Assembly: GCA_023475225.1 (NCBI GenBank)
Contig: JAMCVK010000039.1
Coordinates: forward strand, 1 to 64,000
DNA: 64,000 nt
Origin: Chloroflexota bacterium
Lineage (GTDB): Bacteria > Chloroflexota > UBA6077 > FW602-bin22 > JAMCVK01
Reading direction: 5' to 3'
The notes beneath the pieces were generated by a model, which worked only from the letters and a program-made list of their open reading frames with translations, did not search any database and was not told the DNA's origin. Below are positions 1-64,000 of this stretch, piece by piece. The stretch's first letter is position 1; each line of letters begins with the position of its first letter. The translations under genes were made by a program, and so were the position numbers.

Positions 1-66
1 AATCTTAGCCAGAACCACCGCTCGCTTGTTCTCCTTCTTGCTCAACGTCACCATCTCCGTATTCAT
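1..66 (-). CDS. Partial transposase N-terminus (ISNCY-like), cut by window edge
   Basis: Reading leftwards from position 66 the frame opens with ATG and encodes MNTEMVTLSKKENKRAVVLA, running off the window. A Leu-Ser-Lys-Lys-Glu start followed by a basic helix resembles the N-terminus of ISNCY-type helix-turn-helix transposases; this is pattern memory, not a search. A second ATG lies at 54, directly after a GGAG-like stretch. Only about 22 codons are visible, so neither the family nor intactness can be proved. Confidence 0.35.
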   Translation of the reverse strand, partial: MNTEMVTLSKKENKRAVVLAKI

Positions 67-74
67 ACTTTAAT

Positions 75-108
75 GGTGACATATTCACTGAACAGTTAAC
101 AGGTGACA
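75..108. repeat. Probable insertion-sequence end with GGTGACA repeats
   Basis: GGTGACA occurs at 75-81 and again at 102-108, around a stretch containing CACTGAACAGTTAAC. The arrangement lies just outside the partial transposase and resembles the repeated ends of such elements. It is related in style to the GTGAAC repeats near 58076. The outer boundary and any target duplication cannot be seen. Confidence 0.3.
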
Positions 109-144
109 GAATCATAGACCATTCACATAGTTGGAAACTGGGCA

Positions 145-172
145 TTGACAAAATAATAAAGTATGATATAAT
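145..172 (+). promoter_or_regulatory. Consensus sigma-70 promoter of the LacI operon
   Basis: TTGACA at 145-150 and TATAAT at 167-172 are both perfect hexamers, separated by 16 bases. They lie 63 bases upstream of the LacI-type regulator. The -10 hexamer abuts the operator palindrome, so bound repressor would block polymerase. Confidence 0.8.
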
Positions 173-198
173 GTAATCGATTACAGTAATCGGTTACA
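172..198 (+). promoter_or_regulatory. Tandem LacI-family operators
   Basis: TGTAATCGATTACA at 172-185 is a perfect 14-base palindrome with the central CG typical of LacI-family operators. A near copy, GTAATCGGTTAC, follows directly at 186-197. They overlap the -10 box and the expected transcription start of the adjacent regulator gene, which indicates autorepression and probably control of the whole downstream operon. Confidence 0.75.
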
Positions 199-234
199 TT
201 ATATCGTAGCAAGCTGACCCATAAAGGCGGCATA

Positions 235-1245
235 ATGACCATTAAAGATGTCGCTCGCCACGCCGGCGTTTCCGTAGCGACCGTTTCTCGCGCCCTGAAT
301 CGACCCTCGGTAGTTCATCCCGATACTCGAGTGAAGGTACTGCAAGCGATTGAAGAGCTGCAATACATTCCCAACTCCTTCGCCCGAAGCCTGACAACCC
401 AACGCAGTGGCCTCATCGGGCTGGTTGTCCCTGAGATTACTAATCCCTTCTTTTCCTACGTGGCCCAAGGTTGCGAGGAACAGTTGCGAAATCACCAGTA
501 CGGTATGGTTCTCTGTAGAACCGGTTTGCAGGGGGCAGGGGAAACTGGAATTTATAGATTACTTCGTGGGCGCCAGGTAGATGGGGTAATCCTGGTCAGT
601 CCCCCCCTGTCGGATAGGGCACTGCCTGAATTCATTCAGGATACACCAGTGGTTTATGTGGATCACGATCCCAGCTCAGCCAGCGCTGATGTTATCTGCA
701 TAGATAATGCTGGAGGAGGGCGGCTAGCTGCAGAGCATCTGATCGGGCAGGGGCACTGCCATATCGCCATTGTCGTTGGTTTCCCTGGCACCTACGCAGG
801 CGCTGCCCGTCTCCAGGGTTTCCGAGAGGTTGTGCGTGAGCATGGCCTTGTTCTGCCTACGAATTATGTTGAAGCCGATGGCTTCAATCTGACAGAAGGG
901 GCTTCAGCCGCTGAGCGCTTGATGGCACTCGATCTCCATCCAACGGCCATTTTCGCCAGCAACGACCTGCTCGCACTCGGACTCCTTCGAGGCTTGCAGG
1001 TACTCGGTTGGCGTGTGCCAGACGATGTAGCGCTCGTTGGGTTTGGCGATCTTCCCCTCTGCCAATTCTCCACCCCCTCTCTCACATCGGTCGTCGTTGA
1101 CAAACATGAACTAGGGCGTCAAGCGGCAGAGTTATTAGTATCACGCATCGAATCACCGTCACTGGCAAAGCGTCGGGTAATCTTGCCAGTACATCTAGCT
1201 GTACGTGAATCAAGCATTTCTCGTCAAGTAGGTAGGGATTTCTGA
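235..1245 (+). CDS. LacI-family transcriptional regulator
   Basis: A 336-residue repressor of normal family length. The N-terminus (TIKDVARHAGVSVATVSRAL, residues 2-21) is a textbook LacI helix-turn-helix, followed by the hinge (IPNSFARSL) and a periplasmic-binding-protein-like effector domain from about residue 60 to the end. The effector is unknown, but the downstream aldolase, dehydrogenases and sugar transporter suggest a sugar, polyol or sugar acid. It reads in the same direction as those genes, and two palindromic operators sit on its own promoter, so it most likely represses itself and the operon until the substrate appears. Confidence 0.93.
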   Translation: MTIKDVARHAGVSVATVSRALNRPSVVHPDTRVKVLQAIEELQYIPNSFARSLTTQRSGLIGLVVPEITNPFFSYVAQGCEEQLRNHQYGMVLCRTGLQGAGETGIYRLLRGRQVDGVILVSPPLSDRALPEFIQDTPVVYVDHDPSSASADVICIDNAGGGRLAAEHLIGQGHCHIAIVVGFPGTYAGAARLQGFREVVREHGLVLPTNYVEADGFNLTEGASAAERLMALDLHPTAIFASNDLLALGLLRGLQVLGWRVPDDVALVGFGDLPLCQFSTPSLTSVVVDKHELGRQAAELLVSRIESPSLAKRRVILPVHLAVRESSISRQVGRDF

Positions 1246-1361
1246 AAGGTATCAGCTCGTCGCCAATGAGCCAAAAGTTGTAGATAATAACGCTTATCAA
1301 TCTGCCCGCTGTGGCCGCGGACTTGAAAATATTTTGTAGAGGTCATAACAGGAGGACAACA

Positions 1362-2006
1362 ATGACCTTGTTGCTAGCCAAGTTACGCGGCGAAGTTGCG
1401 CTGACTGCACTGCAGATGTTCCGTTGGGGACTGGTCAGAGGAACATCCGGGAACGTCAGCGCGCGTGATCTTAAGACCGGTTACGTGGTAATTACCCCCT
1501 CGGGCCGTGACTATGAAACGATCACAGCTGAAGATGTAGTTGTCATCACTGCATCAGGCGAAGTCGTCGAGGGTCGTTGGCGGCCCTCCAACGAGACACC
1601 TCTGCACACGGTCTGGTATCGAGAGCGTCGGGATGTACATGCGGTCGTACACACGCACGCCCCCTATGCCGTAGCGCTCTCCATGGTGTGCCCCGAACTG
1701 CCTGCTGCAATGCCGGAAATCATTTTTAAACTGGGCGGCAGCGTGCCGGTCGCGCCTTACACAACACCTGACACCGAGCAACTGGGGCTGGAAGCGTTAC
1801 GGATTATCGGAGACCGCAAGGGCGTCATCTTACAAAACCATGGCACGGTCAACATCGGTGAGACCTTAGATGAGGCCCTGCACGGCGCGGTCAGTTTGGA
1901 GGATGCAGCATACATCTATTATCTCGCCTTGCAGGTGGGAAAACCTTTCTTGCTCCCCCCAGAAGAAGTGTGCAAGCTCCGGGGGCGCGCTGGTTACAAG
2001 GACTGA
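1362..2006 (+). CDS. Class II aldolase/adducin-family protein (fuculose-phosphate aldolase-like)
   Basis: A 214-residue class II aldolase. These zinc enzymes split or epimerise sugar phosphates such as L-fuculose-1-phosphate or L-ribulose-5-phosphate. Visible family motifs are GTSGNVSAR near residue 27, PSGRDYE, the acidic SNE segment, and HTHAPYA, which supplies two zinc histidines; a third histidine lies in QNHGTV. The start at 1362 is chosen because AGGAGG (1350-1355) sits just upstream; a longer in-frame reading from 1311 lacks such a site. It is the first enzyme after the regulator and probably acts on a phosphorylated intermediate, although no kinase is adjacent. The exact substrate is not readable. 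Confidence 0.88.
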   Translation: MTLLLAKLRGEVALTALQMFRWGLVRGTSGNVSARDLKTGYVVITPSGRDYETITAEDVVVITASGEVVEGRWRPSNETPLHTVWYRERRDVHAVVHTHAPYAVALSMVCPELPAAMPEIIFKLGGSVPVAPYTTPDTEQLGLEALRIIGDRKGVILQNHGTVNIGETLDEALHGAVSLEDAAYIYYLALQVGKPFLLPPEEVCKLRGRAGYKD

Positions 2007-2032
2007 AGACGCTCAATAAGGAGACGGTTGCC

Positions 2033-3109
2033 ATGTTGCCCAAGACTATGCAAGCGGCTATGTTCTACGGCCCGTTTGACCTGAGGGTGGAGGAGATTCC
2101 GGTCCCGCATCTGGGGCCACGCGACGTGCTCATCCAGGTGCAAGCGACGCTCACCTGCGGTACCGACGTAAAGAAATACAAGCGTGGTTATCCCTTACAG
2201 ACACCGCCTTACATGCTTGGACACGAGACGGCAGGGAGAATCGTCGCTGTAGGGAAGGAAGTGAATGAGCGTTTCCTTCAACGACGTTTTGAGGAGGGGA
2301 TGCGGGTTGTCTCGACAAACCTGGCCCCATGCAACGAGTGTCATTACTGTAAGATCGGCTGGCAGAACGTCTGTGAGCATCAGGTCTTCATCTCTGGTGC
2401 CTTTGCCGAGTATGTACTCATCCCAGAGCAGGTGGCGCGTCAGAATCTCCTACCCATCCCCAATGGCCTTTCCTACGAGGAAGCCGCCCTAACCGAACCT
2501 CTCGCCTGCGTGATTCATGGCATCGAGGAATCGCACATCCATCCTGGCGATACGGTTGTCATCAATGGCGCAGGACCGATGGGGCTTCTCTTCGTCCGGC
2601 TGGCGAAACTTCAGGGAGCCCGTGTCATCGCCACCGACCTGAGCGCAATTCGACTCGAATTTGCCCGGCGCTTCGGCGCTGACGAGGTGGTCGTAGTTGG
2701 CGAAGCGGACGATCAAGTGGAAGCCATCCGTATGCTGACGGACGCTGGGCGCGGGGCAGATGTTGCCATCGAGGCCGTTGGGCTGCCAGGGGTATGGGAG
2801 AAGACAATTAAGATGGCACGCAAGGGAGGCCTAGTCAACCTCTTCGGTGGCTGTGCTGCCAACACCAGCATCACCATAGATACGAAATTGCTCCACTATT
2901 CTGCTCTGACTATCAAGGGGGTCTTTTCCTATAAGCCTGGCCATGCGGTGCGGGCATTGGAGATGATCCGGTGGGGCGATGTGGATGCCCACGCCTTTGT
3001 CAGTGGCCGCGTGCCCCTGGCCCACGTTGAGGATGCTTTGAAGCGCATCCTGGAGCAAGATGGTATTAAGTATTCGATCATCCCACCCCAGTCCGAGCTA
3101 GCTGTGTGA
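2033..3109 (+). CDS. Zinc-dependent medium-chain alcohol/polyol dehydrogenase
   Basis: A 358-residue MDR-family dehydrogenase, oxidising a sugar alcohol or related secondary alcohol with NAD(P). Catalytic zinc ligands are Cys42 (TCGTD) and His64-Glu65 (GHE). The structural zinc lobe has four cysteines at 100, 103, 106 and 114. The nucleotide-binding loop is GAGPMG, with an acidic residue at the end of the second strand (VIATD), favouring NAD. AAGGAG at 2018-2023 places the start at 2033. It lies 26 bases after the aldolase in the same operon. Similar to sorbitol/threonine dehydrogenases; the substrate is inferred only as part of the sugar pathway. Confidence 0.9.
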   Translation: MLPKTMQAAMFYGPFDLRVEEIPVPHLGPRDVLIQVQATLTCGTDVKKYKRGYPLQTPPYMLGHETAGRIVAVGKEVNERFLQRRFEEGMRVVSTNLAPCNECHYCKIGWQNVCEHQVFISGAFAEYVLIPEQVARQNLLPIPNGLSYEEAALTEPLACVIHGIEESHIHPGDTVVINGAGPMGLLFVRLAKLQGARVIATDLSAIRLEFARRFGADEVVVVGEADDQVEAIRMLTDAGRGADVAIEAVGLPGVWEKTIKMARKGGLVNLFGGCAANTSITIDTKLLHYSALTIKGVFSYKPGHAVRALEMIRWGDVDAHAFVSGRVPLAHVEDALKRILEQDGIKYSIIPPQSELAV

Positions 3110-3115
3110 GCCTCC

Positions 3116-4138
3116 ATGGATGTTAGAAAAGGAATGACGAGGGTGTTGACGATCCTGAAACACTGGGGCGACGCGGACTTGGAACAGCGACAAGTGGGGA
3201 CACAAGGCCGTGTTGTCTCTCGCTCTTGCACCAGCCACGCCGAGTTGGTCGCCGCCGTGCAATCGGAGTGTGACGTCCTGCTGGCCAACGGTACTGTCCC
3301 ACTGGACCAGGAGATATTTGGGGCGAGCGAACGGCTAGGGCGTGTCATTTGCTATGACGTCGGCCCACTGACCTGGGTGGACCTGGACGCGGCGACCAGG
3401 TACGGTGTCGTCGTTGCTCAGCCGCGTACCCGGTCTCAGAACGCAGTTGCCGAATATACCCTGGCGCTCATCTTTACTCTGGCTCGCCATCTGGCTTCAG
3501 CGATAGCGGTTGGGCGGGCTGGGGGGTGGCCCAAAGAAGCACGAGAGCATCTGAGGGGGTTTGAGCTGCAAGGGAAAGTGTTGGGAGTCGTCGGCCTGGG
3601 GCGCATTGGACAGCTCGTGGCAGAAAAGGCGTCCGGCCTGGGATTGCGCGTGGTGGCTCACAGCCCGCATACCAATCAGGGCGAGAGCACGGTGCCGCTG
3701 CTGAGTTTGCCAGACTTGTTGCGACAGGCCGACTTCGTTTCCCTGCATGCGCGTTTGTTGCCCGACAATCATGGGTTGATTGGTGAGGCGGAGTTGCGCC
3801 AGATGAAGCCGACCGCATTGCTGGTGAACACAGCCCGTGGTGCGTTGGTGGATGAGCACGCCTTGGTGCATGCTTTACGGGAAGGATGGATCGCAGGAGC
3901 AGCGCTTGATGTGCTCACAGACGAGCCCCCACTGCAAGATCATCCGCTCCTGCGCATGGACAATGTCATCATTACTCCTCACGTGGCCTGGAATACTATC
4001 GAGGTGTGCGCGCTGGAGAATGAGGATCTAAAAGATGAGCTACGCCGAGCGGTAAGCGGTCAGGTTCCGCTCCACTGCGCCAACCCGGAAGCCATAGGGG
4101 GCCGAAAGGAGGTGAGGCGAACAGATAATTTGAAGTGA
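3116..4138 (+). CDS. D-isomer-specific 2-hydroxyacid dehydrogenase
   Basis: A 340-residue NAD-dependent dehydrogenase of the phosphoglycerate/glycerate dehydrogenase superfamily, converting a 2-hydroxyacid to a 2-ketoacid or the reverse. The Rossmann loop is GVVGLGRIGQ; the catalytic arginine lies in NTARGALVDE, the glutamate in TDEPP and the histidine in ITPHVAWNT. It lacks the C-terminal ACT regulatory domain of SerA. The start is uncertain: ATG at 3116 has no strong ribosome site, and ATG at 3134 is also possible. Six bases separate it from the alcohol dehydrogenase, so the two are co-transcribed and may act in sequence (alcohol, then hydroxyacid). Confidence 0.9.
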   Translation: MDVRKGMTRVLTILKHWGDADLEQRQVGTQGRVVSRSCTSHAELVAAVQSECDVLLANGTVPLDQEIFGASERLGRVICYDVGPLTWVDLDAATRYGVVVAQPRTRSQNAVAEYTLALIFTLARHLASAIAVGRAGGWPKEAREHLRGFELQGKVLGVVGLGRIGQLVAEKASGLGLRVVAHSPHTNQGESTVPLLSLPDLLRQADFVSLHARLLPDNHGLIGEAELRQMKPTALLVNTARGALVDEHALVHALREGWIAGAALDVLTDEPPLQDHPLLRMDNVIITPHVAWNTIEVCALENEDLKDELRRAVSGQVPLHCANPEAIGGRKEVRRTDNLK

Positions 4139-4160
4139 GATCGTTAATATATCGAAATGT

Positions 4161-4186
4161 CCCGCCGGCGGGGGATGGTGTCCCCC
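4161..4186 (+). other. Two overlapping GC hairpins ahead of the transporter genes
   Basis: CCCGCCGGCGGG (4161-4172) is self-complementary, and GGGGGA (4170-4175) pairs with TCCCCC (4181-4186), followed by AAATTTT. The two stems share bases and cannot form together. They lie between the enzyme genes and the solute-binding-protein gene, where a weak terminator or an mRNA-end-stabilising stem is often found. The role is inferred. Confidence 0.35.
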
Positions 4187-4282
4187 AAATTTTGCAAGAT
4201 GAAGTGGGTATTTGCGGTGACTTGCCCCGCACCCCTTTTCAGGGTTGAAATGGCAAGTGTTCGCACACAGAGGAGATGAAAG

Positions 4283-5584
4283 ATGTTAAAACCAGCAAGG
4301 TTTCTGTGCAGTCTAGGGCTCATTCTGAGCCTGCTGCTCACCTCATGTTCCTTGGTAGCTCCCACTACAGCAACCCCCACTCCCCAGAAGCCACCGACGG
4401 TCGTCCGCTTTGCCAGCTGGCAATGGGGAGAGCCAGGCTTCGGTGATTTCTATCGGGCAGCAGCGAAAGCGTTCGAAGTGGCAAACCCTGCCATCCACAT
4501 CGAAGAGTATAGTCTTCCGGTAAGCCAGTACTTTGACAAGATGCTTATTGAGGTCCAGTCCGGCTCGCCCGCAGACCTTATCATGCTACGGGGCGCCAAC
4601 TATCTGCAGTACGTCAGCATGGGAGTGCTCAAGCCCCTTGACGACTATCTGGCCAAAACTGACATCCTCAGCCGCTGGGACCCGGCGCAGACCTCCGTCC
4701 TCAAAGTCGATGGAAAGATTTATGGCTTGCTGATGATGACGCGCAACTATCAAATCGTCTATAACAAGAAGGCTTTCGCCGCGGCGGGCATTGATAAGTT
4801 CCCGCAGACACCAGAAGAGTTCTACGCAGCAGCGGTAAAGCTGACAAAGAAGGGGATCACCGGTGAGCAAAATTATGGCTACGCCTTTGCCACAACCCAG
4901 AAGGACTATGGGTTCTATGAGGACATCGTGCTCTGGGTGAACTGCTTCGGCGGCAACTTCGCCAGAGATGGGAAAGTCACAGCGACCGACCCGAATACTA
5001 TTAAGGGTTTGGCGTTCATGAAGAGCCTCTTTGATGCCGGCGTCACCCCCAAAGGTGTTGGGTTCGATCAAACGCAACAGTGGCTTGCCGAAGGCAAGTT
5101 AGGAATGTTGCACGGCGGCCCCTTCGTCTATAAGTTCATCGAACAGCGATTTCCTGACAAGATTCAGGACATTGGCTTCGCTGGCTTGCCCTCTCCCAAC
5201 CACACTTCCACCGGTGGGCCGCAGAACGTTCTGGTCATCCCTGCTGCGGCCAAGAACAGTGACGCTGCCTGGGAGTTTATGAAATTTTTGGCCCAACCGG
5301 ACTGGCAGCGCAAATTTCCCGAGATGACCTTTTCGCTTCCAGGCATGGGCGATGCTCTGAGTCCTGATTTCCAGGCAAAATATCCCTGGTTCAAGATCTT
5401 TGCTGATGCTCAACCTTACACCATCACCATCGCGCCCCCTGGCTTCGAGATTTATTTCAGCGAGTGGCAGAAACTGGTGGGGGATAAGGTGGAGGGGATG
5501 TTCTATAATAACAGGCCACCGGCTCAGGTCGCCCAGGATATCCAGAAGACGTTGGAAGAGTTTGTCGCGAGCAAGAAGAAGTAG
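4283..5584 (+). CDS. ABC sugar transporter, extracellular solute-binding lipoprotein
   Basis: A 433-residue binding protein of the MalE/UgpB type. Residues 1-22 form a lipoprotein signal peptide: charged start, hydrophobic core, lipobox LLTSC with Cys22 as the lipidated residue. A Thr/Pro-rich linker follows. The mature part (VVRFASWQWGEP... then IHIEEYSLPVSQYFDKMLIE...) is typical of carbohydrate-binding proteins. AGGAG at 4271-4275 fixes the start at 4283. It delivers the substrate of this operon to the two permeases encoded next. No ATPase gene is in the cluster, so a shared ATPase elsewhere is expected. Confidence 0.92.
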   Translation: MLKPARFLCSLGLILSLLLTSCSLVAPTTATPTPQKPPTVVRFASWQWGEPGFGDFYRAAAKAFEVANPAIHIEEYSLPVSQYFDKMLIEVQSGSPADLIMLRGANYLQYVSMGVLKPLDDYLAKTDILSRWDPAQTSVLKVDGKIYGLLMMTRNYQIVYNKKAFAAAGIDKFPQTPEEFYAAAVKLTKKGITGEQNYGYAFATTQKDYGFYEDIVLWVNCFGGNFARDGKVTATDPNTIKGLAFMKSLFDAGVTPKGVGFDQTQQWLAEGKLGMLHGGPFVYKFIEQRFPDKIQDIGFAGLPSPNHTSTGGPQNVLVIPAAAKNSDAAWEFMKFLAQPDWQRKFPEMTFSLPGMGDALSPDFQAKYPWFKIFADAQPYTITIAPPGFEIYFSEWQKLVGDKVEGMFYNNRPPAQVAQDIQKTLEEFVASKKK

Positions 5585-6566
5585 TAATTCAGGTACTGTT
5601 GAAGACACGGCTGAAGCAGCTGAACCAGTTGGGTCTCCCCTGAACAAAGTCACTATTCAGCCGGAGCGCTTTGCCGCGCGCTGGGGGTGTCTGCGCGGCA
5701 AAGCGCTCCCTTATATGCTGGTGGCGCCCTCCATGCTTGTGATGGGTCTGATCATCCTTTATCCCGTCGCCTACGCCATCTGGCTGAGCCTGCATCAGGT
5801 GGACTACCTGCGTCCACAGACAGGGCGCCCTTTCATTGGGCTGGCAAACTACGGACGTCTCCTCGGTCAAGCCGACTTCTGGCATGCGACCTGGGTAACG
5901 TTCGTCTATGCAGTGGGTACCATGCTCGGTTCCTTTCTCATCGGTCTCGTCACGGCCCTGCTGCTGAACGAGAAGTTTAGGGGAAGGATTGTCGCCCGTA
6001 CCATCATCATCCTCCCCTGGGCTGTGCCATATATCGCGGCCATCCTCACTTGGGAGTGGATGCTCGACAATGACTACGGTGTAATCAACTACATCTTGAT
6101 CAAATCTGGATTCATTGTCAAAGGAATCACCTGGCTTGTAGACCCTTGGGCAGCCATGTTCGCCGTCCTGATGGTGACCGTGTGGACACAATACCCCTTC
6201 GTTACCCTGATGCATCTTGCTGGCCTGCAAGGGATCGCACCTGAACTCTACGAAGCCGCCATCGTTGACGGGGCGGGAGCGTTGAACCGCTTTCGCTACA
6301 TTACTTGGCCCGGCCTAAAGGGGGTTAATACAGCCATCATCATCCTACTGGCGATATGGTCCCTCAAACGCTTCACGATCATCTATGTGATGACCGGGGG
6401 TGGTCCAGTGGGTGCCACTGAAACGTTGGTGATACAAACCTATCGACAAGCCTTTTCCTTCTATAACATGGGCTATGCTACGGCCATTGGTACGATCATT
6501 CTGTTGGTTTCGTTGACTTTCAGTTTAGTATATTTAGGTGTCCAGATGCGGCGTGGGGAGTTATGA
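5562..6566 (+). CDS. ABC sugar transporter permease (MalF-type)
   Basis: Membrane permease with six predicted hydrophobic segments, starting with LPYMLVAPSMLVMGLII, and the EAA loop LYEAAIVDGAGALNRF that docks on the ATPase. The start is a problem: the first ATG (5715) would begin inside membrane segment 1 and drop the positively charged leader (ERFAARWGCLRGK) that is clearly coding-like. No ATG, GTG or TTG exists in frame between 5583 and 5714. I therefore give TTG at 5562, which overlaps the binding-protein gene by 23 bases after a GGAAG; CTG at 5640 is another possibility. Operon position and partner permease make the function secure. Confidence 0.85.
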   Translation: MSRARRSSNSGTVEDTAEAAEPVGSPLNKVTIQPERFAARWGCLRGKALPYMLVAPSMLVMGLIILYPVAYAIWLSLHQVDYLRPQTGRPFIGLANYGRLLGQADFWHATWVTFVYAVGTMLGSFLIGLVTALLLNEKFRGRIVARTIIILPWAVPYIAAILTWEWMLDNDYGVINYILIKSGFIVKGITWLVDPWAAMFAVLMVTVWTQYPFVTLMHLAGLQGIAPELYEAAIVDGAGALNRFRYITWPGLKGVNTAIIILLAIWSLKRFTIIYVMTGGGPVGATETLVIQTYRQAFSFYNMGYATAIGTIILLVSLTFSLVYLGVQMRRGEL

Positions 6567-6567
6567 G

Positions 6568-7437
6568 ATGGTTGCAAGTACACGGCAATACAGCCGGTTC
6601 GGCCATAAGTTAGGCGCCTGGGTGAGATCGGTTCTGCTCTATATTATCGTCATTATCACTTCTGTGATTGCGTTCTTCCCCTTATATTGGATGTGCGTCA
6701 CCTCCATGTTGTCGCGCGGCCATATATTCGTCTTTCCCCCCGCTTTCCTGCCACCGCGGCTCAGCCTTGCTAGTTTTGCTGAGATTATGGAGGCCAGACC
6801 CTTGCTGCTCTGGTTTGGCAACACGCTGCTGGTCACTGTGAGCGCAGCGGTTCTTGCCCTCTTCGTTTCTACCTTTGGCGCTTACAGCCTGTCGCGCTTT
6901 CGCTATCGAGGGCGGTTGACAATAATTACCTTGAATCTCATCACCCAGATGTTGCCTGCACCACTCCTTGTCATCCCGCTGTATGTGATCTTTAGAGACT
7001 TCCATTTACTTGATACGTATGTGGGCCTTATCGCCGCGTACACTACCTTCACCCTCCCCTTGTGTATCTGGACCCTTAAGGGTTTCTTTGATAGCGTCCC
7101 CGTTGAAATAGAGGAGGCAGCAATGATAGATGGCTGCTCGCACATCGGCGCGCTCTTCCACATCGTTCTGCCCTTATCACTGCCCGGGCTGGCGGCGACG
7201 ACTCTCTTTGCGCTCATCACCGGTTGGAACGAGTTCATCCTGCCGGTAACATTGATTAACAGTCAATCCAAGTGGGTGATGGGGGTAGGCCTCAGCAGTT
7301 TCATTGGTGAATATCTTATCAGCTGGAACCAAATTGCCGCCGCGGCGATTGTTATGGTCTTGCCCATCGTAGTGGCCTTTGCCTTCTTGCAGCAATACCT
7401 CATTGGTGGTTTGGCCAGTGGTGGGTTGAAGGGTTAA
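6568..7437 (+). CDS. ABC sugar transporter permease (MalG-type)
   Basis: A 289-residue inner-membrane permease, partner of the preceding MalF-type protein. Six hydrophobic segments are visible, with the EAA loop IEEAAMIDGCSHIGALF near residue 190 and the family C-terminus (QQYLIGGLASGGLKG) that is conserved in MalG proteins. Start ATG 6568 lies one base after the previous stop, with GGGGAG at 6555-6560. The two permeases and the lipoprotein make a complete importer except for the nucleotide-binding subunit. Confidence 0.93.
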   Translation: MVASTRQYSRFGHKLGAWVRSVLLYIIVIITSVIAFFPLYWMCVTSMLSRGHIFVFPPAFLPPRLSLASFAEIMEARPLLLWFGNTLLVTVSAAVLALFVSTFGAYSLSRFRYRGRLTIITLNLITQMLPAPLLVIPLYVIFRDFHLLDTYVGLIAAYTTFTLPLCIWTLKGFFDSVPVEIEEAAMIDGCSHIGALFHIVLPLSLPGLAATTLFALITGWNEFILPVTLINSQSKWVMGVGLSSFIGEYLISWNQIAAAAIVMVLPIVVAFAFLQQYLIGGLASGGLKG

Positions 7438-7453
7438 GGGGGAGGTCCCGTGT

Positions 7454-8293
7454 ATGAGGTGGTACAAAGGAAATCTACACACACATACAACGAACAGCAA
7501 CGATGGCAAATCCACGCCTCAAGAGCTATGCAACTGGTATCGGGATCACGGGTACGACTTCCTGGCGTTCACCGACCACGACCACATCACCGATGAGACG
7601 GATTACCAATCACCCGACGGCTTACTGACAATCCGCGGCGAGGAGGTGAGCAGCAACCACTTGCTCGCGCTAAACGTGTGGGATCTGATAAATAAGCAGT
7701 TGCCCATGCAGGAGAAAGTTGAGCATGTGTGCCAGCAAGGCGGGTGCTGCATCGTTGCACACCCCAACTGGCAGCACGATCACTGGCCGCTGGCGCTGTT
7801 AGAGTCCACCGTGGGCTACATCGGCATAGAAATCTTCAATGCCAACATCACCACCCTGGAAGGGTCGGCCTTTGCGCTCGACAAGTGGGATCAACTGTTA
7901 ACCAAAGGACGCCAGGTGTGGGGGATGGCTTCAGACGATGTGCACGACCTGGCGAGAGGCTTAGCTGGTCGTGGCTGGGTCGTAGTCCGTGCACCTGAAT
8001 TGAGCCAGGCGGCGATCCTGGGCGCGCTGGTACGCGGCGATTTCTACGCCTCCACTGGTGTTGAGTTGGAAACGCTTTCGATGGACAAGGGCACGCTTTA
8101 CATTGCGGCATGCCAGGCTCAGGAGATCATCTTCATTGGCGAGGGAGGACAGATTTTGGAACGGGTAGGGGGAAGTGTAGCTAGGTACATCTCTCGGGGT
8201 GATGAGAAGTACGTGCGCGCGGAATGCCGGGGTCCGCAAGGAGCAGCTTACACCCAGCCATTGTTCGTCTCCCCGTCGTCCTTTGGTCGCTAG
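7454..8293 (+). CDS. PHP-domain metal-dependent phosphoesterase
   Basis: A 279-residue protein whose N-terminus carries the four-motif PHP metal centre: NLHTHTTNSNDG (motif I), FTDHDHIT (II), VAHPNW (III) and ASDDVHD (IV). PHP enzymes hydrolyse phosphate monoesters or diesters at a tri-metal site. The C-terminal 60 residues look like a small beta domain. GGGGGAGG (7437-7444) supports the start. It is the last gene of the sugar operon, 16 bases after the permease, so it probably acts on a phosphorylated or polymeric sugar compound. The substrate is unknown. Confidence 0.85.
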   Translation: MRWYKGNLHTHTTNSNDGKSTPQELCNWYRDHGYDFLAFTDHDHITDETDYQSPDGLLTIRGEEVSSNHLLALNVWDLINKQLPMQEKVEHVCQQGGCCIVAHPNWQHDHWPLALLESTVGYIGIEIFNANITTLEGSAFALDKWDQLLTKGRQVWGMASDDVHDLARGLAGRGWVVVRAPELSQAAILGALVRGDFYASTGVELETLSMDKGTLYIAACQAQEIIFIGEGGQILERVGGSVARYISRGDEKYVRAECRGPQGAAYTQPLFVSPSSFGR

Positions 8294-8459
8294 TGGGTGA
8301 CCTAGAGGATATCCCCATGTCCACACCCCTGGTGTATCACGCTGAACAAACATATGGTCACCATGGATGATAAGCGATATCCTTGGTCAAGGTGGCAGTA
8401 TGGGCTCTCGCCGCTATTCGTAACGCTCAAATGGCAGCCGAGCCGCGAGCGGTAACGAA

Positions 8460-9635
8460 CTAAACCTTTACCGGTAGTCGGCTTACTGCTTTCCCGATTC
8501 GGTCGATGGCCTTTTCAATGTTTTCGATGGAGTTGGCGTAGGAAAGCCGAATGTATCCCTCACCATACTCGCCAAACGAAGCCCCTGAGAGGCCGGCTAC
8601 GCCTGCCTCGTTCAGCAGGTAGTCAGCGAAAGCCCGCGAGCTCATCCCTACCCCCTTTACGTTAGGGAAGACATAAAAGGCACCGTGGGGCTTGCGACAG
8701 GTGATGCCGGGAATGCTGTTCAATCCTTCAACGATGACATCGCGCCGCCGCCTGAACTCAGCCACCATCCGCTCTACCTCATCCTGGGGCCCCTTAAGAC
8801 CCTCTATGCCGGCCCGTTGCGTGAAGGAAGCTGTACAGGAAACGGTGTTGGTCATCAAACGGGCGATATGGGGGGCGAGCCCCTCCGGCATCACGCCATA
8901 ACCCAACCGCCAGCCCGTCATAGCGTAGGTCTTGGAGAAGCCATCCAGGATGATAGTCCGCTCAGCCATACCGGGAAAGGTCGCTATGCTGGTGTGCTTC
9001 CCTTCGTAGATTATGCGGCAATAGATCTCATCAGAGAGCACGGGGATGTCGTTAGCTACTGCTACCTCGGCTATCTGGCGTAGATCATCGTCGCTAAGGA
9101 TGCCGCCGGTTGGATTGTGAGGTGAGTTGATGATAATCAGCTTTGTCTTCGGGCCGACCTTTGACCGCAGCTCAGCCACGTCCATGCGGAAATCGTTCTC
9201 CTCACGCAGCGGGATGGGCACCGGCTTACCGCCGACGAAGTTGATCATAGACTCATAGATGGGAAAGCCGGGGTTAGGGTAAATCACCTCATCGCCTTCA
9301 TCAACGAGGGCGATGATGACGAAGGACATTATTGGCTTACCACCTGGTGTGACTACGACCTGGTTGGCGTTGACCTTGATCCCTCTGCTTCGGGAGATAT
9401 CCTCAGCGATAGCCTCCCGTAGCTCGGGAAGACCGGCAGAGGGGCCGTAGTGCGTATAACCGGAGTTCAGAGCTTGAATACCGGCGTCGATGATGTTGCG
9501 GGGGGTATCGAAGTCCGGTTCGCCGATCTCCAGGTGGACGACATCCATCCCCTTGGCCTCGAGGGCTCTGGCGCGCACCAACACTTCAAAGGCCGTTTCT
9601 GTTCCCAGACGATTCATTCGACTAGCTAGCTTCAT
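8460..9635 (-). CDS. Class I/II PLP-dependent aminotransferase
   Basis: A 391-residue fold-type I aminotransferase of the aspartate/alanine group. The PLP-binding lysine is Lys235 in DGFSKTYAMTGWR. Other active-site residues visible are NPTG (174-177), Asp202 and Tyr205 in SDEIYC, and Arg243, which binds the substrate carboxylate. It transfers an amino group between an amino acid and a 2-oxo acid in the cytosol. AAGGAGG (9647-9653, minus) supports the start. It ends a minus-strand group with a molybdenum hydroxylase and an M20 hydrolase, so the substrate may come from purine, hydantoin or unusual amino acid breakdown; this is inference. Confidence 0.92.
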   Translation of the reverse strand: MKLASRMNRLGTETAFEVLVRARALEAKGMDVVHLEIGEPDFDTPRNIIDAGIQALNSGYTHYGPSAGLPELREAIAEDISRSRGIKVNANQVVVTPGGKPIMSFVIIALVDEGDEVIYPNPGFPIYESMINFVGGKPVPIPLREENDFRMDVAELRSKVGPKTKLIIINSPHNPTGGILSDDDLRQIAEVAVANDIPVLSDEIYCRIIYEGKHTSIATFPGMAERTIILDGFSKTYAMTGWRLGYGVMPEGLAPHIARLMTNTVSCTASFTQRAGIEGLKGPQDEVERMVAEFRRRRDVIVEGLNSIPGITCRKPHGAFYVFPNVKGVGMSSRAFADYLLNEAGVAGLSGASFGEYGEGYIRLSYANSIENIEKAIDRIGKAVSRLPVKV

Positions 9636-9686
9636 TTCTAAACCTCCTTAGAATAAATATTGCTGGTTTCGTAACCGCTGTAGTGG

Positions 9687-11996
9687 TTAACTGGCTGCTT
9701 TCTGAACTAGCGCTCCTTGGGTGCGTAGGGCCCGCAGAATTCGCTCTGGCTTGGCCGGTAGCTCGTTGAGCCAGATTCCCAAGGCGTCGTTGATGGCGCT
9801 GTAGATGGCCGGTGGGGTAGGTATAGTGGCCAGTTCACCAAGCCCCTTTGCCCCGAAAGGCCCGTTGGGATCAGGAATCTCGATAAGAACGGGCACAAAC
9901 TCGGCTGGAATATCCAGTGCAGTCGGGATCAGGTATTCGTGGAGGTCAAGGGTTTTAGCCCTCCCTTGCTCTTGAACGTACTCCTCAATCAGGGCGTAGC
10001 CGAGGGTCATCATCGCCCCTCCGTGGACCTGTCCCTCCGCCAGGGTTGGATTGATGATCCGTCCCACATCGTTGACGGAGATTAATTTTACCACTTCCGT
10101 TATCCCAGTCTCAATATCTACTTCCACTTCAGCTATCTGGCTGCAATAGCCAAAGGAGTAGTGGCCCATCCCGTCTCCTGTTGATCCGGTCTCTTTATCC
10201 ATGGGCACAGTTAACGGTGGTATCCAGAGATGCTCTGTCCGGATAGGCGGCTCGGAAGCTGTCTCCGGTGGAGCAGAGCGCTGTATAGCGGTGACGACAG
10301 TGTTGAAGGGAACAGACCGGTGGGGTGAGCCTTTGACGTAAATTTGGCCCTCCTGGATCTCGAGATCCTCCACGGCGGCCTCCAGCAGTTCAGCAGCCTT
10401 TTGCAGGACCTGTTGTCTGGCCTCAGCAGCAGCCCGGCGGACAGCGTTGCCGGAGGTGAAGACGTGTCGAGAGGCGGAAGAGCTGCCCGCATCGGGAGCG
10501 ATGGCCGTATCGCTCAGTACCATCTCAATCTTCTCTAGGGGCAAACCCAATTCAGTAGCGGCCATCTGGGCCAAGGCGGTGGTCACGCCCTGGCCAACCT
10601 CGCAGGCCCCGATCTTGACTGCTACTTTTTCTGGGTATACCTCGATGATGGCCGTGGCCCTATCGCTGAAGCCAAAGCTATAACCAACATTCTTGAAGCC
10701 GCAGGCAATTCCTACGCCGCGTCTCTTAGTTGGACCGGAAGGCCTCCCCTTTTTGGGCCAGCCGGCTACCTCGGCGGCGCGAGGCAGGGTCTCTCTTATG
10801 CCCACGCTTTCCGGCATCTTCTGCCCGGTGGCGAAGGTCGAGCCGGGACGGAAGAGGTTACGCAGGCGAAACTCCACTGGATCAAGCCCCAGTCCCTTGG
10901 CCAGCCTATCCATTTGCTGCTCATAGGCGAAGGCCGGCTGATTAGAGCCAAAGCCACGCCAGGCTCCAGTGAAGGTATTGTTCGTGTAAACGACATATCC
11001 ATCAATCTTGATGTTTGGTACTTCATAGGGACCAGCGGCAAAGGAGACGCTATCGAGAAGCACAACAGGACTGGAGGAAGCGTATGCCCCTGCATCATAG
11101 ACGATCTCTACCTCTATGGCTGTGAGTTTCCCCTCCTTAGTTGCCCCAGTCTTGTATCTCAGTACCCCTGAATGCTTTTTGGCCCGGACTAAGACAGTTT
11201 CCTCACGACTGAAGACCAGCTTCGCTGGACGTTTGGTCTTGAGGGCCAGCAGGGCAGCCAGGCTTTGGGTGATGATATCCTCACGAGCCCCGAAGGCTCC
11301 TCCCGTGGTCATCTGAATGACCCTCACCTTCTCTTCGGGCAATCCGAGGGCAAGGGCGATCTGATGGCGGTCAGCATGGGGCCATTGGGTGGCCGTCCAA
11401 ACGAGCATATCGCCGTTCTCGTCCACTTTGGCCAGACTGGCATCGATCTGGAGATAGGCGTGATCGATCTTGGGAATGTAGTAGGTTTCCTCAACGATCA
11501 GATCGGCAGCGGCAAAGCCGGCGGCCACATCGCCCTGTCGGATTCTCCCACTCTTAAGGATATTGCCTTTATCGTGCACCTTGGGGGCATCAGGCTTCAT
11601 CGCTTCCACAGGATCAAAGACAGCGGGCATCTCCTCATACTCTACGTCGATGAGATCGAGAGCCTCCTCGGCGATCTCCGCTGTCTCAGCGGCCACGACA
11701 GCCACCGCATCGCCCATATAGCGAACCTTATTCTTAGCTAGAATCGGTTTATCCATAACGGCGTGTCCTTCTTTGTTGACACCTGGAATGTCATCAGCTG
11801 TGAGGACGGCCACCACTCCGGGGTAGCGTTTGGCCCTCTCAGTGTTGATGCTCAGTATCCTGGCGTGGGGGTACCTGCTGCGCAGAACCCGGCCATGAAG
11901 CATACTCTCCATCTTCAAGTCGTCGGGATATTGGGCCTTGCCTGTAACCTTATCCAGGGCATCTACCCTGGCCACCCTTTGTCCAATCAGCGGCAT
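9687..11996 (-). CDS. Xanthine-dehydrogenase-family molybdopterin-binding subunit
   Basis: A 769-residue large subunit of a molybdenum hydroxylase (xanthine dehydrogenase/aldehyde oxidoreductase family), which inserts water oxygen into N-heterocycles or aldehydes. The N-terminal a/b-hammerhead domain (DALDKVTGKAQYPDDLK) is followed by molybdopterin-binding motifs GGAFGARED, AWRGFGSNQP and ACEVGQG, and the base glutamate segment GAKGLGELATIP near the C-terminus. GGAGG lies upstream. The iron-sulfur and FAD subunits, normally adjacent, are absent from the window, so partners must be encoded elsewhere. The neighbour encodes a YgeY-like hydrolase, a pairing known from selenium-dependent hydroxylase loci. 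Confidence 0.92.
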   Translation of the reverse strand: MPLIGQRVARVDALDKVTGKAQYPDDLKMESMLHGRVLRSRYPHARILSINTERAKRYPGVVAVLTADDIPGVNKEGHAVMDKPILAKNKVRYMGDAVAVVAAETAEIAEEALDLIDVEYEEMPAVFDPVEAMKPDAPKVHDKGNILKSGRIRQGDVAAGFAAADLIVEETYYIPKIDHAYLQIDASLAKVDENGDMLVWTATQWPHADRHQIALALGLPEEKVRVIQMTTGGAFGAREDIITQSLAALLALKTKRPAKLVFSREETVLVRAKKHSGVLRYKTGATKEGKLTAIEVEIVYDAGAYASSSPVVLLDSVSFAAGPYEVPNIKIDGYVVYTNNTFTGAWRGFGSNQPAFAYEQQMDRLAKGLGLDPVEFRLRNLFRPGSTFATGQKMPESVGIRETLPRAAEVAGWPKKGRPSGPTKRRGVGIACGFKNVGYSFGFSDRATAIIEVYPEKVAVKIGACEVGQGVTTALAQMAATELGLPLEKIEMVLSDTAIAPDAGSSSASRHVFTSGNAVRRAAAEARQQVLQKAAELLEAAVEDLEIQEGQIYVKGSPHRSVPFNTVVTAIQRSAPPETASEPPIRTEHLWIPPLTVPMDKETGSTGDGMGHYSFGYCSQIAEVEVDIETGITEVVKLISVNDVGRIINPTLAEGQVHGGAMMTLGYALIEEYVQEQGRAKTLDLHEYLIPTALDIPAEFVPVLIEIPDPNGPFGAKGLGELATIPTPPAIYSAINDALGIWLNELPAKPERILRALRTQGALVQKAAS

Positions 11997-12053
11997 CGTT
12001 TGCCTCCTTAATCATTGTGAGGTCTACTATCGGATACGCTTGACTACGGCTTG

Positions 12054-13256
12054 TCAGTCTGTCTGTAAAATATCAGTGGCCAGCTGGGCGTAAAGGCGCG
12101 CCGCTCGGGATACATCAGCCAGCCTGACCTGATCTTCAACGGTATGGCTATGGCGCGCCTCAGCCGGCCCAAAACCTATGGTCGGAATCTGTCTGATGCC
12201 CATAGTGTAACTGCCATCTGTCCCGAAGTCCCAGGTACCCACTGTTGGGCAGAAGCCAAGCGCCTGCTGGACGCTGCGGATCCCCATCTGGATGAGTTCG
12301 TGATCCTCGGGCAAAAGCCAGGCTGGGAAATATTCCTTGTTTTCGCGGACGTAGCCACGCCAGCTCGGCTCCCGGTAGGTTGTTACGGCCACTTCCGTTC
12401 TCGAATCAGGGCATACCTGAATGGCGATCTCTTGCAATTGTTCGAGGGCCTCCTCCACGCTCTCCCCGATGGTAAGACGCCGGTCAAGGTAAACTGTACA
12501 AGAATCAGGGATAGCATTCAGACTTCCGGCAGTCGATTCGATCTTGGTGACAGCGATCGTCCCCTTGCCCAGAATTGGCCCTTCTCTGAGTCGGCCATTG
12601 AGTTGGTCTAAAGCCGGAATGATCCTGGACATAGCATAAATGGCATTAACCCCTTGTTCTGGGGTAGAGGCGTGACAGGAACGCCCGAAAGCGGTCAGAG
12701 TCAAGGCCAGCCGTCCACGGTGTCCGCGCTTAATTTGGAGATCAGTGGCCTCACCCAAAATTACGTAATCTGGTCGGATTCCTTCCTCCTCCAGGAGTAC
12801 TCTGAGGGCCAGCCCCTCACAATTCTCCTCCTGGACGATGCCTACTACGTATAGTATACCATTTAGTTCTGCTCCGCTCTGTATCAGGTCCTTGGCGCCA
12901 TAAATCATCGCTGCTAAGGCAGCCTTGTTATCAGCAGTGCCGCGCCCATAAAGGATCCCGTTGTCTAGATGGCCTTTATAGGGATCGAAGGACCAGGAGG
13001 AGGGATCACCGATGCCCACGGTGTCCACGTGAGCATCGTACAACAGGGTTTTGCCCCCTTCCTTCCCCAGACGTCCGACCACGTTACCAATGCGATCGAT
13101 CCAGACTTCGCTGAAACCTACCCGCTTCATCTCGAGCTCGATGCGTCGTATGGCCTTTTCCTCATGGTTGGAGGGACTCGGCAAAGCGATGAGCTCTTGC
13201 AGAAAATGGGTCATAGCCGCCTCATCAGCCGGAAGAAAAGTGATATCTGTGCTCAC
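12054..13256 (-). CDS. M20 metallopeptidase-family hydrolase, YgeY-like
   Basis: A 400-residue M20 di-zinc hydrolase. Metal ligands are visible in DAHVDTVG (His/Asp), GRGTADNKA (bridging Asp), QEENCEG (catalytic Glu-Glu), GEATD, and the C-terminal HSHTVEDQV. The whole length, including IGNVVGRLG, the WSFDPYKGHL block and YFPAWLLPEDH, follows the YgeY 'selenium metabolism hydrolase' pattern rather than DapE or ArgE. M20 enzymes cleave amide bonds of acylated or carbamoylated amino compounds. Its place 57 bases upstream of a molybdenum hydroxylase subunit supports a role in purine-like or carbamoyl-amino-acid catabolism. Subfamily naming is from memory of the family sequence. Confidence 0.85.
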   Translation of the reverse strand: MSTDITFLPADEAAMTHFLQELIALPSPSNHEEKAIRRIELEMKRVGFSEVWIDRIGNVVGRLGKEGGKTLLYDAHVDTVGIGDPSSWSFDPYKGHLDNGILYGRGTADNKAALAAMIYGAKDLIQSGAELNGILYVVGIVQEENCEGLALRVLLEEEGIRPDYVILGEATDLQIKRGHRGRLALTLTAFGRSCHASTPEQGVNAIYAMSRIIPALDQLNGRLREGPILGKGTIAVTKIESTAGSLNAIPDSCTVYLDRRLTIGESVEEALEQLQEIAIQVCPDSRTEVAVTTYREPSWRGYVRENKEYFPAWLLPEDHELIQMGIRSVQQALGFCPTVGTWDFGTDGSYTMGIRQIPTIGFGPAEARHSHTVEDQVRLADVSRAARLYAQLATDILQTD

Positions 13257-13366
13257 CCAACTCCTTTAAGTCGTTGCCTATAAGGCTATATTCTGGTTAG
13301 ATTTACCTGGATAGTCGTTGCTCTGTTGGTATGGAATGGGCTTACGCTGGCTAGGATAACGGGAGA

Positions 13367-13984
13367 TCAGAATACCGGTGGAGTCGTGGAGGAGATAAAG
13401 ACCAGCGCTTCGTCTCCAATAGACGTAATCTTGTGAGGGGCAGAACCATCGTAATAGATGCTATCCCCTTGTTCGACGATATATTTATCCTCTCCTATCT
13501 GGATCTCCATCTTGCCTTGCAGGACAAAGATGCATTCCTCGCTCGGATGGCCCAGGGGCACATCACAGCTGACTGCCCCCGGCTCCAGCCTGGCCATGAA
13601 GACCTCCATCTTACGATTGAGGTCGGGGGAGAGGAGTTCATAAGTAAGGTGTGAATTAGGGAGAATCAGCTTGCGGCGTCGATCGCGTTTCACCACCGGG
13701 TTGGGCATGCCATCATCCATAAGGAAGTAGAAGATGGGGACGTCCAGGGCCGAGGCGATTCTCCGCAGTGATGTGATGCTGGGGCTAGTCAGGTCCCGTT
13801 CGATCTGGCTGATGAAACTGGCGGTGAGATTGGTGCGGTTAGCCAATTCACGCAAACTGATCCCCAATTCCATCCGTTTGGCGTGTAGTCTTTTGCCTAT
13901 CAATTTGCTCTCTCTGCTGGTAAAAGCTATCCTACCCTGTTCCTGGTGGCAGTGTAACACGGACATCTCTATATTGTCAAGCAA
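13367..13984 (-). CDS. Xre-cupin transcriptional regulator
   Basis: A 205-residue regulator with an Xre-type helix-turn-helix (IGKRLHAKRMELGISLRELA, followed by LTASFISQIERDLTSPS) at about residues 29-85 and a C-terminal cupin barrel (LEPGAVSCDVPLGHPSEECI, then LQGKMEIQIGEDKYIVEQGD). Such proteins sense a small ligand and control amino-acid, polyamine or carbon genes. ATG at 13966 is an alternative start. It reads in the same direction as the M20-hydroxylase-aminotransferase genes and is probably their regulator, with 110 bases between it and the M20 gene. Confidence 0.9.
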   Translation of the reverse strand: MLDNIEMSVLHCHQEQGRIAFTSRESKLIGKRLHAKRMELGISLRELANRTNLTASFISQIERDLTSPSITSLRRIASALDVPIFYFLMDDGMPNPVVKRDRRRKLILPNSHLTYELLSPDLNRKMEVFMARLEPGAVSCDVPLGHPSEECIFVLQGKMEIQIGEDKYIVEQGDSIYYDGSAPHKITSIGDEALVFISSTTPPVF

Positions 13985-14098
13985 GGGTTAACGATTTGGC
14001 TCAATATTATAGTATCATTGCATAAAGTAATAGGCCACTTGACCATGCGCCGAGGGCGGCTTAAAATGAAAGCAGGATTTCATGTCACGGAGCAAAAA

Positions 14099-15274
14099 AT
14101 GCGCATAATTCTCTATACGGGTAAGGGTGGGGTTGGGAAGACGACTGTAGCCGCGGCTACCGCCCTGTGCTGCGCAGAGATGGGCTATCGGACGATTGTT
14201 CTCAGCACCGATGCCGCTCACAGCCTGGCTGATTCGTTTGATATTCCTCTGGGAGCCGACCCTACGCCGATCATCCCCAACCTGTGGGGACAAGAGGTAA
14301 ACATCTATCATGAAATCGAGGAACATTGGGGCACTATTCAGAGCTACCTGGCAACCCTTCTGGCTTGGCGTGGCTTAGAGGAGATCGTGGCCGAAGAGAT
14401 GACGGTGCTGCCGGGAATGGAGGAGCTCTCCAGCCTACTACTCATTACCGATCATCACGACAGCGGACAATATGATGTCATCATCGTCGATTGTGCTCCC
14501 ACCGGGGAGACGCTACGATTACTGACCTTCCCAGAGGTGGCTCGCTGGTGGCTGGAGAAGATCTTGCCTATACAGCGCCAGGCCTACAAGCTGATTCGCC
14601 CTGTGGTTCGCACTATTTCTGATATCCCCTTGCCTGCGGATGACGTCTTTGGGGCCATCGAGGATCTGTTCGGGAAACTGGATACGATGCGGTGTCTACT
14701 TATTGACCGTAATAAGTCTTCTATTCGCTTGGTTCTTAATGCGGAGAAGATGGTGATTAAGGAAGCACAGCGTACTTTCACCTATCTTAATCTCTACAGC
14801 TATCCCACCGACGCTATCATCTGTAACCGAGTCATCCCCCAGTCCGTTAGCGATGCCCACTTTGAGGACTGGAAGGATATTCAAGGAAGATATAGAAATC
14901 TTATAGAGGAGTCCTTTGCTCCTCTACCTATTCTCTCCGCGCCTCTGTTTCGGTCAGAGGTGCTTGGACAGCGGATGCTACATGATATGGCTTTAGCTCT
15001 CTTTGGTCACGATGACCCGAGTAAGATCTACTTTCAGGGTCAGACTCATACTGTTGAAAGAGTCGATGGGGGTTATATCTTACGCATCATCCTACCGTTT
15101 GTGACCAAAGAAGAGGTAGAGCTGACCCGTAGTGGCGACGAGTTGATCGCCAGAATCGGTAACCAGAAGCGTAACCTTACTTTGCCACGAGCCTTAATCA
15201 GCCTGGAGACGAAGGAGGCGAAGCTGGAGGACAACGTTCTTAAAGTCACTTTTGTGGATGGTAGTGCGAGGTGA
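14099..15274 (+). CDS. ArsA/Get3-family ATPase
   Basis: A 391-residue ATPase starting MRIILYTGKGGVGKTTVAAA; the deviant Walker A motif GKGGVGKT (residues 9-16) and the signature CAPTGETLRLL define the ArsA/GET3 family. The last 85 residues (VERVDGGYILRIILPFVTKE to the end) look like a small alpha-crystallin/Hsp20-type beta domain, as in ArsA homologues of cyanobacteria and Chloroflexi. CGGAG at 14088-14092 favours ATG 14099 over the earlier in-frame ATG 14018. No arsB, arsD or arsR is near, so arsenite export is unlikely; handling of hydrophobic proteins or another cargo fits better, by inference. Confidence 0.88.
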   Translation: MRIILYTGKGGVGKTTVAAATALCCAEMGYRTIVLSTDAAHSLADSFDIPLGADPTPIIPNLWGQEVNIYHEIEEHWGTIQSYLATLLAWRGLEEIVAEEMTVLPGMEELSSLLLITDHHDSGQYDVIIVDCAPTGETLRLLTFPEVARWWLEKILPIQRQAYKLIRPVVRTISDIPLPADDVFGAIEDLFGKLDTMRCLLIDRNKSSIRLVLNAEKMVIKEAQRTFTYLNLYSYPTDAIICNRVIPQSVSDAHFEDWKDIQGRYRNLIEESFAPLPILSAPLFRSEVLGQRMLHDMALALFGHDDPSKIYFQGQTHTVERVDGGYILRIILPFVTKEEVELTRSGDELIARIGNQKRNLTLPRALISLETKEAKLEDNVLKVTFVDGSAR

Positions 15275-15296
15275 CACCTTTAGGGGGTGAGTGAAA

Positions 15297-15530
15297 ATGG
15301 CTGCGGAAAAGGAGAGGGAGGAGCGGATCGAATACGAGATAGCTGAGCGAGTGGCCAAGCTCAGGGATAGGATGCGTGGCATTATACCAGAAGAAGCAAG
15401 GCGCCACCTGCGAGCGTCTCGTAAGGAATTCCTGCTCGCGCTGCGAAGCCTCATCGATAGCTGTATTGAGCACCTGGAAGAGGCTGAGGGTCAGAAAGGC
15501 AAGAAGGTAACCAAAGTAGAAGTACAGTAA
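15297..15530 (+). CDS. Small charged helical protein linked to the ArsA gene
   Basis: A 77-residue product (MAAEKEREERIEYEIAERVA...) rich in Glu, Arg and Lys, predicted to be almost all helix, with heptad-like spacing in residues 40-70. It starts 22 bases after the ArsA-type gene with GGGGG at 15283-15287 (GTG 15291 is an alternative start), so the two should be co-expressed. I do not recognise a named family. It could be a cofactor or adaptor of the ATPase. Coding is supported by the ribosome site and spacing. Confidence 0.65.
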   Translation: MAAEKEREERIEYEIAERVAKLRDRMRGIIPEEARRHLRASRKEFLLALRSLIDSCIEHLEEAEGQKGKKVTKVEVQ

Positions 15531-15581
15531 GGAACGCCGCTGATAGGCGACGCTCGACCGCTCTTCAAGCGGGGGATGAAT

Positions 15582-18035
15582 CTACGCTACTACCAGGTTA
15601 ACCAAACGGCCTGGGACGTAAACGACGTTGGTCACCCGTCGGCCGTTAATGAAATTCTGTACCTTTTTGCTGCGCAGGGCTAGTTCCTTAGCCTCAGCTT
15701 CAGTTAATGAGACCAGTGCGCTTACCTTATCTCGTACCTTACCATTCACCTGGATGACGAGGACTATCATCTCCTCGGTGACAAAATCCTCATCCCATTT
15801 TGGCCAGGATTGCTGATGGATACTGTAGGGCAGGCCCAGCCGGGCCCAAAGCTCCTCCGTTAAATGCGGGGCAGTAGGCGCCAGCAACAGTAGAAGGGTT
15901 TCGATCGCCTTCGGCCAGGATGGGGAACGGACGACATCTGTGTTTTGGGCCTTGACTAAGTAATTGGTAAATTCCATCAGGGTGGATAACATCGTATTGT
16001 AGCGGAATTTTTCTATATCCTCACTAACCCGCTTGATCTTCTTATGCGTCATCCGTTGTAATTCTCGTTCCGCCTCGGCGCAATAGAAAACGGGGTCGGC
16101 ACTTCTTCGCTCAGATTGATGGAGTTCGTTCTGCACTAGGTTCCAAACCCGATTGAGGAAGCGATAGATTCCATTAATGCCCTCATCGCTCCACTCCCCA
16201 CCCTGATCCCAGGGACCGATGAACATCAGGTAAGCGCGGACGGTATCGGAACCTAACTCGGCGACGAAGTTGTCCGGGGCGATAACATTACCTCTGGATT
16301 TCGACATCTTACGACTCTGGCAGATGATCAATCCTTGATTGAAGAGACGAGTGAAAGGCTCGTCAAAATCTACTAATCCTATATCTCGTAGGGCCTTAGT
16401 GAAAAATCTGGCATACAAAAGATGCATCGTGGCGTGTTCGACCCCACCGATATACTGATCGACAGGCATCCAATAGCGGACCTTCTCTGGATCAAAGGGT
16501 CCCTGCTGATACTTAGGACTGCAATAGCGTAGGAAATACCAGGAACTGCAAACGAAGGTATCCATAGTATCCGTCTCGCGTTCGGCCGGGCCACCACAAG
16601 CCGGGCATACCGTTTCCACAAAGGAGCGGCTCAGTTTAAGTGGTGATTCACCGGTCGGGCGAAACTCGGCGTCAGCCGGCAGTAACACGGGTAACTGTTC
16701 CTCAGGCACAGGGACGATACCGCATTGGGGGCAGTAGATGATTGGGATCGGCGCGCCCCAGTAACGTTGGCGAGACACGAGCCAATCACGGAGGCGATAA
16801 TTGACCCTACGCTGGCCGCTTCCCTCCCGCTCTAGGTACTCGGCTATCCGCTCCTTACCCTCCGCTGAAGGTAGGCCATCGAATGGTCCGGAGTTGACCA
16901 TGGTCCCTTCATCAATGAAGGCCTGGGCAAGCTCCTCTCCCTGCCAACCAGGTGGGGCGATAACCACTCTTATGGGCAAGTCAAACTGTTTGGCAAACTC
17001 GAAATCCCGTTGGTCGTGTCCGGGCACGCCCATGACTATGCCCGTGCCGTAGGTCAGAAGGACGTAGTCGGCGATCCAGATTGGCACTCGCTCCCCATTT
17101 ACGGGGTTTAGGGCGTACGCCCCAATGAAGACGCCGGTCCTTTCCCTCTCCGTGGCTAAGCGCTCTATCTCCGACTCACGCCGCGCCAATTCCACATATT
17201 CTTCTACCGCCGCACGGCGATCAGGTGCTGTTAACTTACTCACAAGCGGATGCTCCGGAGCCAGCACCATGAAGGTTACCCCGTAAACAGTATCCGGACG
17301 GGTGGTGAATACTGGCATCTCCTGTCCGCTCTCGGCTTGGAACATGATCTCTACGCCAACGCTCTTGCCGATCCAGTTCTTCTGCATAGTGCATACCCTC
17401 TCGGGCCAGTCGATCTTACTATGATCAAGCAGCTCCTCAGCGTAGGCCGTGATGCGGAAGAACCATTGCTCCAGGTCCCTTCGGGTAACGATGGAGTCGC
17501 AGCGCTCGCAACGGCCGTCGATCACCTGCTCATTGGCCAACACTGTGGCGCAGGAAGGACACCAGTTGGCCGGGGCCTTGGCCCTGTAAGCGAGACCGTG
17601 CTTATATAGTTGAAGGAAGAACCATTGTGTCCACTTATAGTAATCGGGCAGGCACGTAGCTACTTCCCGGCTCCAGTCGTACATCGCCCCCATATTTTTT
17701 AATTGGCGGCGCATATTCTCAATATTACGCGTCGTCCAAATGTAAGGATGAATGCCGCTTCTAATAGCCGCATTCTCAGCTGGTAGTCCGAAGGCGTCGA
17801 AACCTATAGGCTCCATTACGTTGTAGCCCTGCATACGCTTGTGACGAGCGTGCGTATCGGCCGGTGCGAAATGATACCAGTGACCAATATGGATATCACC
17901 GGAGGTGTAAGGAAACATATTTAAGGCATACCATTTTGCCCTATCGTTCGTCTCGGTTACCTCGTAGAGTTTATCAGCCTCCCATCTGGCCTGCCATTTC
18001 CCCTCGACCTTTGCTGGCTCATACTTAGCCCTCAC
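15582..18035 (-). CDS. leuS: Leucyl-tRNA synthetase
   Basis: An 817-residue class I synthetase that charges tRNA-Leu. HIGH-type motif HIGH at residues 49-52, KMSKS in the SRKMSKSRGNV segment, a zinc-ribbon insertion (CPSC/CERC), the CP1 editing domain with TRPDTVYG and GVPGHDQRDFEFA, and the C-terminal anticodon-binding helix bundle are all present. Start is GTG 18035: AGGAGGG lies just upstream (18044-18050), whereas the longer frame runs into the T-box leader and is not translated. Transcription is controlled by the leucine T-box immediately upstream. Confidence 0.97.
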   Translation of the reverse strand: MRAKYEPAKVEGKWQARWEADKLYEVTETNDRAKWYALNMFPYTSGDIHIGHWYHFAPADTHARHKRMQGYNVMEPIGFDAFGLPAENAAIRSGIHPYIWTTRNIENMRRQLKNMGAMYDWSREVATCLPDYYKWTQWFFLQLYKHGLAYRAKAPANWCPSCATVLANEQVIDGRCERCDSIVTRRDLEQWFFRITAYAEELLDHSKIDWPERVCTMQKNWIGKSVGVEIMFQAESGQEMPVFTTRPDTVYGVTFMVLAPEHPLVSKLTAPDRRAAVEEYVELARRESEIERLATERERTGVFIGAYALNPVNGERVPIWIADYVLLTYGTGIVMGVPGHDQRDFEFAKQFDLPIRVVIAPPGWQGEELAQAFIDEGTMVNSGPFDGLPSAEGKERIAEYLEREGSGQRRVNYRLRDWLVSRQRYWGAPIPIIYCPQCGIVPVPEEQLPVLLPADAEFRPTGESPLKLSRSFVETVCPACGGPAERETDTMDTFVCSSWYFLRYCSPKYQQGPFDPEKVRYWMPVDQYIGGVEHATMHLLYARFFTKALRDIGLVDFDEPFTRLFNQGLIICQSRKMSKSRGNVIAPDNFVAELGSDTVRAYLMFIGPWDQGGEWSDEGINGIYRFLNRVWNLVQNELHQSERRSADPVFYCAEAERELQRMTHKKIKRVSEDIEKFRYNTMLSTLMEFTNYLVKAQNTDVVRSPSWPKAIETLLLLLAPTAPHLTEELWARLGLPYSIHQQSWPKWDEDFVTEEMIVLVIQVNGKVRDKVSALVSLTEAEAKELALRSKKVQNFINGRRVTNVVYVPGRLVNLVVA

Positions 18036-18069
18036 GGTTTTAACCCTCCTTAATGCCTTCAGAAAGATT

Positions 18070-18356
18070 AAACAAAAGACCCTTCGTCTACAGCTCAGGG
18101 ACGAAGGGTTGCTCCGCGGTACCACCCTGTTTGATGAGTATTAGCCTGGACCTGCTTTTTCCGCTAGCCAAAGATCACTATCTACAGGCCCGCTCTCATC
18201 CACTCAAGCGTATTAACGGTGGCCCTTCCGGCAACGGCTACGCAAGTTTCCCCTTCGCCGCTGCTGCTCCCAGGCGAGTTCGGCCATTGGTTTGTCACGC
18301 TTCCACCGCAACGTGACTCTCTGAAGGGTATTAGCCTACTACTCCTGTTCAACGCA
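18070..18356 (-). promoter_or_regulatory. T-box riboswitch, leucine (CUC specifier)
   Basis: On the minus strand the leader carries the T-box core GGTGGTACCGCGG within 18114-18128, the antiterminator partner that reads the tRNA acceptor end. Stem I hallmarks are present: an AGAGAG bulge element, a GGTGGAA distal loop near 18305, and the segment GAACTCGCCTGGGAG at 18267-18281. In that segment CTC (18276-18278) sits where specifier codons occur, matching leucine and the leuS gene downstream. Uncharged tRNA-Leu would stabilise the antiterminator and switch leuS on. Confidence 0.93.
18073..18109 (-). terminator. T-box regulatory terminator
   Basis: ACCCTTCGTC (18100-18109 read on minus) pairs perfectly with GACGAAGGGT (18079-18088 on minus), giving a 10-bp stem with an 11-base loop. 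It is followed by CTTTTGTTT. It competes with the antiterminator that contains the T-box sequence directly upstream. Confidence 0.92.
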
Positions 18357-18379
18357 TTTATCTTGTTCACTTGGGCTCA

Positions 18380-18408
18380 ATTTTAACCAAAATTCGTCTT
18401 GATTGCAA
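18380..18408 (-). promoter_or_regulatory. Promoter of the leuS leader
   Basis: On the minus strand TTGCAA (18403-18408) and TAAAAT (18380-18385) are separated by 17 bases and lie about 25 bases before the first recognisable T-box leader sequence. Both hexamers match the sigma-70 consensus in four or five positions. Confidence 0.6.
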
Positions 18409-18438
18409 GGGCCAAATGGCTCTCTGGGGCAGTGCAGC

Positions 18439-18467
18439 TTGACAGATTCCTCCTTGGTTGTTATAAT
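18439..18467 (+). promoter_or_regulatory. Consensus sigma-70 promoter of the FadR-type regulator
   Basis: TTGACA (18439-18444) and TATAAT (18462-18467) are both perfect hexamers with an optimal 17-base spacer. It diverges from the leuS promoter about 30 bases away and should start transcription near 18474, inside the palindrome described next. Confidence 0.8.
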
Positions 18468-18475
18468 TAATTCAG

Positions 18476-18496
18476 ATTATCAGACAATATGATAAT
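18476..18496 (+). promoter_or_regulatory. Probable operator of the FadR-type regulator
   Basis: ATTATC (18476-18481) and GATAAT (18491-18496) form an inverted repeat around a nine-base centre, placed right at the expected transcription start. The centre contains AGACAAT, reminiscent of TGTC/GACA elements in FadR-subfamily operators. Autorepression is inferred from position. Confidence 0.5.
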
Positions 18497-18509
18497 AGGA
18501 TGGAACGAT

Positions 18510-19202
18510 ATGTTGAAAGAGGTTCAAACAATCAGTGCCACACAGGCCATTGTGGAACAGCTGATATCCCTGATCAAGAGCGGCTACCTCAAGCCGGGTA
18601 GCAAGCTGCCCTCGGAGGATGAGCTGGGGAAGATGCTGGGGGTGGGTAGGTCTAGCGTCAGGGAGGCTAAGCGCACCCTGATGGCCATGAGACTGATAGA
18701 GGCTCGTCCTGGTCGAGGCTCTATCGTGAAAGAGATCAGTCCGGAAGCCGTTGTGGACGTGGATGTACTGCACCTGCTCTTGGCTGACGAGACAGCCATC
18801 GCCCTTCACGAAGCAAGAGAACTGCTGGAGATTCAGATCGCCGGCCTGGCTGCTCAGCGCGCCATACCGGAGGACTTTATAGCTATGGAGAAGGCACTGG
18901 AGGATATGGATTGGGCCGCAAAGACCAGCCATAGTGTCTACGACCCAGGGATGGCCTTCCACCTCGCCCTGACTAAGGCAGCTCATAACGCCGTTCTGGT
19001 TAAGCTCTATCGCCCAATAATGAGCCTGCTGCAGGCGCATCAAAGGCCAGCATATGAACGCTATAGCGACCCTCAGGTGGAGGTTAAGGCTCATTGGGAG
19101 ATCTATGAAAGCATCCGCAGCCGGGATGCGGAGAAGGCTAAGCGGGTGATGTACAGTCATCTGCAGTATGTACGCAGCCTGGCCGCCAGGGAAATTGCTT
19201 AG
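18510..19202 (+). CDS. FadR-subfamily GntR regulator (FCD domain)
   Basis: A 230-residue regulator. Residues 10-75 form the winged helix typical of GntR proteins (IVEQLISLIKSGYLKPGSKL, then VGRSSVREAKRTLMAM and GRGSIV). Residues 85-225 are a helical FCD effector domain with conserved acidic and histidine residues (FHLALTKAAHN, HWEIYESI) that usually bind a metal and an organic acid. ATG 18510 is preferred because AGGATGG precedes it; ATG 18489 is in frame too. It opens a long same-direction catabolic cluster and probably controls it in response to a carboxylate. Confidence 0.9.
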   Translation: MLKEVQTISATQAIVEQLISLIKSGYLKPGSKLPSEDELGKMLGVGRSSVREAKRTLMAMRLIEARPGRGSIVKEISPEAVVDVDVLHLLLADETAIALHEARELLEIQIAGLAAQRAIPEDFIAMEKALEDMDWAAKTSHSVYDPGMAFHLALTKAAHNAVLVKLYRPIMSLLQAHQRPAYERYSDPQVEVKAHWEIYESIRSRDAEKAKRVMYSHLQYVRSLAAREIA

Positions 19203-19254
19203 GATGGTACCAATGACGCATAGGGTAATATAAGTGAAAGGGGCATAATCGTCT

Positions 19255-20064
19255 ATGAGGAAACACCTTTATGCTCAGATGACTTGGGAGGAGGTCAATG
19301 AGGCGGTACGGGAAGGGCGGGTAGTGGTGATCCCCGTGGCGGCCATCGAACAGCACGGTCCTCACCTGCCCATCGACATGGACAACCTCGCTACGTTATC
19401 TGTATGTGAAAAAGCAGCCAAAAGATCACCAGGTGTGCTTATTTGTGCTCCGCCAATACACTATGGCTTCAATGAGCACAATATGGACTTTCCCGGTACA
19501 ATCACGGTTAAACCTGAGAACTTCATCAACTACCTTTTTGACGTGGGCGAGAGCTTCGCCCGGCAGGGATTCGAACGGATAATCTGGGTGAATGGTCACG
19601 GGAGTAATAGCCCCCTTTGTCAGGTAGTGGCCCGCAGGGTAACTAATGAAACATCTGCTCTCTCTGCGGCGGTGAACTATTTTGACCTGTTCAGAGAGGT
19701 TGGTGAAAAGATCAGGGAGTCCAAATTGGGTGGTGTGGCGCACGCCTGCGAGTTTGAAACCTCTTTGTATATGTACCTTTGTCCTGAACTGGTCAAAAGA
19801 GACAAAATAAAGGACGAGCCTGCCCCCGATCAATCGCCGTGGATAGTTCATGACCTGTTAGGTTGGGGCCCCGTCCATTTTATGCCGTTCTGGAGCCAGA
19901 GGTCGAGATGGGGTGTCGAAGGGATGCCAACCCTAGCCACCGCCGAGAAGGGGAAAACGCTGTTTGAAGCCGCTGTGGATAACTTGATCGCCTTCGCCAA
20001 ATACTTTAAGGATATGGATTTGACTCCACGCCAAAGACACATCATTAAGAGGAATCGGGGGTGA
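19255..20064 (+). CDS. Creatininase-family amidohydrolase
   Basis: A 269-residue member of the creatininase family, zinc/manganese enzymes that open cyclic amides (creatinine) or hydrolyse related amides. Family metal ligands appear in AAIEQHGPHLPIDMDN (Glu, His, Asp), VNGHGSN (His) and HACEFETS (Glu). AAAGGGG precedes the start. The family also includes enzymes acting on riboflavin precursors and mycofactocin, so creatinine is only one candidate. It is the first enzyme of the cluster; co-location with an MttB-type methyltransferase makes an N-methylated cyclic or amide compound a reasonable substrate. Confidence 0.88.
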   Translation: MRKHLYAQMTWEEVNEAVREGRVVVIPVAAIEQHGPHLPIDMDNLATLSVCEKAAKRSPGVLICAPPIHYGFNEHNMDFPGTITVKPENFINYLFDVGESFARQGFERIIWVNGHGSNSPLCQVVARRVTNETSALSAAVNYFDLFREVGEKIRESKLGGVAHACEFETSLYMYLCPELVKRDKIKDEPAPDQSPWIVHDLLGWGPVHFMPFWSQRSRWGVEGMPTLATAEKGKTLFEAAVDNLIAFAKYFKDMDLTPRQRHIIKRNRG

Positions 20065-20119
20065 CCAAATAGGTTAGTCATTTCTCGTTGTCTTTGAGTA
20101 GTGCTCTGAGTTGCCCTAT

Positions 20120-21199
20120 ATGAGAAGTGAAATGACAAGCAGAGAGGAAAAACTATTTGCGCCAGGGGATCTGCAAGTGCTGGTCGACCGGGTACCTCGA
20201 GTGCAACTGGCCAATCTCCCCACCCCTTTACACGACTGTCCACGATTATCCGAGACGTTAGGCGGTCCCCGTATCCTCTTTAAGCGTGACGATCTAACTG
20301 GGCTGGCCCTTGGGGGAAATAAGGTACGCCAACTGGAGTTCATCATGGCCGATGCGCTGGCCAAGGGGAGTGAGATGGTCATCGTCGGCGCCGGCTCTCA
20401 GTCGAATCTCTGCTGCTTGACCGCGGCCGCTGCCTGTAAACTGGGGATGAGAGCCATCTTAGTGCTGATGCGAGACGACAAGAGTCAAGACATAGAGGGT
20501 AATCTTCTGCTAGACGGCCTCTTCGGAGCAGAGGTGAGATTCGTCGATACGGCGGATTTTTATCAATTGCCAACGTTCTATGAGGCGGTGGCTGTCGAAT
20601 GCCGCCAGAGAGGCCAAAAGTCATACATTATTAATCCCTGGTCTTTCGCCGGGACGCTGGCCACGGTAGGTTACGTGAACTTCGTATTGGAATTTTGTCA
20701 ACAATTAGACGAAATGAAATTAAGCGTCGATCACATATTTACGGCGGCGACAGATGCGACACCAGCTGGGCTGGCCCTGGGGACTAAATTGCTCAACCCT
20801 GGCTTTCGGGTGGTAGGTATATCCCCGGCCCATTTGAAGGAGAGGGCGACCTCCCGCATCGCCCGCATTGCCAGCGATACGGCCAAATTTTTAGGAATCG
20901 ATCTGGTCATAGCTCCGGATGAAATCACAAACTATGAGGACTATGTGGGAGAGGGCTATGGGGTTATGACTAGAGAGTGTCGAGAAGCTATCAGCCTCGT
21001 GGCTGAGACCGAGGGGATCCTACTGGACCCGGTGTACACCGGTAAGGCCATGGCTGGCCTGATCGATCACATTCGGAGAGGTAAAATTGGACGGGGGGAG
21101 ACGGTGACATTTCTTCACACTGGTGGAACACCGCTCCTGTTCGCCTATCGTATGGAATTGACCCCGCATCTCGTTAAAGGTGGAATGTCAGCCCAGTGA
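20120..21199 (+). CDS. D-cysteine desulfhydrase / ACC deaminase-family PLP enzyme
   Basis: About 359 residues, fold-type II PLP enzyme. The PLP lysine lies in LALGGNKVRQLEF, a signature of the D-cysteine desulfhydrase/1-aminocyclopropane-1-carboxylate deaminase group; the serine-rich loop GAGSQSNLCCLTAAA and the C-terminal FLHTGGTPLLFAY phosphate-binding stretch agree. Such enzymes eliminate ammonia or sulfide from D-amino acids or ACC. Start is uncertain (TTG 20111, ATG 20120 or ATG 20132). The product would be a 2-keto acid. Its link to the amidohydrolase directly downstream, with an 18-base or shorter gap, suggests D-amino acid release followed by deamination. Confidence 0.85.
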   Translation: MRSEMTSREEKLFAPGDLQVLVDRVPRVQLANLPTPLHDCPRLSETLGGPRILFKRDDLTGLALGGNKVRQLEFIMADALAKGSEMVIVGAGSQSNLCCLTAAAACKLGMRAILVLMRDDKSQDIEGNLLLDGLFGAEVRFVDTADFYQLPTFYEAVAVECRQRGQKSYIINPWSFAGTLATVGYVNFVLEFCQQLDEMKLSVDHIFTAATDATPAGLALGTKLLNPGFRVVGISPAHLKERATSRIARIASDTAKFLGIDLVIAPDEITNYEDYVGEGYGVMTRECREAISLVAETEGILLDPVYTGKAMAGLIDHIRRGKIGRGETVTFLHTGGTPLLFAYRMELTPHLVKGGMSAQ

Positions 21200-21213
21200 A
21201 AGGTCCGGTTGCG

Positions 21214-22350
21214 ATGTACGATCTTCTTCTAAAAGGTGGCCGAGTAATTGATCCCAGCCAGTCCATCGATGATTATCAGGATATAGCGGTAACTGGTGGA
21301 CAGATAGCCAAGATAGATAAAGACATTCCTGTATCCCAATCTTTAAGAACGATCGATGTATCTGGGAAAATAGTGACACCAGGGCTAATAGACCTTCATA
21401 CTCATGTATATTGGGGTGTATCCGACACGGCAGTTGAGGCGGATCCAGCATGTTTGGCCAAAGGGGTAACTACCGCTGTTGACGCCGGAACGGCGGGAGC
21501 GATTAATTTCCCCGGTCTTAAGCGGTATGTGGTAGAAAGATCCCAAACCAGGATTCTATGCTTCCTCAATATCGCCCCCACTGGCCTTCCGACCTTTTAT
21601 CCCAGCGATCTGTATGGCAGCCTGCAATACGCTGATGTCGTCAGCCCGATTCGCTTAGCTCAGGAGAATCGAGACGTCATCATTGGCATCAAGGTCCTCT
21701 TGAGTCAACATTATGTTTGGAACAAGGGATTACAACCGTTATGGCTGGCACGCTTCGTGGCTGACAAGGCTCAATGCCCCTTGATGATCCATATCGGCAA
21801 TACGCCGACGCCATTGACGGAGTTCCTTGGACTGATGCGTCCAGGGGACATCTTGACTCACTGCTTCACCGGCCTAGCCAACGGTATACTTGATTATGCT
21901 GGTAAGGTTATCCCGGCCATACAAGAGGCGCTGGACCGAGGGGTGATCCTGGATGTCGGGCATGGTTCTGGAAGCTTTAGCTTCAATGTGGCCAAGCTAG
22001 CCCTCGCTCAAGGCCTCAGACCGACGATCAGCACCGACTTACAGAGCCTTAGCATCAAGGGTCCAGTTTACGACCTTCCCACCACTATGTCGAAATTTAT
22101 AGCCTTGGGGCTCTCATTGCCAGAAGTGGTGAAGGCTACCACCATAGATGCAGCCAAGGCCATTGGTTGGGGGAAAGAGTTGGGCAGCCTGCGCATCGGT
22201 GCAGTGGGTGACATAGCGGTGTTCGATATGCTGGAAGGGGAGTTTGAGTTCCGCGATGCCCACAACAACTCAATGATTGGACAACGAAGATTAGAGCCGA
22301 TACTGACAGTGCGGGATGGTAAGGTGTTCGAAGGCAACAAGGCCATATAG
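21214..22350 (+). CDS. Amidohydrolase/deacetylase-family metallohydrolase
   Basis: A 378-residue amidohydrolase-superfamily TIM barrel. The first metal motif is IDLHTHVYWG; the sequence FNIAPTG-like block (LNIAPTGLPTF), MIHIGNTP, THCFTGLANG and DVGHGSGSFSF match the Atu3266/EF0837 deacetylase subgroup, and the final Asp lies in ISTDLQS. These enzymes hydrolyse N-acyl or O-acyl groups. ATG 21214 gives the family N-terminus (MYDLLLKGGRVIDPS); GTG 21196, overlapping the previous stop, is in frame. It follows a PLP enzyme of the D-amino-acid type, a pairing known for this subgroup. Confidence 0.87.
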   Translation: MYDLLLKGGRVIDPSQSIDDYQDIAVTGGQIAKIDKDIPVSQSLRTIDVSGKIVTPGLIDLHTHVYWGVSDTAVEADPACLAKGVTTAVDAGTAGAINFPGLKRYVVERSQTRILCFLNIAPTGLPTFYPSDLYGSLQYADVVSPIRLAQENRDVIIGIKVLLSQHYVWNKGLQPLWLARFVADKAQCPLMIHIGNTPTPLTEFLGLMRPGDILTHCFTGLANGILDYAGKVIPAIQEALDRGVILDVGHGSGSFSFNVAKLALAQGLRPTISTDLQSLSIKGPVYDLPTTMSKFIALGLSLPEVVKATTIDAAKAIGWGKELGSLRIGAVGDIAVFDMLEGEFEFRDAHNNSMIGQRRLEPILTVRDGKVFEGNKAI

Positions 22351-22419
22351 GGGGCGATAGGTGCTCTTGTCCGTATGGATTGGCCCGGGAAGCCTAACAG
22401 GGTGAAGGATCTGGTACAG

Positions 22420-23853
22420 ATGGAAACAGCCAAACAGTATACGGCGTTATTTAACCCTTTGGGTGAAAAGGATATACGGAGAATCCACGACGATTCCGTC
22501 GATGTCCTCAAACGGGTGGGGTTATGGATCGAAGACGGTGAGGCTCGCCATATTCTGAGAGAGGCCGGGGCTGATGTTGACGAAACAACATGGGTAGCCA
22601 GATTACCAGAAGCCATGATTATAGACGCTCTTCAAGCAGTCCCGCACGAGGTCAAGCTCTGTGACATAGCCGGGAATACTCTAGATCTTACAGGGGGGAG
22701 AAATTACTTCGGAACCTGTGCAAATGTACCGTATGTTTGGCAGCCAGATACAGGTGAAACAAGGAGGGCAACTAGGCAGGATGTGGCCGACCTCGTTCGT
22801 CTGGCCGATGCCCTCTCTAGCATTAGGATAATAGCTACCCCTGTCCATGCCAGTGATGTTCCCGAACAATTGTCTGCCCTATATGAATATGAAGCCTTGC
22901 TTCTGAACACTGCTAAGCACTGGTTGGCTGCCCCGCAGACCTGTGACGAAGCGAAGATATGTGTGGAATTGGCCGAAGTTATATGTGGTGATGGAGGTCT
23001 AGCTACGAATCCGATCCTGAGTATGGCTATTTCTACGACGAGCCCCCTGCGATTTGATCAAGAGAGTGCGAGGATGCTCGCCCTCATCGCCGAGAGGAAT
23101 ATCCCCTTTATCACCCTCCCGGTGCCGATGGCCGGCGGAACCTCTCCCCTCACCCTGGCGGGCACACTCCTTATCCAAAATGCGGAATTCCTCTTCTCCC
23201 TGACACTGTCACAGATCATGAACAAGGGGACCCCAGTAATATATGGAGCTGTCTCATCCATCATGGATATGAGGACGGGCAACATCTCCAGGGGAGGCGC
23301 GGAGTATGCCCTACTGGCATGCGCAACCTCTCAACTAGCCAGATTCTATGGCCTCCCCTCGTATGGGGTTCACGCTATGACCGAGTCAGCGGAGCTCGAT
23401 GGCTATAACGGAGGCCAGAAAATGTTTTGTATCTTCAGCGGCTTAGCCAGCGGAGCAAATATATCTATTGGGGCTGGTCAACTTGCTTCGGCAAAGGTGG
23501 CCTCAGGCGAACAACTAATACTCGACAACGAATTCTACAACGTGGCTAGCCGCTTCTTGAAGGGGATAGCAGTAGATGAGGAAACATTAGCTTTAACGAC
23601 TATTGAGAAAGTTGGGCATGGCGGGCATTATCTGGCGGAAGAGCATACCTTGAAATGGTTGAGGAGTGGAGAGCACTATTATTCCCAATTGTTTTTCCCA
23701 GCTGCCTGGGAAAAAGAGGGCAAACAAATGATCGCTGCGGCAGGTGAAAAAGTAAAAGAGATATTGCGAGAACACGTGCCCGCCGTACCGGAACGTATAG
23801 TAGAAAGGGTCAAGGGGTATGTCCAGGGAAGGCTGGGGGAAAGAAGGGGGTGA
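22420..23853 (+). CDS. MttB-superfamily (trimethylamine-type) corrinoid methyltransferase
   Basis: About 477 residues of the MttB/COG5598 family, which demethylate quaternary or tertiary amines (glycine betaine, carnitine, proline betaine) onto a corrinoid protein. Family hallmarks seen: IRRIHDDSVDVLKRVGLWI at the start, NYFGTCANVP, TSPLRFDQESARML, MAGGTSPLTLAGTLL and the C-terminal GHGGHYLAEEHTLKWLRS. There is no in-frame amber codon, so it is the non-pyrrolysine type. ATG 22375 is an in-frame alternative start. No corrinoid protein is encoded in the window, although a UroD-like methyltransferase follows within 2.1 kb. Confidence 0.9.
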   Translation: METAKQYTALFNPLGEKDIRRIHDDSVDVLKRVGLWIEDGEARHILREAGADVDETTWVARLPEAMIIDALQAVPHEVKLCDIAGNTLDLTGGRNYFGTCANVPYVWQPDTGETRRATRQDVADLVRLADALSSIRIIATPVHASDVPEQLSALYEYEALLLNTAKHWLAAPQTCDEAKICVELAEVICGDGGLATNPILSMAISTTSPLRFDQESARMLALIAERNIPFITLPVPMAGGTSPLTLAGTLLIQNAEFLFSLTLSQIMNKGTPVIYGAVSSIMDMRTGNISRGGAEYALLACATSQLARFYGLPSYGVHAMTESAELDGYNGGQKMFCIFSGLASGANISIGAGQLASAKVASGEQLILDNEFYNVASRFLKGIAVDEETLALTTIEKVGHGGHYLAEEHTLKWLRSGEHYYSQLFFPAAWEKEGKQMIAAAGEKVKEILREHVPAVPERIVERVKGYVQGRLGERRG

Positions 23854-23951
23854 GATATCAAGACATAGAGGCTAATTTGCGATCGGACGGATGTCTTCTG
23901 GGTGTAGTGTATGGGTTTAGAATGTAGAGGTTTAGAAAAGGAGATTAGACA

Positions 23952-25676
23952 ATGGATCGGCAAGTGTTAGATAGCATCGATAAGTTGTCGAAAAAGAAGA
24001 TTGACCGCCGAACGCTTCTCAAGCTAAGCGCTGGTGCAGTGGGTGCACTAGCTCTCGATTCACTACTCGCCAGCTGCGTCCCGGCACCATCACCAACACC
24101 AGTTCCACCGACGCCGACTAAAGTCGTCGTGGCGACTCCGACGCCTGCGCCACCGAAGCCGACTCCCACAGCCACCCCATTTGTAGATACAGGCCCACTG
24201 GCCAAGGTTGGGCTTATCCTTGACCCAAATCCGCCGGGGGTAGTGCCCAAGCGAGGTGGGACTATCGTTGGTGCTCAAACGGGTGATTACACCGACTTCG
24301 ACCCCTTTGAGACTGGCGCTATACGGTTCCCCTTCCATCATAACGTGTACACTCCGCTATTCTACTATGACAAGGATCTGAAGGTGATCCCAGCCTTGGC
24401 GGAGAGCTACAAGTTGAGCGATGACAAGCTCACCTTGACGGTGAAACTGCGGGGGGGAGTCAAGTGGCACAACGGTCGAGAGTTTGTAGCTGATGATGTG
24501 GTCTTCAACATAGAGCGGGGCATGAGCAAGGAGACGGGCCGCTCTGTATACCCCCAGACCCTGACTATGAAGGGCGCCAGGGCCGTAGACAAATATACCG
24601 TTGAAATCCTTTACAAGGAACCAACGGCCAATCTGTTCGACGTCTTGACCTTCATGGGCATGGTGGCGAAGGAGGCTGTCGCAGAGATTAAGTCGAAGGC
24701 GGTTGGCACCGGCCCCTTTAAGCTTGAGAAGTGGATTCCGGGTCAGGAGTCGCTATTCGTCAGGAACGAGAACTATTGGGAACCTGGCCTACCCTGTGTG
24801 GACGCCTTCCGCATCAGATCCTTCAAGGATATTCCCTCCATGGTTCTTAGTTTGGAGGCGGGTGAGCTGGATGTAGTCAGGTCACTGCCCTACAGTGATG
24901 CTCCACGGATAGATAAGAAGCCTGGCTTTAAGGTGTTTCGGCCGGTAGATCTCTTCTTCTTTAATGTGTATATACACACAAAGAAGAAACCCTTCGATAA
25001 TAAGAAGGTTCGGCAGGCTATGGCCTGGTCGATCGATCGCCAAACCATCGTGGACAAGGTTCTATCTGGATGGAGTGAGCCAGCCTGTACACCCTACCCT
25101 AAGACCTCTTGGGCCCACGATCCAGTATTGAACCGCCACTACGGCTTTGACCTGGACCGGGCCAGGGCATTGCTGAAGGAAGCCGGTTATGATAAGGGCT
25201 TCGAATTCACCGCTATCGGCTCGCCTATCTTCGCTGAGTTCACGCAAAACGCATTGATTTGGCAATCTGACCTGGCCAAGATCGGGGTTAAGCTAAATCT
25301 CCAGGAGGTTGCCTCCGCCGAATACTACGACAGACTATTCGCGGGCAACTTCGAGGTCATGATGAGCTCCTCGGGCCGTGGCCATAAGGATCCTGCCTAT
25401 CCACTCGCCATACAGCCTGCCTATCGCACTGGGGGCAACATGCTCGGCTGGCAATCTGATGAGTATGAGCGCCTGCTTCGGGAGGGCACAAGGGAGTTCG
25501 ACCAAGCCAAGCGCAAGGAAGTCTATAAGAAGATACAGGAGATCTTGCTGGACGAGGCTTTCGAGATCATCATTGCCCGTGCGGTCATGCTCTACGGCGT
25601 CCGCACATCCAACCTGCACGATTTCCGCAACGACGTCGATACTTATTGGATGTTCCATAGGTCATGGCTGGGGTAG
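23952..25676 (+). CDS. ABC peptide/nickel-type solute-binding lipoprotein
   Basis: A 574-residue SBP_bac_5 (DppA/OppA) binding protein. The N-terminus has a twin-arginine-like motif (Arg19-Arg20 in DRRTLLKL), a hydrophobic stretch and a lipobox ending at Cys42 (LLASC), so it may be exported folded through Tat and lipid-anchored. Residues 43-78 are a Pro/Thr linker. The body has the family blocks LAESYKLSDDKLTLTVKLRG, VKWHNGREFVADDV and VRQAMAWSIDRQTIV. It should bind the oligopeptide, opine or amine-derived substrate of this cluster. The matching permeases lie 1.3 kb downstream, after the UroD-like gene. Confidence 0.93.
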   Translation: MDRQVLDSIDKLSKKKIDRRTLLKLSAGAVGALALDSLLASCVPAPSPTPVPPTPTKVVVATPTPAPPKPTPTATPFVDTGPLAKVGLILDPNPPGVVPKRGGTIVGAQTGDYTDFDPFETGAIRFPFHHNVYTPLFYYDKDLKVIPALAESYKLSDDKLTLTVKLRGGVKWHNGREFVADDVVFNIERGMSKETGRSVYPQTLTMKGARAVDKYTVEILYKEPTANLFDVLTFMGMVAKEAVAEIKSKAVGTGPFKLEKWIPGQESLFVRNENYWEPGLPCVDAFRIRSFKDIPSMVLSLEAGELDVVRSLPYSDAPRIDKKPGFKVFRPVDLFFFNVYIHTKKKPFDNKKVRQAMAWSIDRQTIVDKVLSGWSEPACTPYPKTSWAHDPVLNRHYGFDLDRARALLKEAGYDKGFEFTAIGSPIFAEFTQNALIWQSDLAKIGVKLNLQEVASAEYYDRLFAGNFEVMMSSSGRGHKDPAYPLAIQPAYRTGGNMLGWQSDEYERLLREGTREFDQAKRKEVYKKIQEILLDEAFEIIIARAVMLYGVRTSNLHDFRNDVDTYWMFHRSWLG

Positions 25677-25715
25677 TAGATTAGGCATAGGTACTCGGTG
25701 GCCTTTGTTATGACG

Positions 25716-25805
25716 TGAGGGCTATTTTGAGGGGGTGCTCTAGCCATGTAGCTATCCGCTTACTTGCCTACAGCATGCTCTGGCTCAGATAGCCCTCAGC
25801 TTTTT
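25716..25805 (+). terminator. Possible terminator after the binding-protein gene
   Basis: TGAGGGCTAT (25716-25725) and ATAGCCCTCA (25789-25798) are perfectly complementary and are followed by GCTTTTTA. The loop is 63 bases, long for a classical terminator, so an mRNA-end-protecting stem that sets binding-protein level is equally possible. Confidence 0.45.
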
Positions 25806-25896
25806 AGGCAGCGAGTTATACGGGTCGTCTTCCATTGAGTGAAATGGCCTGTGTGATGATGCTATGATAAAGATATGGGCCACAGGGACAAGAAGA

Positions 25897-26979
25897 ATGA
25901 CGTCTAAGGAACGAGTGACAGCGACCTTGAGCCACCAAGAGCCAGATCGTGTGCCGACCTGGGAGTGGTTTTGGCCCCAGTTTGAGGAAAAATGGCGAAG
26001 AGAAAAGGGCTTTTCCCCAAATATAGATATTTATCGATACTATGAGATCGATGTCAGATTTCTTTCGCCTGATATAGACCCACGCATCGGTGGTGAGGTA
26101 CTATTGGAGAAGACCTCCGCCTTTGAAATCATCCGAGATGGCTGGGGGATTGTACAAAGAAGGCTCTTCGATAGTTATTCTCCACCACAAATGCAGGATT
26201 TCCCAATCAAAGATGAGCAGGATCTTGAAGCCTTCCATTTTGACCCTCCCCGTGATTTAAGAAGGTACCACTCATGTATTCAACAGGTGGCGCGTGAAAA
26301 GGACAGCTTCGCTTTCTTTGGGCGAATTCTGGGGCCATACCGGACCCACTGGCAGATGCGCGGTCCTCTGCAAAGTTTCTTTGACATGGTTGAGAAACCT
26401 GAGTTCGTTGAACGGATAGTTACGAAGTCAATGGCTTTTATGACGGCGGCCGGCGTTGCCCAATTGCAAATGATCGGCGACCTATTGGGGGTCTGGATCT
26501 TTGACGATGTAGCCTACAATAATGGTATGCTATTCTCCCCTGAGCTATACCGGCAACTATATTTCCCTTCTCTCCGAATGATGTGCCAGGTGTTGAAGAA
26601 AAACGGGGCCAAGTTTATCGTCCATCACTCCGATGGTGATTTCAGAGCGATCATCCCCATGCTAATCGAGGCGGGCGTCGATGCTATTCAACCATTAGAG
26701 GTCCGAGCAGGGATGGATGTGCTTGAACTTAAAGATATGTACGGGGATAAATTGTCCTTTATTGGCAATATTGATAACACCGGGACTTTGAGAGTGGGCT
26801 CAAGGGAGGATATCAGAAAAGAGGTTATCCACAAACTGCATGCAGCAAGGGGCGGGGGCTACATTATTGGCTCTTCTCATTCGGTGGGAGTAGATGTACC
26901 CATCGCTAACTATGAGTACTTTCGAGAGATCGTGAGAGAATTAGGCGATTACCCTTTAGACCTACCTGAGGTTGTTTAG
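25897..26979 (+). CDS. Uroporphyrinogen decarboxylase-like protein (MtaA/CmuA-type relative)
   Basis: About 360 residues with the UroD TIM-barrel fold: MTSKERVTATLSHQEPDRVP at the start, LGPYRTHWQMRG, WIFDDVAYNNGMLFSPELYR, and the C-terminal FIGNIDNTGTLRVGSREDI block. In this superfamily, relatives with MttB neighbours move methyl groups between corrinoid proteins and coenzyme M or tetrahydrofolate rather than decarboxylating porphyrins. The HxC zinc motif of MtaA-type proteins is replaced by VHHSDGD and the distal cysteine by a SSHSVG segment, so zinc-thiolate chemistry looks lost. ATG 25897 fits the family; ATG 25864 is in frame too. Confidence 0.85.
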   Translation: MTSKERVTATLSHQEPDRVPTWEWFWPQFEEKWRREKGFSPNIDIYRYYEIDVRFLSPDIDPRIGGEVLLEKTSAFEIIRDGWGIVQRRLFDSYSPPQMQDFPIKDEQDLEAFHFDPPRDLRRYHSCIQQVAREKDSFAFFGRILGPYRTHWQMRGPLQSFFDMVEKPEFVERIVTKSMAFMTAAGVAQLQMIGDLLGVWIFDDVAYNNGMLFSPELYRQLYFPSLRMMCQVLKKNGAKFIVHHSDGDFRAIIPMLIEAGVDAIQPLEVRAGMDVLELKDMYGDKLSFIGNIDNTGTLRVGSREDIRKEVIHKLHAARGGGYIIGSSHSVGVDVPIANYEYFREIVRELGDYPLDLPEVV

Positions 26980-26985
26980 ACCGAG

Positions 26986-27930
26986 ATGACGATCTATATA
27001 ATTCGGCGGCTACTCCAAGCTGTTCCGGTACTTTTCCTGTCCTCTGTGGTCGTATTCCTTATTATCCATCTCATTCCAGGGGATCCGGCCGTAATTATGC
27101 TGGGCTTTGAAGCAACGCCGGAACGGGTAGAGGCCCTGCGCACGCAGATGGGATTAAATAAGTCTTTAGCTGAGCAATATCTGATCTGGCTCAGTCACGT
27201 TATCCGCGGCGACCTAGGGCTCTCTTATATCAACGATTTCCCTGTTTTGGACCTAATACTTTTCAAGGCCCCAGCGACGGTCGAGCTGGCGCTCGCCGCC
27301 ATCGCCGTCACATTGATCATCTCTTTCCCCGGAGGGATCCTCTGCGCTCTAAAGCACCGCTCCTGGATCGACTACTTTGGCTCCAGCTTCACGGCCATAT
27401 CATTGGCTGTGCCCACCTTCTGGCTTGGTGTCCTTCTAATACTGTTGTTCAGCATCAAATTGCACTGGCTACCTGCAACAGGACGTGCTGTCCTTCTGTC
27501 CGATCCCTGGGAGGCTATGCGCCATTTAGCTCTGCCTGCTATCACCTTAGGAGTGGCGCTTTCCGCGGTCTTAATGCGCTATGTAAGATCCAGCGTACTG
27601 GAGGTAGTCAACCAGGATTTCATCCGGACGGCTAGGGCGAAAGGGCTCCCGACGGCCTTGATCACTTACAGACATGTGCTGAAGAACGCTCTTATCCCTG
27701 TGGTAACAGCCTTTGGGCTTCAGTTCGGCACTCTCCTGGGCGGATCTGTAGTCACGGAAGCCGTGTTTGACTGGCCAGGGGTAGGTAATTTGATTCTCTA
27801 CTCGATCATTCAAAAAGATTATACCGTTGTGCAGGGCGCTATACTCCTCTACCTTATTATCTTCATCTTCATCAATCTGATCACGGATATCATCTATGCC
27901 TTTCTTGATCCCCGCATTCGCTATGGATAA
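26986..27930 (+). CDS. ABC peptide-type transporter permease (DppB-like)
   Basis: A 314-residue inner-membrane permease with the DppB/OppB layout: N-terminal membrane segment (IIRRLLQAVPVLFLSSVVVF), the LRTQMGLNKSLAEQYLIWL external region, five further hydrophobic segments and the EAA-type loop FIRTARAKGLPTALITYRHVLKNALIPV. It begins six bases after the UroD-like gene. With the following DppC-type gene it forms the channel for the binding protein encoded upstream. Confidence 0.93.
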   Translation: MTIYIIRRLLQAVPVLFLSSVVVFLIIHLIPGDPAVIMLGFEATPERVEALRTQMGLNKSLAEQYLIWLSHVIRGDLGLSYINDFPVLDLILFKAPATVELALAAIAVTLIISFPGGILCALKHRSWIDYFGSSFTAISLAVPTFWLGVLLILLFSIKLHWLPATGRAVLLSDPWEAMRHLALPAITLGVALSAVLMRYVRSSVLEVVNQDFIRTARAKGLPTALITYRHVLKNALIPVVTAFGLQFGTLLGGSVVTEAVFDWPGVGNLILYSIIQKDYTVVQGAILLYLIIFIFINLITDIIYAFLDPRIRYG

Positions 27931-28056
27931 GTTCCATGGAATCGATATTCTTAGCCATCCTTTGGGCACGGTCAGAATTATGGCAACCTTCCCGAGTTGG
28001 CGGAGTCGATTAATTCATTTATTAAGTGCTCTTGCGCCGGTTTAGAAAGGTCAGTT

Positions 28057-28971
28057 ATGAATTCCGTAAGAACCATTCTGTCTGATAGGGGATTCTTTCT
28101 CAAACACCGAATCCAAATTAGTGACAGCTCATGGTTCTTAACCCTGGGCCGGGTTGTGCAGGAGAGAACCGGCGCGATTGGAATGGTTATAATTTTGTCG
28201 ATGTTGGCTGCGGCCATTCTTGCTCCACTGCTGGTACCTTATAATCCGCTAGAGCTACATATGGCTGAACGGCTTCAGTCACCTTCAGCGAAGTACCTCC
28301 TTGGAACTGATGAGTTTGGACGAGATATCCTCAGTCGAATCATTTATGGGATCAGGATATCCCTGGGTGTGGCTGTGAGCGCCGTAGTCATAGCCGTTTC
28401 CGTTGGTGTCCCAACTGGGCTCATTTCTGGCTACTTTGGGGGTATGGTCGATGCAGTGATCATGCGGCTCTGGGATTTTTTACTGGCCTTTCCGATCATC
28501 CTGCTAGGACTTACAATCATGGCTATTCTAGGCCCCAGCTCCTCTAATGTAGCTTTGGCCGTGGCCATCGTCAACATCCCCATCTTCTCTCGAGTAAGCA
28601 GGGCCAGCACACTGGCTGAGAGAGGGAAGCTATATGTGCAGGCCGCACAAGTGATCGGCGCAAGCAGTAATCATATTATGTTCAAGCACATCCTTCCCAA
28701 TGCTACGCCCCCACTTTTGGTACAAGTGACGGTGTCTACAGCACAGGCTATCCTTCTGGAAGCGGCCTTTAGCTTTCTTGGCTTGGGAGCACAACCACCT
28801 GAGCCATCTCTCGGTACTATGCTGCAATACGCACGCATTCACCTTAATGCCAATCCGTGGTACGGTATCTTTCCCGGCGTAGCTATCACAACATTGATAC
28901 TCGGGCTAAGTTTTCTGGCCGATTCGCTACGTGATGCTCTTGATCCCACGTTATTACGGAGGGCTAAATAG
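28057..28971 (+). CDS. ABC peptide-type transporter permease (DppC-like)
   Basis: A 304-residue permease. After a cytoplasmic N-terminus come membrane segments typical of DppC/OppC, the LLGTDEFGRDILSRIIYGIR motif that marks this family, and the EAA loop YVQAAQVIGASSNHIMFKHILPN. GAAAGG at 28045-28050 supports ATG 28057; the frame is open upstream to a TTG at 27997. No DppD or DppF ATPase gene follows, so nucleotide-binding subunits must come from another locus. Confidence 0.92.
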   Translation: MNSVRTILSDRGFFLKHRIQISDSSWFLTLGRVVQERTGAIGMVIILSMLAAAILAPLLVPYNPLELHMAERLQSPSAKYLLGTDEFGRDILSRIIYGIRISLGVAVSAVVIAVSVGVPTGLISGYFGGMVDAVIMRLWDFLLAFPIILLGLTIMAILGPSSSNVALAVAIVNIPIFSRVSRASTLAERGKLYVQAAQVIGASSNHIMFKHILPNATPPLLVQVTVSTAQAILLEAAFSFLGLGAQPPEPSLGTMLQYARIHLNANPWYGIFPGVAITTLILGLSFLADSLRDALDPTLLRRAK

Positions 28972-29136
28972 GTTGCGCATCTCCATATGTAGTTGTTTTA
29001 TCCACTGCCTTAAGCTTGGCGAGGTAGATTTTCAGGGACAGAGATTCGTACCAATCGGGCTTGAGTTGGAAAAATTTTAGGCCATTTGAGCCCTGATTCA
29101 CAGTCACCAAACTGTAATCACTGGGGAGGAGGGCTG

Positions 29137-30441
29137 ATGGCTAGAGGAGGCTTATATCGAATGAATACACGTCGAGAAAAGGAAACGTTGGAGCAGTTGG
29201 TGAGGGAACATGAAAACTGGCGGCAGGCTTGTATTAACCTCATCGCTGCTGAAAATGTCATGAGTACCGAGGTTAAGCAGTTCTTATACTCTGACCTCGC
29301 ACAGCGCTATGGGGACTACGTTGGTCGAGACCTCAGGGCGAGAAAATACTTTGGAAATCAATTTTTGATCGAGATAGAGCAGCTAGTCAATAATCTAGCC
29401 GGGGAGTTATTTGGAGCATCATGTGTAGAAACGCGTCCCCTGTCAGGTCACGTGGCGGGCAGCGCCGTAATCATGGGCCTTACACAGCCAGGTGATACAG
29501 TCCTGGAGCTGGGTCGGGAAGGTGGCGGCCATCGCTTAGCCGAAAAGCTGACAACTAGTCTGCTGGTTAGGTTAGACGTTCAGTTCTTGCCCTTTGACCC
29601 GACAACTTACAACATCGATATCACACGTACCATCACCCTTATCAGAGAAAGCAGGCCAAGGTTAATCATCCTGGGTTCCAGTAATTTCCTTTTCCCTCAT
29701 CCGGTGCAGCAGATCGCTGAGGTGATACAGGAAATGGGGGACATAGTGTTGGCCTACGATGCCTCACACGTCTTCGGACTAATCGCTGGTAAAAGGTTCC
29801 AAGATCCACTAAGAGAAGGGGCCCATATCGTCTTTGGTAGCACGCACAAAACATTCCCCGGACCTCAAGGGGGAATGATTCTCTCAAATTCAGCCCCACT
29901 TATCGAGAGGGTTAGCGAGATGGTCTATCCCGGCTTAGTTACAAACCACCATATTGCTCGCTCCCCCAGCCTTGGTATGGCTCTATTGGAGATGATCACA
30001 TGGGGGGAGAGCTATGCGGCTCAGACGATTAGCAATGCCCAAAGTCTGGCCAGGGAAATCCATAGGCGCGGGGTTAAGGTTGTTGGAGCACAGCTCGGTT
30101 ATACGGCCTCACATACTATTCTCTTGCAGACAAGCCCCTTTGGAACGGCTAGGGAGGTCGGATCCCTGCTGGAAGAAGCAGGCATTATCGCTAATCCTAC
30201 AGGGTTGCCAGAAGAGCTAGGGAGCGAAGGGGTGCGCTTAGGTGTGCAAGAGATTACCCGCCGTGGAGCGAAAGAGGAGGATATGCCGGATCTCGCCGAA
30301 CTGATTACCGATGTCGTTATGCAAAAGAAAAAACCTGAAGAGGTGCGTCCTCGCTCTAAGCGATACGCTGAGCGATTTAAGGGGCTGCATTTCTCCTGGG
30401 ACTCTCCGTCCTTGAAAGGGTCCTACTATGGCTCAGATTAA
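29137..30441 (+). CDS. Serine hydroxymethyltransferase-like PLP enzyme
   Basis: About 434 residues of the GlyA fold. The family N-terminal block appears as INLIAAENVMS, the PLP segment as GSTHKTFPGPQGGMI with its lysine, and the ring-stacking region as AYDASHVFGLIAG. SHMT interconverts serine and glycine with tetrahydrofolate; this divergent copy could act on another beta-hydroxy amino acid. Two good ribosome sites occur: GGAGGAGG before ATG 29137 and AGAGGAGG before ATG 29161. Its place after amine methyltransferase and transport genes suggests it channels glycine or methyl-tetrahydrofolate-derived carbon rather than serving as the housekeeping enzyme. Confidence 0.83.
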   Translation: MARGGLYRMNTRREKETLEQLVREHENWRQACINLIAAENVMSTEVKQFLYSDLAQRYGDYVGRDLRARKYFGNQFLIEIEQLVNNLAGELFGASCVETRPLSGHVAGSAVIMGLTQPGDTVLELGREGGGHRLAEKLTTSLLVRLDVQFLPFDPTTYNIDITRTITLIRESRPRLIILGSSNFLFPHPVQQIAEVIQEMGDIVLAYDASHVFGLIAGKRFQDPLREGAHIVFGSTHKTFPGPQGGMILSNSAPLIERVSEMVYPGLVTNHHIARSPSLGMALLEMITWGESYAAQTISNAQSLAREIHRRGVKVVGAQLGYTASHTILLQTSPFGTAREVGSLLEEAGIIANPTGLPEELGSEGVRLGVQEITRRGAKEEDMPDLAELITDVVMQKKKPEEVRPRSKRYAERFKGLHFSWDSPSLKGSYYGSD

Positions 30442-31939
30442 TGAGTATATTTTGACTATTGATGTAGGGACAACAAATTGTAAATCTACTCTTTTCTCCC
30501 TTGAGGGGGGAATAGCTGATCAGTCCATTGATTCCTATCCAACCTATTATCCTGGACCGGGTCGGGTTGAACAGGATCCTGAGGAATGGTGGGCTGCTGT
30601 TATCAAGACGGTTAAAGAGTTAGTCCAGCGACAACGGTCAACCAATCTGAACCTGGCCGCCATAAGCGTGACTGGACAGATGCATGGTGTGGTTGCTTTA
30701 GGAAAGGATGACCAGGTTCTTGGCCCCTGTTTAACCCTCAGGGACCAGCGAAGTACCGTTGAAGTAGTCGAAATCCTAACCTCTTTAGAGGCAGAGAAAG
30801 TCTACCATCTTACCGGAGGGAGATTAGATCCTTCGGCTCCGATTGCCAAATTGCTTTGGCTGAAAAAGCATCATCCTTCCCTATTCGACCGAGTACAGGT
30901 CTTTTTGCCTCCCAAGGATTATATACGCTACCGGCTTAGCGGACGATTTGCAACGGATCCTATAGACGCATCCGGCATGCTGCTCTTTGATCTACATAGA
31001 GGCGATTGGGCTGCACCATTATTGATGGCCATCGGAATTCCCCTAGCGAAATTGCCGCCTATATCGTCTTCATCAGCCCTTGCTGGCAGACTGAACAGCG
31101 CCGTAGCTGCCCAATTGGGCCTGTCTGCGGGAGTGCCTGTCGTAGTGGGCGCCGGTGATGATGTTGTGGCCTTAGGTGCTGGCGTTATAGAGCCAGGTAT
31201 GTGTCTGGAGCATCTGGGTACCACCGGATCCATAATGATCTGTACAGATCAAATCGTATTGGATCCCCAGATGAGGTTAGACGTGTACCCGCACGTTGAG
31301 ACTGGACGATGGTTCCTTGGTGGTTCTACTAGTAATGCTGGTGGGGCTTTGGCTTGGGCTACAGAAATACTTTATGAAGATGAGTCAAGGCGTGAGCTAA
31401 ATTTACCAGACAAGGCCTATCCCCAGGTTAATAACCCCTTAGTCTTCCTGCCCTATTTAAATGGAGAACGCTGCCCAATCTGGGATGCTAACGCCAGGGG
31501 TGTCTTCTTTGGTTTAAACCATAATCATACACGTAATGACTTGATACAGGCAGTTTTCGAGGGCATCGCTTTTTCCTTGAATCACATATTGGAAGCTATT
31601 CTGGATGCTGGCCTATCCCCTAAGGGTATAGTGGTAACAGGCACCTTTGCCAGGGATCCAGCGTGGGCGAGTCTACGGGCCAACGTATATGGTAAGGCTT
31701 TGCTGTTTCCACAGTCCAGCGAACCGACGGCATTAGGAGCCATGATCCTGGCTGGCGTCGGCATCGGCCTGTTTGCGAATGTGGCAGAAGGCGTGAGAAG
31801 AACCATCACTATCGAGAAATCGATTAATCCAAAGGGAGAGTTAATCGCCCCCTATATTCAATTATATAGCCTATATAAAGATATCTATCAGAGAAATCGA
31901 CCTTTATTCCCTAAATTGGCCACAATGAGTTGTCCATAG
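30428..31939 (+). CDS. FGGY-family carbohydrate kinase (xylulokinase-like)
   Basis: A 503-residue FGGY kinase. The phosphate-1 motif is YILTIDVGTTNCKSTLF, the substrate loop SVTGQMHGVV and LRDQRSTVEV, the second phosphate motif GTTGSIMIC, and the adenosine region GIVVTGTFARDPAWASLRAN; together they match xylulokinase/gluconokinase relatives. It phosphorylates a sugar or polyol with ATP. It overlaps the SHMT-like gene by 14 bases, so translation is coupled. A sugar kinase at the end of an amine cluster is unexpected and may point to a sugar-amine conjugate (for example an opine or N-glycoside) as substrate; this is speculation. Confidence 0.88.
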   Translation: MAQINEYILTIDVGTTNCKSTLFSLEGGIADQSIDSYPTYYPGPGRVEQDPEEWWAAVIKTVKELVQRQRSTNLNLAAISVTGQMHGVVALGKDDQVLGPCLTLRDQRSTVEVVEILTSLEAEKVYHLTGGRLDPSAPIAKLLWLKKHHPSLFDRVQVFLPPKDYIRYRLSGRFATDPIDASGMLLFDLHRGDWAAPLLMAIGIPLAKLPPISSSSALAGRLNSAVAAQLGLSAGVPVVVGAGDDVVALGAGVIEPGMCLEHLGTTGSIMICTDQIVLDPQMRLDVYPHVETGRWFLGGSTSNAGGALAWATEILYEDESRRELNLPDKAYPQVNNPLVFLPYLNGERCPIWDANARGVFFGLNHNHTRNDLIQAVFEGIAFSLNHILEAILDAGLSPKGIVVTGTFARDPAWASLRANVYGKALLFPQSSEPTALGAMILAGVGIGLFANVAEGVRRTITIEKSINPKGELIAPYIQLYSLYKDIYQRNRPLFPKLATMSCP

Positions 31940-32057
31940 GGGTTCTCCGCTCGCTTGCACGATTGCAGCTGCTTCTGGTAGTATTCTCTCCTGAAGGGGC
32001 ATCTATTCTTCCGCCAGGGCCGATTCGAGAAGCCCTGGGGCGACTTGGGATAAAGCA

Positions 32058-32795
32058 ATGTCCACTGCCGATGAAGCAAAATGGATAACCTTAGGACACC
32101 CCAGTTATGTTTGGCGATTTGGGCAGGACCGTCGTTTGAATCTGGTCCGCACCTACATTCCTCTGGAAGGCAAAAAAATCCTCGATGTTGGTTGCGGCCT
32201 GGGGCTCTATGTACGCAAGTTTCGTGAGTTCAGCGACGAGGTGTATGGGGTGGACATAGATGCAGAGAAGGTGGCCTTAGCTAGTCAGGCATTGCCCAAT
32301 ATTTCGGTTGCCCCGGCCGAGTCGCTGCCATTTCCGAATGAGTTGTTTGATGTGGTCTATCTCCACGAAGTAATCGAGCATGTAACGGATGATGCTCTGG
32401 CTATAAAAGAAGCCGTACGGGTGACGAAACTTGGTGGGCACATCGTCGTTTATGCCCCCAATCGACTCTATCCTTTCGAGACTCACGGCATTTATTGGGG
32501 CAGACGGTTCATTTTTCGGCTTGTGCCCTTGGTAAACTACTTGCCGGATCGATTGCGGCGGATATTCTGTCCCCATGCCCGTGTCTACACTCATAACACC
32601 CTGCGGCGGCTCTTTTCTGGGTTAGCGGTGCAGTACGTTGTCCATACCTATGTTTATCCGGGTTTCGATAACGTAACGGCTGGACATAAGCGCCTGGGTG
32701 CGGCGTTGCGCCGCATTATGTATTTTCTGGAAAGAACGCCCCTGCGCATCTTTGGCCTTTCACATCTCCTGATAGCGCGCAAGGTTTTATCCTAG
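32058..32795 (+). CDS. Class I SAM-dependent methyltransferase
   Basis: A 245-residue methyltransferase with the SAM-binding loop ILDVGCGLGLYVRKF (motif I), the acidic end of strand 2 (VYGVDIDAEKV) and motif IV region FDVVYLHEVIEHVTD of the Methyltransf_11 type. The C-terminal part carries basic and aromatic stretches (PLVNYLPDRLRRIF) common in enzymes acting on lipids, quinones or glycans. A strong terminator follows. Nothing nearby fixes the substrate. Confidence 0.85.
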   Translation: MSTADEAKWITLGHPSYVWRFGQDRRLNLVRTYIPLEGKKILDVGCGLGLYVRKFREFSDEVYGVDIDAEKVALASQALPNISVAPAESLPFPNELFDVVYLHEVIEHVTDDALAIKEAVRVTKLGGHIVVYAPNRLYPFETHGIYWGRRFIFRLVPLVNYLPDRLRRIFCPHARVYTHNTLRRLFSGLAVQYVVHTYVYPGFDNVTAGHKRLGAALRRIMYFLERTPLRIFGLSHLLIARKVLS

Positions 32796-32810
32796 ATCAG
32801 TCGCCCATAA

Positions 32811-32848
32811 AAAAAGACACCCCCTCGTGAGAGGAGGGGTGTCTTTTT
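32811..32848. terminator. Bidirectional intrinsic terminator
   Basis: AAAAAGACACCCC pairs with GGGGTGTCTTTTT around a CTC/GAG inner stem and a GTGA loop. A/T tracts flank both sides, so the hairpin ends both the methyltransferase (plus) and the convergent subtilisin gene (minus), which stops 26 bases away. Confidence 0.92.
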
Positions 32849-32873
32849 GCCCGTACCGATGAGAATCGATTTG

Positions 32874-34094
32874 TTACGGATGGGTTTGAACGCCGGTCGT
32901 AGCCTCTTCCGCGTCCACCAATCCATAGCCATACAGGTTATCCCGGCCAACGGCACCCAGGTCATCAGCTGTATTCTGCAACAATGTACGAATTTGGAGG
33001 TTGGTGTAACCAGGATGGGAAGCGATGGACAGGGCAGCTGTACCGCTCACATGAGGTGTAGCCATGGAGGTGCCAGAGAGGGTATTATAACCATCGCCTT
33101 TCCAGGTGGAATAGACATCCACGCCTGGAGCGGCCAATTCTACTTCTGGTCCTCGGCTGCTGAAATTAGCCAGAGCATCTGTCTTATCCGTAGCGGAGAC
33201 GGCGATGACTTCTGCGTATTTGGCAGGGTAATTTACGGTATTATCAGCTGGCCCACTATTGCCAGCTGCCGCCACCAATACGATTCCAGCGTTGTAAGCC
33301 TTGATAACGGCATCATGGAGGGACTGGTTATCGGCGGATGATCCGAAGCTCATATTGACCACTTGCATTCCGTTGTCGATAGACCATTGTAATCCTTCGA
33401 TAACGTCTGAGACGAACCCAGACCCCTGGCGGTTCAATACCTTTACAGCATAAAGGTGAGCCTCGGGGGCCACACCAATCACGCCAATGTCGTTATCTAC
33501 GGCGGCTATGATCCCGGCTATGTGGGTGCCATGTCCATTATCGTCATTGGCGCTTTTCAGGCTATTGATGGTATTGATTCCACCCTTAATGTTGGCCTGG
33601 AGGTCAGGGTGATCCAGGTCGATCCCCGTATCCAAAACCGCTACCTTTACACCTGCCCCTCTACTGGTAGCCCAGGCCAGGTCAGCATCGATACGGTCAA
33701 CGCCCCAGGGCAGCACCTCTGCGGGCTGGGGAGTTGGGGTTGGCTTAGGGGGTTTAGCTGTTACTGTCACTGGCCCTGGTAAGGCATAAACGACCGTATC
33801 CTTGTCTACCCGGAGCACTCCTGGGTGTGTTTCGAGCGCTCTTTCGTTCGCTGGATAAGCCAGCACGACAGCGGCATTAATCAGTGGCAACGACTTGACC
33901 CAACGCCCTCCGGTACGCTCGATGATGGTTTGTTGAGCGGCCTCATTCACTACCCAATCCTGAAACACCACGATATGACGTGTCGGGATGGTTCCTGGGG
34001 GGGCTTTGTCAGCTCCGGCCAGACCAACTAAACTGAACATCATCAGAAACGCTACGGCTACAGCGAGGCCGATCCTCCACATCTTAACATTCAT
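32874..34094 (-). CDS. Secreted subtilisin-like serine protease (S8)
   Basis: A 406-residue exported protease. Residues 1-29 are a Sec signal peptide ending LVGLAGA-D. An I9-like inhibitory propeptide follows (TRHIVVFQDWV... to about residue 108), then a Pro/Thr linker and the catalytic domain: Asp in VAVLDTGIDLDHPDL, His in DNGHGTHIAGI, oxyanion Asn in AAAGNSGP, Ser in GTSMATPHVSG. ATG 34094 is preferred over 34115 because GGGGAG lies just upstream. It is self-processing in this family and would degrade extracellular protein for nutrition. Confidence 0.95.
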   Translation of the reverse strand: MNVKMWRIGLAVAVAFLMMFSLVGLAGADKAPPGTIPTRHIVVFQDWVVNEAAQQTIIERTGGRWVKSLPLINAAVVLAYPANERALETHPGVLRVDKDTVVYALPGPVTVTAKPPKPTPTPQPAEVLPWGVDRIDADLAWATSRGAGVKVAVLDTGIDLDHPDLQANIKGGINTINSLKSANDDNGHGTHIAGIIAAVDNDIGVIGVAPEAHLYAVKVLNRQGSGFVSDVIEGLQWSIDNGMQVVNMSFGSSADNQSLHDAVIKAYNAGIVLVAAAGNSGPADNTVNYPAKYAEVIAVSATDKTDALANFSSRGPEVELAAPGVDVYSTWKGDGYNTLSGTSMATPHVSGTAALSIASHPGYTNLQIRTLLQNTADDLGAVGRDNLYGYGLVDAEEATTGVQTHP

Positions 34095-34202
34095 CGTGTG
34101 CTCCCCTTCACTCAACTAACAACTAAGCCTACGTCCCACTTTCACCAGGCAATCGAACGTGCGCCATCTCACCCCCCATAAGTATATTTTCTGTATATTT
34201 AT

Positions 34203-34231
34203 ATTATATCATTTATATGGTCTGTAATCAA
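34203..34231 (-). promoter_or_regulatory. Promoter of the subtilisin gene
   Basis: On the minus strand TTGATT (34226-34231) and a perfect TATAAT (34203-34208) are 17 bases apart within an AT-rich stretch, about 110 bases upstream of the subtilisin start. Confidence 0.65.
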
Positions 34232-34233
34232 GC

Positions 34234-34262
34234 TTGACTTTTGATCTTGCCAAGTCTATCCT
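34234..34262 (+). promoter_or_regulatory. Possible promoter of the tlyA-nadK-recN operon
   Basis: TTGACT (34234-34239) and TATCCT (34257-34262) are 17 bases apart and precede the tlyA start by 23 bases. The expected transcription start would leave a very short leader overlapping the GGAGG at 34266-34270, so this call is tentative. Confidence 0.4.
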
Positions 34263-34285
34263 AACGGAGGGAATCCTGTCCAAAC

Positions 34286-35080
34286 ATGAGCAAGCGGCGA
34301 CTGGATGTACTCCTCGTCGAAAGAGGGCTGGCTGAGAGCCGGGAAAAGGCCCGTGCCCTCATCATGGCCGGGGACGTGCTTGTTGAGGGGCGTGTTGTCA
34401 ATAAAGCGGGCTTTCTGGTGAGCGAGGAGAGCCCAATATTCGTTAAGAAACGGTTACCCTACGTCAGTAGGGGCGGACTCAAATTGGCCGCAGCCCTGGA
34501 GCGGTTCAGTCTGGATGTGCGCGGACTGGTTATGCTCGATGTTGGTGCCTCCACGGGTGGATTCACTGATTGTCTTCTGTGTAACGGTGCCCAACGGGTA
34601 TATGCCGTTGATGTGGGATATGGGCAACTGGATTGGAATCTGCGCAGTGATCCCCGCGTCGTTCCTCTTGAGCGCACCAATATCCGCTATCTAGATTCGT
34701 TCCCTGAACCGATAGATGCGGCAGTAGTGGACGTCTCTTTCATTTCGCTTATTTTAGTTCTGCCCCAGGTCTTAAAGTTAACCAAGCCAGATGCCTGGAT
34801 AATTGCCCTGATCAAGCCTCAATTTGAGGCCGGCCGGGAACAGGTAGGCAAAGGTGGTGTAGTCAAAGATCCAGCCATATTACGGGCTGTCCTGGAAAAG
34901 ATCTGCACCTGGGCCAAGGACCAGGGTCTATCGGTGCGCGGTTTGATTCCCTCGCCCTTGAGAGGCCCGGCTGGCAATCGAGAATTTCTGATCTGTCTGG
35001 CCAAGGGTGACAAGGGTGTGAGTATTGATCAAGCGATAGAGAGGGCAATAAAGGAGGCGATGGGCCATTCCGACCTATAA
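34286..35080 (+). CDS. tlyA: TlyA-family rRNA methyltransferase (S4 plus FtsJ domains)
   Basis: A 264-residue protein with an N-terminal S4 RNA-binding domain (KRRLDVLLVERGLAESREKA) and a Rossmann FtsJ-like methyltransferase domain (MLDVGASTGGFTDCLL as SAM loop, ALIKPQFEAGRE as catalytic Lys region). TlyA 2'-O-methylates 16S and 23S rRNA ribose; older annotations call it hemolysin A. It heads a tight operon with NAD kinase and recN, a gene order shared with many Gram-positive-type bacteria. Confidence 0.93.
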   Translation: MSKRRLDVLLVERGLAESREKARALIMAGDVLVEGRVVNKAGFLVSEESPIFVKKRLPYVSRGGLKLAAALERFSLDVRGLVMLDVGASTGGFTDCLLCNGAQRVYAVDVGYGQLDWNLRSDPRVVPLERTNIRYLDSFPEPIDAAVVDVSFISLILVLPQVLKLTKPDAWIIALIKPQFEAGREQVGKGGVVKDPAILRAVLEKICTWAKDQGLSVRGLIPSPLRGPAGNREFLICLAKGDKGVSIDQAIERAIKEAMGHSDL

Positions 35081-35096
35081 TCCGGAGGGACGTTCT

Positions 35097-35948
35097 GTGC
35101 AGAGCGTCGCTGTAATCTACAATCGGCAGCTGGCTGTGGCTGTTGGCCTAGCTAGAGATTTGTACCAATCTATCGTCGGTGTGGTCTCGCAAGCGTGGCT
35201 CGGAACAGCCGAGGACGAGGTGACCATCCGAAGTCAGGCTGGTGGGCTCGACTTAGCCGTGGTTCTGGGAGGTGATGGCACGATCGTTCGGATAGCCAAG
35301 TGGGTAGCCCCTTATGGGGTATCCATTCTGGGGATCAATTGTGGGCAATTGGGTTTGCTATCCGAATTGACGGTTGAAGAGACTATGGGGAAGGTGCCTC
35401 TCTTCTTGAAAGGGGATTATTGGCTAGAGGAGCGCCTCATGCTCCAGGCGAAAGTAAGCCGCTGCGCCGATGCAGCTGAGCCATCCACTGCTGTTTCTGC
35501 ACCTGAAGAATCGTATTTGGCCTTGAATGACATCGCCGTCGGACGTATAGGAGCCTGGCGAGTAGTACGGGTGCGTACTACGATCAACGATGAGCTTTGG
35601 ACCACTTATAAAGCCGATGGGGTAATTGTGTCTACGCCCACCGGGACAACAGCCTACTCGCTAGCAGCGGGTGGTCCCATCCTGCATCCGGAGTCGAAGA
35701 ATCTGGTGTTAATCCCGATCTGTCCCCATCTCACCTGGAGTGTGCCTCTTGTTTTGCCGGCGGAAGTGAGAATTGGATTGCAAGTCTTCACCAGCTATGA
35801 GGCGGCGATGAGTGTCGATGGTCAAATCGATGTGCCTCTGCGAAACGGTGATAAGGTTGAGGTGACGGTGGCCCCTGTGGTGAGCCGCTTCGCGCGCAGG
35901 AAGCCGCCTGACTACTTCTATCAAGCCATAGCTGAGAAGCTACGGTAA
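35097..35948 (+). CDS. nadK: NAD kinase
   Basis: A 283-residue enzyme phosphorylating NAD to NADP. Diagnostic motifs are VVLGGDGTIVRIA (GGDGT, ATP site), LNDIAVGR in place of the usual NE-type metal motif, and STPTGTTAYSLAAGGPI. GTG 35097 follows a GGAGGG site by seven to eight bases. The gene starts 16 bases after tlyA. Confidence 0.95.
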   Translation: MQSVAVIYNRQLAVAVGLARDLYQSIVGVVSQAWLGTAEDEVTIRSQAGGLDLAVVLGGDGTIVRIAKWVAPYGVSILGINCGQLGLLSELTVEETMGKVPLFLKGDYWLEERLMLQAKVSRCADAAEPSTAVSAPEESYLALNDIAVGRIGAWRVVRVRTTINDELWTTYKADGVIVSTPTGTTAYSLAAGGPILHPESKNLVLIPICPHLTWSVPLVLPAEVRIGLQVFTSYEAAMSVDGQIDVPLRNGDKVEVTVAPVVSRFARRKPPDYFYQAIAEKLR

Positions 35949-35998
35949 AGAAGCAGGTCGCAGGCGATTTCACTATCGTCCTGGAAGGAACAGCTAGG

Positions 35999-37759
35999 TT
36001 GTTAATTGAATTAGATATTAAGAACTTTGCCATCATTGATCATCTCTCCCTATCCTTCGCGGCGGGTTTAAACTCTTTTAGCGGGGAGACTGGTGCGGGA
36101 AAATCGATCGTGGTTGACGCCATTAGCGCTCTATTAGGTGGAAGATGGGGTACCGAGTTTGTGCGGAGTGGAGCGGAGCAGGCCCGGATCGAGGGCATTT
36201 TCGATCTGCCGGAGGGAGAAGTCTGTCTGACTGTAGGGTCCTTGCTACGGGATCTCGGTCTGGGTGGCGAGGGAGATGACGTGTTGATCTTGACCCGCGA
36301 AATAGCGTGCATCGGGCGCAGTGTGGCGCGTATAAATGGCCGACCTGTGTCGATTGGTGTCTTGCAAGAGGTGGGGCGTTGGCTAGTTGATATCAACACT
36401 CAGAGCGAGCATCTCTCTCTTCTACGGGTGCCTTATCACCTGGAGCTGCTTGATAAGTATGCTGGCTTAACTGATCTGAGAAGAGATTTGTCCAATAAGG
36501 TAGCTGCCCTGCGGCAAACAAGACAGGGGATACAGGCGCTGGTTGGAGATGAGCGCGAGCTGGCCAGACGGATCGATCTATTGCAGTTTCAGATCGCTGA
36601 GATAAGGGCAGCGCAGTTGCAGCCGGGTGAGGAGGAAGAACTAAAAAGGGAGCAAACGATATTGAGTAATGCCGAGCGTCTGATATTGGCGGCCGATTCA
36701 GCTTACGGCATGCTTTACGAGGGAGAAGAGCAACAGAGATCGGTGATCGACTTGCTGGGAACGGCGGCAGCTAAGGTATCTGAGATAAGTAACATCGATC
36801 CGCAGCTCAGCACACAGCGGCAGACACTGGAAGATTTGACCTGGCAGGTACAGGACCTGGCCAGGACATTACGAACTTATCGGGACAGCCTTGGGTACGA
36901 TCGCAGCCGCCTGGACATTGTGGAGGAACGCTTAAATCTTATCTACAACCTTAAACGTAAATATGGTAATTCTGTTGAAGAGATACTACAGTTTGCGGAG
37001 CGCGCCGCCGCAGAATTGGAGGGTATTTCAGGGAGGGAGGAGCGCCTCGCTCAGCTGAGAGAACAGGAAAGGGAGCTGTTGCAAAAGATTGGAGAGCTAT
37101 CCTGGCGGTTGTCCCTCGCCCGTCGGGAGGCGGCCTCCCGCCTCGCGCCGCTTGTAGAGCAAGAATTGGCTGACCTGAATATGAGCAGGGCGCGTTTTGC
37201 TGTTTCTATCGAGCAGGTGCCTGCCGCTGATGGTATCTCCGTTGAGGGCAGTCCGACCTACGCCTTTATGGCCACGGGGATTGATCGAGTCGAATTCTTG
37301 ATCGCGCCGAACCCTGGCGAGCCGTTAAAACCTTTGATTAAAATTGCTTCAGGTGGAGAAACAGCACGGGTCATGCTGGCCCTAAAGACGATCTTGGCCT
37401 CTGTTGACAGTGTGCCTACGCTCGTCTTCGATGAGATTGACATAGGTATTGGAGGACGGAGCGGGCGTATAATCGGCCAAAAGCTGGCGAATCTCGGTCG
37501 CTATCGCCAGGTAATCTGTATTACGCATCTCCCCCAGATTGCCTGCTTTGGGGATGCCCATTATAATGTCAGCAAAGAGATCGTGGCCGACCGAGCGGTA
37601 GCGCAGGTATGTTTGCTCTCTGAGGAGGAGCGCATCGAGGAGATGGCCACTATGCTTGGAGCGACGAAGGGTAGCGAGTCAGCTCGGCGCAGCGCTACGG
37701 ATCTTTTGGAGGAAGCACGGCGTTGGAAACAGGCGGAGCAGGTGAAGGTTACAGCGTGA
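35999..37759 (+). CDS. recN: DNA repair protein RecN
   Basis: A 586-residue SMC-like ATPase acting in double-strand break repair. Walker A is SGETGAGKSIVVDAI near residue 28; long coiled-coil segments run from about 155 to 370; the signature SGGETARVMLALKTIL and Walker B LVFDEIDIGIGG complete the split ATPase, followed by the ITHLPQIACFGD His loop. It starts with TTG after AGGAA. No obvious LexA box was seen in the 50-base gap before it. Confidence 0.96.
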   Translation: MLIELDIKNFAIIDHLSLSFAAGLNSFSGETGAGKSIVVDAISALLGGRWGTEFVRSGAEQARIEGIFDLPEGEVCLTVGSLLRDLGLGGEGDDVLILTREIACIGRSVARINGRPVSIGVLQEVGRWLVDINTQSEHLSLLRVPYHLELLDKYAGLTDLRRDLSNKVAALRQTRQGIQALVGDERELARRIDLLQFQIAEIRAAQLQPGEEEELKREQTILSNAERLILAADSAYGMLYEGEEQQRSVIDLLGTAAAKVSEISNIDPQLSTQRQTLEDLTWQVQDLARTLRTYRDSLGYDRSRLDIVEERLNLIYNLKRKYGNSVEEILQFAERAAAELEGISGREERLAQLREQERELLQKIGELSWRLSLARREAASRLAPLVEQELADLNMSRARFAVSIEQVPAADGISVEGSPTYAFMATGIDRVEFLIAPNPGEPLKPLIKIASGGETARVMLALKTILASVDSVPTLVFDEIDIGIGGRSGRIIGQKLANLGRYRQVICITHLPQIACFGDAHYNVSKEIVADRAVAQVCLLSEEERIEEMATMLGATKGSESARRSATDLLEEARRWKQAEQVKVTA

Positions 37760-37770
37760 TGGGGTGTGTC

Positions 37771-38232
37771 ATGGAGCTACGGAAGGCGAAGATCGAGGAT
37801 GTAAGGAGCATCCACGAGTTAGTGAATTACTTTGCTGATCAAGGACAGATGCTTCACCGCTCCCTGGCCGAGATCTACGAAAACTTGAGAGATTTTATGG
37901 TGGCCATCCATGATGGCCAGATCCTGGCCTGCTGTTCTTTGCATATAATTTGGGAGGATCTTGTTGAGATCAGGGCTTTGGCTGTGCACCAGGATTATCA
38001 GGGAGAGGGGGTTGGGGCCGACCTTGTCCAGGCATGCCTATGTGAAGCACGGGAGATGGGCTTCAAGACTGTATCGACTCTGACCTTGAAGCCTGAATTC
38101 TTTGAGAAGTTGGGTTTTAAACGGATCGACCTCGCTGCTCTGCCCCGCAAGATGTGGGGAGAATGTTTTCGCTGTCCCAAGTTTCCGAACTGTGATGAGG
38201 TGCCTTTGGTATATGAGCTCACGAACTCCTGA
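37771..38232 (+). CDS. Short ArgA-like N-acetyltransferase (GNAT)
   Basis: A 153-residue stand-alone GNAT domain closely matching the short N-acetylglutamate synthase pattern: MELRKAKIEDVRSIHELVNY, LHIIWEDLVEIRALAVHQDY, QGEGVGADLVQACLCEARE (acetyl-CoA loop), and the C-terminal CFRCPKFPNCDEVPLVY cysteine segment. Such proteins make N-acetylglutamate, the first step of arginine synthesis. ATG 37759, overlapping the recN stop, is an alternative start. It sits where other bacteria keep argR beside recN, hinting at an old arginine link. Confidence 0.83.
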   Translation: MELRKAKIEDVRSIHELVNYFADQGQMLHRSLAEIYENLRDFMVAIHDGQILACCSLHIIWEDLVEIRALAVHQDYQGEGVGADLVQACLCEAREMGFKTVSTLTLKPEFFEKLGFKRIDLAALPRKMWGECFRCPKFPNCDEVPLVYELTNS

Positions 38233-38242
38233 CCGTGCTCCT

Positions 38243-38800
38243 ATGGATGAGCAGGCTGGTAAGGAATTGGTTATTGGCAGTGAACGGATCTACAGTGGGC
38301 GCATTTTGAATCTGCGTGTAGACACGGTTCGCTTGCCCAGTGGACACACCGCTAAGCGCGAGGTTGTTGAGCATCGCGGTTCCGTAGGCATCGTGGCCTT
38401 GGATGCGGATGAAAACATCCTACTGGTCAGGCAATATCGTCATCCAGTAGGTCGGGTGTTGTTAGAGATACCGGCCGGCACATTGGAGGAGGATGAAGAT
38501 ATCGAGCAGTGTGTGCGGCGTGAGTTGCAGGAGGAAACGGGGTATCAAGCCGGTAGAATCGAGCGTCTTCTTGACTTCTATCCCACGCCTGGTTTTTGTA
38601 GCGAGTATCTCCATATCTATTTGGCTAAGGACCTTAGGCTCGGCAAGCCCGTTTTGGAAGAAGATGAGCGCGTCGAACTGGCCAAATTGCCGCTGAAAAG
38701 GGCCCTCGAACTGTTGCGCGATGGCTGTATTTATGATGGCAAGACCATCATCGGGCTGTTGGCGTTGGACGCGCAGTATGCCCAACTCAGGTATGGTTAA
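38243..38800 (+). CDS. Nudix hydrolase, ADP-ribose pyrophosphatase type
   Basis: A 185-residue Nudix enzyme. The Nudix box GTLEEDEDIEQCVRRELQEETGY is complete and the preceding VRQYRHPVGRVLLEIPAG is the hallmark of the NudF/ADP-ribose pyrophosphatase group, which cleaves ADP-ribose to AMP and ribose-5-phosphate. ATG 38243 follows the acetyltransferase by 10 bases. It belongs to the end of the recN operon. Confidence 0.9.
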   Translation: MDEQAGKELVIGSERIYSGRILNLRVDTVRLPSGHTAKREVVEHRGSVGIVALDADENILLVRQYRHPVGRVLLEIPAGTLEEDEDIEQCVRRELQEETGYQAGRIERLLDFYPTPGFCSEYLHIYLAKDLRLGKPVLEEDERVELAKLPLKRALELLRDGCIYDGKTIIGLLALDAQYAQLRYG

Positions 38801-38826
38801 ATAACTGCCTTGGTTAGGGGTCGGTA

Positions 38827-39288
38827 GTGAGCAAATTGAAAACAGTAAGAGCCGTTTCCGCTGGAGGAGTTGCCTTTCGTCAAGACGGAGAGATACAGAT
38901 AGTTCTAGTGGGACGGAATGAGCCGAGAACATGGGGTTTGCCGAAAGGAACACCTCGGCAAGGTGAGAGCTTGGAGGAGACGGCTCTGCGAGAAGTATCC
39001 GAAGAGACTGGTCTGGTTGTTCGTCTTCTTGAACCTATTGGGGAGATTGAATACTGGTTTGTCCTGAAAGGGCATCGTTTTCACAAGACGGTTTATTTCT
39101 TTCTAATGGAAGTGACCGGTGGCGATATTTCCAGACATGACCCTGAGTATGATCTCGTCGAATGGTTCTCTGCACAAGATGCTCTGCAGCAATTAACTTA
39201 TGCCAATGAGTCCGGAATAGTGCAACGTGCACTAGAGCTCATCGGGAGATATGCAACAGGAGGCATAGCCTCCCGTAGCTCTCAGTAG
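38827..39288 (+). CDS. Nudix hydrolase, MutT/Ap4A hydrolase type
   Basis: A 153-residue Nudix protein. AVSAGGVAFR at the start and the box GTPRQGESLEETALREVSEETG, with WGLPKGTP before it, resemble diadenosine tetraphosphate hydrolases (MutT/NudA type). GTG 38827 lies 26 bases after the ADP-ribose pyrophosphatase. It would clear dinucleoside polyphosphates or oxidised nucleotides. Confidence 0.88.
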   Translation: MSKLKTVRAVSAGGVAFRQDGEIQIVLVGRNEPRTWGLPKGTPRQGESLEETALREVSEETGLVVRLLEPIGEIEYWFVLKGHRFHKTVYFFLMEVTGGDISRHDPEYDLVEWFSAQDALQQLTYANESGIVQRALELIGRYATGGIASRSSQ

Positions 39289-39428
39289 TCATGATCGCGG
39301 TATCAACACAAGATAAGCGGCTTCGCTGGTCTGATATATAAGAGCGGCGGGCGTGCCGCCTTTCTTTCGTTAGTCTCTAACTCATCAGCCATATTTCAGC
39401 GTGTCTCAATGCAGGAGGAGGGTTTTTT

Positions 39429-40178
39429 GTGCCGAAAACATCTATCGTAATCAGATCCAAAAATGAAGAATCTTATATCGGCCAAACTCTAGGCGCTATT
39501 TTTGAGCAGGACGAACAGGATTTCGAAGTCATTATTGTAGATTCTGGATCCAGAGATAAGACCTTGGAGATCGCCAGCAGCTACCCAGTCAAGATCATTC
39601 GTATTAGAGAAACGATTTTTACTTATGGCCGAGCGCTGAATATTGGCATCAGGAACTCAACGGGCGACTTCATCGTTAGTCTCAGTGCGCATGCCTTACC
39701 GACCGATGGACAGTGGTTGAGACATTTACTGGCTGCCTTCGCTGATCTGACGGTAGCGGGCGTCTATGGCCGTCACGTGCCACGGGCCAACGCCACCAAG
39801 CTGGAGGTGTGGGGGATGCATTGGGGTGGCACCATAGACGGACAGAGAAGGCGACAAACGCGAGATTTCAGATTCTCGAACGCTAATGGTGCTATCAGAC
39901 GGCAGATTTGGGAATTTATTCCTTTTGATGAGAGTTTGAGTGGTGGCGAGGATTTTGTTTGGGCTAAGCAGGTTCAGGATCTGGGCTATGCCATCGTCTA
40001 CGAGCCAGCAGCGGCTGTGTATCATTCGCACGGTGAGGGGTTCTGGCGGTTAATGCGCAGACAAGTACAGGATAAGCCTGTTTTATTGAGGCTCTATCTA
40101 GGTCTGGAGTCATCTCATTGGAGGAGAATGGCGAAGAGGCCCCTGGATAGCGCCCCAGGGATGCGCACGAGACGGTAA
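39429..40178 (+). CDS. Family 2 glycosyltransferase
   Basis: A 249-residue GT-A fold enzyme. The nucleotide-sugar domain begins TSIVIRSKNEESYIGQTLGA, with DSGSRDKTLEIA, and the second half carries FSNANGAIRRQIWEFIPFDE and GGEDFVWAKQV (the ED catalytic pair). There is no membrane anchor. A strong GGAGGAGGG precedes GTG 39429. Probably rhamnosyl- or galactosyl-transfer to a surface glycan; acceptor unknown. Confidence 0.9.
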   Translation: MPKTSIVIRSKNEESYIGQTLGAIFEQDEQDFEVIIVDSGSRDKTLEIASSYPVKIIRIRETIFTYGRALNIGIRNSTGDFIVSLSAHALPTDGQWLRHLLAAFADLTVAGVYGRHVPRANATKLEVWGMHWGGTIDGQRRRQTRDFRFSNANGAIRRQIWEFIPFDESLSGGEDFVWAKQVQDLGYAIVYEPAAAVYHSHGEGFWRLMRRQVQDKPVLLRLYLGLESSHWRRMAKRPLDSAPGMRTRR

Positions 40179-40342
40179 GGATGGGTTTTCAACGTTCGAC
40201 TCTGGTGGCATGTTCCCTGAAAGACCTATTCTTTCTCCATCAATCATCTTTCAGACTGGCGGCTACCTTGACACCATGTCTGGGCGTGCTAGAATGAGGG
40301 CAGCGATGGACGGGCACCTAGTAGCAGAAATCGAAGGGAAAA

Positions 40343-40849
40343 ATGGAAGAGGCTACCTACCGTATCAGATTGGCGACATTAGAAGATATCGAGGACATCA
40401 AGAAAGAGATACACTGTACCTTGGCCAGCCCAGAGGGCAAGGTGCTGCGGAAACACTACGAAGGTGCTGTCCTTCGCAGAGAGATGCTGGTATTGGAGCG
40501 CTATGATCCTAAAGAACGAGGGTGCAAGGTCAATGGCTTCCTGGAGTGGCGTACGCGGGTGGATGGTACGGTGGCCATCAAGGATGCTGGTTCGGTGGGT
40601 GATGAGCCTCATCCGGTCATAATTAAGCGTCTTGTCCGAGAGTTGCTTCATCTATTTTGGCCTCCGGCGGTGACGGTCAAGATCAGATCAGACCTCACCG
40701 CTTGGAATAATATCTTTCAGGAATTACCAGGTTTCCATCTGGAGGGAAGCGAGTACTCACGCCCCTACTGGAAGAACATTTGGACTAGGTCTGGGGAGGT
40801 GGAGGAGCGCTTCATTGAGAGACGGCCCCGGGGGCAACAGCGACGTTAG
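40343..40849 (+). CDS. Uncharacterised protein with GNAT-like N-terminus
   Basis: A 168-residue protein I do not recognise. YRIRLATLEDIEDIKKEI at the start is typical of acetyltransferase folds, but no clear acetyl-CoA loop (QxxGxG/A) can be seen. The middle (VKIRSDLTAWNNIFQELPGF) recalls the last strands of GNAT proteins, where substrate-side residues sit. The C-terminus is very basic. AAGGGA precedes the start. It stands alone between a glycosyltransferase and yifB. Confidence 0.6.
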   Translation: MEEATYRIRLATLEDIEDIKKEIHCTLASPEGKVLRKHYEGAVLRREMLVLERYDPKERGCKVNGFLEWRTRVDGTVAIKDAGSVGDEPHPVIIKRLVRELLHLFWPPAVTVKIRSDLTAWNNIFQELPGFHLEGSEYSRPYWKNIWTRSGEVEERFIERRPRGQQRR

Positions 40850-40940
40850 GATGCTCTTCAGAGTGATCGGCTCCGCTGAGATAACTTGTTCTTCTCTCCT
40901 CTCAAAACTATATATCCAGTTTGTGGGAGGTTAGCCGGCT

Positions 40941-42458
40941 GTGCTCGCCAGAGCCCTGACTTGTGCTGTGGTTGGCCTGGAGGGTGCCATCGTTGAGGTT
41001 GAGGTAGATATCGCGCAAGGACTGCCGGCATTTACAATAGTAGGGCTGCCGGACACAGCTGTTCAGGAAGCAAAGGAGCGTGTGCGGGCAGCGATCAAAA
41101 ATTCAGGCTGTCTTTTTCCTCTCAAACGCATCACGGTGAACTTAGCCCCCGCCGATCTGAAAAAAGAGGGTCCAGCTTACGATCTACCGATAGCGATCGG
41201 TATTTTATTAGCCTCTGAACAGGTCCCTCTCGAAGCCACTGGGCAGCTCTTCTTGGGTGAACTCTCGTTAGATGGTACCTTACGTCATACCACTGGCATC
41301 TTACCGATGGTTTCCTTTGCCCAGGAGCGAGACGTCACCCAGGTCTTCGTCCCGGCGATTAACGCCAAAGAGTCCTCTTTAGTAGATGGTATTCGGATCA
41401 TCCCCGTACAGACCCTAGCTGAGCTGGTCGATCACCTGCGCAATGAGAGAGTCATCCCCGCCTATGAGCCTGATGATCATCTACTGGAATGGAGTGATAT
41501 CGTCGCCGGCGATCTTACGCACATTAAAGGGCAGGAGCATGCGAAGCGGGCCCTGGAGGTGGCGGCGGCGGGTGGACACAATGTTATGATGAGCGGCCCT
41601 CCGGGTGCAGGAAAGACGCTTCTGGCGCGGGCCTTGCCCTCTATCCTGCCCAGGATGGATATCAGAGAGTCTCTTGAGGTAACAAAAATATACAGTGTGG
41701 CTGGTTTATTACCGGCAGACACGCCCCTTATTAGGCAACGCCCCTTCCGTGCTCCTCATCATACGATCAGTCATGCTGGGTTAGTGGGGGGCGGGCGTTG
41801 GCCAAGGCCGGGGGAGATCAGTCTAGCCCATCGTGGGGTTCTCTTCCTGGACGAGTTGCCCGAGTTTGGGCAGCACGTATTGGAGGTGTTGCGCCAGCCT
41901 CTGGAAGATGGGGTGGTGACCATTAGTCGAGCGCAGGGGACGGTCAGCTTCCCGACTAAATTTATGCTTGTGGCCGCGATGAATCCCTGCCCATGTGGCT
42001 ATTATGGTGATCCGGTCAAGGAGTGTACCTGTAGCGAGGCGACCGTCAGCCGCTATCAGCGGCGTATCTCCGGTCCCTTGCTGGATCGCATTGACATCCA
42101 TGTGGAAGTGCCCCGCGTCGAATACGAAAAACTGGCCGATGAGCGTTTGGGGGAGCCTTCGGAGCGGGTGAGGGAAAGGGTGGAAGCAGCCCGAGAGATT
42201 CAGCGATGGCGGTTCAAGGACACCAGGCTTACCTGCAATGCCGAGATGGGGCCGGGGGAGGTACGGGAGCTCTGTCGGATGGAAGCAGGCGCCCAAGGGA
42301 TACTGCGGGCGGCCATGAACCAGTTGCATCTATCAGCGCGGGGTTATCATCGGGTGTTGAAGCTGGCCCGAACGATCGCAGACCTGGCCGGGGCAGAGAC
42401 CATCTCCGCAGCTCACCTTGCCGAGGCTGTACAATACCGGCCGAGAGGAAGAGGGTAG
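40941..42458 (+). CDS. comM: YifB/ComM-family magnesium-chelatase-like ATPase
   Basis: A 505-residue AAA+ protein of the YifB/ComM family. The N-terminal domain (IVGLPDTAVQEAKERVRAA, NLAPADLKKEGPAYDLPIAI) is family specific; Walker A is SGPPGAGKTLLARALP, Walker B LFLDELPEF, and a four-Cys segment CPCGYYGDPVKECTC follows. The C-terminal helical domain ends RGYHRVLKLARTIADL. ComM homologues are helicases that assist branch migration in natural transformation. GTG 40941 has a GGAGG site. Confidence 0.95.
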   Translation: MLARALTCAVVGLEGAIVEVEVDIAQGLPAFTIVGLPDTAVQEAKERVRAAIKNSGCLFPLKRITVNLAPADLKKEGPAYDLPIAIGILLASEQVPLEATGQLFLGELSLDGTLRHTTGILPMVSFAQERDVTQVFVPAINAKESSLVDGIRIIPVQTLAELVDHLRNERVIPAYEPDDHLLEWSDIVAGDLTHIKGQEHAKRALEVAAAGGHNVMMSGPPGAGKTLLARALPSILPRMDIRESLEVTKIYSVAGLLPADTPLIRQRPFRAPHHTISHAGLVGGGRWPRPGEISLAHRGVLFLDELPEFGQHVLEVLRQPLEDGVVTISRAQGTVSFPTKFMLVAAMNPCPCGYYGDPVKECTCSEATVSRYQRRISGPLLDRIDIHVEVPRVEYEKLADERLGEPSERVRERVEAAREIQRWRFKDTRLTCNAEMGPGEVRELCRMEAGAQGILRAAMNQLHLSARGYHRVLKLARTIADLAGAETISAAHLAEAVQYRPRGRG

Positions 42459-42521
42459 GGACACCGGCCTAATGACCTGCCCATGACCAATCATTGAGAG
42501 CGATAAAAGTGGGAGGAGTCT

Positions 42522-43901
42522 TTGGATACGCTTATTAGGAATGGACTTATAGTCACAGCCAGCGAATGTTATACAGGTGATATCGCTATCGAGGCCGGTA
42601 AGATCGTCCAAATAGGTACTGGACTGGAAGGGGCAGATGAGATCATCGATGCCACTGGGAAGTATGTTTTTCCTGGGGCTATAGATGTCCACGTCCATCT
42701 GGAGATGCCTAGTGGTGCTCTGGTCACCAGTGATGACTTTTTCAGCGGCACCGTCGCTGCGGCCCACGGTGGAACGACCTGTATCATCGACTTCGCCACG
42801 CAGGAAAGAGGCAAGCCGCTCTCTCAGGCCATCGCGACACGTCGGGCTGTCGCCGATTCGAAGACCGTGATCGATTATGCTCTTCATCTGGAAATCATCG
42901 AGGTCAATGAGCGGGTATTGGCGGAGATCAACGAATTAGTAAAGTCTGGTTATCCCAGCTTCAAGCTCTACATGGCCTACGAAGAGATCATGTTGCAACA
43001 GGATGACTTGCTGAGCGTCTTAAACCAGCTGGCTGAGTCTGGCGGTATACCGATGGTGCATACAGAGAATGCCTGGTATATCAGGCAGAAGGTGCGCCGT
43101 CTATTAAGTAAGGGCAAGACGGCCACCGCTTATCATCCGCTCAGCAGACCGCCAGAGGGCGAGGCTGAGGCCGCTGGCCGCATCATCCTGGCTGGTGAAC
43201 TGGTGGGTTGCCCAGTCTACATCGCCCACGTGTCTTGCTCTGAAACGTTAGCCAAAATCACTGCGGCGCAGCATAATGGATTAATGGTTTTTGCCGAAAC
43301 CTGTCCCCAGTACCTGCTCCTTTCCAGTGCTTGCTTTGACGAACCGGAGCCAGAGCGCTACGTTTGCTCTCCCCCTTTGCGGGACCCTTCACATCAGGAG
43401 CACCTTTGGCCAGGCCTGGCCAGGGGCAATCTGCAAGTGGTCTCCACTGACCATTGTTCCTGGTGGCTGCGCGGGCAAAAGGACCAGGCGGAGAATTTCA
43501 CCCAGATACCCGGTGGATTGCCGGGCATCGAGACCAGATTGCCCTTGCTATATACCTTTGGGGTTAGAACCGGCCACCTCTCCCTCAATAGGCTGGCAGC
43601 CGTTACCTCGACAAACCCGGCCAAAATCTTCGGCCTTTTTCCCCAGAAAGGCACGATCATGCCTGGGAGCGATGCTGATTTAGTGATCTTTGATCCGCAT
43701 AGGGAGGTACGACTTACGGCGGAGAGTCTACATCAGAGGGTAGACCATAACCCTTATGCCCATCTGACCGTCAGGGGTTATCCGTCTGTGACCCTCTCCC
43801 GTGGACGGGTCATCGTCCGCGATGGCCACTTTCTGGGCGAGCCAGGAATGGGACGCTTCCTTTTGCGTCAACCCTTTGAGCATGGGCTCACCCTACTGTA
43901 G
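42522..43901 (+). CDS. hydA: Dihydropyrimidinase / D-hydantoinase
   Basis: A 459-residue cyclic amidase of the amidohydrolase superfamily, opening dihydropyrimidine or hydantoin rings. Metal motif DVHVHLEMPSG, the carbamylated lysine in FKLYMAYE, His residues in MVHTEN and HVSC, the ETCPQYLLL block and the catalytic Asp in STDHCSW match the family. TTG 42522 follows GGGAGGAG. Together with the distant M20 hydrolase and molybdenum hydroxylase it would support purine or pyrimidine breakdown, though it is not in the same operon. Confidence 0.9.
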   Translation: MDTLIRNGLIVTASECYTGDIAIEAGKIVQIGTGLEGADEIIDATGKYVFPGAIDVHVHLEMPSGALVTSDDFFSGTVAAAHGGTTCIIDFATQERGKPLSQAIATRRAVADSKTVIDYALHLEIIEVNERVLAEINELVKSGYPSFKLYMAYEEIMLQQDDLLSVLNQLAESGGIPMVHTENAWYIRQKVRRLLSKGKTATAYHPLSRPPEGEAEAAGRIILAGELVGCPVYIAHVSCSETLAKITAAQHNGLMVFAETCPQYLLLSSACFDEPEPERYVCSPPLRDPSHQEHLWPGLARGNLQVVSTDHCSWWLRGQKDQAENFTQIPGGLPGIETRLPLLYTFGVRTGHLSLNRLAAVTSTNPAKIFGLFPQKGTIMPGSDADLVIFDPHREVRLTAESLHQRVDHNPYAHLTVRGYPSVTLSRGRVIVRDGHFLGEPGMGRFLLRQPFEHGLTLL

Positions 43902-43920
43902 CATACGAAGGAGAATAACC

Positions 43921-44595
43921 TTGTATAAGATTGCCCCATCAATTCTCTCGGCTGACTTCAGCCGCCTAGGCGAGCAGGTTGAGGAGGTGCAGAAAGCCGG
44001 TATAGATCGTATCCATGTCGACGTGATGGATGGCGTATTCGTGCCTAACATTACGATCGGGCCGTCGGTGCTCAAGAGTATCCGTTCCCTGGTTAAGGTA
44101 CCCCTTGATGTGCACCTTATGATAACCGCGCCAGAGCGTTTCCTGGAGAGCTTCGTTGCGGCCGGAGCAGCGATGTTGACCGTCCATTACGAGGCCTGTC
44201 CTCATCTTCACCGCGTTGTCCAGATGATCAGATCGTTAGGAGCCAAGCCTGGCGTCTCCCTGAATCCAGCGACACCGGTCGACCATCTAAGCGAGATAAT
44301 AGAACATGTGGACCTCGTTCTTCTGATGAGCGTAAACCCTGGTTTTGGGGGACAATCTTTTATCCCCAGCTCCATCCTGAAGATAGAGAGGTTGCACACG
44401 CTGATCTCTGAGAGAGGTCTGAGCGTGGAGATCGCTGTTGATGGGGGCATAAACAAGGAGACAGCACCTAGGGTTGCGGCGGCAGGAGCCAATGTTTTAG
44501 TGGCCGGATCGGCCATTTTCCATCACAAGCGTGGCATTATTTATGCCATTGAGGAATTACGTGAAGGTTTAAGAGGGATAGGGTGTAAATCGTGA
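43921..44595 (+). CDS. rpe: Ribulose-phosphate 3-epimerase
   Basis: A 224-residue TIM-barrel enzyme interconverting ribulose-5- and xylulose-5-phosphate. Catalytic motifs APSILSADF, HVDVMDGVFVPNIT, DVHLMI, VNPGFGGQSF and AVDGGINKET are all present. TTG 43921 is chosen because AAGGAG (43908-43913) lies seven bases before; the longer frame overlaps the hydantoinase. It precedes the rpmB-asp23-fakA group, an order also known in Firmicutes. Confidence 0.96.
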   Translation: MYKIAPSILSADFSRLGEQVEEVQKAGIDRIHVDVMDGVFVPNITIGPSVLKSIRSLVKVPLDVHLMITAPERFLESFVAAGAAMLTVHYEACPHLHRVVQMIRSLGAKPGVSLNPATPVDHLSEIIEHVDLVLLMSVNPGFGGQSFIPSSILKIERLHTLISERGLSVEIAVDGGINKETAPRVAAAGANVLVAGSAIFHHKRGIIYAIEELREGLRGIGCKS

Positions 44596-44998
44596 TAGGC
44601 ATCCAGCATACCAAAGACCGTGTAACAAGCTGGCTGCGTTGGAGCGGGCGAGGGCTAGGGCTGCTGGCGGGGGCTTCTTCTTAGTTTTCGCCATCGGCGA
44701 GGACACCACCGAAGGTGCGACACCGGGAGTGCTACTGCTCCTCCTGGGTCTGGCGGTACTGGGTGTCCTCACTGCCTGGCGCTGGGAGGGGATTGGCGGG
44801 ATGGTGACGGTGGTTGGCGCCATTGCGCTGGGCACCTTCGTCTATACAGTGGCCTGGCGTAATAAGATTCTCGCCGCGCTGATCTACAGTCTACCCTTCC
44901 TTAGCCCTGGTATCCTCCTCCTGATATGCTGGTGGAGAACAAGAACATTGACGGGTCGCCTAAAAAGCGCCGTCAAGCAGAAACTTTCTTACCGGTGA
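44592..44998 (+). pseudogene. Small membrane protein with apparent frameshift at a G run
   Basis: From GTG 44592 (overlapping the rpe stop) one frame encodes ...SWLRWSGRGLGLLAGASS and stops. The next frame, from about 44668, continues as GFFLVFAIGEDTTEG and then three or four hydrophobic segments to 44998. Joining them gives a natural sequence, RGLGLLAG-GFFLVFAIGE, like small DUF7670-type membrane proteins. The break lies at five G bases (44669-44673); one more G would restore the frame. A sequencing error, a recent mutation or slippage are all possible. TTG 44639 could also start the second frame alone. Confidence 0.55.
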
Positions 44999-45010
44999 GT
45001 GGTAGTTCTC

Positions 45011-45226
45011 TCAGCGCGCTGCTTTCCGCTGTGTTCGCAAGCAGCGTGTACAGACATGCATCCTTCTTGTTTCGCCATCGATCTGTAACAGGGCTTTCTG
45101 GATATTGGCCTTGAAGGTTCTGCTTGTTTTTGGAGCTCGTCTGGCCCATCGTCCGGATGCCTTATGACGGATATGACGACCAAAGGTGGTTCCCTTCCCA
45201 CAGATTTCACACTTAGCCACTCGCAT
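45011..45226 (-). CDS. rpmB: 50S ribosomal protein L28
   Basis: A 71-residue basic protein: KCEICGKGTTFGRHIRH at the start, KANIQKALLQIDGETRRMHV in the middle and CTRCLRTQRK at the end match L28, including the two CxxC pairs of the zinc-binding (C+) form. GGAGA precedes the ATG. It is read opposite to its neighbours, as in Bacillus, where rpmB also lies between rpe and the asp23-like gene. Confidence 0.95.
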   Translation of the reverse strand: MRVAKCEICGKGTTFGRHIRHKASGRWARRAPKTSRTFKANIQKALLQIDGETRRMHVCTRCLRTQRKAAR

Positions 45227-45275
45227 TCTCTCCTTTGACGAGGTCGGTTGTTTTCGGTATGATGTAAGTGGGCTA

Positions 45276-45305
45276 ATGATAGCATAAGAGCGTAGGGATT
45301 AGCAA
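45276..45305 (-). promoter_or_regulatory. Possible rpmB promoter
   Basis: On the minus strand TTGCTA (45300-45305) and TATCAT (45276-45281) are 18 bases apart, about 50 bases before the rpmB start. Match to consensus is moderate. Confidence 0.4.
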
Positions 45306-45329
45306 GGGTCGTAAAGTTGTAGGAGAGGA

Positions 45330-45536
45330 ATGGCGATGGGCGTGATCACTAAGGAATCGGTCATCAGCGAGGTTATCCGTTGCTATCCAGAAGCTAGGTC
45401 TGTGTTTATGATGCATGGTATGGGTTGTCTCGTTTGTATGGGGGCCTTCGAAGAGACGATCGAGAGTGGGGCCCGCATGCATCGGATTGACCTCCAGCGG
45501 CTACTGGAGGAGCTCAATAAGGTGGCTGAAAAATGA
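45330..45536 (+). CDS. DUF1858-type small protein with CxxC
   Basis: A 68-residue protein: VITKESVISEVIRCYPEARS followed by MMHGMGCLVC and ETIESGARMH. This is the DUF1858 pattern (hybrid-cluster-like helical domain) with its conserved CxxC preceded by His. Function is not established; the family is frequent in anaerobes and often linked to redox or Fe-S proteins. Its stop overlaps the start of the asp23-like gene (ATGA), so the two are translationally coupled. Confidence 0.85.
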   Translation: MAMGVITKESVISEVIRCYPEARSVFMMHGMGCLVCMGAFEETIESGARMHRIDLQRLLEELNKVAEK

Positions 45537-45958
45537 AAGGTATGAACTGGATTCTTGTCGGTTTGAAACGATTTTATGGAAAGAAGGCCAAGAGTGAGTT
45601 GCCGATGGAAGAAAATAGGCAGATAGGTAGGGTTGAAGTCTCCGCTCGCGCTATCTCTAATATCGCCGCACGTGCAGTAATAGAGTGTTATGGTGTGGTT
45701 GGCATGGCCTCCCATGGCCTAAAGGATAGGCTAGCCAGGATCTTGCGCATAGAGAACTATCGCCGCGGCGTCGAGGTTAAATTTGTGAATCAACAGATCG
45801 TCATCGATCTTTACGTAATAATCGAATACGGCACACGCATCTCGGAAGTGGCCCATAATATTGCCAGCAATGTGAAATTCATCGTTGAAAAGTCCTTGGG
45901 GTTGCCGGTGGTGCGAGTGAACGTAAATGTGCGAGGGTTAAGGGTTAGTCAAGACTAG
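45533..45958 (+). CDS. Asp23/Gls24-family envelope stress protein
   Basis: A 141-residue protein. From residue 25 it reads MEENRQIGRVEVSARAISNI with ECYGVVGMASHGLKDRL and VRVNVNVRGLRV, the Asp23/YloU signature. Residues 1-24 are an extra basic leader; ATG 45605 is the usual family start. Asp23 proteins line the membrane and respond to envelope stress. It precedes the fakA/yloV gene, as yloU does in Bacillus. Confidence 0.9.
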   Translation: MKGMNWILVGLKRFYGKKAKSELPMEENRQIGRVEVSARAISNIAARAVIECYGVVGMASHGLKDRLARILRIENYRRGVEVKFVNQQIVIDLYVIIEYGTRISEVAHNIASNVKFIVEKSLGLPVVRVNVNVRGLRVSQD

Positions 45959-46005
45959 GGAGCAAAAACTCTCTGTTCTGGTGATAGAAAGCGACTGGCG
46001 AAGGG

Positions 46006-47685
46006 GTGTTTGGAGAGGTATTGGGGAACGACTTAGCTTTATGGCGGATGACGGCGTGTGATGGACAGACATTAAAAGAAAGCCTGGCTGCGGCCACGAC
46101 CTGGTTGGAACAAAAAGCAGAGGAAGTAAACCTGCTGAACGTGTTCCCCGTTCCCGACGGTGACACGGGAACAAATATGCTCTTGACGATGCAAGCGGCC
46201 CTGAGAAGGATTGATGTTTCCACGGATAATTCCATTGGGGCCATCATTCAAGCCGTATCCTACGGTGCCCTTATGGGTGCTCGAGGCAACTCCGGAGTTA
46301 TCCTCTCCCAGTTTTTGCGGGGTTTGGCCAAGGCTTGGGAGAAGAGGGAGGCCATCGATGGTGCAGATCTGGCCAGCGGCTTCTCCATGGCCTCGGCTAT
46401 GGCCTATAAAGGGGTCATCAAGCCTGTCGAAGGGACCATGTTGACGGTGAGTAAGGATATAGCTGAGGCAGCCATGGCTGCGACTAAAGAAAACAGAGAC
46501 CTTTTGTACGTTCTGGAAGCGGCTGTACGTGCCGCCAAGGTTTCGGTAGCCAGGACACCAACCCTCCTCTCTGTATTACGAGAGGCCGGCGTGGTCGATG
46601 CTGGGGGAGAAGGATTATTTATCATCTTGGAGGGCATTTTGCGGCATCTCCGTGGCGAACGCACCGAGCCGACCGCTGTATCCAGGGCGGTCGTTGGAAT
46701 GACAATCGGTGGGGCTGAGGTAGCCCCATCTGATGGAAGCGGGGAGCCCTACGGCTACTGCACGGAGTTCGTCTTGTGCGGCAAGGATCTAGATATTGAG
46801 AAGATCCGCTCAGACATTGTCTCATTCGGTGATTCGGCCCTGGTGGTCGGTGATGACAATACGGTTAGGGTGCATATTCACACCTTTCGTCCTGGGCTTG
46901 TTATTGATTATGCGGTTGCTCTCGGCACGCTTCATCAGATCAAGGTCGACAATATGCAGGAGCAGCATCGTGAGCTCTTAATCAAACGTGTAACTCCGAT
47001 CAGTCCTAAGGTTACTGTGGAGCAGATTAGTGGCATCGCTATCGTTGCTGTGGCCGCTGGTACAGGGATGATGGAGGTGTTTCAAAGCTTGGGAGCAACA
47101 GCCGTAATACCCGGTGGGCAAACGATGAATCCGAGTACGGAGGAGTTGCTTCAGGCGATTGAAGGATTACCGACCGCACAGGCGATCATCTTGCCCAACA
47201 ACAGTAACATACTTCCTACTGCCCAGCAGGCTCAGGCTCATACCTCGAAAACGTTAGCTATTGTCCCGACCACAAATCTCGCCCAGGGGATCGCTGCTCT
47301 GCTCGCCTTTAATCTCGACGCCGATCTGGCCGTTAATGCGGAGATGATGGAGAAGGCAGCCCGAAGCATCAAGACTGCCGAGATAACTAGGGCAGTGCGC
47401 TCGACGAGATATAAGGATCTACAGGTTGAGGAGGGGCAACCTATCGCTCTGGTCGATGGGGAGCTGGCTGTTGCGGGCGGGGATGAGCTGGGTGTCGTCG
47501 AAGGAGCGCTGCGGAAGATGTGGGCTGCGGAGGCAGAGCTCATCACCATCTATTATGGGGAGACGGTGGGCGAGGCACAAGCTGAGGGGGTGGCCTCGCT
47601 TGTCCGAGCAGAATATCCCCAGCAGCGGGTGGAGTTAGTCGAGGGCGGTCAGCCTTTCTATAGTTACATTATCTCCGTTGAGTAA
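46006..47685 (+). CDS. fakA: FakA/YloV-type fatty acid kinase catalytic subunit (DAK2)
   Basis: A 559-residue protein. The N-terminal DhaL/DAK2 kinase domain has LNVFPVPDGDTGTNMLLTM (Mg-ADP aspartates), ARGNSGVILSQFLRG and VVDAGGEGLFIILEG; a middle domain follows (CTEFVLCGKDLDIEKIR, VRVHIHTF), then a DegV-like C-terminal domain. FakA phosphorylates fatty acids bound to FakB for phospholipid synthesis. Start uncertain: GTG 46006, TTG 46021 (GGAGAGG before it) or ATG 46048. FakB was not seen in the window. Confidence 0.92.
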   Translation: MFGEVLGNDLALWRMTACDGQTLKESLAAATTWLEQKAEEVNLLNVFPVPDGDTGTNMLLTMQAALRRIDVSTDNSIGAIIQAVSYGALMGARGNSGVILSQFLRGLAKAWEKREAIDGADLASGFSMASAMAYKGVIKPVEGTMLTVSKDIAEAAMAATKENRDLLYVLEAAVRAAKVSVARTPTLLSVLREAGVVDAGGEGLFIILEGILRHLRGERTEPTAVSRAVVGMTIGGAEVAPSDGSGEPYGYCTEFVLCGKDLDIEKIRSDIVSFGDSALVVGDDNTVRVHIHTFRPGLVIDYAVALGTLHQIKVDNMQEQHRELLIKRVTPISPKVTVEQISGIAIVAVAAGTGMMEVFQSLGATAVIPGGQTMNPSTEELLQAIEGLPTAQAIILPNNSNILPTAQQAQAHTSKTLAIVPTTNLAQGIAALLAFNLDADLAVNAEMMEKAARSIKTAEITRAVRSTRYKDLQVEEGQPIALVDGELAVAGGDELGVVEGALRKMWAAEAELITIYYGETVGEAQAEGVASLVRAEYPQQRVELVEGGQPFYSYIISVE

Positions 47686-47763
47686 GGCGTTCTCACCTTA
47701 CTACCAAGGTAAAATCTAGCTATAGAAGCCCCCTTCGGTTGCCTGGCGATGCCAGAGGAAAGC

Positions 47764-48240
47764 ATGAAGGATCAAGCAGAACTCTTTGAGCCTATTAAGA
47801 AATGGCTTGAGTCCAAGGGATTCAAGGCTTTGATTACAGGTGATAAGTCAATAGGGATAGTAATACCTGTAAAGGACTTACTTCCTACAAAGCCGTACAT
47901 CGTTCCGGATCTCATTGGGATCAAAGACTCTGACGTTGCCGTTGTGGAAGTCGAGACGGACGCGGATAAGGTTCTCGGAGCTATAGGAAAATGCATGCTC
48001 CTGAAAACCACTGCTTCGTTCGTATACTTGGCTTACCCGGAAGAACAATGCCAAAGGTTTAGGATTCTGGAAAAACTCGGCATCGGATTGCTTAGCGTTT
48101 CAGCAGGAAAAGTGGAAGAGGTGGTTGAGATACTACCCAAAAAGCCTTCAGATCTCTTCAGGGTAGGGGAACTCCATCTCCTGGACCCCCAAAAACAGTC
48201 AGAGCTTGCGGGCTATATAAAGCGCATTTTGGCAACTTAG
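47764..48240 (+). CDS. PD-(D/E)XK nuclease-like hypothetical protein
   Basis: A 158-residue protein, more AT-rich than the operon it faces. The segment PDLIGIKDSDVAVVEVETDA resembles the core of PD-(D/E)XK endonuclease folds (Pro-Asp, then Glu-x-Glu on the next strand), followed by helix DKVLGAIGKCMLLKTTASFVYL. The lysine usual in ExK is replaced by Thr or shifted, so catalysis is not certain. ATG 47764 has GAGGA seven bases before it; ATG 47749 is in frame. It converges with the BREX-like operon and may belong to that accessory region. Confidence 0.6.
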   Translation: MKDQAELFEPIKKWLESKGFKALITGDKSIGIVIPVKDLLPTKPYIVPDLIGIKDSDVAVVEVETDADKVLGAIGKCMLLKTTASFVYLAYPEEQCQRFRILEKLGIGLLSVSAGKVEEVVEILPKKPSDLFRVGELHLLDPQKQSELAGYIKRILAT

Positions 48241-48279
48241 GGGCATAAGAGTTCGAATGATTCATCTTTTCTATTCCAA

Positions 48280-48669
48280 TCATGGTATATTAAACGGACT
48301 GTAGAAATAGCCCACGCCCTGCGGCTCAAGGCGGTTGCCGAAGAGGGGCCGCAGGCGAATCTCCTGGTTGCGCCAGTACATTTTAGGCTCAGCATCCATC
48401 GTTAGCTTATCCACAGGGAAGAGGACGACCGGGCTACGACGTAACAGCTTCTCACCAGCCTCGTAGAGAATGCTACGGATCGTCCCAGAGTCGTCTATTG
48501 CGGCCATTAGCCGGTCCAGCCCGGTGACCTTGAACCGCCTGGGCAGGTTCTCCCCACTCTCCAGATGCCGAAGGAATTGAACGATGCTCATCACTTCGGA
48601 AGCATCCTCGTAGCGCTGACCGATGAGCGCCCTTTCCACCAGGTTGTAGCCCGCCTTCAATCCTTCCAT
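48280..48669 (-). CDS. Uncharacterised protein at the end of the BREX-like operon
   Basis: A 129-residue soluble protein I cannot place. The N-terminal half looks helical (GYNLVERALIGQRYEDASEV), the C-terminal half beta-rich and basic (MYWRNQEIRLRPLFGNRL). It begins nine bases after the methyltransferase stop, with AGGCAGG upstream, so it belongs to the same transcript. By position it could be a small accessory or specificity factor of the methyltransferase. Confidence 0.65.
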   Translation of the reverse strand: MEGLKAGYNLVERALIGQRYEDASEVMSIVQFLRHLESGENLPRRFKVTGLDRLMAAIDDSGTIRSILYEAGEKLLRRSPVVLFPVDKLTMDAEPKMYWRNQEIRLRPLFGNRLEPQGVGYFYSPFNIP

Positions 48670-48678
48670 GACCTGCCT

Positions 48679-51267
48679 CTACATCAGCCTCCGCTGTCCG
48701 GCGCCCACCGCCTCGGCGTGCTCCCGCAGTCGGTCGTAGACCCTCACTCCGGTCTTCTTGTAGAGCAAATCCAGCACCTGCACCAGACCATCTCGCCGCC
48801 AGCGCTCCAGCTCAGGGCGAATATCCAGCCCGCTCTCCAGAACTGAATACAGGTAGTGGACAACATCAATAAGGGGTAAGGGCCGTCCCCGCTCTATCTC
48901 CTTCTCAATGAACTCCAGGCGCTTTGAGGGTGCCATTGGCACCAAGGTCCGTCCCTTGCGCTCCTCGAGATACTGGCGGCGGTTGAACTCCTCCAGGCTG
49001 AAGCCGCCGCCGGTGGTAAAGCGCTTGCGCAGGTCGTCCCAGGTCAGACCTCTCTCCCCGGCGACGTAGAGGAGGTAAAGTTGGGTGATCTCATCCAGGC
49101 CAGCCGGTAGCAGCTTAAGCTCGTGGGACTTGATGAAGGAGTCCACCATGGCCTCAATTTCGTCCACGGCCGTATCCACATCCACGGGCTGGCCACCCTG
49201 CATCACATTGGGCCAGTGTTTGGAATAGACCTCCAGGCAGCGCCCCATGGCGATGACGAAGAGGTCAGAGTCGCTGATGCGCCGCCCCGAGCGGCGGATG
49301 GAGGCAACTGTCTCCTCCACCCTGGCGTATATTTCATCCTTGAGGCTCTCCCAGGCAACTCTCCTGGGCTCCTCCAGCCGCTTGCGGCAGACAAAGGGAA
49401 TGTCATAGGCGATGCCGCCTGTTTCCAGAAGATGGGTAGAGGTCTTCATCTCGGCATGAACAGGGTACACAACTGTAACATAGAAACCTGCCTCCACGAT
49501 ACTGTGTAGCACCGCTTTCCAGGCCCAGGGCTCCTTGTGGTGGAAGGTGAAGACAAAAGGCCCATCATCGCGTAGTACCCGATGTGATTCCCTAAAGACC
49601 CGAGTCAGGCCCTGGAAGAAGAACTCCTCGGCATCCTTATCCGCCTGCCCGGGCTTCTTGCTGGTGTCGTGGCGGGCGGGGTTCTTTACTATCTCCCTGG
49701 CCCTCGGTGAAATCTCCGTCTCGAAACACTGATAGCGATCTTTAAGAGCAGGCCTGAGCCAGACATAGAAGAAGTCAGCCAGTTCCGAATACATCACATT
49801 ATCGCAGTAAGGTGGGTCTGTGATGACAGCATCCACCTTCTGCCTGATAAACGACATATCCTCAGAAGTCTCGGCCTTTAGCACAGTATTAGAGCCATCG
49901 AATTGCTCATCACTTACTACTGACAGCGCCGAGTCACCGATAACTTTCCTCGCCGGATTGTAAAGCGATTCCAATTCGTATGGCTTGATGGCATACTCTT
50001 TGGCTTGCAGTAGTTTTTCATACGTCTTGACAAACGTGTTCCGCCCTAGTTTGGTTCCCCAAACATTGTTTTCTACAGGCTGACTAGTAGGCCAGTAGGC
50101 GTGCCGAGAAAAAAGATCTGTGCTATGCTGTTTCGTTCCATCGTATCGGCAGAACATATTATTGAAGTTGGTACAGTCAGAAAGAGTTAGCAGCATATAC
50201 TCCCTGGTATTCTCGTCCTCAATCTTCAAAATCTCCTCCAGCAGCAGCGACAGGCACAGGAGCTGGCGCTCGTTGAACATCTGGTAGAAGTATTTGTAGC
50301 CATGATTAAGGAGCTCTCTCGTCTTCAGCCCTTCTGGAACAGCTTGCCTGGGGAAAGGCAGCCTGTCTCTAAGCCGCTGAAACTCAGCCCTGGCCTCCTC
50401 GTAGAGGGCCCGGTCGCTGCCGGTGACCCCCTTGTAGCCCCGTCCGCAGACCTTGCAGTAGTACTCCAGGGCAAACATCTCGGCCTCGGGCGGCCCCTCC
50501 CGCCTCTGGACAGCTTTGAGGATGGTCTCCTTCTGCCCACAGGCGGGGCAGGTGTATTTGCCGCCCCCTGAGTAGCCTTCCTCGGGTATGTATTCCGTGC
50601 CGCACTCAGGGCACTCCACCTGGCTATCCAGGGAGGAGACATCGCCCTTGATGTGATAGCACTGAGGGCAGAAGACGGTGTGCTGGTCGTTCCTGGTAGC
50701 GATGCGGAAGGAGGGAAAGAGCCTCACCTCCTCGCCACAGGCCAGGCAGGGCACCTTCTTCACCCAGAAGACATACATGATGTCCGCCTCATGTCCCCTG
50801 GGGCAGGTGGTGCGGTAGTAGTGCTTGATGCGGGGCGCAACAGAGCTCTCGAGGTGCTTGAAGGCGGCGTCTAGGGCGTTGAAGTCTACTGGGTCTATCT
50901 CCTTCTTGGTGACGAACCAGGCCACCGGGTTGAGGTCAATGCCGATGACCTTGCAGCCCAGGCGCAACGCCTCCACCACCGTGGTGCCGCCGCCCATAAA
51001 GGGGTCCAGGATGATGGGTGGCTTGCCCTCTTTGTTCTTGAGCTCGTTCCTGGAGTAGAAGCGGTTCCAGAGGCGACGCTGGTTCTCCTCGGGAGAAAGG
51101 GTATCGTCCCACTCGGTGAAGGTGGCCAGGATGAGCATGCGAAAGACGCTGCCCAGTCGCCTGGCCCACCATTTGTGAATCTGGTAGATGGGCTTCTTGG
51201 CGTTGCCTTCCTTCTCAGCTATGGCGTTAAGACCTTCTATGGGCAGGTCACGCTCTATATAGCGCAT
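48679..51267 (-). CDS. DUF1156-domain adenine-specific DNA methyltransferase (PglX-like)
   Basis: An 862-residue methyltransferase. The DUF1156 N-terminus is recognisable (PIYQIHKWWARRLGSVFRML). The SAM loop DPFMGGGTTVVEA begins at residue 88 and the catalytic DPPY is at 484-487. Between them lie at least four zinc-ribbon-like cysteine pairs (CPRGH, CLACG, CPQC, CPECG, CPACG, CKVCG) and a variable region, giving motif I - recognition - motif IV order. It should methylate adenine in host DNA. Such DUF1156 enzymes serve as PglX in type 3 BREX and related defence loci. It starts 10 bases after the toxin gene. Confidence 0.9.
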   Translation of the reverse strand: MRYIERDLPIEGLNAIAEKEGNAKKPIYQIHKWWARRLGSVFRMLILATFTEWDDTLSPEENQRRLWNRFYSRNELKNKEGKPPIILDPFMGGGTTVVEALRLGCKVIGIDLNPVAWFVTKKEIDPVDFNALDAAFKHLESSVAPRIKHYYRTTCPRGHEADIMYVFWVKKVPCLACGEEVRLFPSFRIATRNDQHTVFCPQCYHIKGDVSSLDSQVECPECGTEYIPEEGYSGGGKYTCPACGQKETILKAVQRREGPPEAEMFALEYYCKVCGRGYKGVTGSDRALYEEARAEFQRLRDRLPFPRQAVPEGLKTRELLNHGYKYFYQMFNERQLLCLSLLLEEILKIEDENTREYMLLTLSDCTNFNNMFCRYDGTKQHSTDLFSRHAYWPTSQPVENNVWGTKLGRNTFVKTYEKLLQAKEYAIKPYELESLYNPARKVIGDSALSVVSDEQFDGSNTVLKAETSEDMSFIRQKVDAVITDPPYCDNVMYSELADFFYVWLRPALKDRYQCFETEISPRAREIVKNPARHDTSKKPGQADKDAEEFFFQGLTRVFRESHRVLRDDGPFVFTFHHKEPWAWKAVLHSIVEAGFYVTVVYPVHAEMKTSTHLLETGGIAYDIPFVCRKRLEEPRRVAWESLKDEIYARVEETVASIRRSGRRISDSDLFVIAMGRCLEVYSKHWPNVMQGGQPVDVDTAVDEIEAMVDSFIKSHELKLLPAGLDEITQLYLLYVAGERGLTWDDLRKRFTTGGGFSLEEFNRRQYLEERKGRTLVPMAPSKRLEFIEKEIERGRPLPLIDVVHYLYSVLESGLDIRPELERWRRDGLVQVLDLLYKKTGVRVYDRLREHAEAVGAGQRRLM

Positions 51268-51277
51268 AAGCTATCTC

Positions 51278-51532
51278 TCACTTCTTGTAGATGTCGCCCC
51301 AGGGGCCGATGGCATGGACTATCATTGCTCTTGCCTCGGCGTCCACCTCGTAGACGGCACGCAGCCCGCCGATGCGCAGGCTAAACAGCCCCTCCAGCTC
51401 GCCCCGGAGCCTCCTTCCCTTCAGGGGATCGGCTCTCGTCCGCTCCAGTGCCCTGATGATGCGCCGCCTCATCTGCGGAGTAGCCCTTTCCAGGCTCTTT
51501 ACCGCTTCCCTGCTGAAGACCAGCTCATACAT
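51278..51532 (-). CDS. RelE/ParE-family toxin
   Basis: An 84-residue protein with the RelE/ParE fold pattern: MYELVFSREAVKSLERATPQ, RADPLKGRRLRGELEGLFS, then LRIGGLRAVYEVDAEARAMI. Arg and Tyr residues of the RIGGLRAVYEV strand are the usual catalytic or ribosome-contact positions. It overlaps the antitoxin gene by eight bases, standard for such modules. It is unusually placed inside the defence operon, between PglZ and the methyltransferase. Confidence 0.87.
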   Translation of the reverse strand: MYELVFSREAVKSLERATPQMRRRIIRALERTRADPLKGRRLRGELEGLFSLRIGGLRAVYEVDAEARAMIVHAIGPWGDIYKK

Positions 51533-51773
51533 TCAGCTTCGCCTTTAGCTCCTCCAGAGAGACAAATTCCCCCTTCCTGCTCTCAGCCCAGGCTTTCCGA
51601 GACGTCTTCACCTGCTGGGCCAGCTCCTCGTTCCCCAGAATTTCCGCCGTTGCCTCCCACTCCTCCCTTTCCTTGAGATAGGCGGCGAAGTCGGCCAGCG
51701 CCTTGACCCTTTCCTCGGAGAGCGACTTCACCTGTTCCAGTAGCTTACCTTTGTAACCACCGGCCTTAGCCAT
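51525..51773 (-). CDS. Antitoxin partner of the RelE-type toxin
   Basis: An 82-residue, highly charged helical protein (LLEQVKSLSEERVKALADFA... KGEFVSLEELKAKLNV). The EFVSLEELKAKL tail is common in antitoxins that wrap RelE/ParE toxins. No ribbon-helix-helix DNA-binding N-terminus is evident, so it may not autoregulate the promoter; expression would follow the operon. It starts six bases after pglZ and overlaps the toxin gene. Confidence 0.78.
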   Translation of the reverse strand: MAKAGGYKGKLLEQVKSLSEERVKALADFAAYLKEREEWEATAEILGNEELAQQVKTSRKAWAESRKGEFVSLEELKAKLNV

Positions 51774-51779
51774 GATTCA

Positions 51780-52727
51780 TCACCCCCTTCTCACCTTGAC
51801 TACCGGCACCAAGCACTCCATTAAGGAGATGCCACCATGAGCTACATCCGACTGCTTGCCCGGTGCACTCCAGTAATAGCGCCCTCGGACGTAGCAGCCC
51901 TTATCGTCAAACAGGACATAGGTCTGATCCTTGGGCAGGGCACGCAGCCCCTCAAACTCCTGGGCTTTGGCGCTGTCGGCCGGAAGCCCCCGCTGGGCAC
52001 CGAAGAGCTTGAGAAGCACCTTGCGGTTGGAGATGGGGGCGTGCCAGAAGAGCGCCGCCGACTGAGCATATATGTAGCCGTGGTCCGAGGTAAGCACCAC
52101 CTCTGGGGTTTCCAGGAGATTGAGAATCTTCAGAAGGGCTTCCTCGGTTCGCTGTAAGGCGAAGGAAGGAGTTACACCCTTGCCCCTCATGGGGTGCATC
52201 AGCTCGTCGGGGAAGGAAAGCCACACCAGAGCCTTCGGCCCATCCATGAAGGCGGGAACATCGCCCGACCTGATGGAGCGGAAGTTGAATCCCTGCCACT
52301 TCTTGGGCATAGCCGCTGCCCCTGAAACGCCAAAGACATCCCTGAAGAAGGTCTGCGTCGTGGAGGGCATTCCTGAGAAGGCATAGGAGTAATCTGCAAT
52401 CTCATAGCCCCTTTCCCTGAGCCGGGGCATCAGCCAGTTCGCCTCCCTGATAGAGAGGCCATCCAGGACAACGATGGAAGCATCCAGAGAACTGAACTCG
52501 GCTGCCCTGTTCTGGGATCTCGCCCGCTCCAACAGCACATCGTAGAGCTCAAAATAGGTGTCCCGTATGAACTCCTCCAGATGGTTGGTCTCCCGCTCCT
52601 GCTGGGCATAGAAGGGGTCCAGGTCAGCCGAGCCTTGAGGCGCCCATACCTCGTTCAGAGCCTGGAACAATAGCTGGACGGGATCATCCGGGGCGAGAAG
52701 ATGTGTGGCCAGGCTACTCAGGTTCAT
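51780..52727 (-). CDS. pglZ: PglZ-domain protein (short form)
   Basis: A 315-residue alkaline-phosphatase-superfamily domain of the PglZ type. The strand IVVLDGLSIREANWL (LDG 88-90) holds the usual metal-binding Asp and nucleophile position, and VVLTSDHGYIYA (DHG 215-217) the second metal site. Full-length PglZ of BREX systems is usually over 800 residues; here only the core plus a short N-terminus remains. Its start overlaps the ATPase gene by 14 bases. PglZ is essential for BREX activity in known systems, interacting with the methyltransferase. Confidence 0.87.
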   Translation of the reverse strand: MNLSSLATHLLAPDDPVQLLFQALNEVWAPQGSADLDPFYAQQERETNHLEEFIRDTYFELYDVLLERARSQNRAAEFSSLDASIVVLDGLSIREANWLMPRLRERGYEIADYSYAFSGMPSTTQTFFRDVFGVSGAAAMPKKWQGFNFRSIRSGDVPAFMDGPKALVWLSFPDELMHPMRGKGVTPSFALQRTEEALLKILNLLETPEVVLTSDHGYIYAQSAALFWHAPISNRKVLLKLFGAQRGLPADSAKAQEFEGLRALPKDQTYVLFDDKGCYVRGRYYWSAPGKQSDVAHGGISLMECLVPVVKVRRG

Positions 52728-55302
52728 GCTTCTCGACCTCCAGGGTAGCCCTTATGGTGCCCTCTGTAGGGACTGGTAGCTTGCCGAGGAGCTTCATAAG
52801 CTCATCCTTGGCCATTGCCCGCGGCATCCAGAGCTTGACCGATAGTTCGACCTGAGTCACGCCCTCCTTGCTCTTGAAGTCGGCAAGGAGCTGTTCCAGG
52901 TTGTCTGCCTCCTCCATTGCTGCACCCCGGAGTACGATGGTCACCGAGGCCACCTTGTCGTCCGAGGAGAGGCGTCCTTCCAGTTCGGTGATCATCTTGA
53001 AGGGAGTGGTGTGCTCTTGGCTGGTCAGCGGCACCCTCTCCACCTCAACGACGGTCTCCTTCTCTTTCACCGCTGTGCCCTCGACCCCAACCCCCACTTG
53101 GTACGCCAGTTTCTCCCCACGGGCTACCTTCTCTGCCTCCTTCTCAGGCGCAATGACAACCCCCGTGGGGGCCGAAGGCCCGTATTGCGGTAGGTACAGT
53201 CGCATCTCGTCCAAGACCTCACGAGCGGGATTGTTTTTGTCGTAAAGGCGCTTCTCCAGCTCCAGCACTATCTCACCGCTGGCACAGAGGCTACGCACGC
53301 GAGAGGGTAAGGTTGCGGCATCCAGTAGGAGAGGTCTGCCTGCCTGCTTCATGAACATGCTCTTCAGTTCATCGAATCTTCTACCCTGCTCCCGAGCTTC
53401 GTCCAACTCCGCTATTATGGCCTCGTCTACCACCTCAGTGCTGGCGGCGCCCCTGACTTTTTCTACGATGTCCTCAGTGCTAAGCTCACAGGCCACTGGG
53501 CGAAAATAGACCTGGGCTCCTTTACCACTGGCCTTCATCCACTCCCCGTAGGCTCGCTGCACCCGCTCTCGCAGTTCATCCTCTTGCTGCTGCTGATACT
53601 CAAAGAGCACCTTCTTCTTGTCGTCGGATACCTCTTGCTCCATAGCCTTGCAGACCAGGAGTCGCTGCGCCCTGATCAGCAGCTCCTCACTTTGGGCCAG
53701 GTCCCTGCCGGTTTTGGGGCGAACCAGGATAACCATATTTCTCCATTCCCTGCCGTGGAAGACTTTGTCCCTTATTTCGTCGCTCTCCAGGAATTTTGTT
53801 GACACCACCACCCTAAGTTGCCGCGTATCAGGGATTTCCGCATCTAACGGGTAGATGCTGACCTCCATGCCCTTGAGGAAGCTTTCGATGACCTCAGCCA
53901 CCTTGTCCTGAGCGGGTTTGGGGTATTCGGCAAGCTGCCGCTCAGCCCGGGCGTTGATACTAACGGGCAGGTTCTCCTCAGCCTTAATCAGATACCGCCC
54001 GTTTGAACGATGCAGGAACCAGGCGCTGCGCTCCAGCTTGGCCAGCACCCTATGAATCTCGTTGATGTCCCTGCCCGGGGCAAGGTTCCCCAGAACTATT
54101 TGTCCCTCATTAGCGCCAGGCTGGCCCGCAACAAAGGAACGAAGGAGGATTGTGGACAGAATGCCTCTGGCCAGATTTTCGTCTTTGGTCCGCCGGATGT
54201 CTTCGAGGCACCGCTCCACCAAACGAGGCTCCAGCTTAAAGAGGTCGTCTTGCACCTCTTCATTCTCCGGGTTTATGTCCGAGGAAAGCAGCAAGTCCCT
54301 CTCCGAGGCTCGGTCTCGGAGGACGCTGGACAGAAGGTAAAGGATGCCCCGGGTGTTTTGGTAGTTTCGGGAAGCGCTAAAGCTTTGGAAGAGCACCTCC
54401 AGGAGCTCAGGGTGCAGTGGATAATAATTGAGCATCCGGGAACGATATTCGTCAATAGGCTCAACCATAGTCCCCAGAGATCTTTTGAGGTCTGTATAGC
54501 GTTGGACGTAGGACTCGACCACTCGCTTGGCCTTGGCCTGATCAATGCTTTGAAGGAGTCTGAACCGAATTACCTCGGCCTTGTCCTCCGAAGCTCCCAA
54601 GTCTTGGATAAAGACCTGCTCCCTGCCCAGTCTTCCCAAGATTTCTTCGTTTCTGCCATATAGCGAAGCCAAGACAACCAACCGGCAATCGCTATCTGAG
54701 CTTACCTCTGAGAGGACTTGGAGAAAGTTGAGATTCCTGGTCTTCCTCACCGGGTCAGCGATGGCTTCATACCAGGATTCCAGCTCATCCAGGATGATAA
54801 CGGTGGGTTCTTTGCCAATAGCCTCTTTGAACTGGGTGATTGTGGGATAGTCACGAATCTGGCCAAGCATAGAGTTCTTCCCCAGCCTCTTGAATACTGG
54901 CTCCCATAAGAACTCTGGATTCCCCTCTTCGCCCTCCATTAACTGCAATACGACCGGCACAACCTGTGGCAGTTGGACCTTGATGGACCACCTGTTTTGC
55001 CAGGCCTTGGCCACATTGGGAGAGGAAAACATGTGGAATAGGGTGAGCAGACAATGCGACTTGCCTGTGCCGTAGCCCCCAGCGAAGATGAAGGCGCCCT
55101 GAGCTCTTTTGCCTGAGAGTCTTTCGGCTACCGCCTTTAGCGCTTGGGAGAGAGGGTGCGAGGGGTAGGTGATAGACAGGATGCGGTCCGCTGAGGCTTC
55201 TGGTTTGGTCGGGTTATTTATGTTGTATAGCTTTACTATGCCGAAAATATCGCCCTTCCGCGCTTCGTCAGAAAGCGTAGCCACCTCAATTATAGTTGGC
55301 AT
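52714..55302 (-). CDS. DUF499/BrxC-PglY-like P-loop ATPase
   Basis: An 862-residue ATPase. Walker A GGYGTGKSH spans residues 75-83 and Walker B VIILDELE 168-175, followed by an Arg-rich sensor region. The central part has SVLRDRASERDLLLSSD, seen in DUF499/BrxC-type proteins, then a charged coiled-coil region (residues 540-680) and a beta-rich C-terminus. BrxC/PglY are the large ATPases of BREX and Pgl; DUF499 ATPases pair with DUF1156 methylases in anti-phage loci. It is the first gene of the six-gene operon. Confidence 0.82.
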   Translation of the reverse strand: MPTIIEVATLSDEARKGDIFGIVKLYNINNPTKPEASADRILSITYPSHPLSQALKAVAERLSGKRAQGAFIFAGGYGTGKSHCLLTLFHMFSSPNVAKAWQNRWSIKVQLPQVVPVVLQLMEGEEGNPEFLWEPVFKRLGKNSMLGQIRDYPTITQFKEAIGKEPTVIILDELESWYEAIADPVRKTRNLNFLQVLSEVSSDSDCRLVVLASLYGRNEEILGRLGREQVFIQDLGASEDKAEVIRFRLLQSIDQAKAKRVVESYVQRYTDLKRSLGTMVEPIDEYRSRMLNYYPLHPELLEVLFQSFSASRNYQNTRGILYLLSSVLRDRASERDLLLSSDINPENEEVQDDLFKLEPRLVERCLEDIRRTKDENLARGILSTILLRSFVAGQPGANEGQIVLGNLAPGRDINEIHRVLAKLERSAWFLHRSNGRYLIKAEENLPVSINARAERQLAEYPKPAQDKVAEVIESFLKGMEVSIYPLDAEIPDTRQLRVVVSTKFLESDEIRDKVFHGREWRNMVILVRPKTGRDLAQSEELLIRAQRLLVCKAMEQEVSDDKKKVLFEYQQQQEDELRERVQRAYGEWMKASGKGAQVYFRPVACELSTEDIVEKVRGAASTEVVDEAIIAELDEAREQGRRFDELKSMFMKQAGRPLLLDAATLPSRVRSLCASGEIVLELEKRLYDKNNPAREVLDEMRLYLPQYGPSAPTGVVIAPEKEAEKVARGEKLAYQVGVGVEGTAVKEKETVVEVERVPLTSQEHTTPFKMITELEGRLSSDDKVASVTIVLRGAAMEEADNLEQLLADFKSKEGVTQVELSVKLWMPRAMAKDELMKLLGKLPVPTEGTIRATLEVEKHEPE

Positions 55303-55335
55303 GCTTATCTTCCTCCCCTGTCTGAAGTTTGTCTT

Positions 55336-55953
55336 TTAGGGACTGTCCCTTGGCTCTCCACCCACTGGTCTATCTTCCCTCGTTTGGTTGGAGTATCTCT
55401 CCTCTTTCCAGGGGTCAGCATTGTTGTGATAGCCTCGTTGCTCCCAGAAGCCCAACTGGTCCTCAGGCATAAACTCCAGGGCCCGCACCCATTTAGCACT
55501 TTTCCAGAAGTATCTCTTAGGGACTACCAGGCGTAGGGGCCGACCATGCTCCGGGGTAAGATCCGCTCCATTGTGGCGATAGGCGAAAAGGACATCATCG
55601 TCCAACATAACCTCTAACGGTAGATTTGTCGTATATCCACCATCGCAGTGGACCATAACGTACTTCGCTTCAGACTTGAGTCGAATATGCTGGAGTAGCT
55701 CGGAAAACAGTACACCTTCCCAGACGTTGGCGAGCCTGCTCCAACCCGTCACACAGTGGATATCGGAGACAACCGTTACCGCGGGCAGCTCCCTAAACTC
55801 TTTGTATGAGAGTCGTAGCGGTTCTTCGACCAGGCCAAAGACACGTAAGTCCCATTCCTCCTCGTTGAAAGAGGGGATAGGGCCATAGTGCAGTACCGGA
55901 AACTTCTCCGTTATCGCCTGTCCTGGGGGAATCCCGCTTCTTTCACTACCCAC
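55336..55953 (-). CDS. Sulfite oxidase-like molybdopterin protein
   Basis: A 205-residue protein with the oxidoreductase molybdopterin-binding fold (YedY/sulfite oxidase group). The conserved cysteine that ligates molybdenum is in DIHCVTGWS, and HGRPLRLVVPKRYFWKSAKW is the cofactor-binding stretch. No signal peptide, haem domain or dimerisation domain is present, so it is a compact cytosolic form. GTG 55953 follows a GGAGAGG site. The substrate is unknown; YedY-type enzymes reduce S- or N-oxides. Confidence 0.9.
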   Translation of the reverse strand: MGSERSGIPPGQAITEKFPVLHYGPIPSFNEEEWDLRVFGLVEEPLRLSYKEFRELPAVTVVSDIHCVTGWSRLANVWEGVLFSELLQHIRLKSEAKYVMVHCDGGYTTNLPLEVMLDDDVLFAYRHNGADLTPEHGRPLRLVVPKRYFWKSAKWVRALEFMPEDQLGFWEQRGYHNNADPWKEERYSNQTREDRPVGGEPRDSP

Positions 55954-56049
55954 GTTTTATCCTCTCCTTATCTTTAATAGTGCTACTGATGATTTAAGAC
56001 AGGAATATAACCAGGCAGACGGTCCGGATTGGATATCCTGAAGAAGACA

Positions 56050-56277
56050 TCAAATGGCTAATACCTGTTTGACCTCTGGTACGTGCTCCTTCAGGAATCG
56101 CTCAAGGCCATATTGTAGGGTCAGCTGGGACATGGGACAACCGCCACATGCCCCGGTCAAGCGCACTTTTACAATCCCATCAGCAACTTCAACCAGCTCG
56201 ACGTCACCGCCGTCGGCCTGTAAGGCTGGTCTGATTTGGTTAAGGGCCTCTTCTACCCTGTCGTACATCTTTATCAC
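56050..56277 (-). CDS. NifU-like C-terminal domain protein
   Basis: A 75-residue stand-alone NifU_N-terminal-lacking scaffold: VEEALNQIRPALQADGGDVE followed by TGACGGCPMSQLTLQYGLE. The CGGC cysteine pair binds a transient [4Fe-4S] cluster delivered to apoproteins. Small NifU proteins of this kind are widespread in anaerobes. It lies 96 bases upstream of the molybdoprotein gene in the same direction. Confidence 0.95.
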   Translation of the reverse strand: MIKMYDRVEEALNQIRPALQADGGDVELVEVADGIVKVRLTGACGGCPMSQLTLQYGLERFLKEHVPEVKQVLAI

Positions 56278-56355
56278 CCCCCTGCTATATTACACAGGTT
56301 CGTTGTAATTGTCCAACAAGGTCGACCGGAACCGTCTTCCATTTGCTGAAGGTGT

Positions 56356-56505
56356 TCAAGACGGTTCGTCCACCTTTCGAGGACGCAGGCTGATTCTCAT
56401 TGCCGCTCTCCCCAGATGATCGGTCACGATGTAGTGTACCACGCCGTTGCGCTTCAAGGCCACAGGGTTGTCCAGGGCGTAGATGTGCTTGGTCACGATT
56501 TCAGA
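56356..56505 (-). pseudogene. RHS/YD-repeat protein remnant
   Basis: A minus-strand frame of about 50 codons ends IYALDNPVALKRNGVV... YIVTDHLGRAA, resembling the RHS core region that in intact proteins reads like Y-H-x-D-H-L-G-S. No start or upstream repeats are joined to it: above 56543 the DNA encodes the unrelated exported repeat protein in another frame. This is most likely a leftover of a lost RHS gene. Confidence 0.45.
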
Positions 56506-56542
56506 ATGCAGCTGACGTGCAGTGCGAGCGCTGCTAGAGCCG

Positions 56543-57907
56543 CTATCTGAGAATAGCTGGCAAATAAACGTGGTAATTGTTTGTCGGCCAGTAGGGCAGC
56601 GCGGCGGCAGCGGCGAAGAAGATGTCAGGCCTTGTCCCATTGCGGTAGTCTTGCCACGCGACGTAGACGTGACCAGCATCGTCCAGGGCGAGGCTAGGAC
56701 TCCTGTGATACAAAGTGCTTGACCCGTCGTTAACGCGCACGTTCGCTGCCCACGAGCCCGCGCCCTTCTCTAACGTTGAGAAGTAGATATTGCCGCAGTA
56801 AGTGCCACCCGGACCCGCAGTGCGGTAGTCGGTCCAAGCCGCATACACCTTGCCCGAGGAGTCGGTTTTCACTGAAATCGTAAACACCAGAGTTCCTGAA
56901 GAGCCTGACGACTTAGGCTGATCGTTCACCTTGACCGGGGCACCCCAGCTTCCCACAAGGGTGTCCCACCTGACGTTAAATACGTCAAAGTTTATGTCCT
57001 GGTACAACACCTGCATGTTACCATCGCCATCCACTGCGATGGCGTTGGTGTAGGGAAAGTCGTCGACTATCCTTTGATTCGACGTCCAAGTAGACGAACC
57101 GGCAGGAAGCTTCGAGTAATACGGCCTCCCCGCTCCCCCTCGATAGTCGGTCCAGACGAGGTGCACCGTGTCCTGAGTATCTAGCGCAATCTGGGGCCAC
57201 AAATGGCCGGTAGAACCAGCGGGGTCATCATTTATCCTTTGGTTTGGGCCAGGGGTGCTGCTTCCAAAGGCGAGCTTGGTATAGTAGATATCCGAAAACA
57301 TCCATTGCGTATTAGGTGGCGAATTGCGGCGATCCCACCAGGCGACGTGGGCGTTCCCACTTGAATCGACGGCAATCACCGGCCCGTGCTGGCCGGTATT
57401 GTTCATGTCGTCGCTGAGCTTGATGTTACTACCCCAGCTAAGTGTTCCAGTGACCAGTCGCGAAAAATAGATGTTGGCATTGCCGGAATGGACACTGTTG
57501 CTGGGATCGTCTCGAAGGTCTCGCCAGACCGCATAGACGTTGCCCCACTTGTCGACGGCTATGGATGGTGAATCCTGTATGTTTGTGGTCGTATCGTCAT
57601 TCGCCTTCACGCTTGGAGACCACGTACCTGTGTCCCAGCTTCGCTGGCTGTAGTAGATATTCCAGTCGCCGTCGCGGTCGTCAGCCCAAATAGCGTGCAC
57701 AGTCCCCCATTTATCTACGGCGATGCTTGGCGTCTCCTGCGAGCTGGTGTTCGCCGGGTCATTGTTTATCTGGATGTTCGTGGAAAAGGGCGCATCTGCA
57801 CGAACTGAGGATATCCCTCCCTGTTGGAGGAGGAGAAGCGTTGCCGACAGGAATGCAACAACGATGAGGACACGAGCGACACGAAGCTGGAAGGCAGTCT
57901 GTTGCAT
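56543..57907 (-). CDS. Exported beta-propeller-like repeat protein
   Basis: A 454-residue secreted protein. Residues 1-38 are a Sec signal peptide (VARVLIVVAFLSATLLLL ... VRADA). The rest consists of seven to eight imperfect repeats of about 50 residues with the pattern PSIAVDKWGTVHAIWADDRD... IYYS, like BNR/sialidase or Kelch-type blades, suggesting a beta-propeller. The C-terminus NNYHVYLPAILR matches the YLPLVxR tail frequent on Chloroflexi exported proteins, perhaps a sorting or anchoring signal. No catalytic residues were recognised; binding or adhesion is a guess. Confidence 0.8.
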   Translation of the reverse strand: MQQTAFQLRVARVLIVVAFLSATLLLLQQGGISSVRADAPFSTNIQINNDPANTSSQETPSIAVDKWGTVHAIWADDRDGDWNIYYSQRSWDTGTWSPSVKANDDTTTNIQDSPSIAVDKWGNVYAVWRDLRDDPSNSVHSGNANIYFSRLVTGTLSWGSNIKLSDDMNNTGQHGPVIAVDSSGNAHVAWWDRRNSPPNTQWMFSDIYYTKLAFGSSTPGPNQRINDDPAGSTGHLWPQIALDTQDTVHLVWTDYRGGAGRPYYSKLPAGSSTWTSNQRIVDDFPYTNAIAVDGDGNMQVLYQDINFDVFNVRWDTLVGSWGAPVKVNDQPKSSGSSGTLVFTISVKTDSSGKVYAAWTDYRTAGPGGTYCGNIYFSTLEKGAGSWAANVRVNDGSSTLYHRSPSLALDDAGHVYVAWQDYRNGTRPDIFFAAAAALPYWPTNNYHVYLPAILR

Positions 57908-58073
57908 AGACCAACCTCCTCGAAGTTTGCAGCGTCTAGACCCTCAACCACAAGCCCAGTGCAGCCAGGGTTACCTCTGATCACACGGTAGGACGCTTGC
58001 TGCGTAGCAGCATAGCATGCAGAAGCGCTCAAGTCAATGCCTGGCTGGCTCCCTGATGTTATCTACGACTGAA

Positions 58074-58122
58074 AGGTGAACCGTTAATGCTGGAAGTGAA
58101 CTGTTCATGCCTGAAAAGTGAG
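58074..58122. repeat. Three short direct repeats, possible insertion-sequence scar
   Basis: GTGAACCGTTAATG (58076), GTGAACTGTTCATG (58096) and GTGAGCTC (58118) recur every 20-22 bases, each preceded by CTGAAA or CTGGAA. This recalls the repeats at 75-108. The 312-base stretch 57908-58219 contains nothing else I can identify apart from a likely promoter region for the next gene. Confidence 0.35.
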
Positions 58123-58219
58123 CTCTAGTGGTACATTCCTCCACGGAAGGAGGCTCGAAAGCAGGATAACCTCTTTGTCACGCAGCGCAATTCTGACGGG
58201 GTTGGTGTATTATTAGATT

Positions 58220-59104
58220 ATGAAGTTTGGGGCACACGTCTCGATAAATGGCAGGATTGATATGGCCGTGGAGCGAGCGCAGACCATCGGTGCCGACTGT
58301 ATGCAAATATTCCTGAGCCCGCCACAGCAATGGTCGCCTCCCAGCCACGAAGTGGCTGCTCTCGCCTCTTTCAAGCACAAGCGCCTGGCCTTGGGCATCG
58401 AGCCACTCTTCGTCCACACCATCTACTTGGTTAATCTCTGCTCTCCTGTCTCTATGACCCATGAGAAATCAGTGCAATCGGTCCTGTCCTACCTGGAGTG
58501 GGCAGAGGTATTGGGGGCCGATGGGGTGGTTACTCATTTAGGTAGCCACGGTGGCAGCGGCGCCGCCTGGGGAGAGAGGAGAGCCTCTCTGGCGCTCGAA
58601 CGTATGTTACAGGGGAGCGTATCCGAAGTTCCCTTGCTTTTGGAGACCAGTGCTGGCATGGGGGATAGCCTCGGCAGTCGCTTTGAGCAAATCGGCAGGC
58701 TGATCAAGAATTCAGGGAATCATCCGCGCTTGCAGGTTTGTCTGGATACGGCCCATATCTTTCAGTCGGGCTATGACTGGACTACTGAGGATGGTCTGCA
58801 ACGGGCGCTAGACGCCTTTGATAGCCACATTGGCCTGGCTAGATTAGCCCTCGTTCACGCCAATGATTCTAAAACCCCTTTGGGCTCAGCCATTGATAGG
58901 CACGCCGAGATTGGGGCTGGTTATATTGGGGAGGAGGCATTCTCCCATCTACTGAACCATCCAGCTGTACAACACCTCCCCTTTATTATTGAGGTTCCTG
59001 GGTTCGCTCATCTCGATATTGATCGGGAGAATCTGGCCATTTTACGTCGCCTGGCAGGAGTAGCAGGGACATCCAAAGAGAATGTGCTAAAATATTACCC
59101 ATGA
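58220..59104 (+). CDS. nfo: Endonuclease IV (AP endonuclease family 2)
   Basis: A 294-residue xylose-isomerase-like barrel that cuts DNA at abasic sites. Family motifs are MKFGAHVSINGRIDMAVERA, THLGSHGG, LLLETSAGMG, VCLDTAHIFQSGYD and VHANDSKTPLGSAIDRHAEIG, supplying the three-zinc ligands; the usual LNDSK is HANDSK here. Length is normal. It is followed 55 bases later by the glutaredoxin-PDZ gene. Confidence 0.93.
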   Translation: MKFGAHVSINGRIDMAVERAQTIGADCMQIFLSPPQQWSPPSHEVAALASFKHKRLALGIEPLFVHTIYLVNLCSPVSMTHEKSVQSVLSYLEWAEVLGADGVVTHLGSHGGSGAAWGERRASLALERMLQGSVSEVPLLLETSAGMGDSLGSRFEQIGRLIKNSGNHPRLQVCLDTAHIFQSGYDWTTEDGLQRALDAFDSHIGLARLALVHANDSKTPLGSAIDRHAEIGAGYIGEEAFSHLLNHPAVQHLPFIIEVPGFAHLDIDRENLAILRRLAGVAGTSKENVLKYYP

Positions 59105-59158
59105 GGAGATCAGTAGCGAAGCGGACCGATCAAGCGCGGTACCTTGCGAGGTGAAGAG

Positions 59159-59677
59159 GTGAACGTCATCGTCTATTCCACCCCCACCTGACCATACTGT
59201 CAGCAGGTGAAAGAGTTTCTTTCCCGTCGTGGTATCCCATTCAAAGAATATAATGTGGCCAATGATCCAGCCGCAGCTGTAGAGATGGTGCGGAAATCGG
59301 GCCAACAAGGTGTTCCAGTAATCACTATCGACGATCAAGTTGTCGTTGGCTTCGATAGGCCCAGGCTGGAGAGGCTCCTGGAGGACAAGAAAGCCGGTCG
59401 CGTTTCTTTTGGGCTAAGTATAGCCGATGCCAGCCGAATCGCCCTAAAGCATGGAGCCGTGCCTATATTGGGAGCCTTTGTAGGTAAGGTATCTCCCCAC
59501 TCCCCGGCCCAGCGGGCTGGCATCCAAGCTGGTGATATCATCACGGAAGTGAATTTGCGTCCTATCGGTAATGCCCTGGATTTGGAGAAGGCCCTGGCCA
59601 GTCTGATGCCGGGGAGTCGGGTGACCATAGTGTTCCTACGGGGAGAACAGCGACTGAGGACCGAACTGGCGCTCTGA
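59159..59677 (+). CDS. Glutaredoxin-PDZ fusion with in-frame UGA (probable selenoprotein)
   Basis: Reading through one TGA (59189-59191) gives a 172-residue protein: VNVIVYSTPT-U-PYCQQVKEFLS. This is the glutaredoxin active-site region in which the first Cys of CPYC is replaced by UGA; Cys14 remains as the resolving residue. The thioredoxin fold continues with GVPVITIDDQVVVGFD (cis-Pro loop) to about residue 75; a linker and a PDZ domain (GKVSPHSPAQRAGIQAGDII) fill residues 100-172. GTG 59159 has GAGG seven bases upstream. The UGA, the frame on both sides and a hairpin at 59209-59223 argue for selenocysteine. If UGA is a stop, GTG 59207 would start a Grx lacking its active site, which makes no sense. 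Confidence 0.8.
59209..59223 (+). promoter_or_regulatory. Candidate bacterial SECIS hairpin
   Basis: GAAAG (59209-59213) pairs with CTTTC (59219-59223) around the loop AGTTT. The loop begins 22 bases after the UGA and has G as its second base, within the usual bacterial rule (16-37 bases, G in the first two loop positions). A mismatch and one further G-C pair extend the stem. It should recruit SelB. The stem is short and unproven. Confidence 0.45.
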
Positions 59678-59794
59678 AATTAGTCGGCTTACTTGCCTTT
59701 TGTCTTTATCCAGATTAAAATCTGGACATAACAGACCAACCTGGTCAGATGGGCTCTAGGACCGAGTCCAGATAGCATATTATGGAGATGAGTT

Positions 59795-60199
59795 GTGAAC
59801 AAGAATAGGAAGTTCCTCATCGGTGGATTGATCATCGCCCTGGCCATCGCCTATCTCATCTTCACCGCGATGCGTGGTGGCACAGCATACTATATTACGG
59901 TTAGTGAACTGAAGAGCAAGGGACACTCCATCTACGGTGAGCCGGTAAGATTGCTGGGTAGGGTGGTGGATGGTACGATCGAGCGAGACGCCAAGAATCT
60001 TATGGTGAAGTTTCGGGTAGCTGAGGGTGGAGAACAAGTACCTGTAGTCTATAAAGGGGTACCGCCCGATGCCTTTACCGATGGGGCTGACGTCGTTCTG
60101 GAGGGTAAATATACGGCCAGTGGAACCTTCGAGGCGAATACGATCTTAGCGAAGTGTCCCTCCAAGTATGAGCCGGCCGCAGGCCCTTCTTCGCGCTAA
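59795..60199 (+). CDS. ccmE: Cytochrome c maturation haem chaperone CcmE, CXXXY type
   Basis: A 134-residue membrane-anchored protein: one N-terminal membrane segment (FLIGGLIIALAIAYLIF), then an OB-fold with LLGRVVDGTIERDAKNLMVK and VVYKGVPPDAFTDGADVVLE. Standard CcmE binds haem through His in HxxxY; here the site reads CPSKY, Cys121 and Tyr125, the variant known from archaea and Desulfovibrio. GTG 59795 follows a GGAG site. It carries haem to CcmF outside the membrane. The next gene is CcmD-like and a dihaem cytochrome lies 0.5 kb away. Confidence 0.92.
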   Translation: MNKNRKFLIGGLIIALAIAYLIFTAMRGGTAYYITVSELKSKGHSIYGEPVRLLGRVVDGTIERDAKNLMVKFRVAEGGEQVPVVYKGVPPDAFTDGADVVLEGKYTASGTFEANTILAKCPSKYEPAAGPSSR

Positions 60200-60240
60200 A
60201 TCTCCATTCGTCTCGGATATTTGTGGGGTGGGAAAGTAAG

Positions 60241-60402
60241 ATGCAAGATTTGTCTTATCTGTTTGCGGCATACACCATAATCTGGTTGGCTATCTTCACC
60301 TATATGCTGAGTCTTGCCTGGCGGGAGCGGGACCTGCGGCGAGAGATCGAAGCACTCAAGAAGATTCTGGAAGATAAATCTGAAGCGGGGACGCGGGTTT
60401 AA
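60241..60402 (+). CDS. CcmD-family small membrane protein
   Basis: A 53-residue protein: MQDLSYLFAAYTIIWLAIFT, a single hydrophobic segment, then the basic helix LSLAWRERDLRREIEALKKI. This is the CcmD pattern (YxxxAYxxxW, then charged helix). CcmD assists release of haem-loaded CcmE from the CcmABC complex. The gene lies 41 bases downstream of ccmE in the same direction, which supports the call. Confidence 0.8.
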   Translation: MQDLSYLFAAYTIIWLAIFTYMLSLAWRERDLRREIEALKKILEDKSEAGTRV

Positions 60403-60442
60403 GGATTTCTGGGAAGGAGAAGCCGATCTTCGTTTGAGAGCG

Positions 60443-60480
60443 TTGAATATCTCCCCCAAACCCCCGCAGGGGGTTCAAGG
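60443..60480. repeat. Dispersed palindromic repeat, copy 1
   Basis: A unit from TTGAAT to TTCAAGG containing AACCCCCGCAGGGGGTT, a perfect hairpin. A near-identical copy lies at 63165-63203. More GC-rich inverted segments (AAAGGGGCTGCACCCCC) follow to about 60555, so the element may be longer. Such intergenic units are typical REP/MITE-like elements. Confidence 0.65.
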
Positions 60481-60603
60481 TAGTCCTTTCTGCGGAAGAA
60501 GGGCACATCCGAGAGACCCCTGCTAAAGGGGCTGCACCCCCTGGGAACCCCCCATTGTTCGACGGTCTCAGTTTCGCTCTTGAAAATAATATTGAAAGAT
60601 AAA

Positions 60604-60633
60604 AGTGGGGCAGCCTACGGGCTGCCCCACTTA
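60604..60633 (-). terminator. Intrinsic terminator of the dihaem cytochrome gene
   Basis: AAGTGGGGCAGCC and GGCTGCCCCACTT form a perfect 13-bp stem with a four-base loop. Read on the minus strand it is followed by TTATC after the final TT pair, giving a short U tract, and lies 58 bases after the cytochrome stop codon. Confidence 0.8.
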
Positions 60634-60690
60634 ATTCCTAACCGGCAGATGAACAGATGCCAAATTCTCTATCTCAAGGCGTTAGCACCA

Positions 60691-61242
60691 TCAGGAGTGA
60701 CGCCTAAAGTACCATATTCCGGCCCCAATGACGATTAGGAGAACGACAGCTATAGCCAACATGGTCATTGTCGGTATACCTGGCTGAGGTGATGGTGGAG
60801 TCGGCGTTGGCGTTGGGGCAACTGTCGGTGTTGGCTTCACCGCGGGAACGGTTGGTGTTGGAGTGGCTGGGAGTAGGGTCGGCGTGGGCGTGGCGGCCGG
60901 CTTAGTTGGTGTAGGTGGCAGCGGTGTTGGCGTGGCTGCCGGTGGAACAGGCGTAGGTGTAACCGCCGGCTTGGTTGGGGTGGCTGGGACCGCTGTTGGG
61001 GTCGCGGCTAAGGCGACCTGGTGACACTCCGTACACATAGCATTGGTGCGGCTGGCGTGATCAGCTGGTATCTTCGGTGCACCACCTACCCCCGTTTGGT
61101 GACAAGCGAGGCAATCAGCACGTCCCTCCAGCGAGTGAGGTATCTTGGGTTGATCACTGGGCATGGCCTTAAGGGTGGCTGGAGCAATGATGGTGATGGT
61201 TAGACCCAGAACAAGCAAGAGTATGAGGTAGCGACCTTTCAT
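60691..61242 (-). CDS. Membrane-anchored dihaem c-type cytochrome
   Basis: A 183-residue exported protein. Residues 1-26 are a signal peptide; two haem-binding motifs follow, CLACH (44-48) and CTECH (70-74), with further histidines (PHSLEG, PADHAS) as likely axial ligands. Residues 80-150 are a long Pro/Thr/Ala linker and residues 155-178 a membrane segment ending YFRRHS. It would sit outside the membrane and pass electrons. GGAGG precedes the ATG. The neighbouring ccmE and ccmD-like genes supply the maturation system. Confidence 0.88.
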   Translation of the reverse strand: MKGRYLILLLVLGLTITIIAPATLKAMPSDQPKIPHSLEGRADCLACHQTGVGGAPKIPADHASRTNAMCTECHQVALAATPTAVPATPTKPAVTPTPVPPAATPTPLPPTPTKPAATPTPTLLPATPTPTVPAVKPTPTVAPTPTPTPPSPQPGIPTMTMLAIAVVLLIVIGAGIWYFRRHS

Positions 61243-61385
61243 ATTCCCTCCTTTAACACAAGGTGTACTTTTGGGGATTCCAGATCAGGGTAAACTATCT
61301 CTTCGAGCCTCACCCCCTCGTAATAGTTTGTCGGAACCCCAGCGACCTTGGGGTGGATTATGGCTTAGATAAGTTGGGATCAGTC

Positions 61386-62507
61386 TTAGAAACGGAGCAA
61401 TGCTCCAATGCCCCCATGGGTCAGTAGCCTATCCTTGGCCTTGCCCTTAACTATCTCTACCTCGCTATCTTTAGCTAGGGCCATCTCTACCGCCTTCTCG
61501 ATCAGGCCATCCGTCCTCTCGATCTTCCCTCGACATAGCGGACAGCGGGACACCGTCTGGGCTATAAGATTGCCGCAACGAAGACATTCATAGCCGGAGG
61601 CTATATAACCGTCGGCGATCAGCAGCTGACGCACCCGCCCTTCCTGAAGGAGGAAGAGGGTGTCATCGAGACCTAATGCACCCGGCCCAACTTTACTGGC
61701 GCAAGTAATGAGATTCTCGACCAGCCTTTCTTCCTGCTGTCGTTCGATTTCCTGCTCTATGGCCAGGGTTTCCTGAAGGATATCGGTGGCACTGGCTGTA
61801 ATAGGAACGGCAAAGATGCCACTGATACGGTCAGCCAGCTCTTTAGGAAGCAGGTGGGGTAATTCGGAGGCCACCTCGTTGGCTGCGCCGATGATCAGGC
61901 GGTCAAAGGGCTTGCCTTTATAGTACTCCACCAGCGCCTGAGCAACGTGCTTCAAGTGCCAATGCACGTGGGCCTCGTGATGGCGTTGGTAATTAGCTTG
62001 TGACCAGCCGCCCTGCTTATGCTTGCCAGGGACGAGATCAAAGACCTCTTCTTGCTCCTCGATCTGGCCAAGATAGATGACGAACAGTCTGGCCTTTTCC
62101 TTATCCACCAGCACTACGCCATAACGTTCATACTCGTCAATGAGTTCAACGAGTGGGCTAACATATGGCTGTAGCGTGAAGTGGACGTCGTTTGGTATGG
62201 AGACAGGCAGGTGATAGACTCGCCAAAAATCCTTAGGTGAACAGGAGAAGATGGCTAAACCCTGGCCCTGCTGAGTATACTCCAGGTCAAGAAAAGAGTT
62301 GACCCGTGCCGCTTCCTCCCGCAGAGCTTTTCTTAGTTTTCGATCTTTAATGTTTTTCCTTAATGACTTCAGCAAATCCTTGAAGACCAGGCGGTAAGCC
62401 CTTCGTTCGTTAATAGCTCGAGCGACGTCTAAGTAGACGCTTAGTACCGGCTGGTCAGCGCTGCGCATCTTGAGCAGCTCCTTTAGGTCCCCTATCTTAA
62501 TCATCAA
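61386..62507 (-). CDS. eRF1-like baeRF-family release factor homologue
   Basis: A 373-residue protein. The segment HKQGGWSQANYQRHHEAHVH (GGWSQ at 166-170) is the glutamine loop of the bacterial eRF1/Vms1-like (baeRF) family, analogous to the GGQ loop that hydrolyses peptidyl-tRNA. A later domain has FDRLIIGAANEVASELPHLL, an L7Ae-like part, and a zinc ribbon (CLRCG, CPLCRG) near residue 325. Role is probably ribosome rescue or quality control. It starts four bases after grpE, so both are co-expressed. Confidence 0.8.
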   Translation of the reverse strand: MMIKIGDLKELLKMRSADQPVLSVYLDVARAINERRAYRLVFKDLLKSLRKNIKDRKLRKALREEAARVNSFLDLEYTQQGQGLAIFSCSPKDFWRVYHLPVSIPNDVHFTLQPYVSPLVELIDEYERYGVVLVDKEKARLFVIYLGQIEEQEEVFDLVPGKHKQGGWSQANYQRHHEAHVHWHLKHVAQALVEYYKGKPFDRLIIGAANEVASELPHLLPKELADRISGIFAVPITASATDILQETLAIEQEIERQQEERLVENLITCASKVGPGALGLDDTLFLLQEGRVRQLLIADGYIASGYECLRCGNLIAQTVSRCPLCRGKIERTDGLIEKAVEMALAKDSEVEIVKGKAKDRLLTHGGIGALLRF

Positions 62508-62511
62508 TAAC

Positions 62512-63069
62512 TTACTCCTTTTTCCGCTTAGCTACCTTCACTTGAGCAGGCCGGATGACTCTATCGTAAAGTTTGTAGCCTTCCTGCAGTACCGCGATGA
62601 CCTGTCCATCCTCATATTCGTCGCTTTCCTCGTAAACCACAGCCTCGTGTTCCCAAGGATAAAAGTCCTTCCCCATCGCCTCTATCTTGGTGACCCCTTC
62701 GTTTTCCAATATATTTTGTAGTTTGCGCTCAATGAGCTCTATGCCCTGTAACCAGTTACTATTAAACCGGTTTTCAGGCGTGGCTTCCAGGGCGCGATCA
62801 AAGTCATCAAGAACAGGCAAAATCTTCAGGATGATATTTGCCTTGGTGAATTTTAGCCCTTCCTCTTTCTCCTGCTCTACCCGTCGTTTATAGTTGATAA
62901 AATCAGCTTGTACCCGCTGCAAGAGTTTGAGATATTCCTCTCCTTTACGGTTCGCCTCCTCTAGCTCTGCGCGTAGCGTTTCTAACTCGTCCTGCTCTGG
63001 GGTTACAATTGTTTCGGCCTTCTCTTGCTCCTCGGGTACAGCCTCTTGGGATTCTATGTGCTCTTCCAT
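62512..63069 (-). CDS. grpE: Nucleotide exchange factor GrpE
   Basis: A 185-residue co-chaperone of DnaK. An acidic N-terminus leads into a long coiled coil (LETLRAELEEANRKGEEYLK), then the four-helix part (RVQADFINYKRRVEQEKEEG, VLDDFDRALE) and the beta domain (VYEESDEYEDGQVIAVLQEGYKL broken as seen). ATG 63069 has GGAGGAA upstream; ATG 63093 is in frame but lacks such a site. dnaK and dnaJ are not adjacent here. Confidence 0.96.
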   Translation of the reverse strand: MEEHIESQEAVPEEQEKAETIVTPEQDELETLRAELEEANRKGEEYLKLLQRVQADFINYKRRVEQEKEEGLKFTKANIILKILPVLDDFDRALEATPENRFNSNWLQGIELIERKLQNILENEGVTKIEAMGKDFYPWEHEAVVYEESDEYEDGQVIAVLQEGYKLYDRVIRPAQVKVAKRKKE

Positions 63070-63164
63070 TCTTTCCTCCGCCGAGACTCGCATCGTTTGG
63101 TAACTATTGATCCATAATATAACGTAAGGGACTTAATACACCTTGTCAAGATAGAGAGAGGGTA

Positions 63165-63203
63165 TTGAATGTCTCCCCCCAAACCCCCGCAGGGGGTTCA
63201 AGG
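63165..63203. repeat. Dispersed palindromic repeat, copy 2
   Basis: Second copy of the unit seen at 60443-60480, differing by one G/A change and one extra C. It carries the same AACCCCCGCAGGGGGTT hairpin and lies in the grpE upstream gap. Confidence 0.65.
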
Positions 63204-63267
63204 CGGCCCTGCGCTTTTTACTCCGGGGCACCCTCACCCCCTTAATTCCCCTCTCCCGCTTTGCGAA

Positions 63268-63296
63268 AGTAGGGGCGAGGTCACCTCGCCCCTACT
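63268..63296. repeat. Perfect palindrome, dispersed-repeat type
   Basis: AGTAGGGGCGAGGT and ACCTCGCCCCTACT are exactly complementary with one base between, a 14-bp stem. It lies at the 3' side of the partial minus-strand gene. No clean U tract follows, so a mobile palindromic repeat is more likely than a terminator, although it may also stop transcription. Confidence 0.6.
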
Positions 63297-63304
63297 AGGG
63301 CTCT

Positions 63305-64000
63305 CTATTTTGCGGTGATCCTGATCCCTTCAATAAGGACGCGGCTGTCCGTTGCTTCTTGCCCGTACCTCTTGGTCACCGGTAAGCGCTCAACGCTGGC
63401 TGGTAGATAGAGTCCAAACTCCAGGACATAATATCCTGGCGGTAGAGTTGGCCCTATGGCGATCTCGTGTCTATCTGGAACCAACTCACCCACCTTCCAT
63501 AAGGATGTTGGGTAGTCATTATTCTGTGGCTCGCTATCGTGTTGGGCGACGATATGCCCAGTATCATCTAAGAGATGAGCGAACACCTTGTAGTTTTTCT
63601 TCAAAGGTTGGTGAGCTTGCCAGTAAATGGTCAATCGCATCTTCTCCCCGGGAGAGACCACTGGGCGGTCAAGGTCGTAGCCAAGAAGGTCGATCTGGTC
63701 ACCAAAATTGGCTTCAAGGTGATGCTGGATTTTATCGGCTAGATGTTCGATGTCCCCAATGGTGATCGTCTGCAAGGTAGCACTGGTGCCCGAAGCCACA
63801 CCGGCTGCATCTAAAATGGGCAGTCTCTCCAGCGTTGCTGGATCGTAAACGCCGACTACGAGGCGATAAGAGCTGGCTGGGGGAACTTTGGGGATCTTCA
63901 GGTGGTGATAATATGACACGGGCTTATCCTCCGGCCATAGGCTTGTGGTCGTCCTGATATCTTGTTGGCTCAGCAGGCGACCCCTGGGATTGACCAGATG
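63305..64000 (-). CDS. C-terminal part of a membrane glycosyltransferase-like protein (partial)
   Basis: The frame is open from the right window edge to a stop at 63305, giving at least 231 residues. GTG 63919 is only an internal codon: upstream codons (LVNPRGRLLSQQDIRTTTSL) continue without a stop. The sequence is a beta-sandwich with LLGYDLDRPVVSPGEKMRLT, IYWQAHQPLKKNYKVFAHLL and PPGYYVLEFGLYLPA, the C-terminal domain found on Chloroflexi GT39/ArnT-like proteins. The membrane domain would lie beyond the window. Confidence 0.75.
   Translation of the reverse strand, partial: HLVNPRGRLLSQQDIRTTTSLWPEDKPVSYYHHLKIPKVPPASSYRLVVGVYDPATLERLPILDAAGVASGTSATLQTITIGDIEHLADKIQHHLEANFGDQIDLLGYDLDRPVVSPGEKMRLTIYWQAHQPLKKNYKVFAHLLDDTGHIVAQHDSEPQNNDYPTSLWKVGELVPDRHEIAIGPTLPPGYYVLEFGLYLPASVERLPVTKRYGQEATDSRVLIEGIRITAK

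Follow-up and report, generated by a model that had tools for sequence, protein, structure and literature searches.

A predicted selenocysteine glutaredoxin fused to a PDZ domain in Chloroflexota

Within a stretch of 64,000 nucleotides from the draft metagenome assembly of a Chloroflexota bacterium (hereafter the window), we have found a gene that, as we conclude with high confidence, encodes a real and conserved selenoprotein in which a selenocysteine (Sec) glutaredoxin (Grx) is fused to a PDZ domain (Table 1). The frame that opens with GTG at 59159 is interrupted by one internal stop only, a TGA, and its N-terminus reads VNVIVYSTPT-U-PYC, with the UGA at the position of the leading Cys of a CPYC motif. 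A preliminary description, made from the nucleotide sequence, had proposed just this substitution, together with a coding frame on both sides of the UGA and a ribosome site ahead of the GTG, and each of these has been borne out: the TGA is where it had been placed, Pfam recognizes Glutaredoxin and PDZ domains in a protein whose conservation extends from the N-terminus through both domains, and GAGGTGA precedes the start. The broader proposal of a Sec-containing glutaredoxin fused to PDZ is likewise supported, by relatives with UGA or Cys, by a downstream hairpin, and by the presence of tRNA-Sec, SelA and SelB in the host genome. As had also been foreseen, a mechanical ORF call begins at the GTG at 59207 and loses the active site. 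If that GTG were the true start, the product would be a truncated PDZ adaptor devoid of the redox motif; this agrees with the mechanical call, but is opposed by the ribosome site and conserved N-terminus at 59148-59188 and would strip the first strand and the active site from a fold conserved in all relatives, and we consider it extremely unlikely. The full-length fusion has no apparent signal peptide, and a cytosolic location of the protein is therefore presumed.

Table 1. Features of the Sec-glutaredoxin/PDZ gene, in window coordinates.
Feature	Position	Strand	Details and evidence
Ribosome binding site GAGGTGA	59148..59154	+	4 nt 5' of GTG start; sequence
Sec-glutaredoxin/PDZ fusion CDS (predicted)	59159..59677	+	172 residues, stop TGA 59675-59677; single UGA crossed; full-length relatives in 40/400 Chloroflexota genomes
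Glutaredoxin domain (Pfam residues 3-62), YruB/Uxx-star family	59165..59344	+	PF00462, TIGR02196, NF041212, cGrx1 7c10 fold match
UGA, predicted selenocysteine (Sec11)	59189..59191	+	UPYC motif 59189-59200; same-codon UGA in 31 fusions, Cys in 9
Predicted bacterial SECIS hairpin	59206..59225	+	Stem GG(U)GAAAG / CUUUCCC, loop AGUUU; recoding test, covariation
PDZ domain, HtrA/DegP type, about residues 83-172	59405..59674	+	Putative C-terminus-binding loop F84-G85-L86; PF13180, PF17820, PF00595 above cut-off

The Grx-PDZ fusion has been detected in 40 of the 400 Chloroflexota genomes sampled, with 41 copies, and is present in 19 of the 29 genomes of the host's class; the loci L004, L005 and L006 are identical with the fusions of G028, G022 and G041 and have been counted once. 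Codon 11 is UGA in 31 copies and Cys in nine, one further copy (G141) standing outside this split, and in all 31 UGA copies the TGA occupies the first position of a UPxC motif (U-PYC, U-PWC, U-PHC or U-PFC). Given this recurrence in 31 divergent fusions, the UGA at codon 11 is, on the evidence of sequence comparison, more than a product of chance. Homologues in which a stop is followed by degenerate sequence had been named beforehand as a reason to abandon the selenoprotein reading; the alignment has instead revealed UGA or Cys at this codon, followed by conserved sequence, and relatives without UGA always carry Cys as the replacement. The TGA could alternatively be a nonsense mutation in a Cys-type Grx-PDZ gene, or a TGC or TGT miscalled through an assembly or sequencing error, a reading favoured by the existence of Cys homologues, by the draft metagenomic nature of the window assembly and by the failure to find SelD in that draft. 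A sequencing error is, however, very improbable because 31 independent genomes, of which several are closed, share the UGA at codon 11, and since the aligned fusions are conserved from the N-terminus through to the end of the PDZ domain, neither decay nor error explains the TGA. With a hairpin that is tied to the TGA state in addition, we regard a pseudogene or error as very unlikely.

A tree of 40 fusion proteins implies eight changes between the Sec and Cys states, at least five of which are forced by well-supported branches, and this indicates that Sec and Cys have been swapped repeatedly during the evolution of the fusion. Eight fusions belong to one genus with genomes of 1.7-2.1 Mb, several of which are single-contig and closed; this genus is probably Dehalogenimonas, which has been reported to encode selCDAB. 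Full fusions in a contig scan have come from Chloroflexi records only, in a scan that missed many and so provides no census. Relatives of the host (G011, G012) possess stand-alone Sec-type glutaredoxins with UPYC, UMFC and ULFC motifs (L116, L117, L118) alongside the PDZ fusion. In another genome (G287), which holds a UGA-type copy (L169), a second, Cys-type Grx-PDZ copy (L170, C3:255374-255880) shows an in-frame TAG that separates the Grx from the PDZ part and an ATG shortly after it, for which a split gene, decay and amber read-through are all possible.

The hairpin with a loop G that had been described downstream of the UGA is present and reads GGUGAAAG-AGUUU-CUUUCCC, with a bulged U and the G at position 2 of the loop. 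RNA folding, which had been suggested as a check, has given a divided answer: folded alone within a 50-nt stretch, the window hairpin is unremarkable (z -0.88), and support has come from comparison, namely from a recoding test and from covariation. As the codons 3' of the UGA also encode conserved residues, the folding of a 27-nt segment has been compared with that of random synonymous recodings that follow local codon usage. For the 31 UGA fusions, the mean z has been found to be -2.56, with 29 of them at p < 0.05 (p = 0.022 for the window gene), whereas eight Cys fusions have given a mean z of -0.55 with none significant, and six Cys glutaredoxins without PDZ a mean z of +0.42. Of 35 UGA genes, 33 use CTT for the leucine encoded within the stem, as against none of 14 Cys genes. 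Across 23 aligned UGA genes, 96.9% of the cells of the 7-bp stem are paired, and both sides of the stem show U-A/C-G and A-U/G-C exchanges. Not one of 500 shuffles has attained the actual pairing, count of covaried cells or covariation score; because the shuffles ignore relatedness, the argument is built on the sliding control, in which displaced versions of the stem pair far worse, and on the contrast with the Cys genes. A second set of UGA genes, with EFLR in place of EFLS, has kept the 7-bp stem with its register one base off. Taken from these sequence comparisons, selection on the hairpin goes beyond codon choice and is confined to the UGA forms, which is the signature of a bacterial SECIS element.

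Regarding the decoding apparatus, the host draft genome (50 contigs, 96.85% complete) contains a tRNA-Sec (72 bits, anticodon TCA) as well as SelA (588.9 bits) and SelB (371.4 bits), which are adjacent on contig C14. The preliminary description had held that a genome lacking all Sec machinery would speak against it; tRNA-Sec, SelA and SelB are present, and of the components it had listed, SelD has not been recovered from the draft. Both HMM searches and tblastn comparison of the relatives' Sec-SelD with loci of the host genome have returned only ThiL, HypE and an AIR-synthase-like paralog, and no SelD has been found in the selA-selB neighbourhood on C14. Within the class, SelA occurs in 26 of 29 genomes and SelD in 22 of 29, nearly always with an in-frame UGA of its own. 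With a draft of 50 contigs and the completeness given above, an assembly gap is the simplest explanation for the missing SelD, and the gene may also have been truly lost from the host. The AIR-synthase-like protein (L093, G000:C15:17420-18172) reaches 89 bits against the SelD model and resembles ThiL and HypE too; it is probably a paralog and no substitute for SelD, because similar matches occur in relatives that have a true SelD. One relative (G012) repeats the pattern of the host, with a UGA fusion and SelA and no SelD above the cut-off. As to a second selenoprotein in the host, searches with FdhA and AhpC/TSA models have found neither with a UGA. A general reassignment of UGA, for instance to Trp or Gly, would also account for a frame that is open across the UGA. 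We give it next to no weight, for UGA is the stop codon of the fusion gene itself, of the endonuclease IV gene that lies upstream and of 14 of the 39 long frames in the window, the alternative residue in the relatives is invariably Cys, and a tRNA-Sec is at hand.

The Grx half of the predicted selenoprotein is recognized by PF00462 over residues 3-62 (E 4.7e-20, 72 bits against a cut-off of 22.9) and lies above the curated cut-offs of both TIGR02196 (YruB; 91.3 bits against 88.55) and NF041212 (Uxx-star; 69.1 bits against 66); those two models, however, span 70-74 residues and include no PDZ. It superimposes on the dithiol cGrx1 (7c10) within 0.9 Å at 53% identity. Glutaredoxins that use glutathione typically carry a GGxxD segment, and the Grx half of the fusion has VGFD where GGxxD would stand, which, from what is understood of the family, points to NrdH-like reduction by thioredoxin reductase. 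A redox motif that begins with Sec has been reported for the Sec-glutaredoxin family (UxxC, PF00462; Kim et al., 2011, cited by PMC13188914), and the window protein shares the glutaredoxin fold with this family, including clostridial cGrx1, and the leading Sec with the reported selenoproteins of the family; it differs in its C-terminal PDZ, the known UxxC members being listed as single-domain proteins.

In the PDZ half, PF13180 matches residues 93-171 (E 2.1e-13), and the fold corresponds to the PDZ domains of DegP, DegQ, DegS and HtrA3, those of HtrA3 and DegS having been solved with bound C-terminal peptides. The hydrophobic-Gly-hydrophobic pattern of the putative binding loop has been kept, and Gly85 is invariant in 39 aligned fusions, so that binding of a C-terminal tail, as judged from fold and loop, is plausible. 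Compared with HtrA, DegP and DegS, the agreement in sequence and fold is restricted to the PDZ: Pfam detects no trypsin-like protease domain in the fusion, which places it outside the HtrA/DegP proteases, and a redoxin is attached instead. An AlphaFold2 model comprises two confident domains (pLDDT 94.4) with an uncertain mutual orientation (pTM 0.61).

Combining both halves, we lean towards a mechanism in which SelB and Sec-tRNA would decode the UGA at 59189 as selenocysteine with the downstream hairpin as guide, yielding a soluble, cytosolic selenoprotein whose glutaredoxin fold bears a UPYC redox centre. By analogy with the NrdH/YruB-like cycle of the family, Sec11 would attack an oxidized thiol, disulfide or similar group of the target, Cys14 would resolve the intermediate via a selenenylsulfide, and re-reduction would be carried out by an enzyme of the thioredoxin-reductase type rather than by glutathione. 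The HtrA-type PDZ, to go by its fold and binding loop, may grip a partner by its C-terminal tail and hold the redox domain against it, so that the whole would act as a targeted selenoredoxin reducing one or a few client proteins. When flanking regions have been clustered by protein similarity, no conserved neighbour of the fusion has appeared save for local, lineage-specific genes (MutS in one family, and genes resembling 2-oxoacid:ferredoxin oxidoreductase in a few), and the neighbourhood therefore names no partner. In the window, a protein with a CcmE-type haem chaperone domain is encoded directly 3' of the fusion (59795-60199, plus strand), whose conservation in relatives has not been seen. 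The sole Rfam match above cut-off in the window is a T-box leader (RF00230, 114.7 bits, 18094-18361, minus strand). It is conceivable, if doubtful, that the protein is a genuine Sec-glutaredoxin/PDZ selenoprotein in which the PDZ mediates self-association, regulates the redox site or adds stability instead of recruiting a partner through its C-terminus. The want of a conserved partner gene nearby and the unfixed domain orientation of the model are in keeping with such a role, which fits less well with the invariance of a loop glycine of the carboxylate-binding type in 39 fusions and with the match to HtrA3 and DegS PDZ domains solved with C-terminal peptides.

With respect to novelty, the parts are known and their combination is apparently new. 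The literature already describes Sec-glutaredoxin (UxxC), a Trx7/PDZ selenoprotein (CxxU, NF041199) and a MucD/PDZ form (PMC13188914; PMC9312934; PMC9402790). Like the window protein, the latter two are thiol-redox selenoproteins with a PDZ, but they use another redox domain and have Sec at the opposite end of the motif (CxxU), and NF041199, whose cut-off is 300 bits, gives the window protein 30.5 bits through the PDZ part only, which leaves it outside that family. A 2026 inventory sorts 119 selenoprotein families by domain architecture (PMC13188914), and term searches of the text of this inventory and of a 2022 review (PMC9312934) have returned no Grx/PDZ selenoprotein, in agreement with the preliminary description, in which the architecture was one not known to be described. 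A search of the main texts of articles, largely from outside the subscription journals, has found no paper on such a protein. The Uxx-star model probably recognizes the Grx half of these fusions, and the protein may therefore already carry a database name with the fusion itself undiscussed.

The fusion would thus extend the bacterial selenoproteome by a conserved domain architecture, one unlisted in the searched text of PMC13188914 and PMC9312934, and its active site lies ahead of the start that naive gene calling assigns. If the closed genomes of 1.7-2.1 Mb are indeed those of Dehalogenimonas, the fusion would be testable in cultured strains. The purpose of a selenoredoxin is usually a hard question, and the PDZ offers a direct handle on it. 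Tentatively, one may postulate a widespread selenoredoxin system of Chloroflexota, shared by the uncultured class of the host and the probable Dehalogenimonas, in which a cytosolic PDZ brings a Sec-glutaredoxin to specific C-terminal tails; if this is true, redox repair would be addressed by a peptide code.
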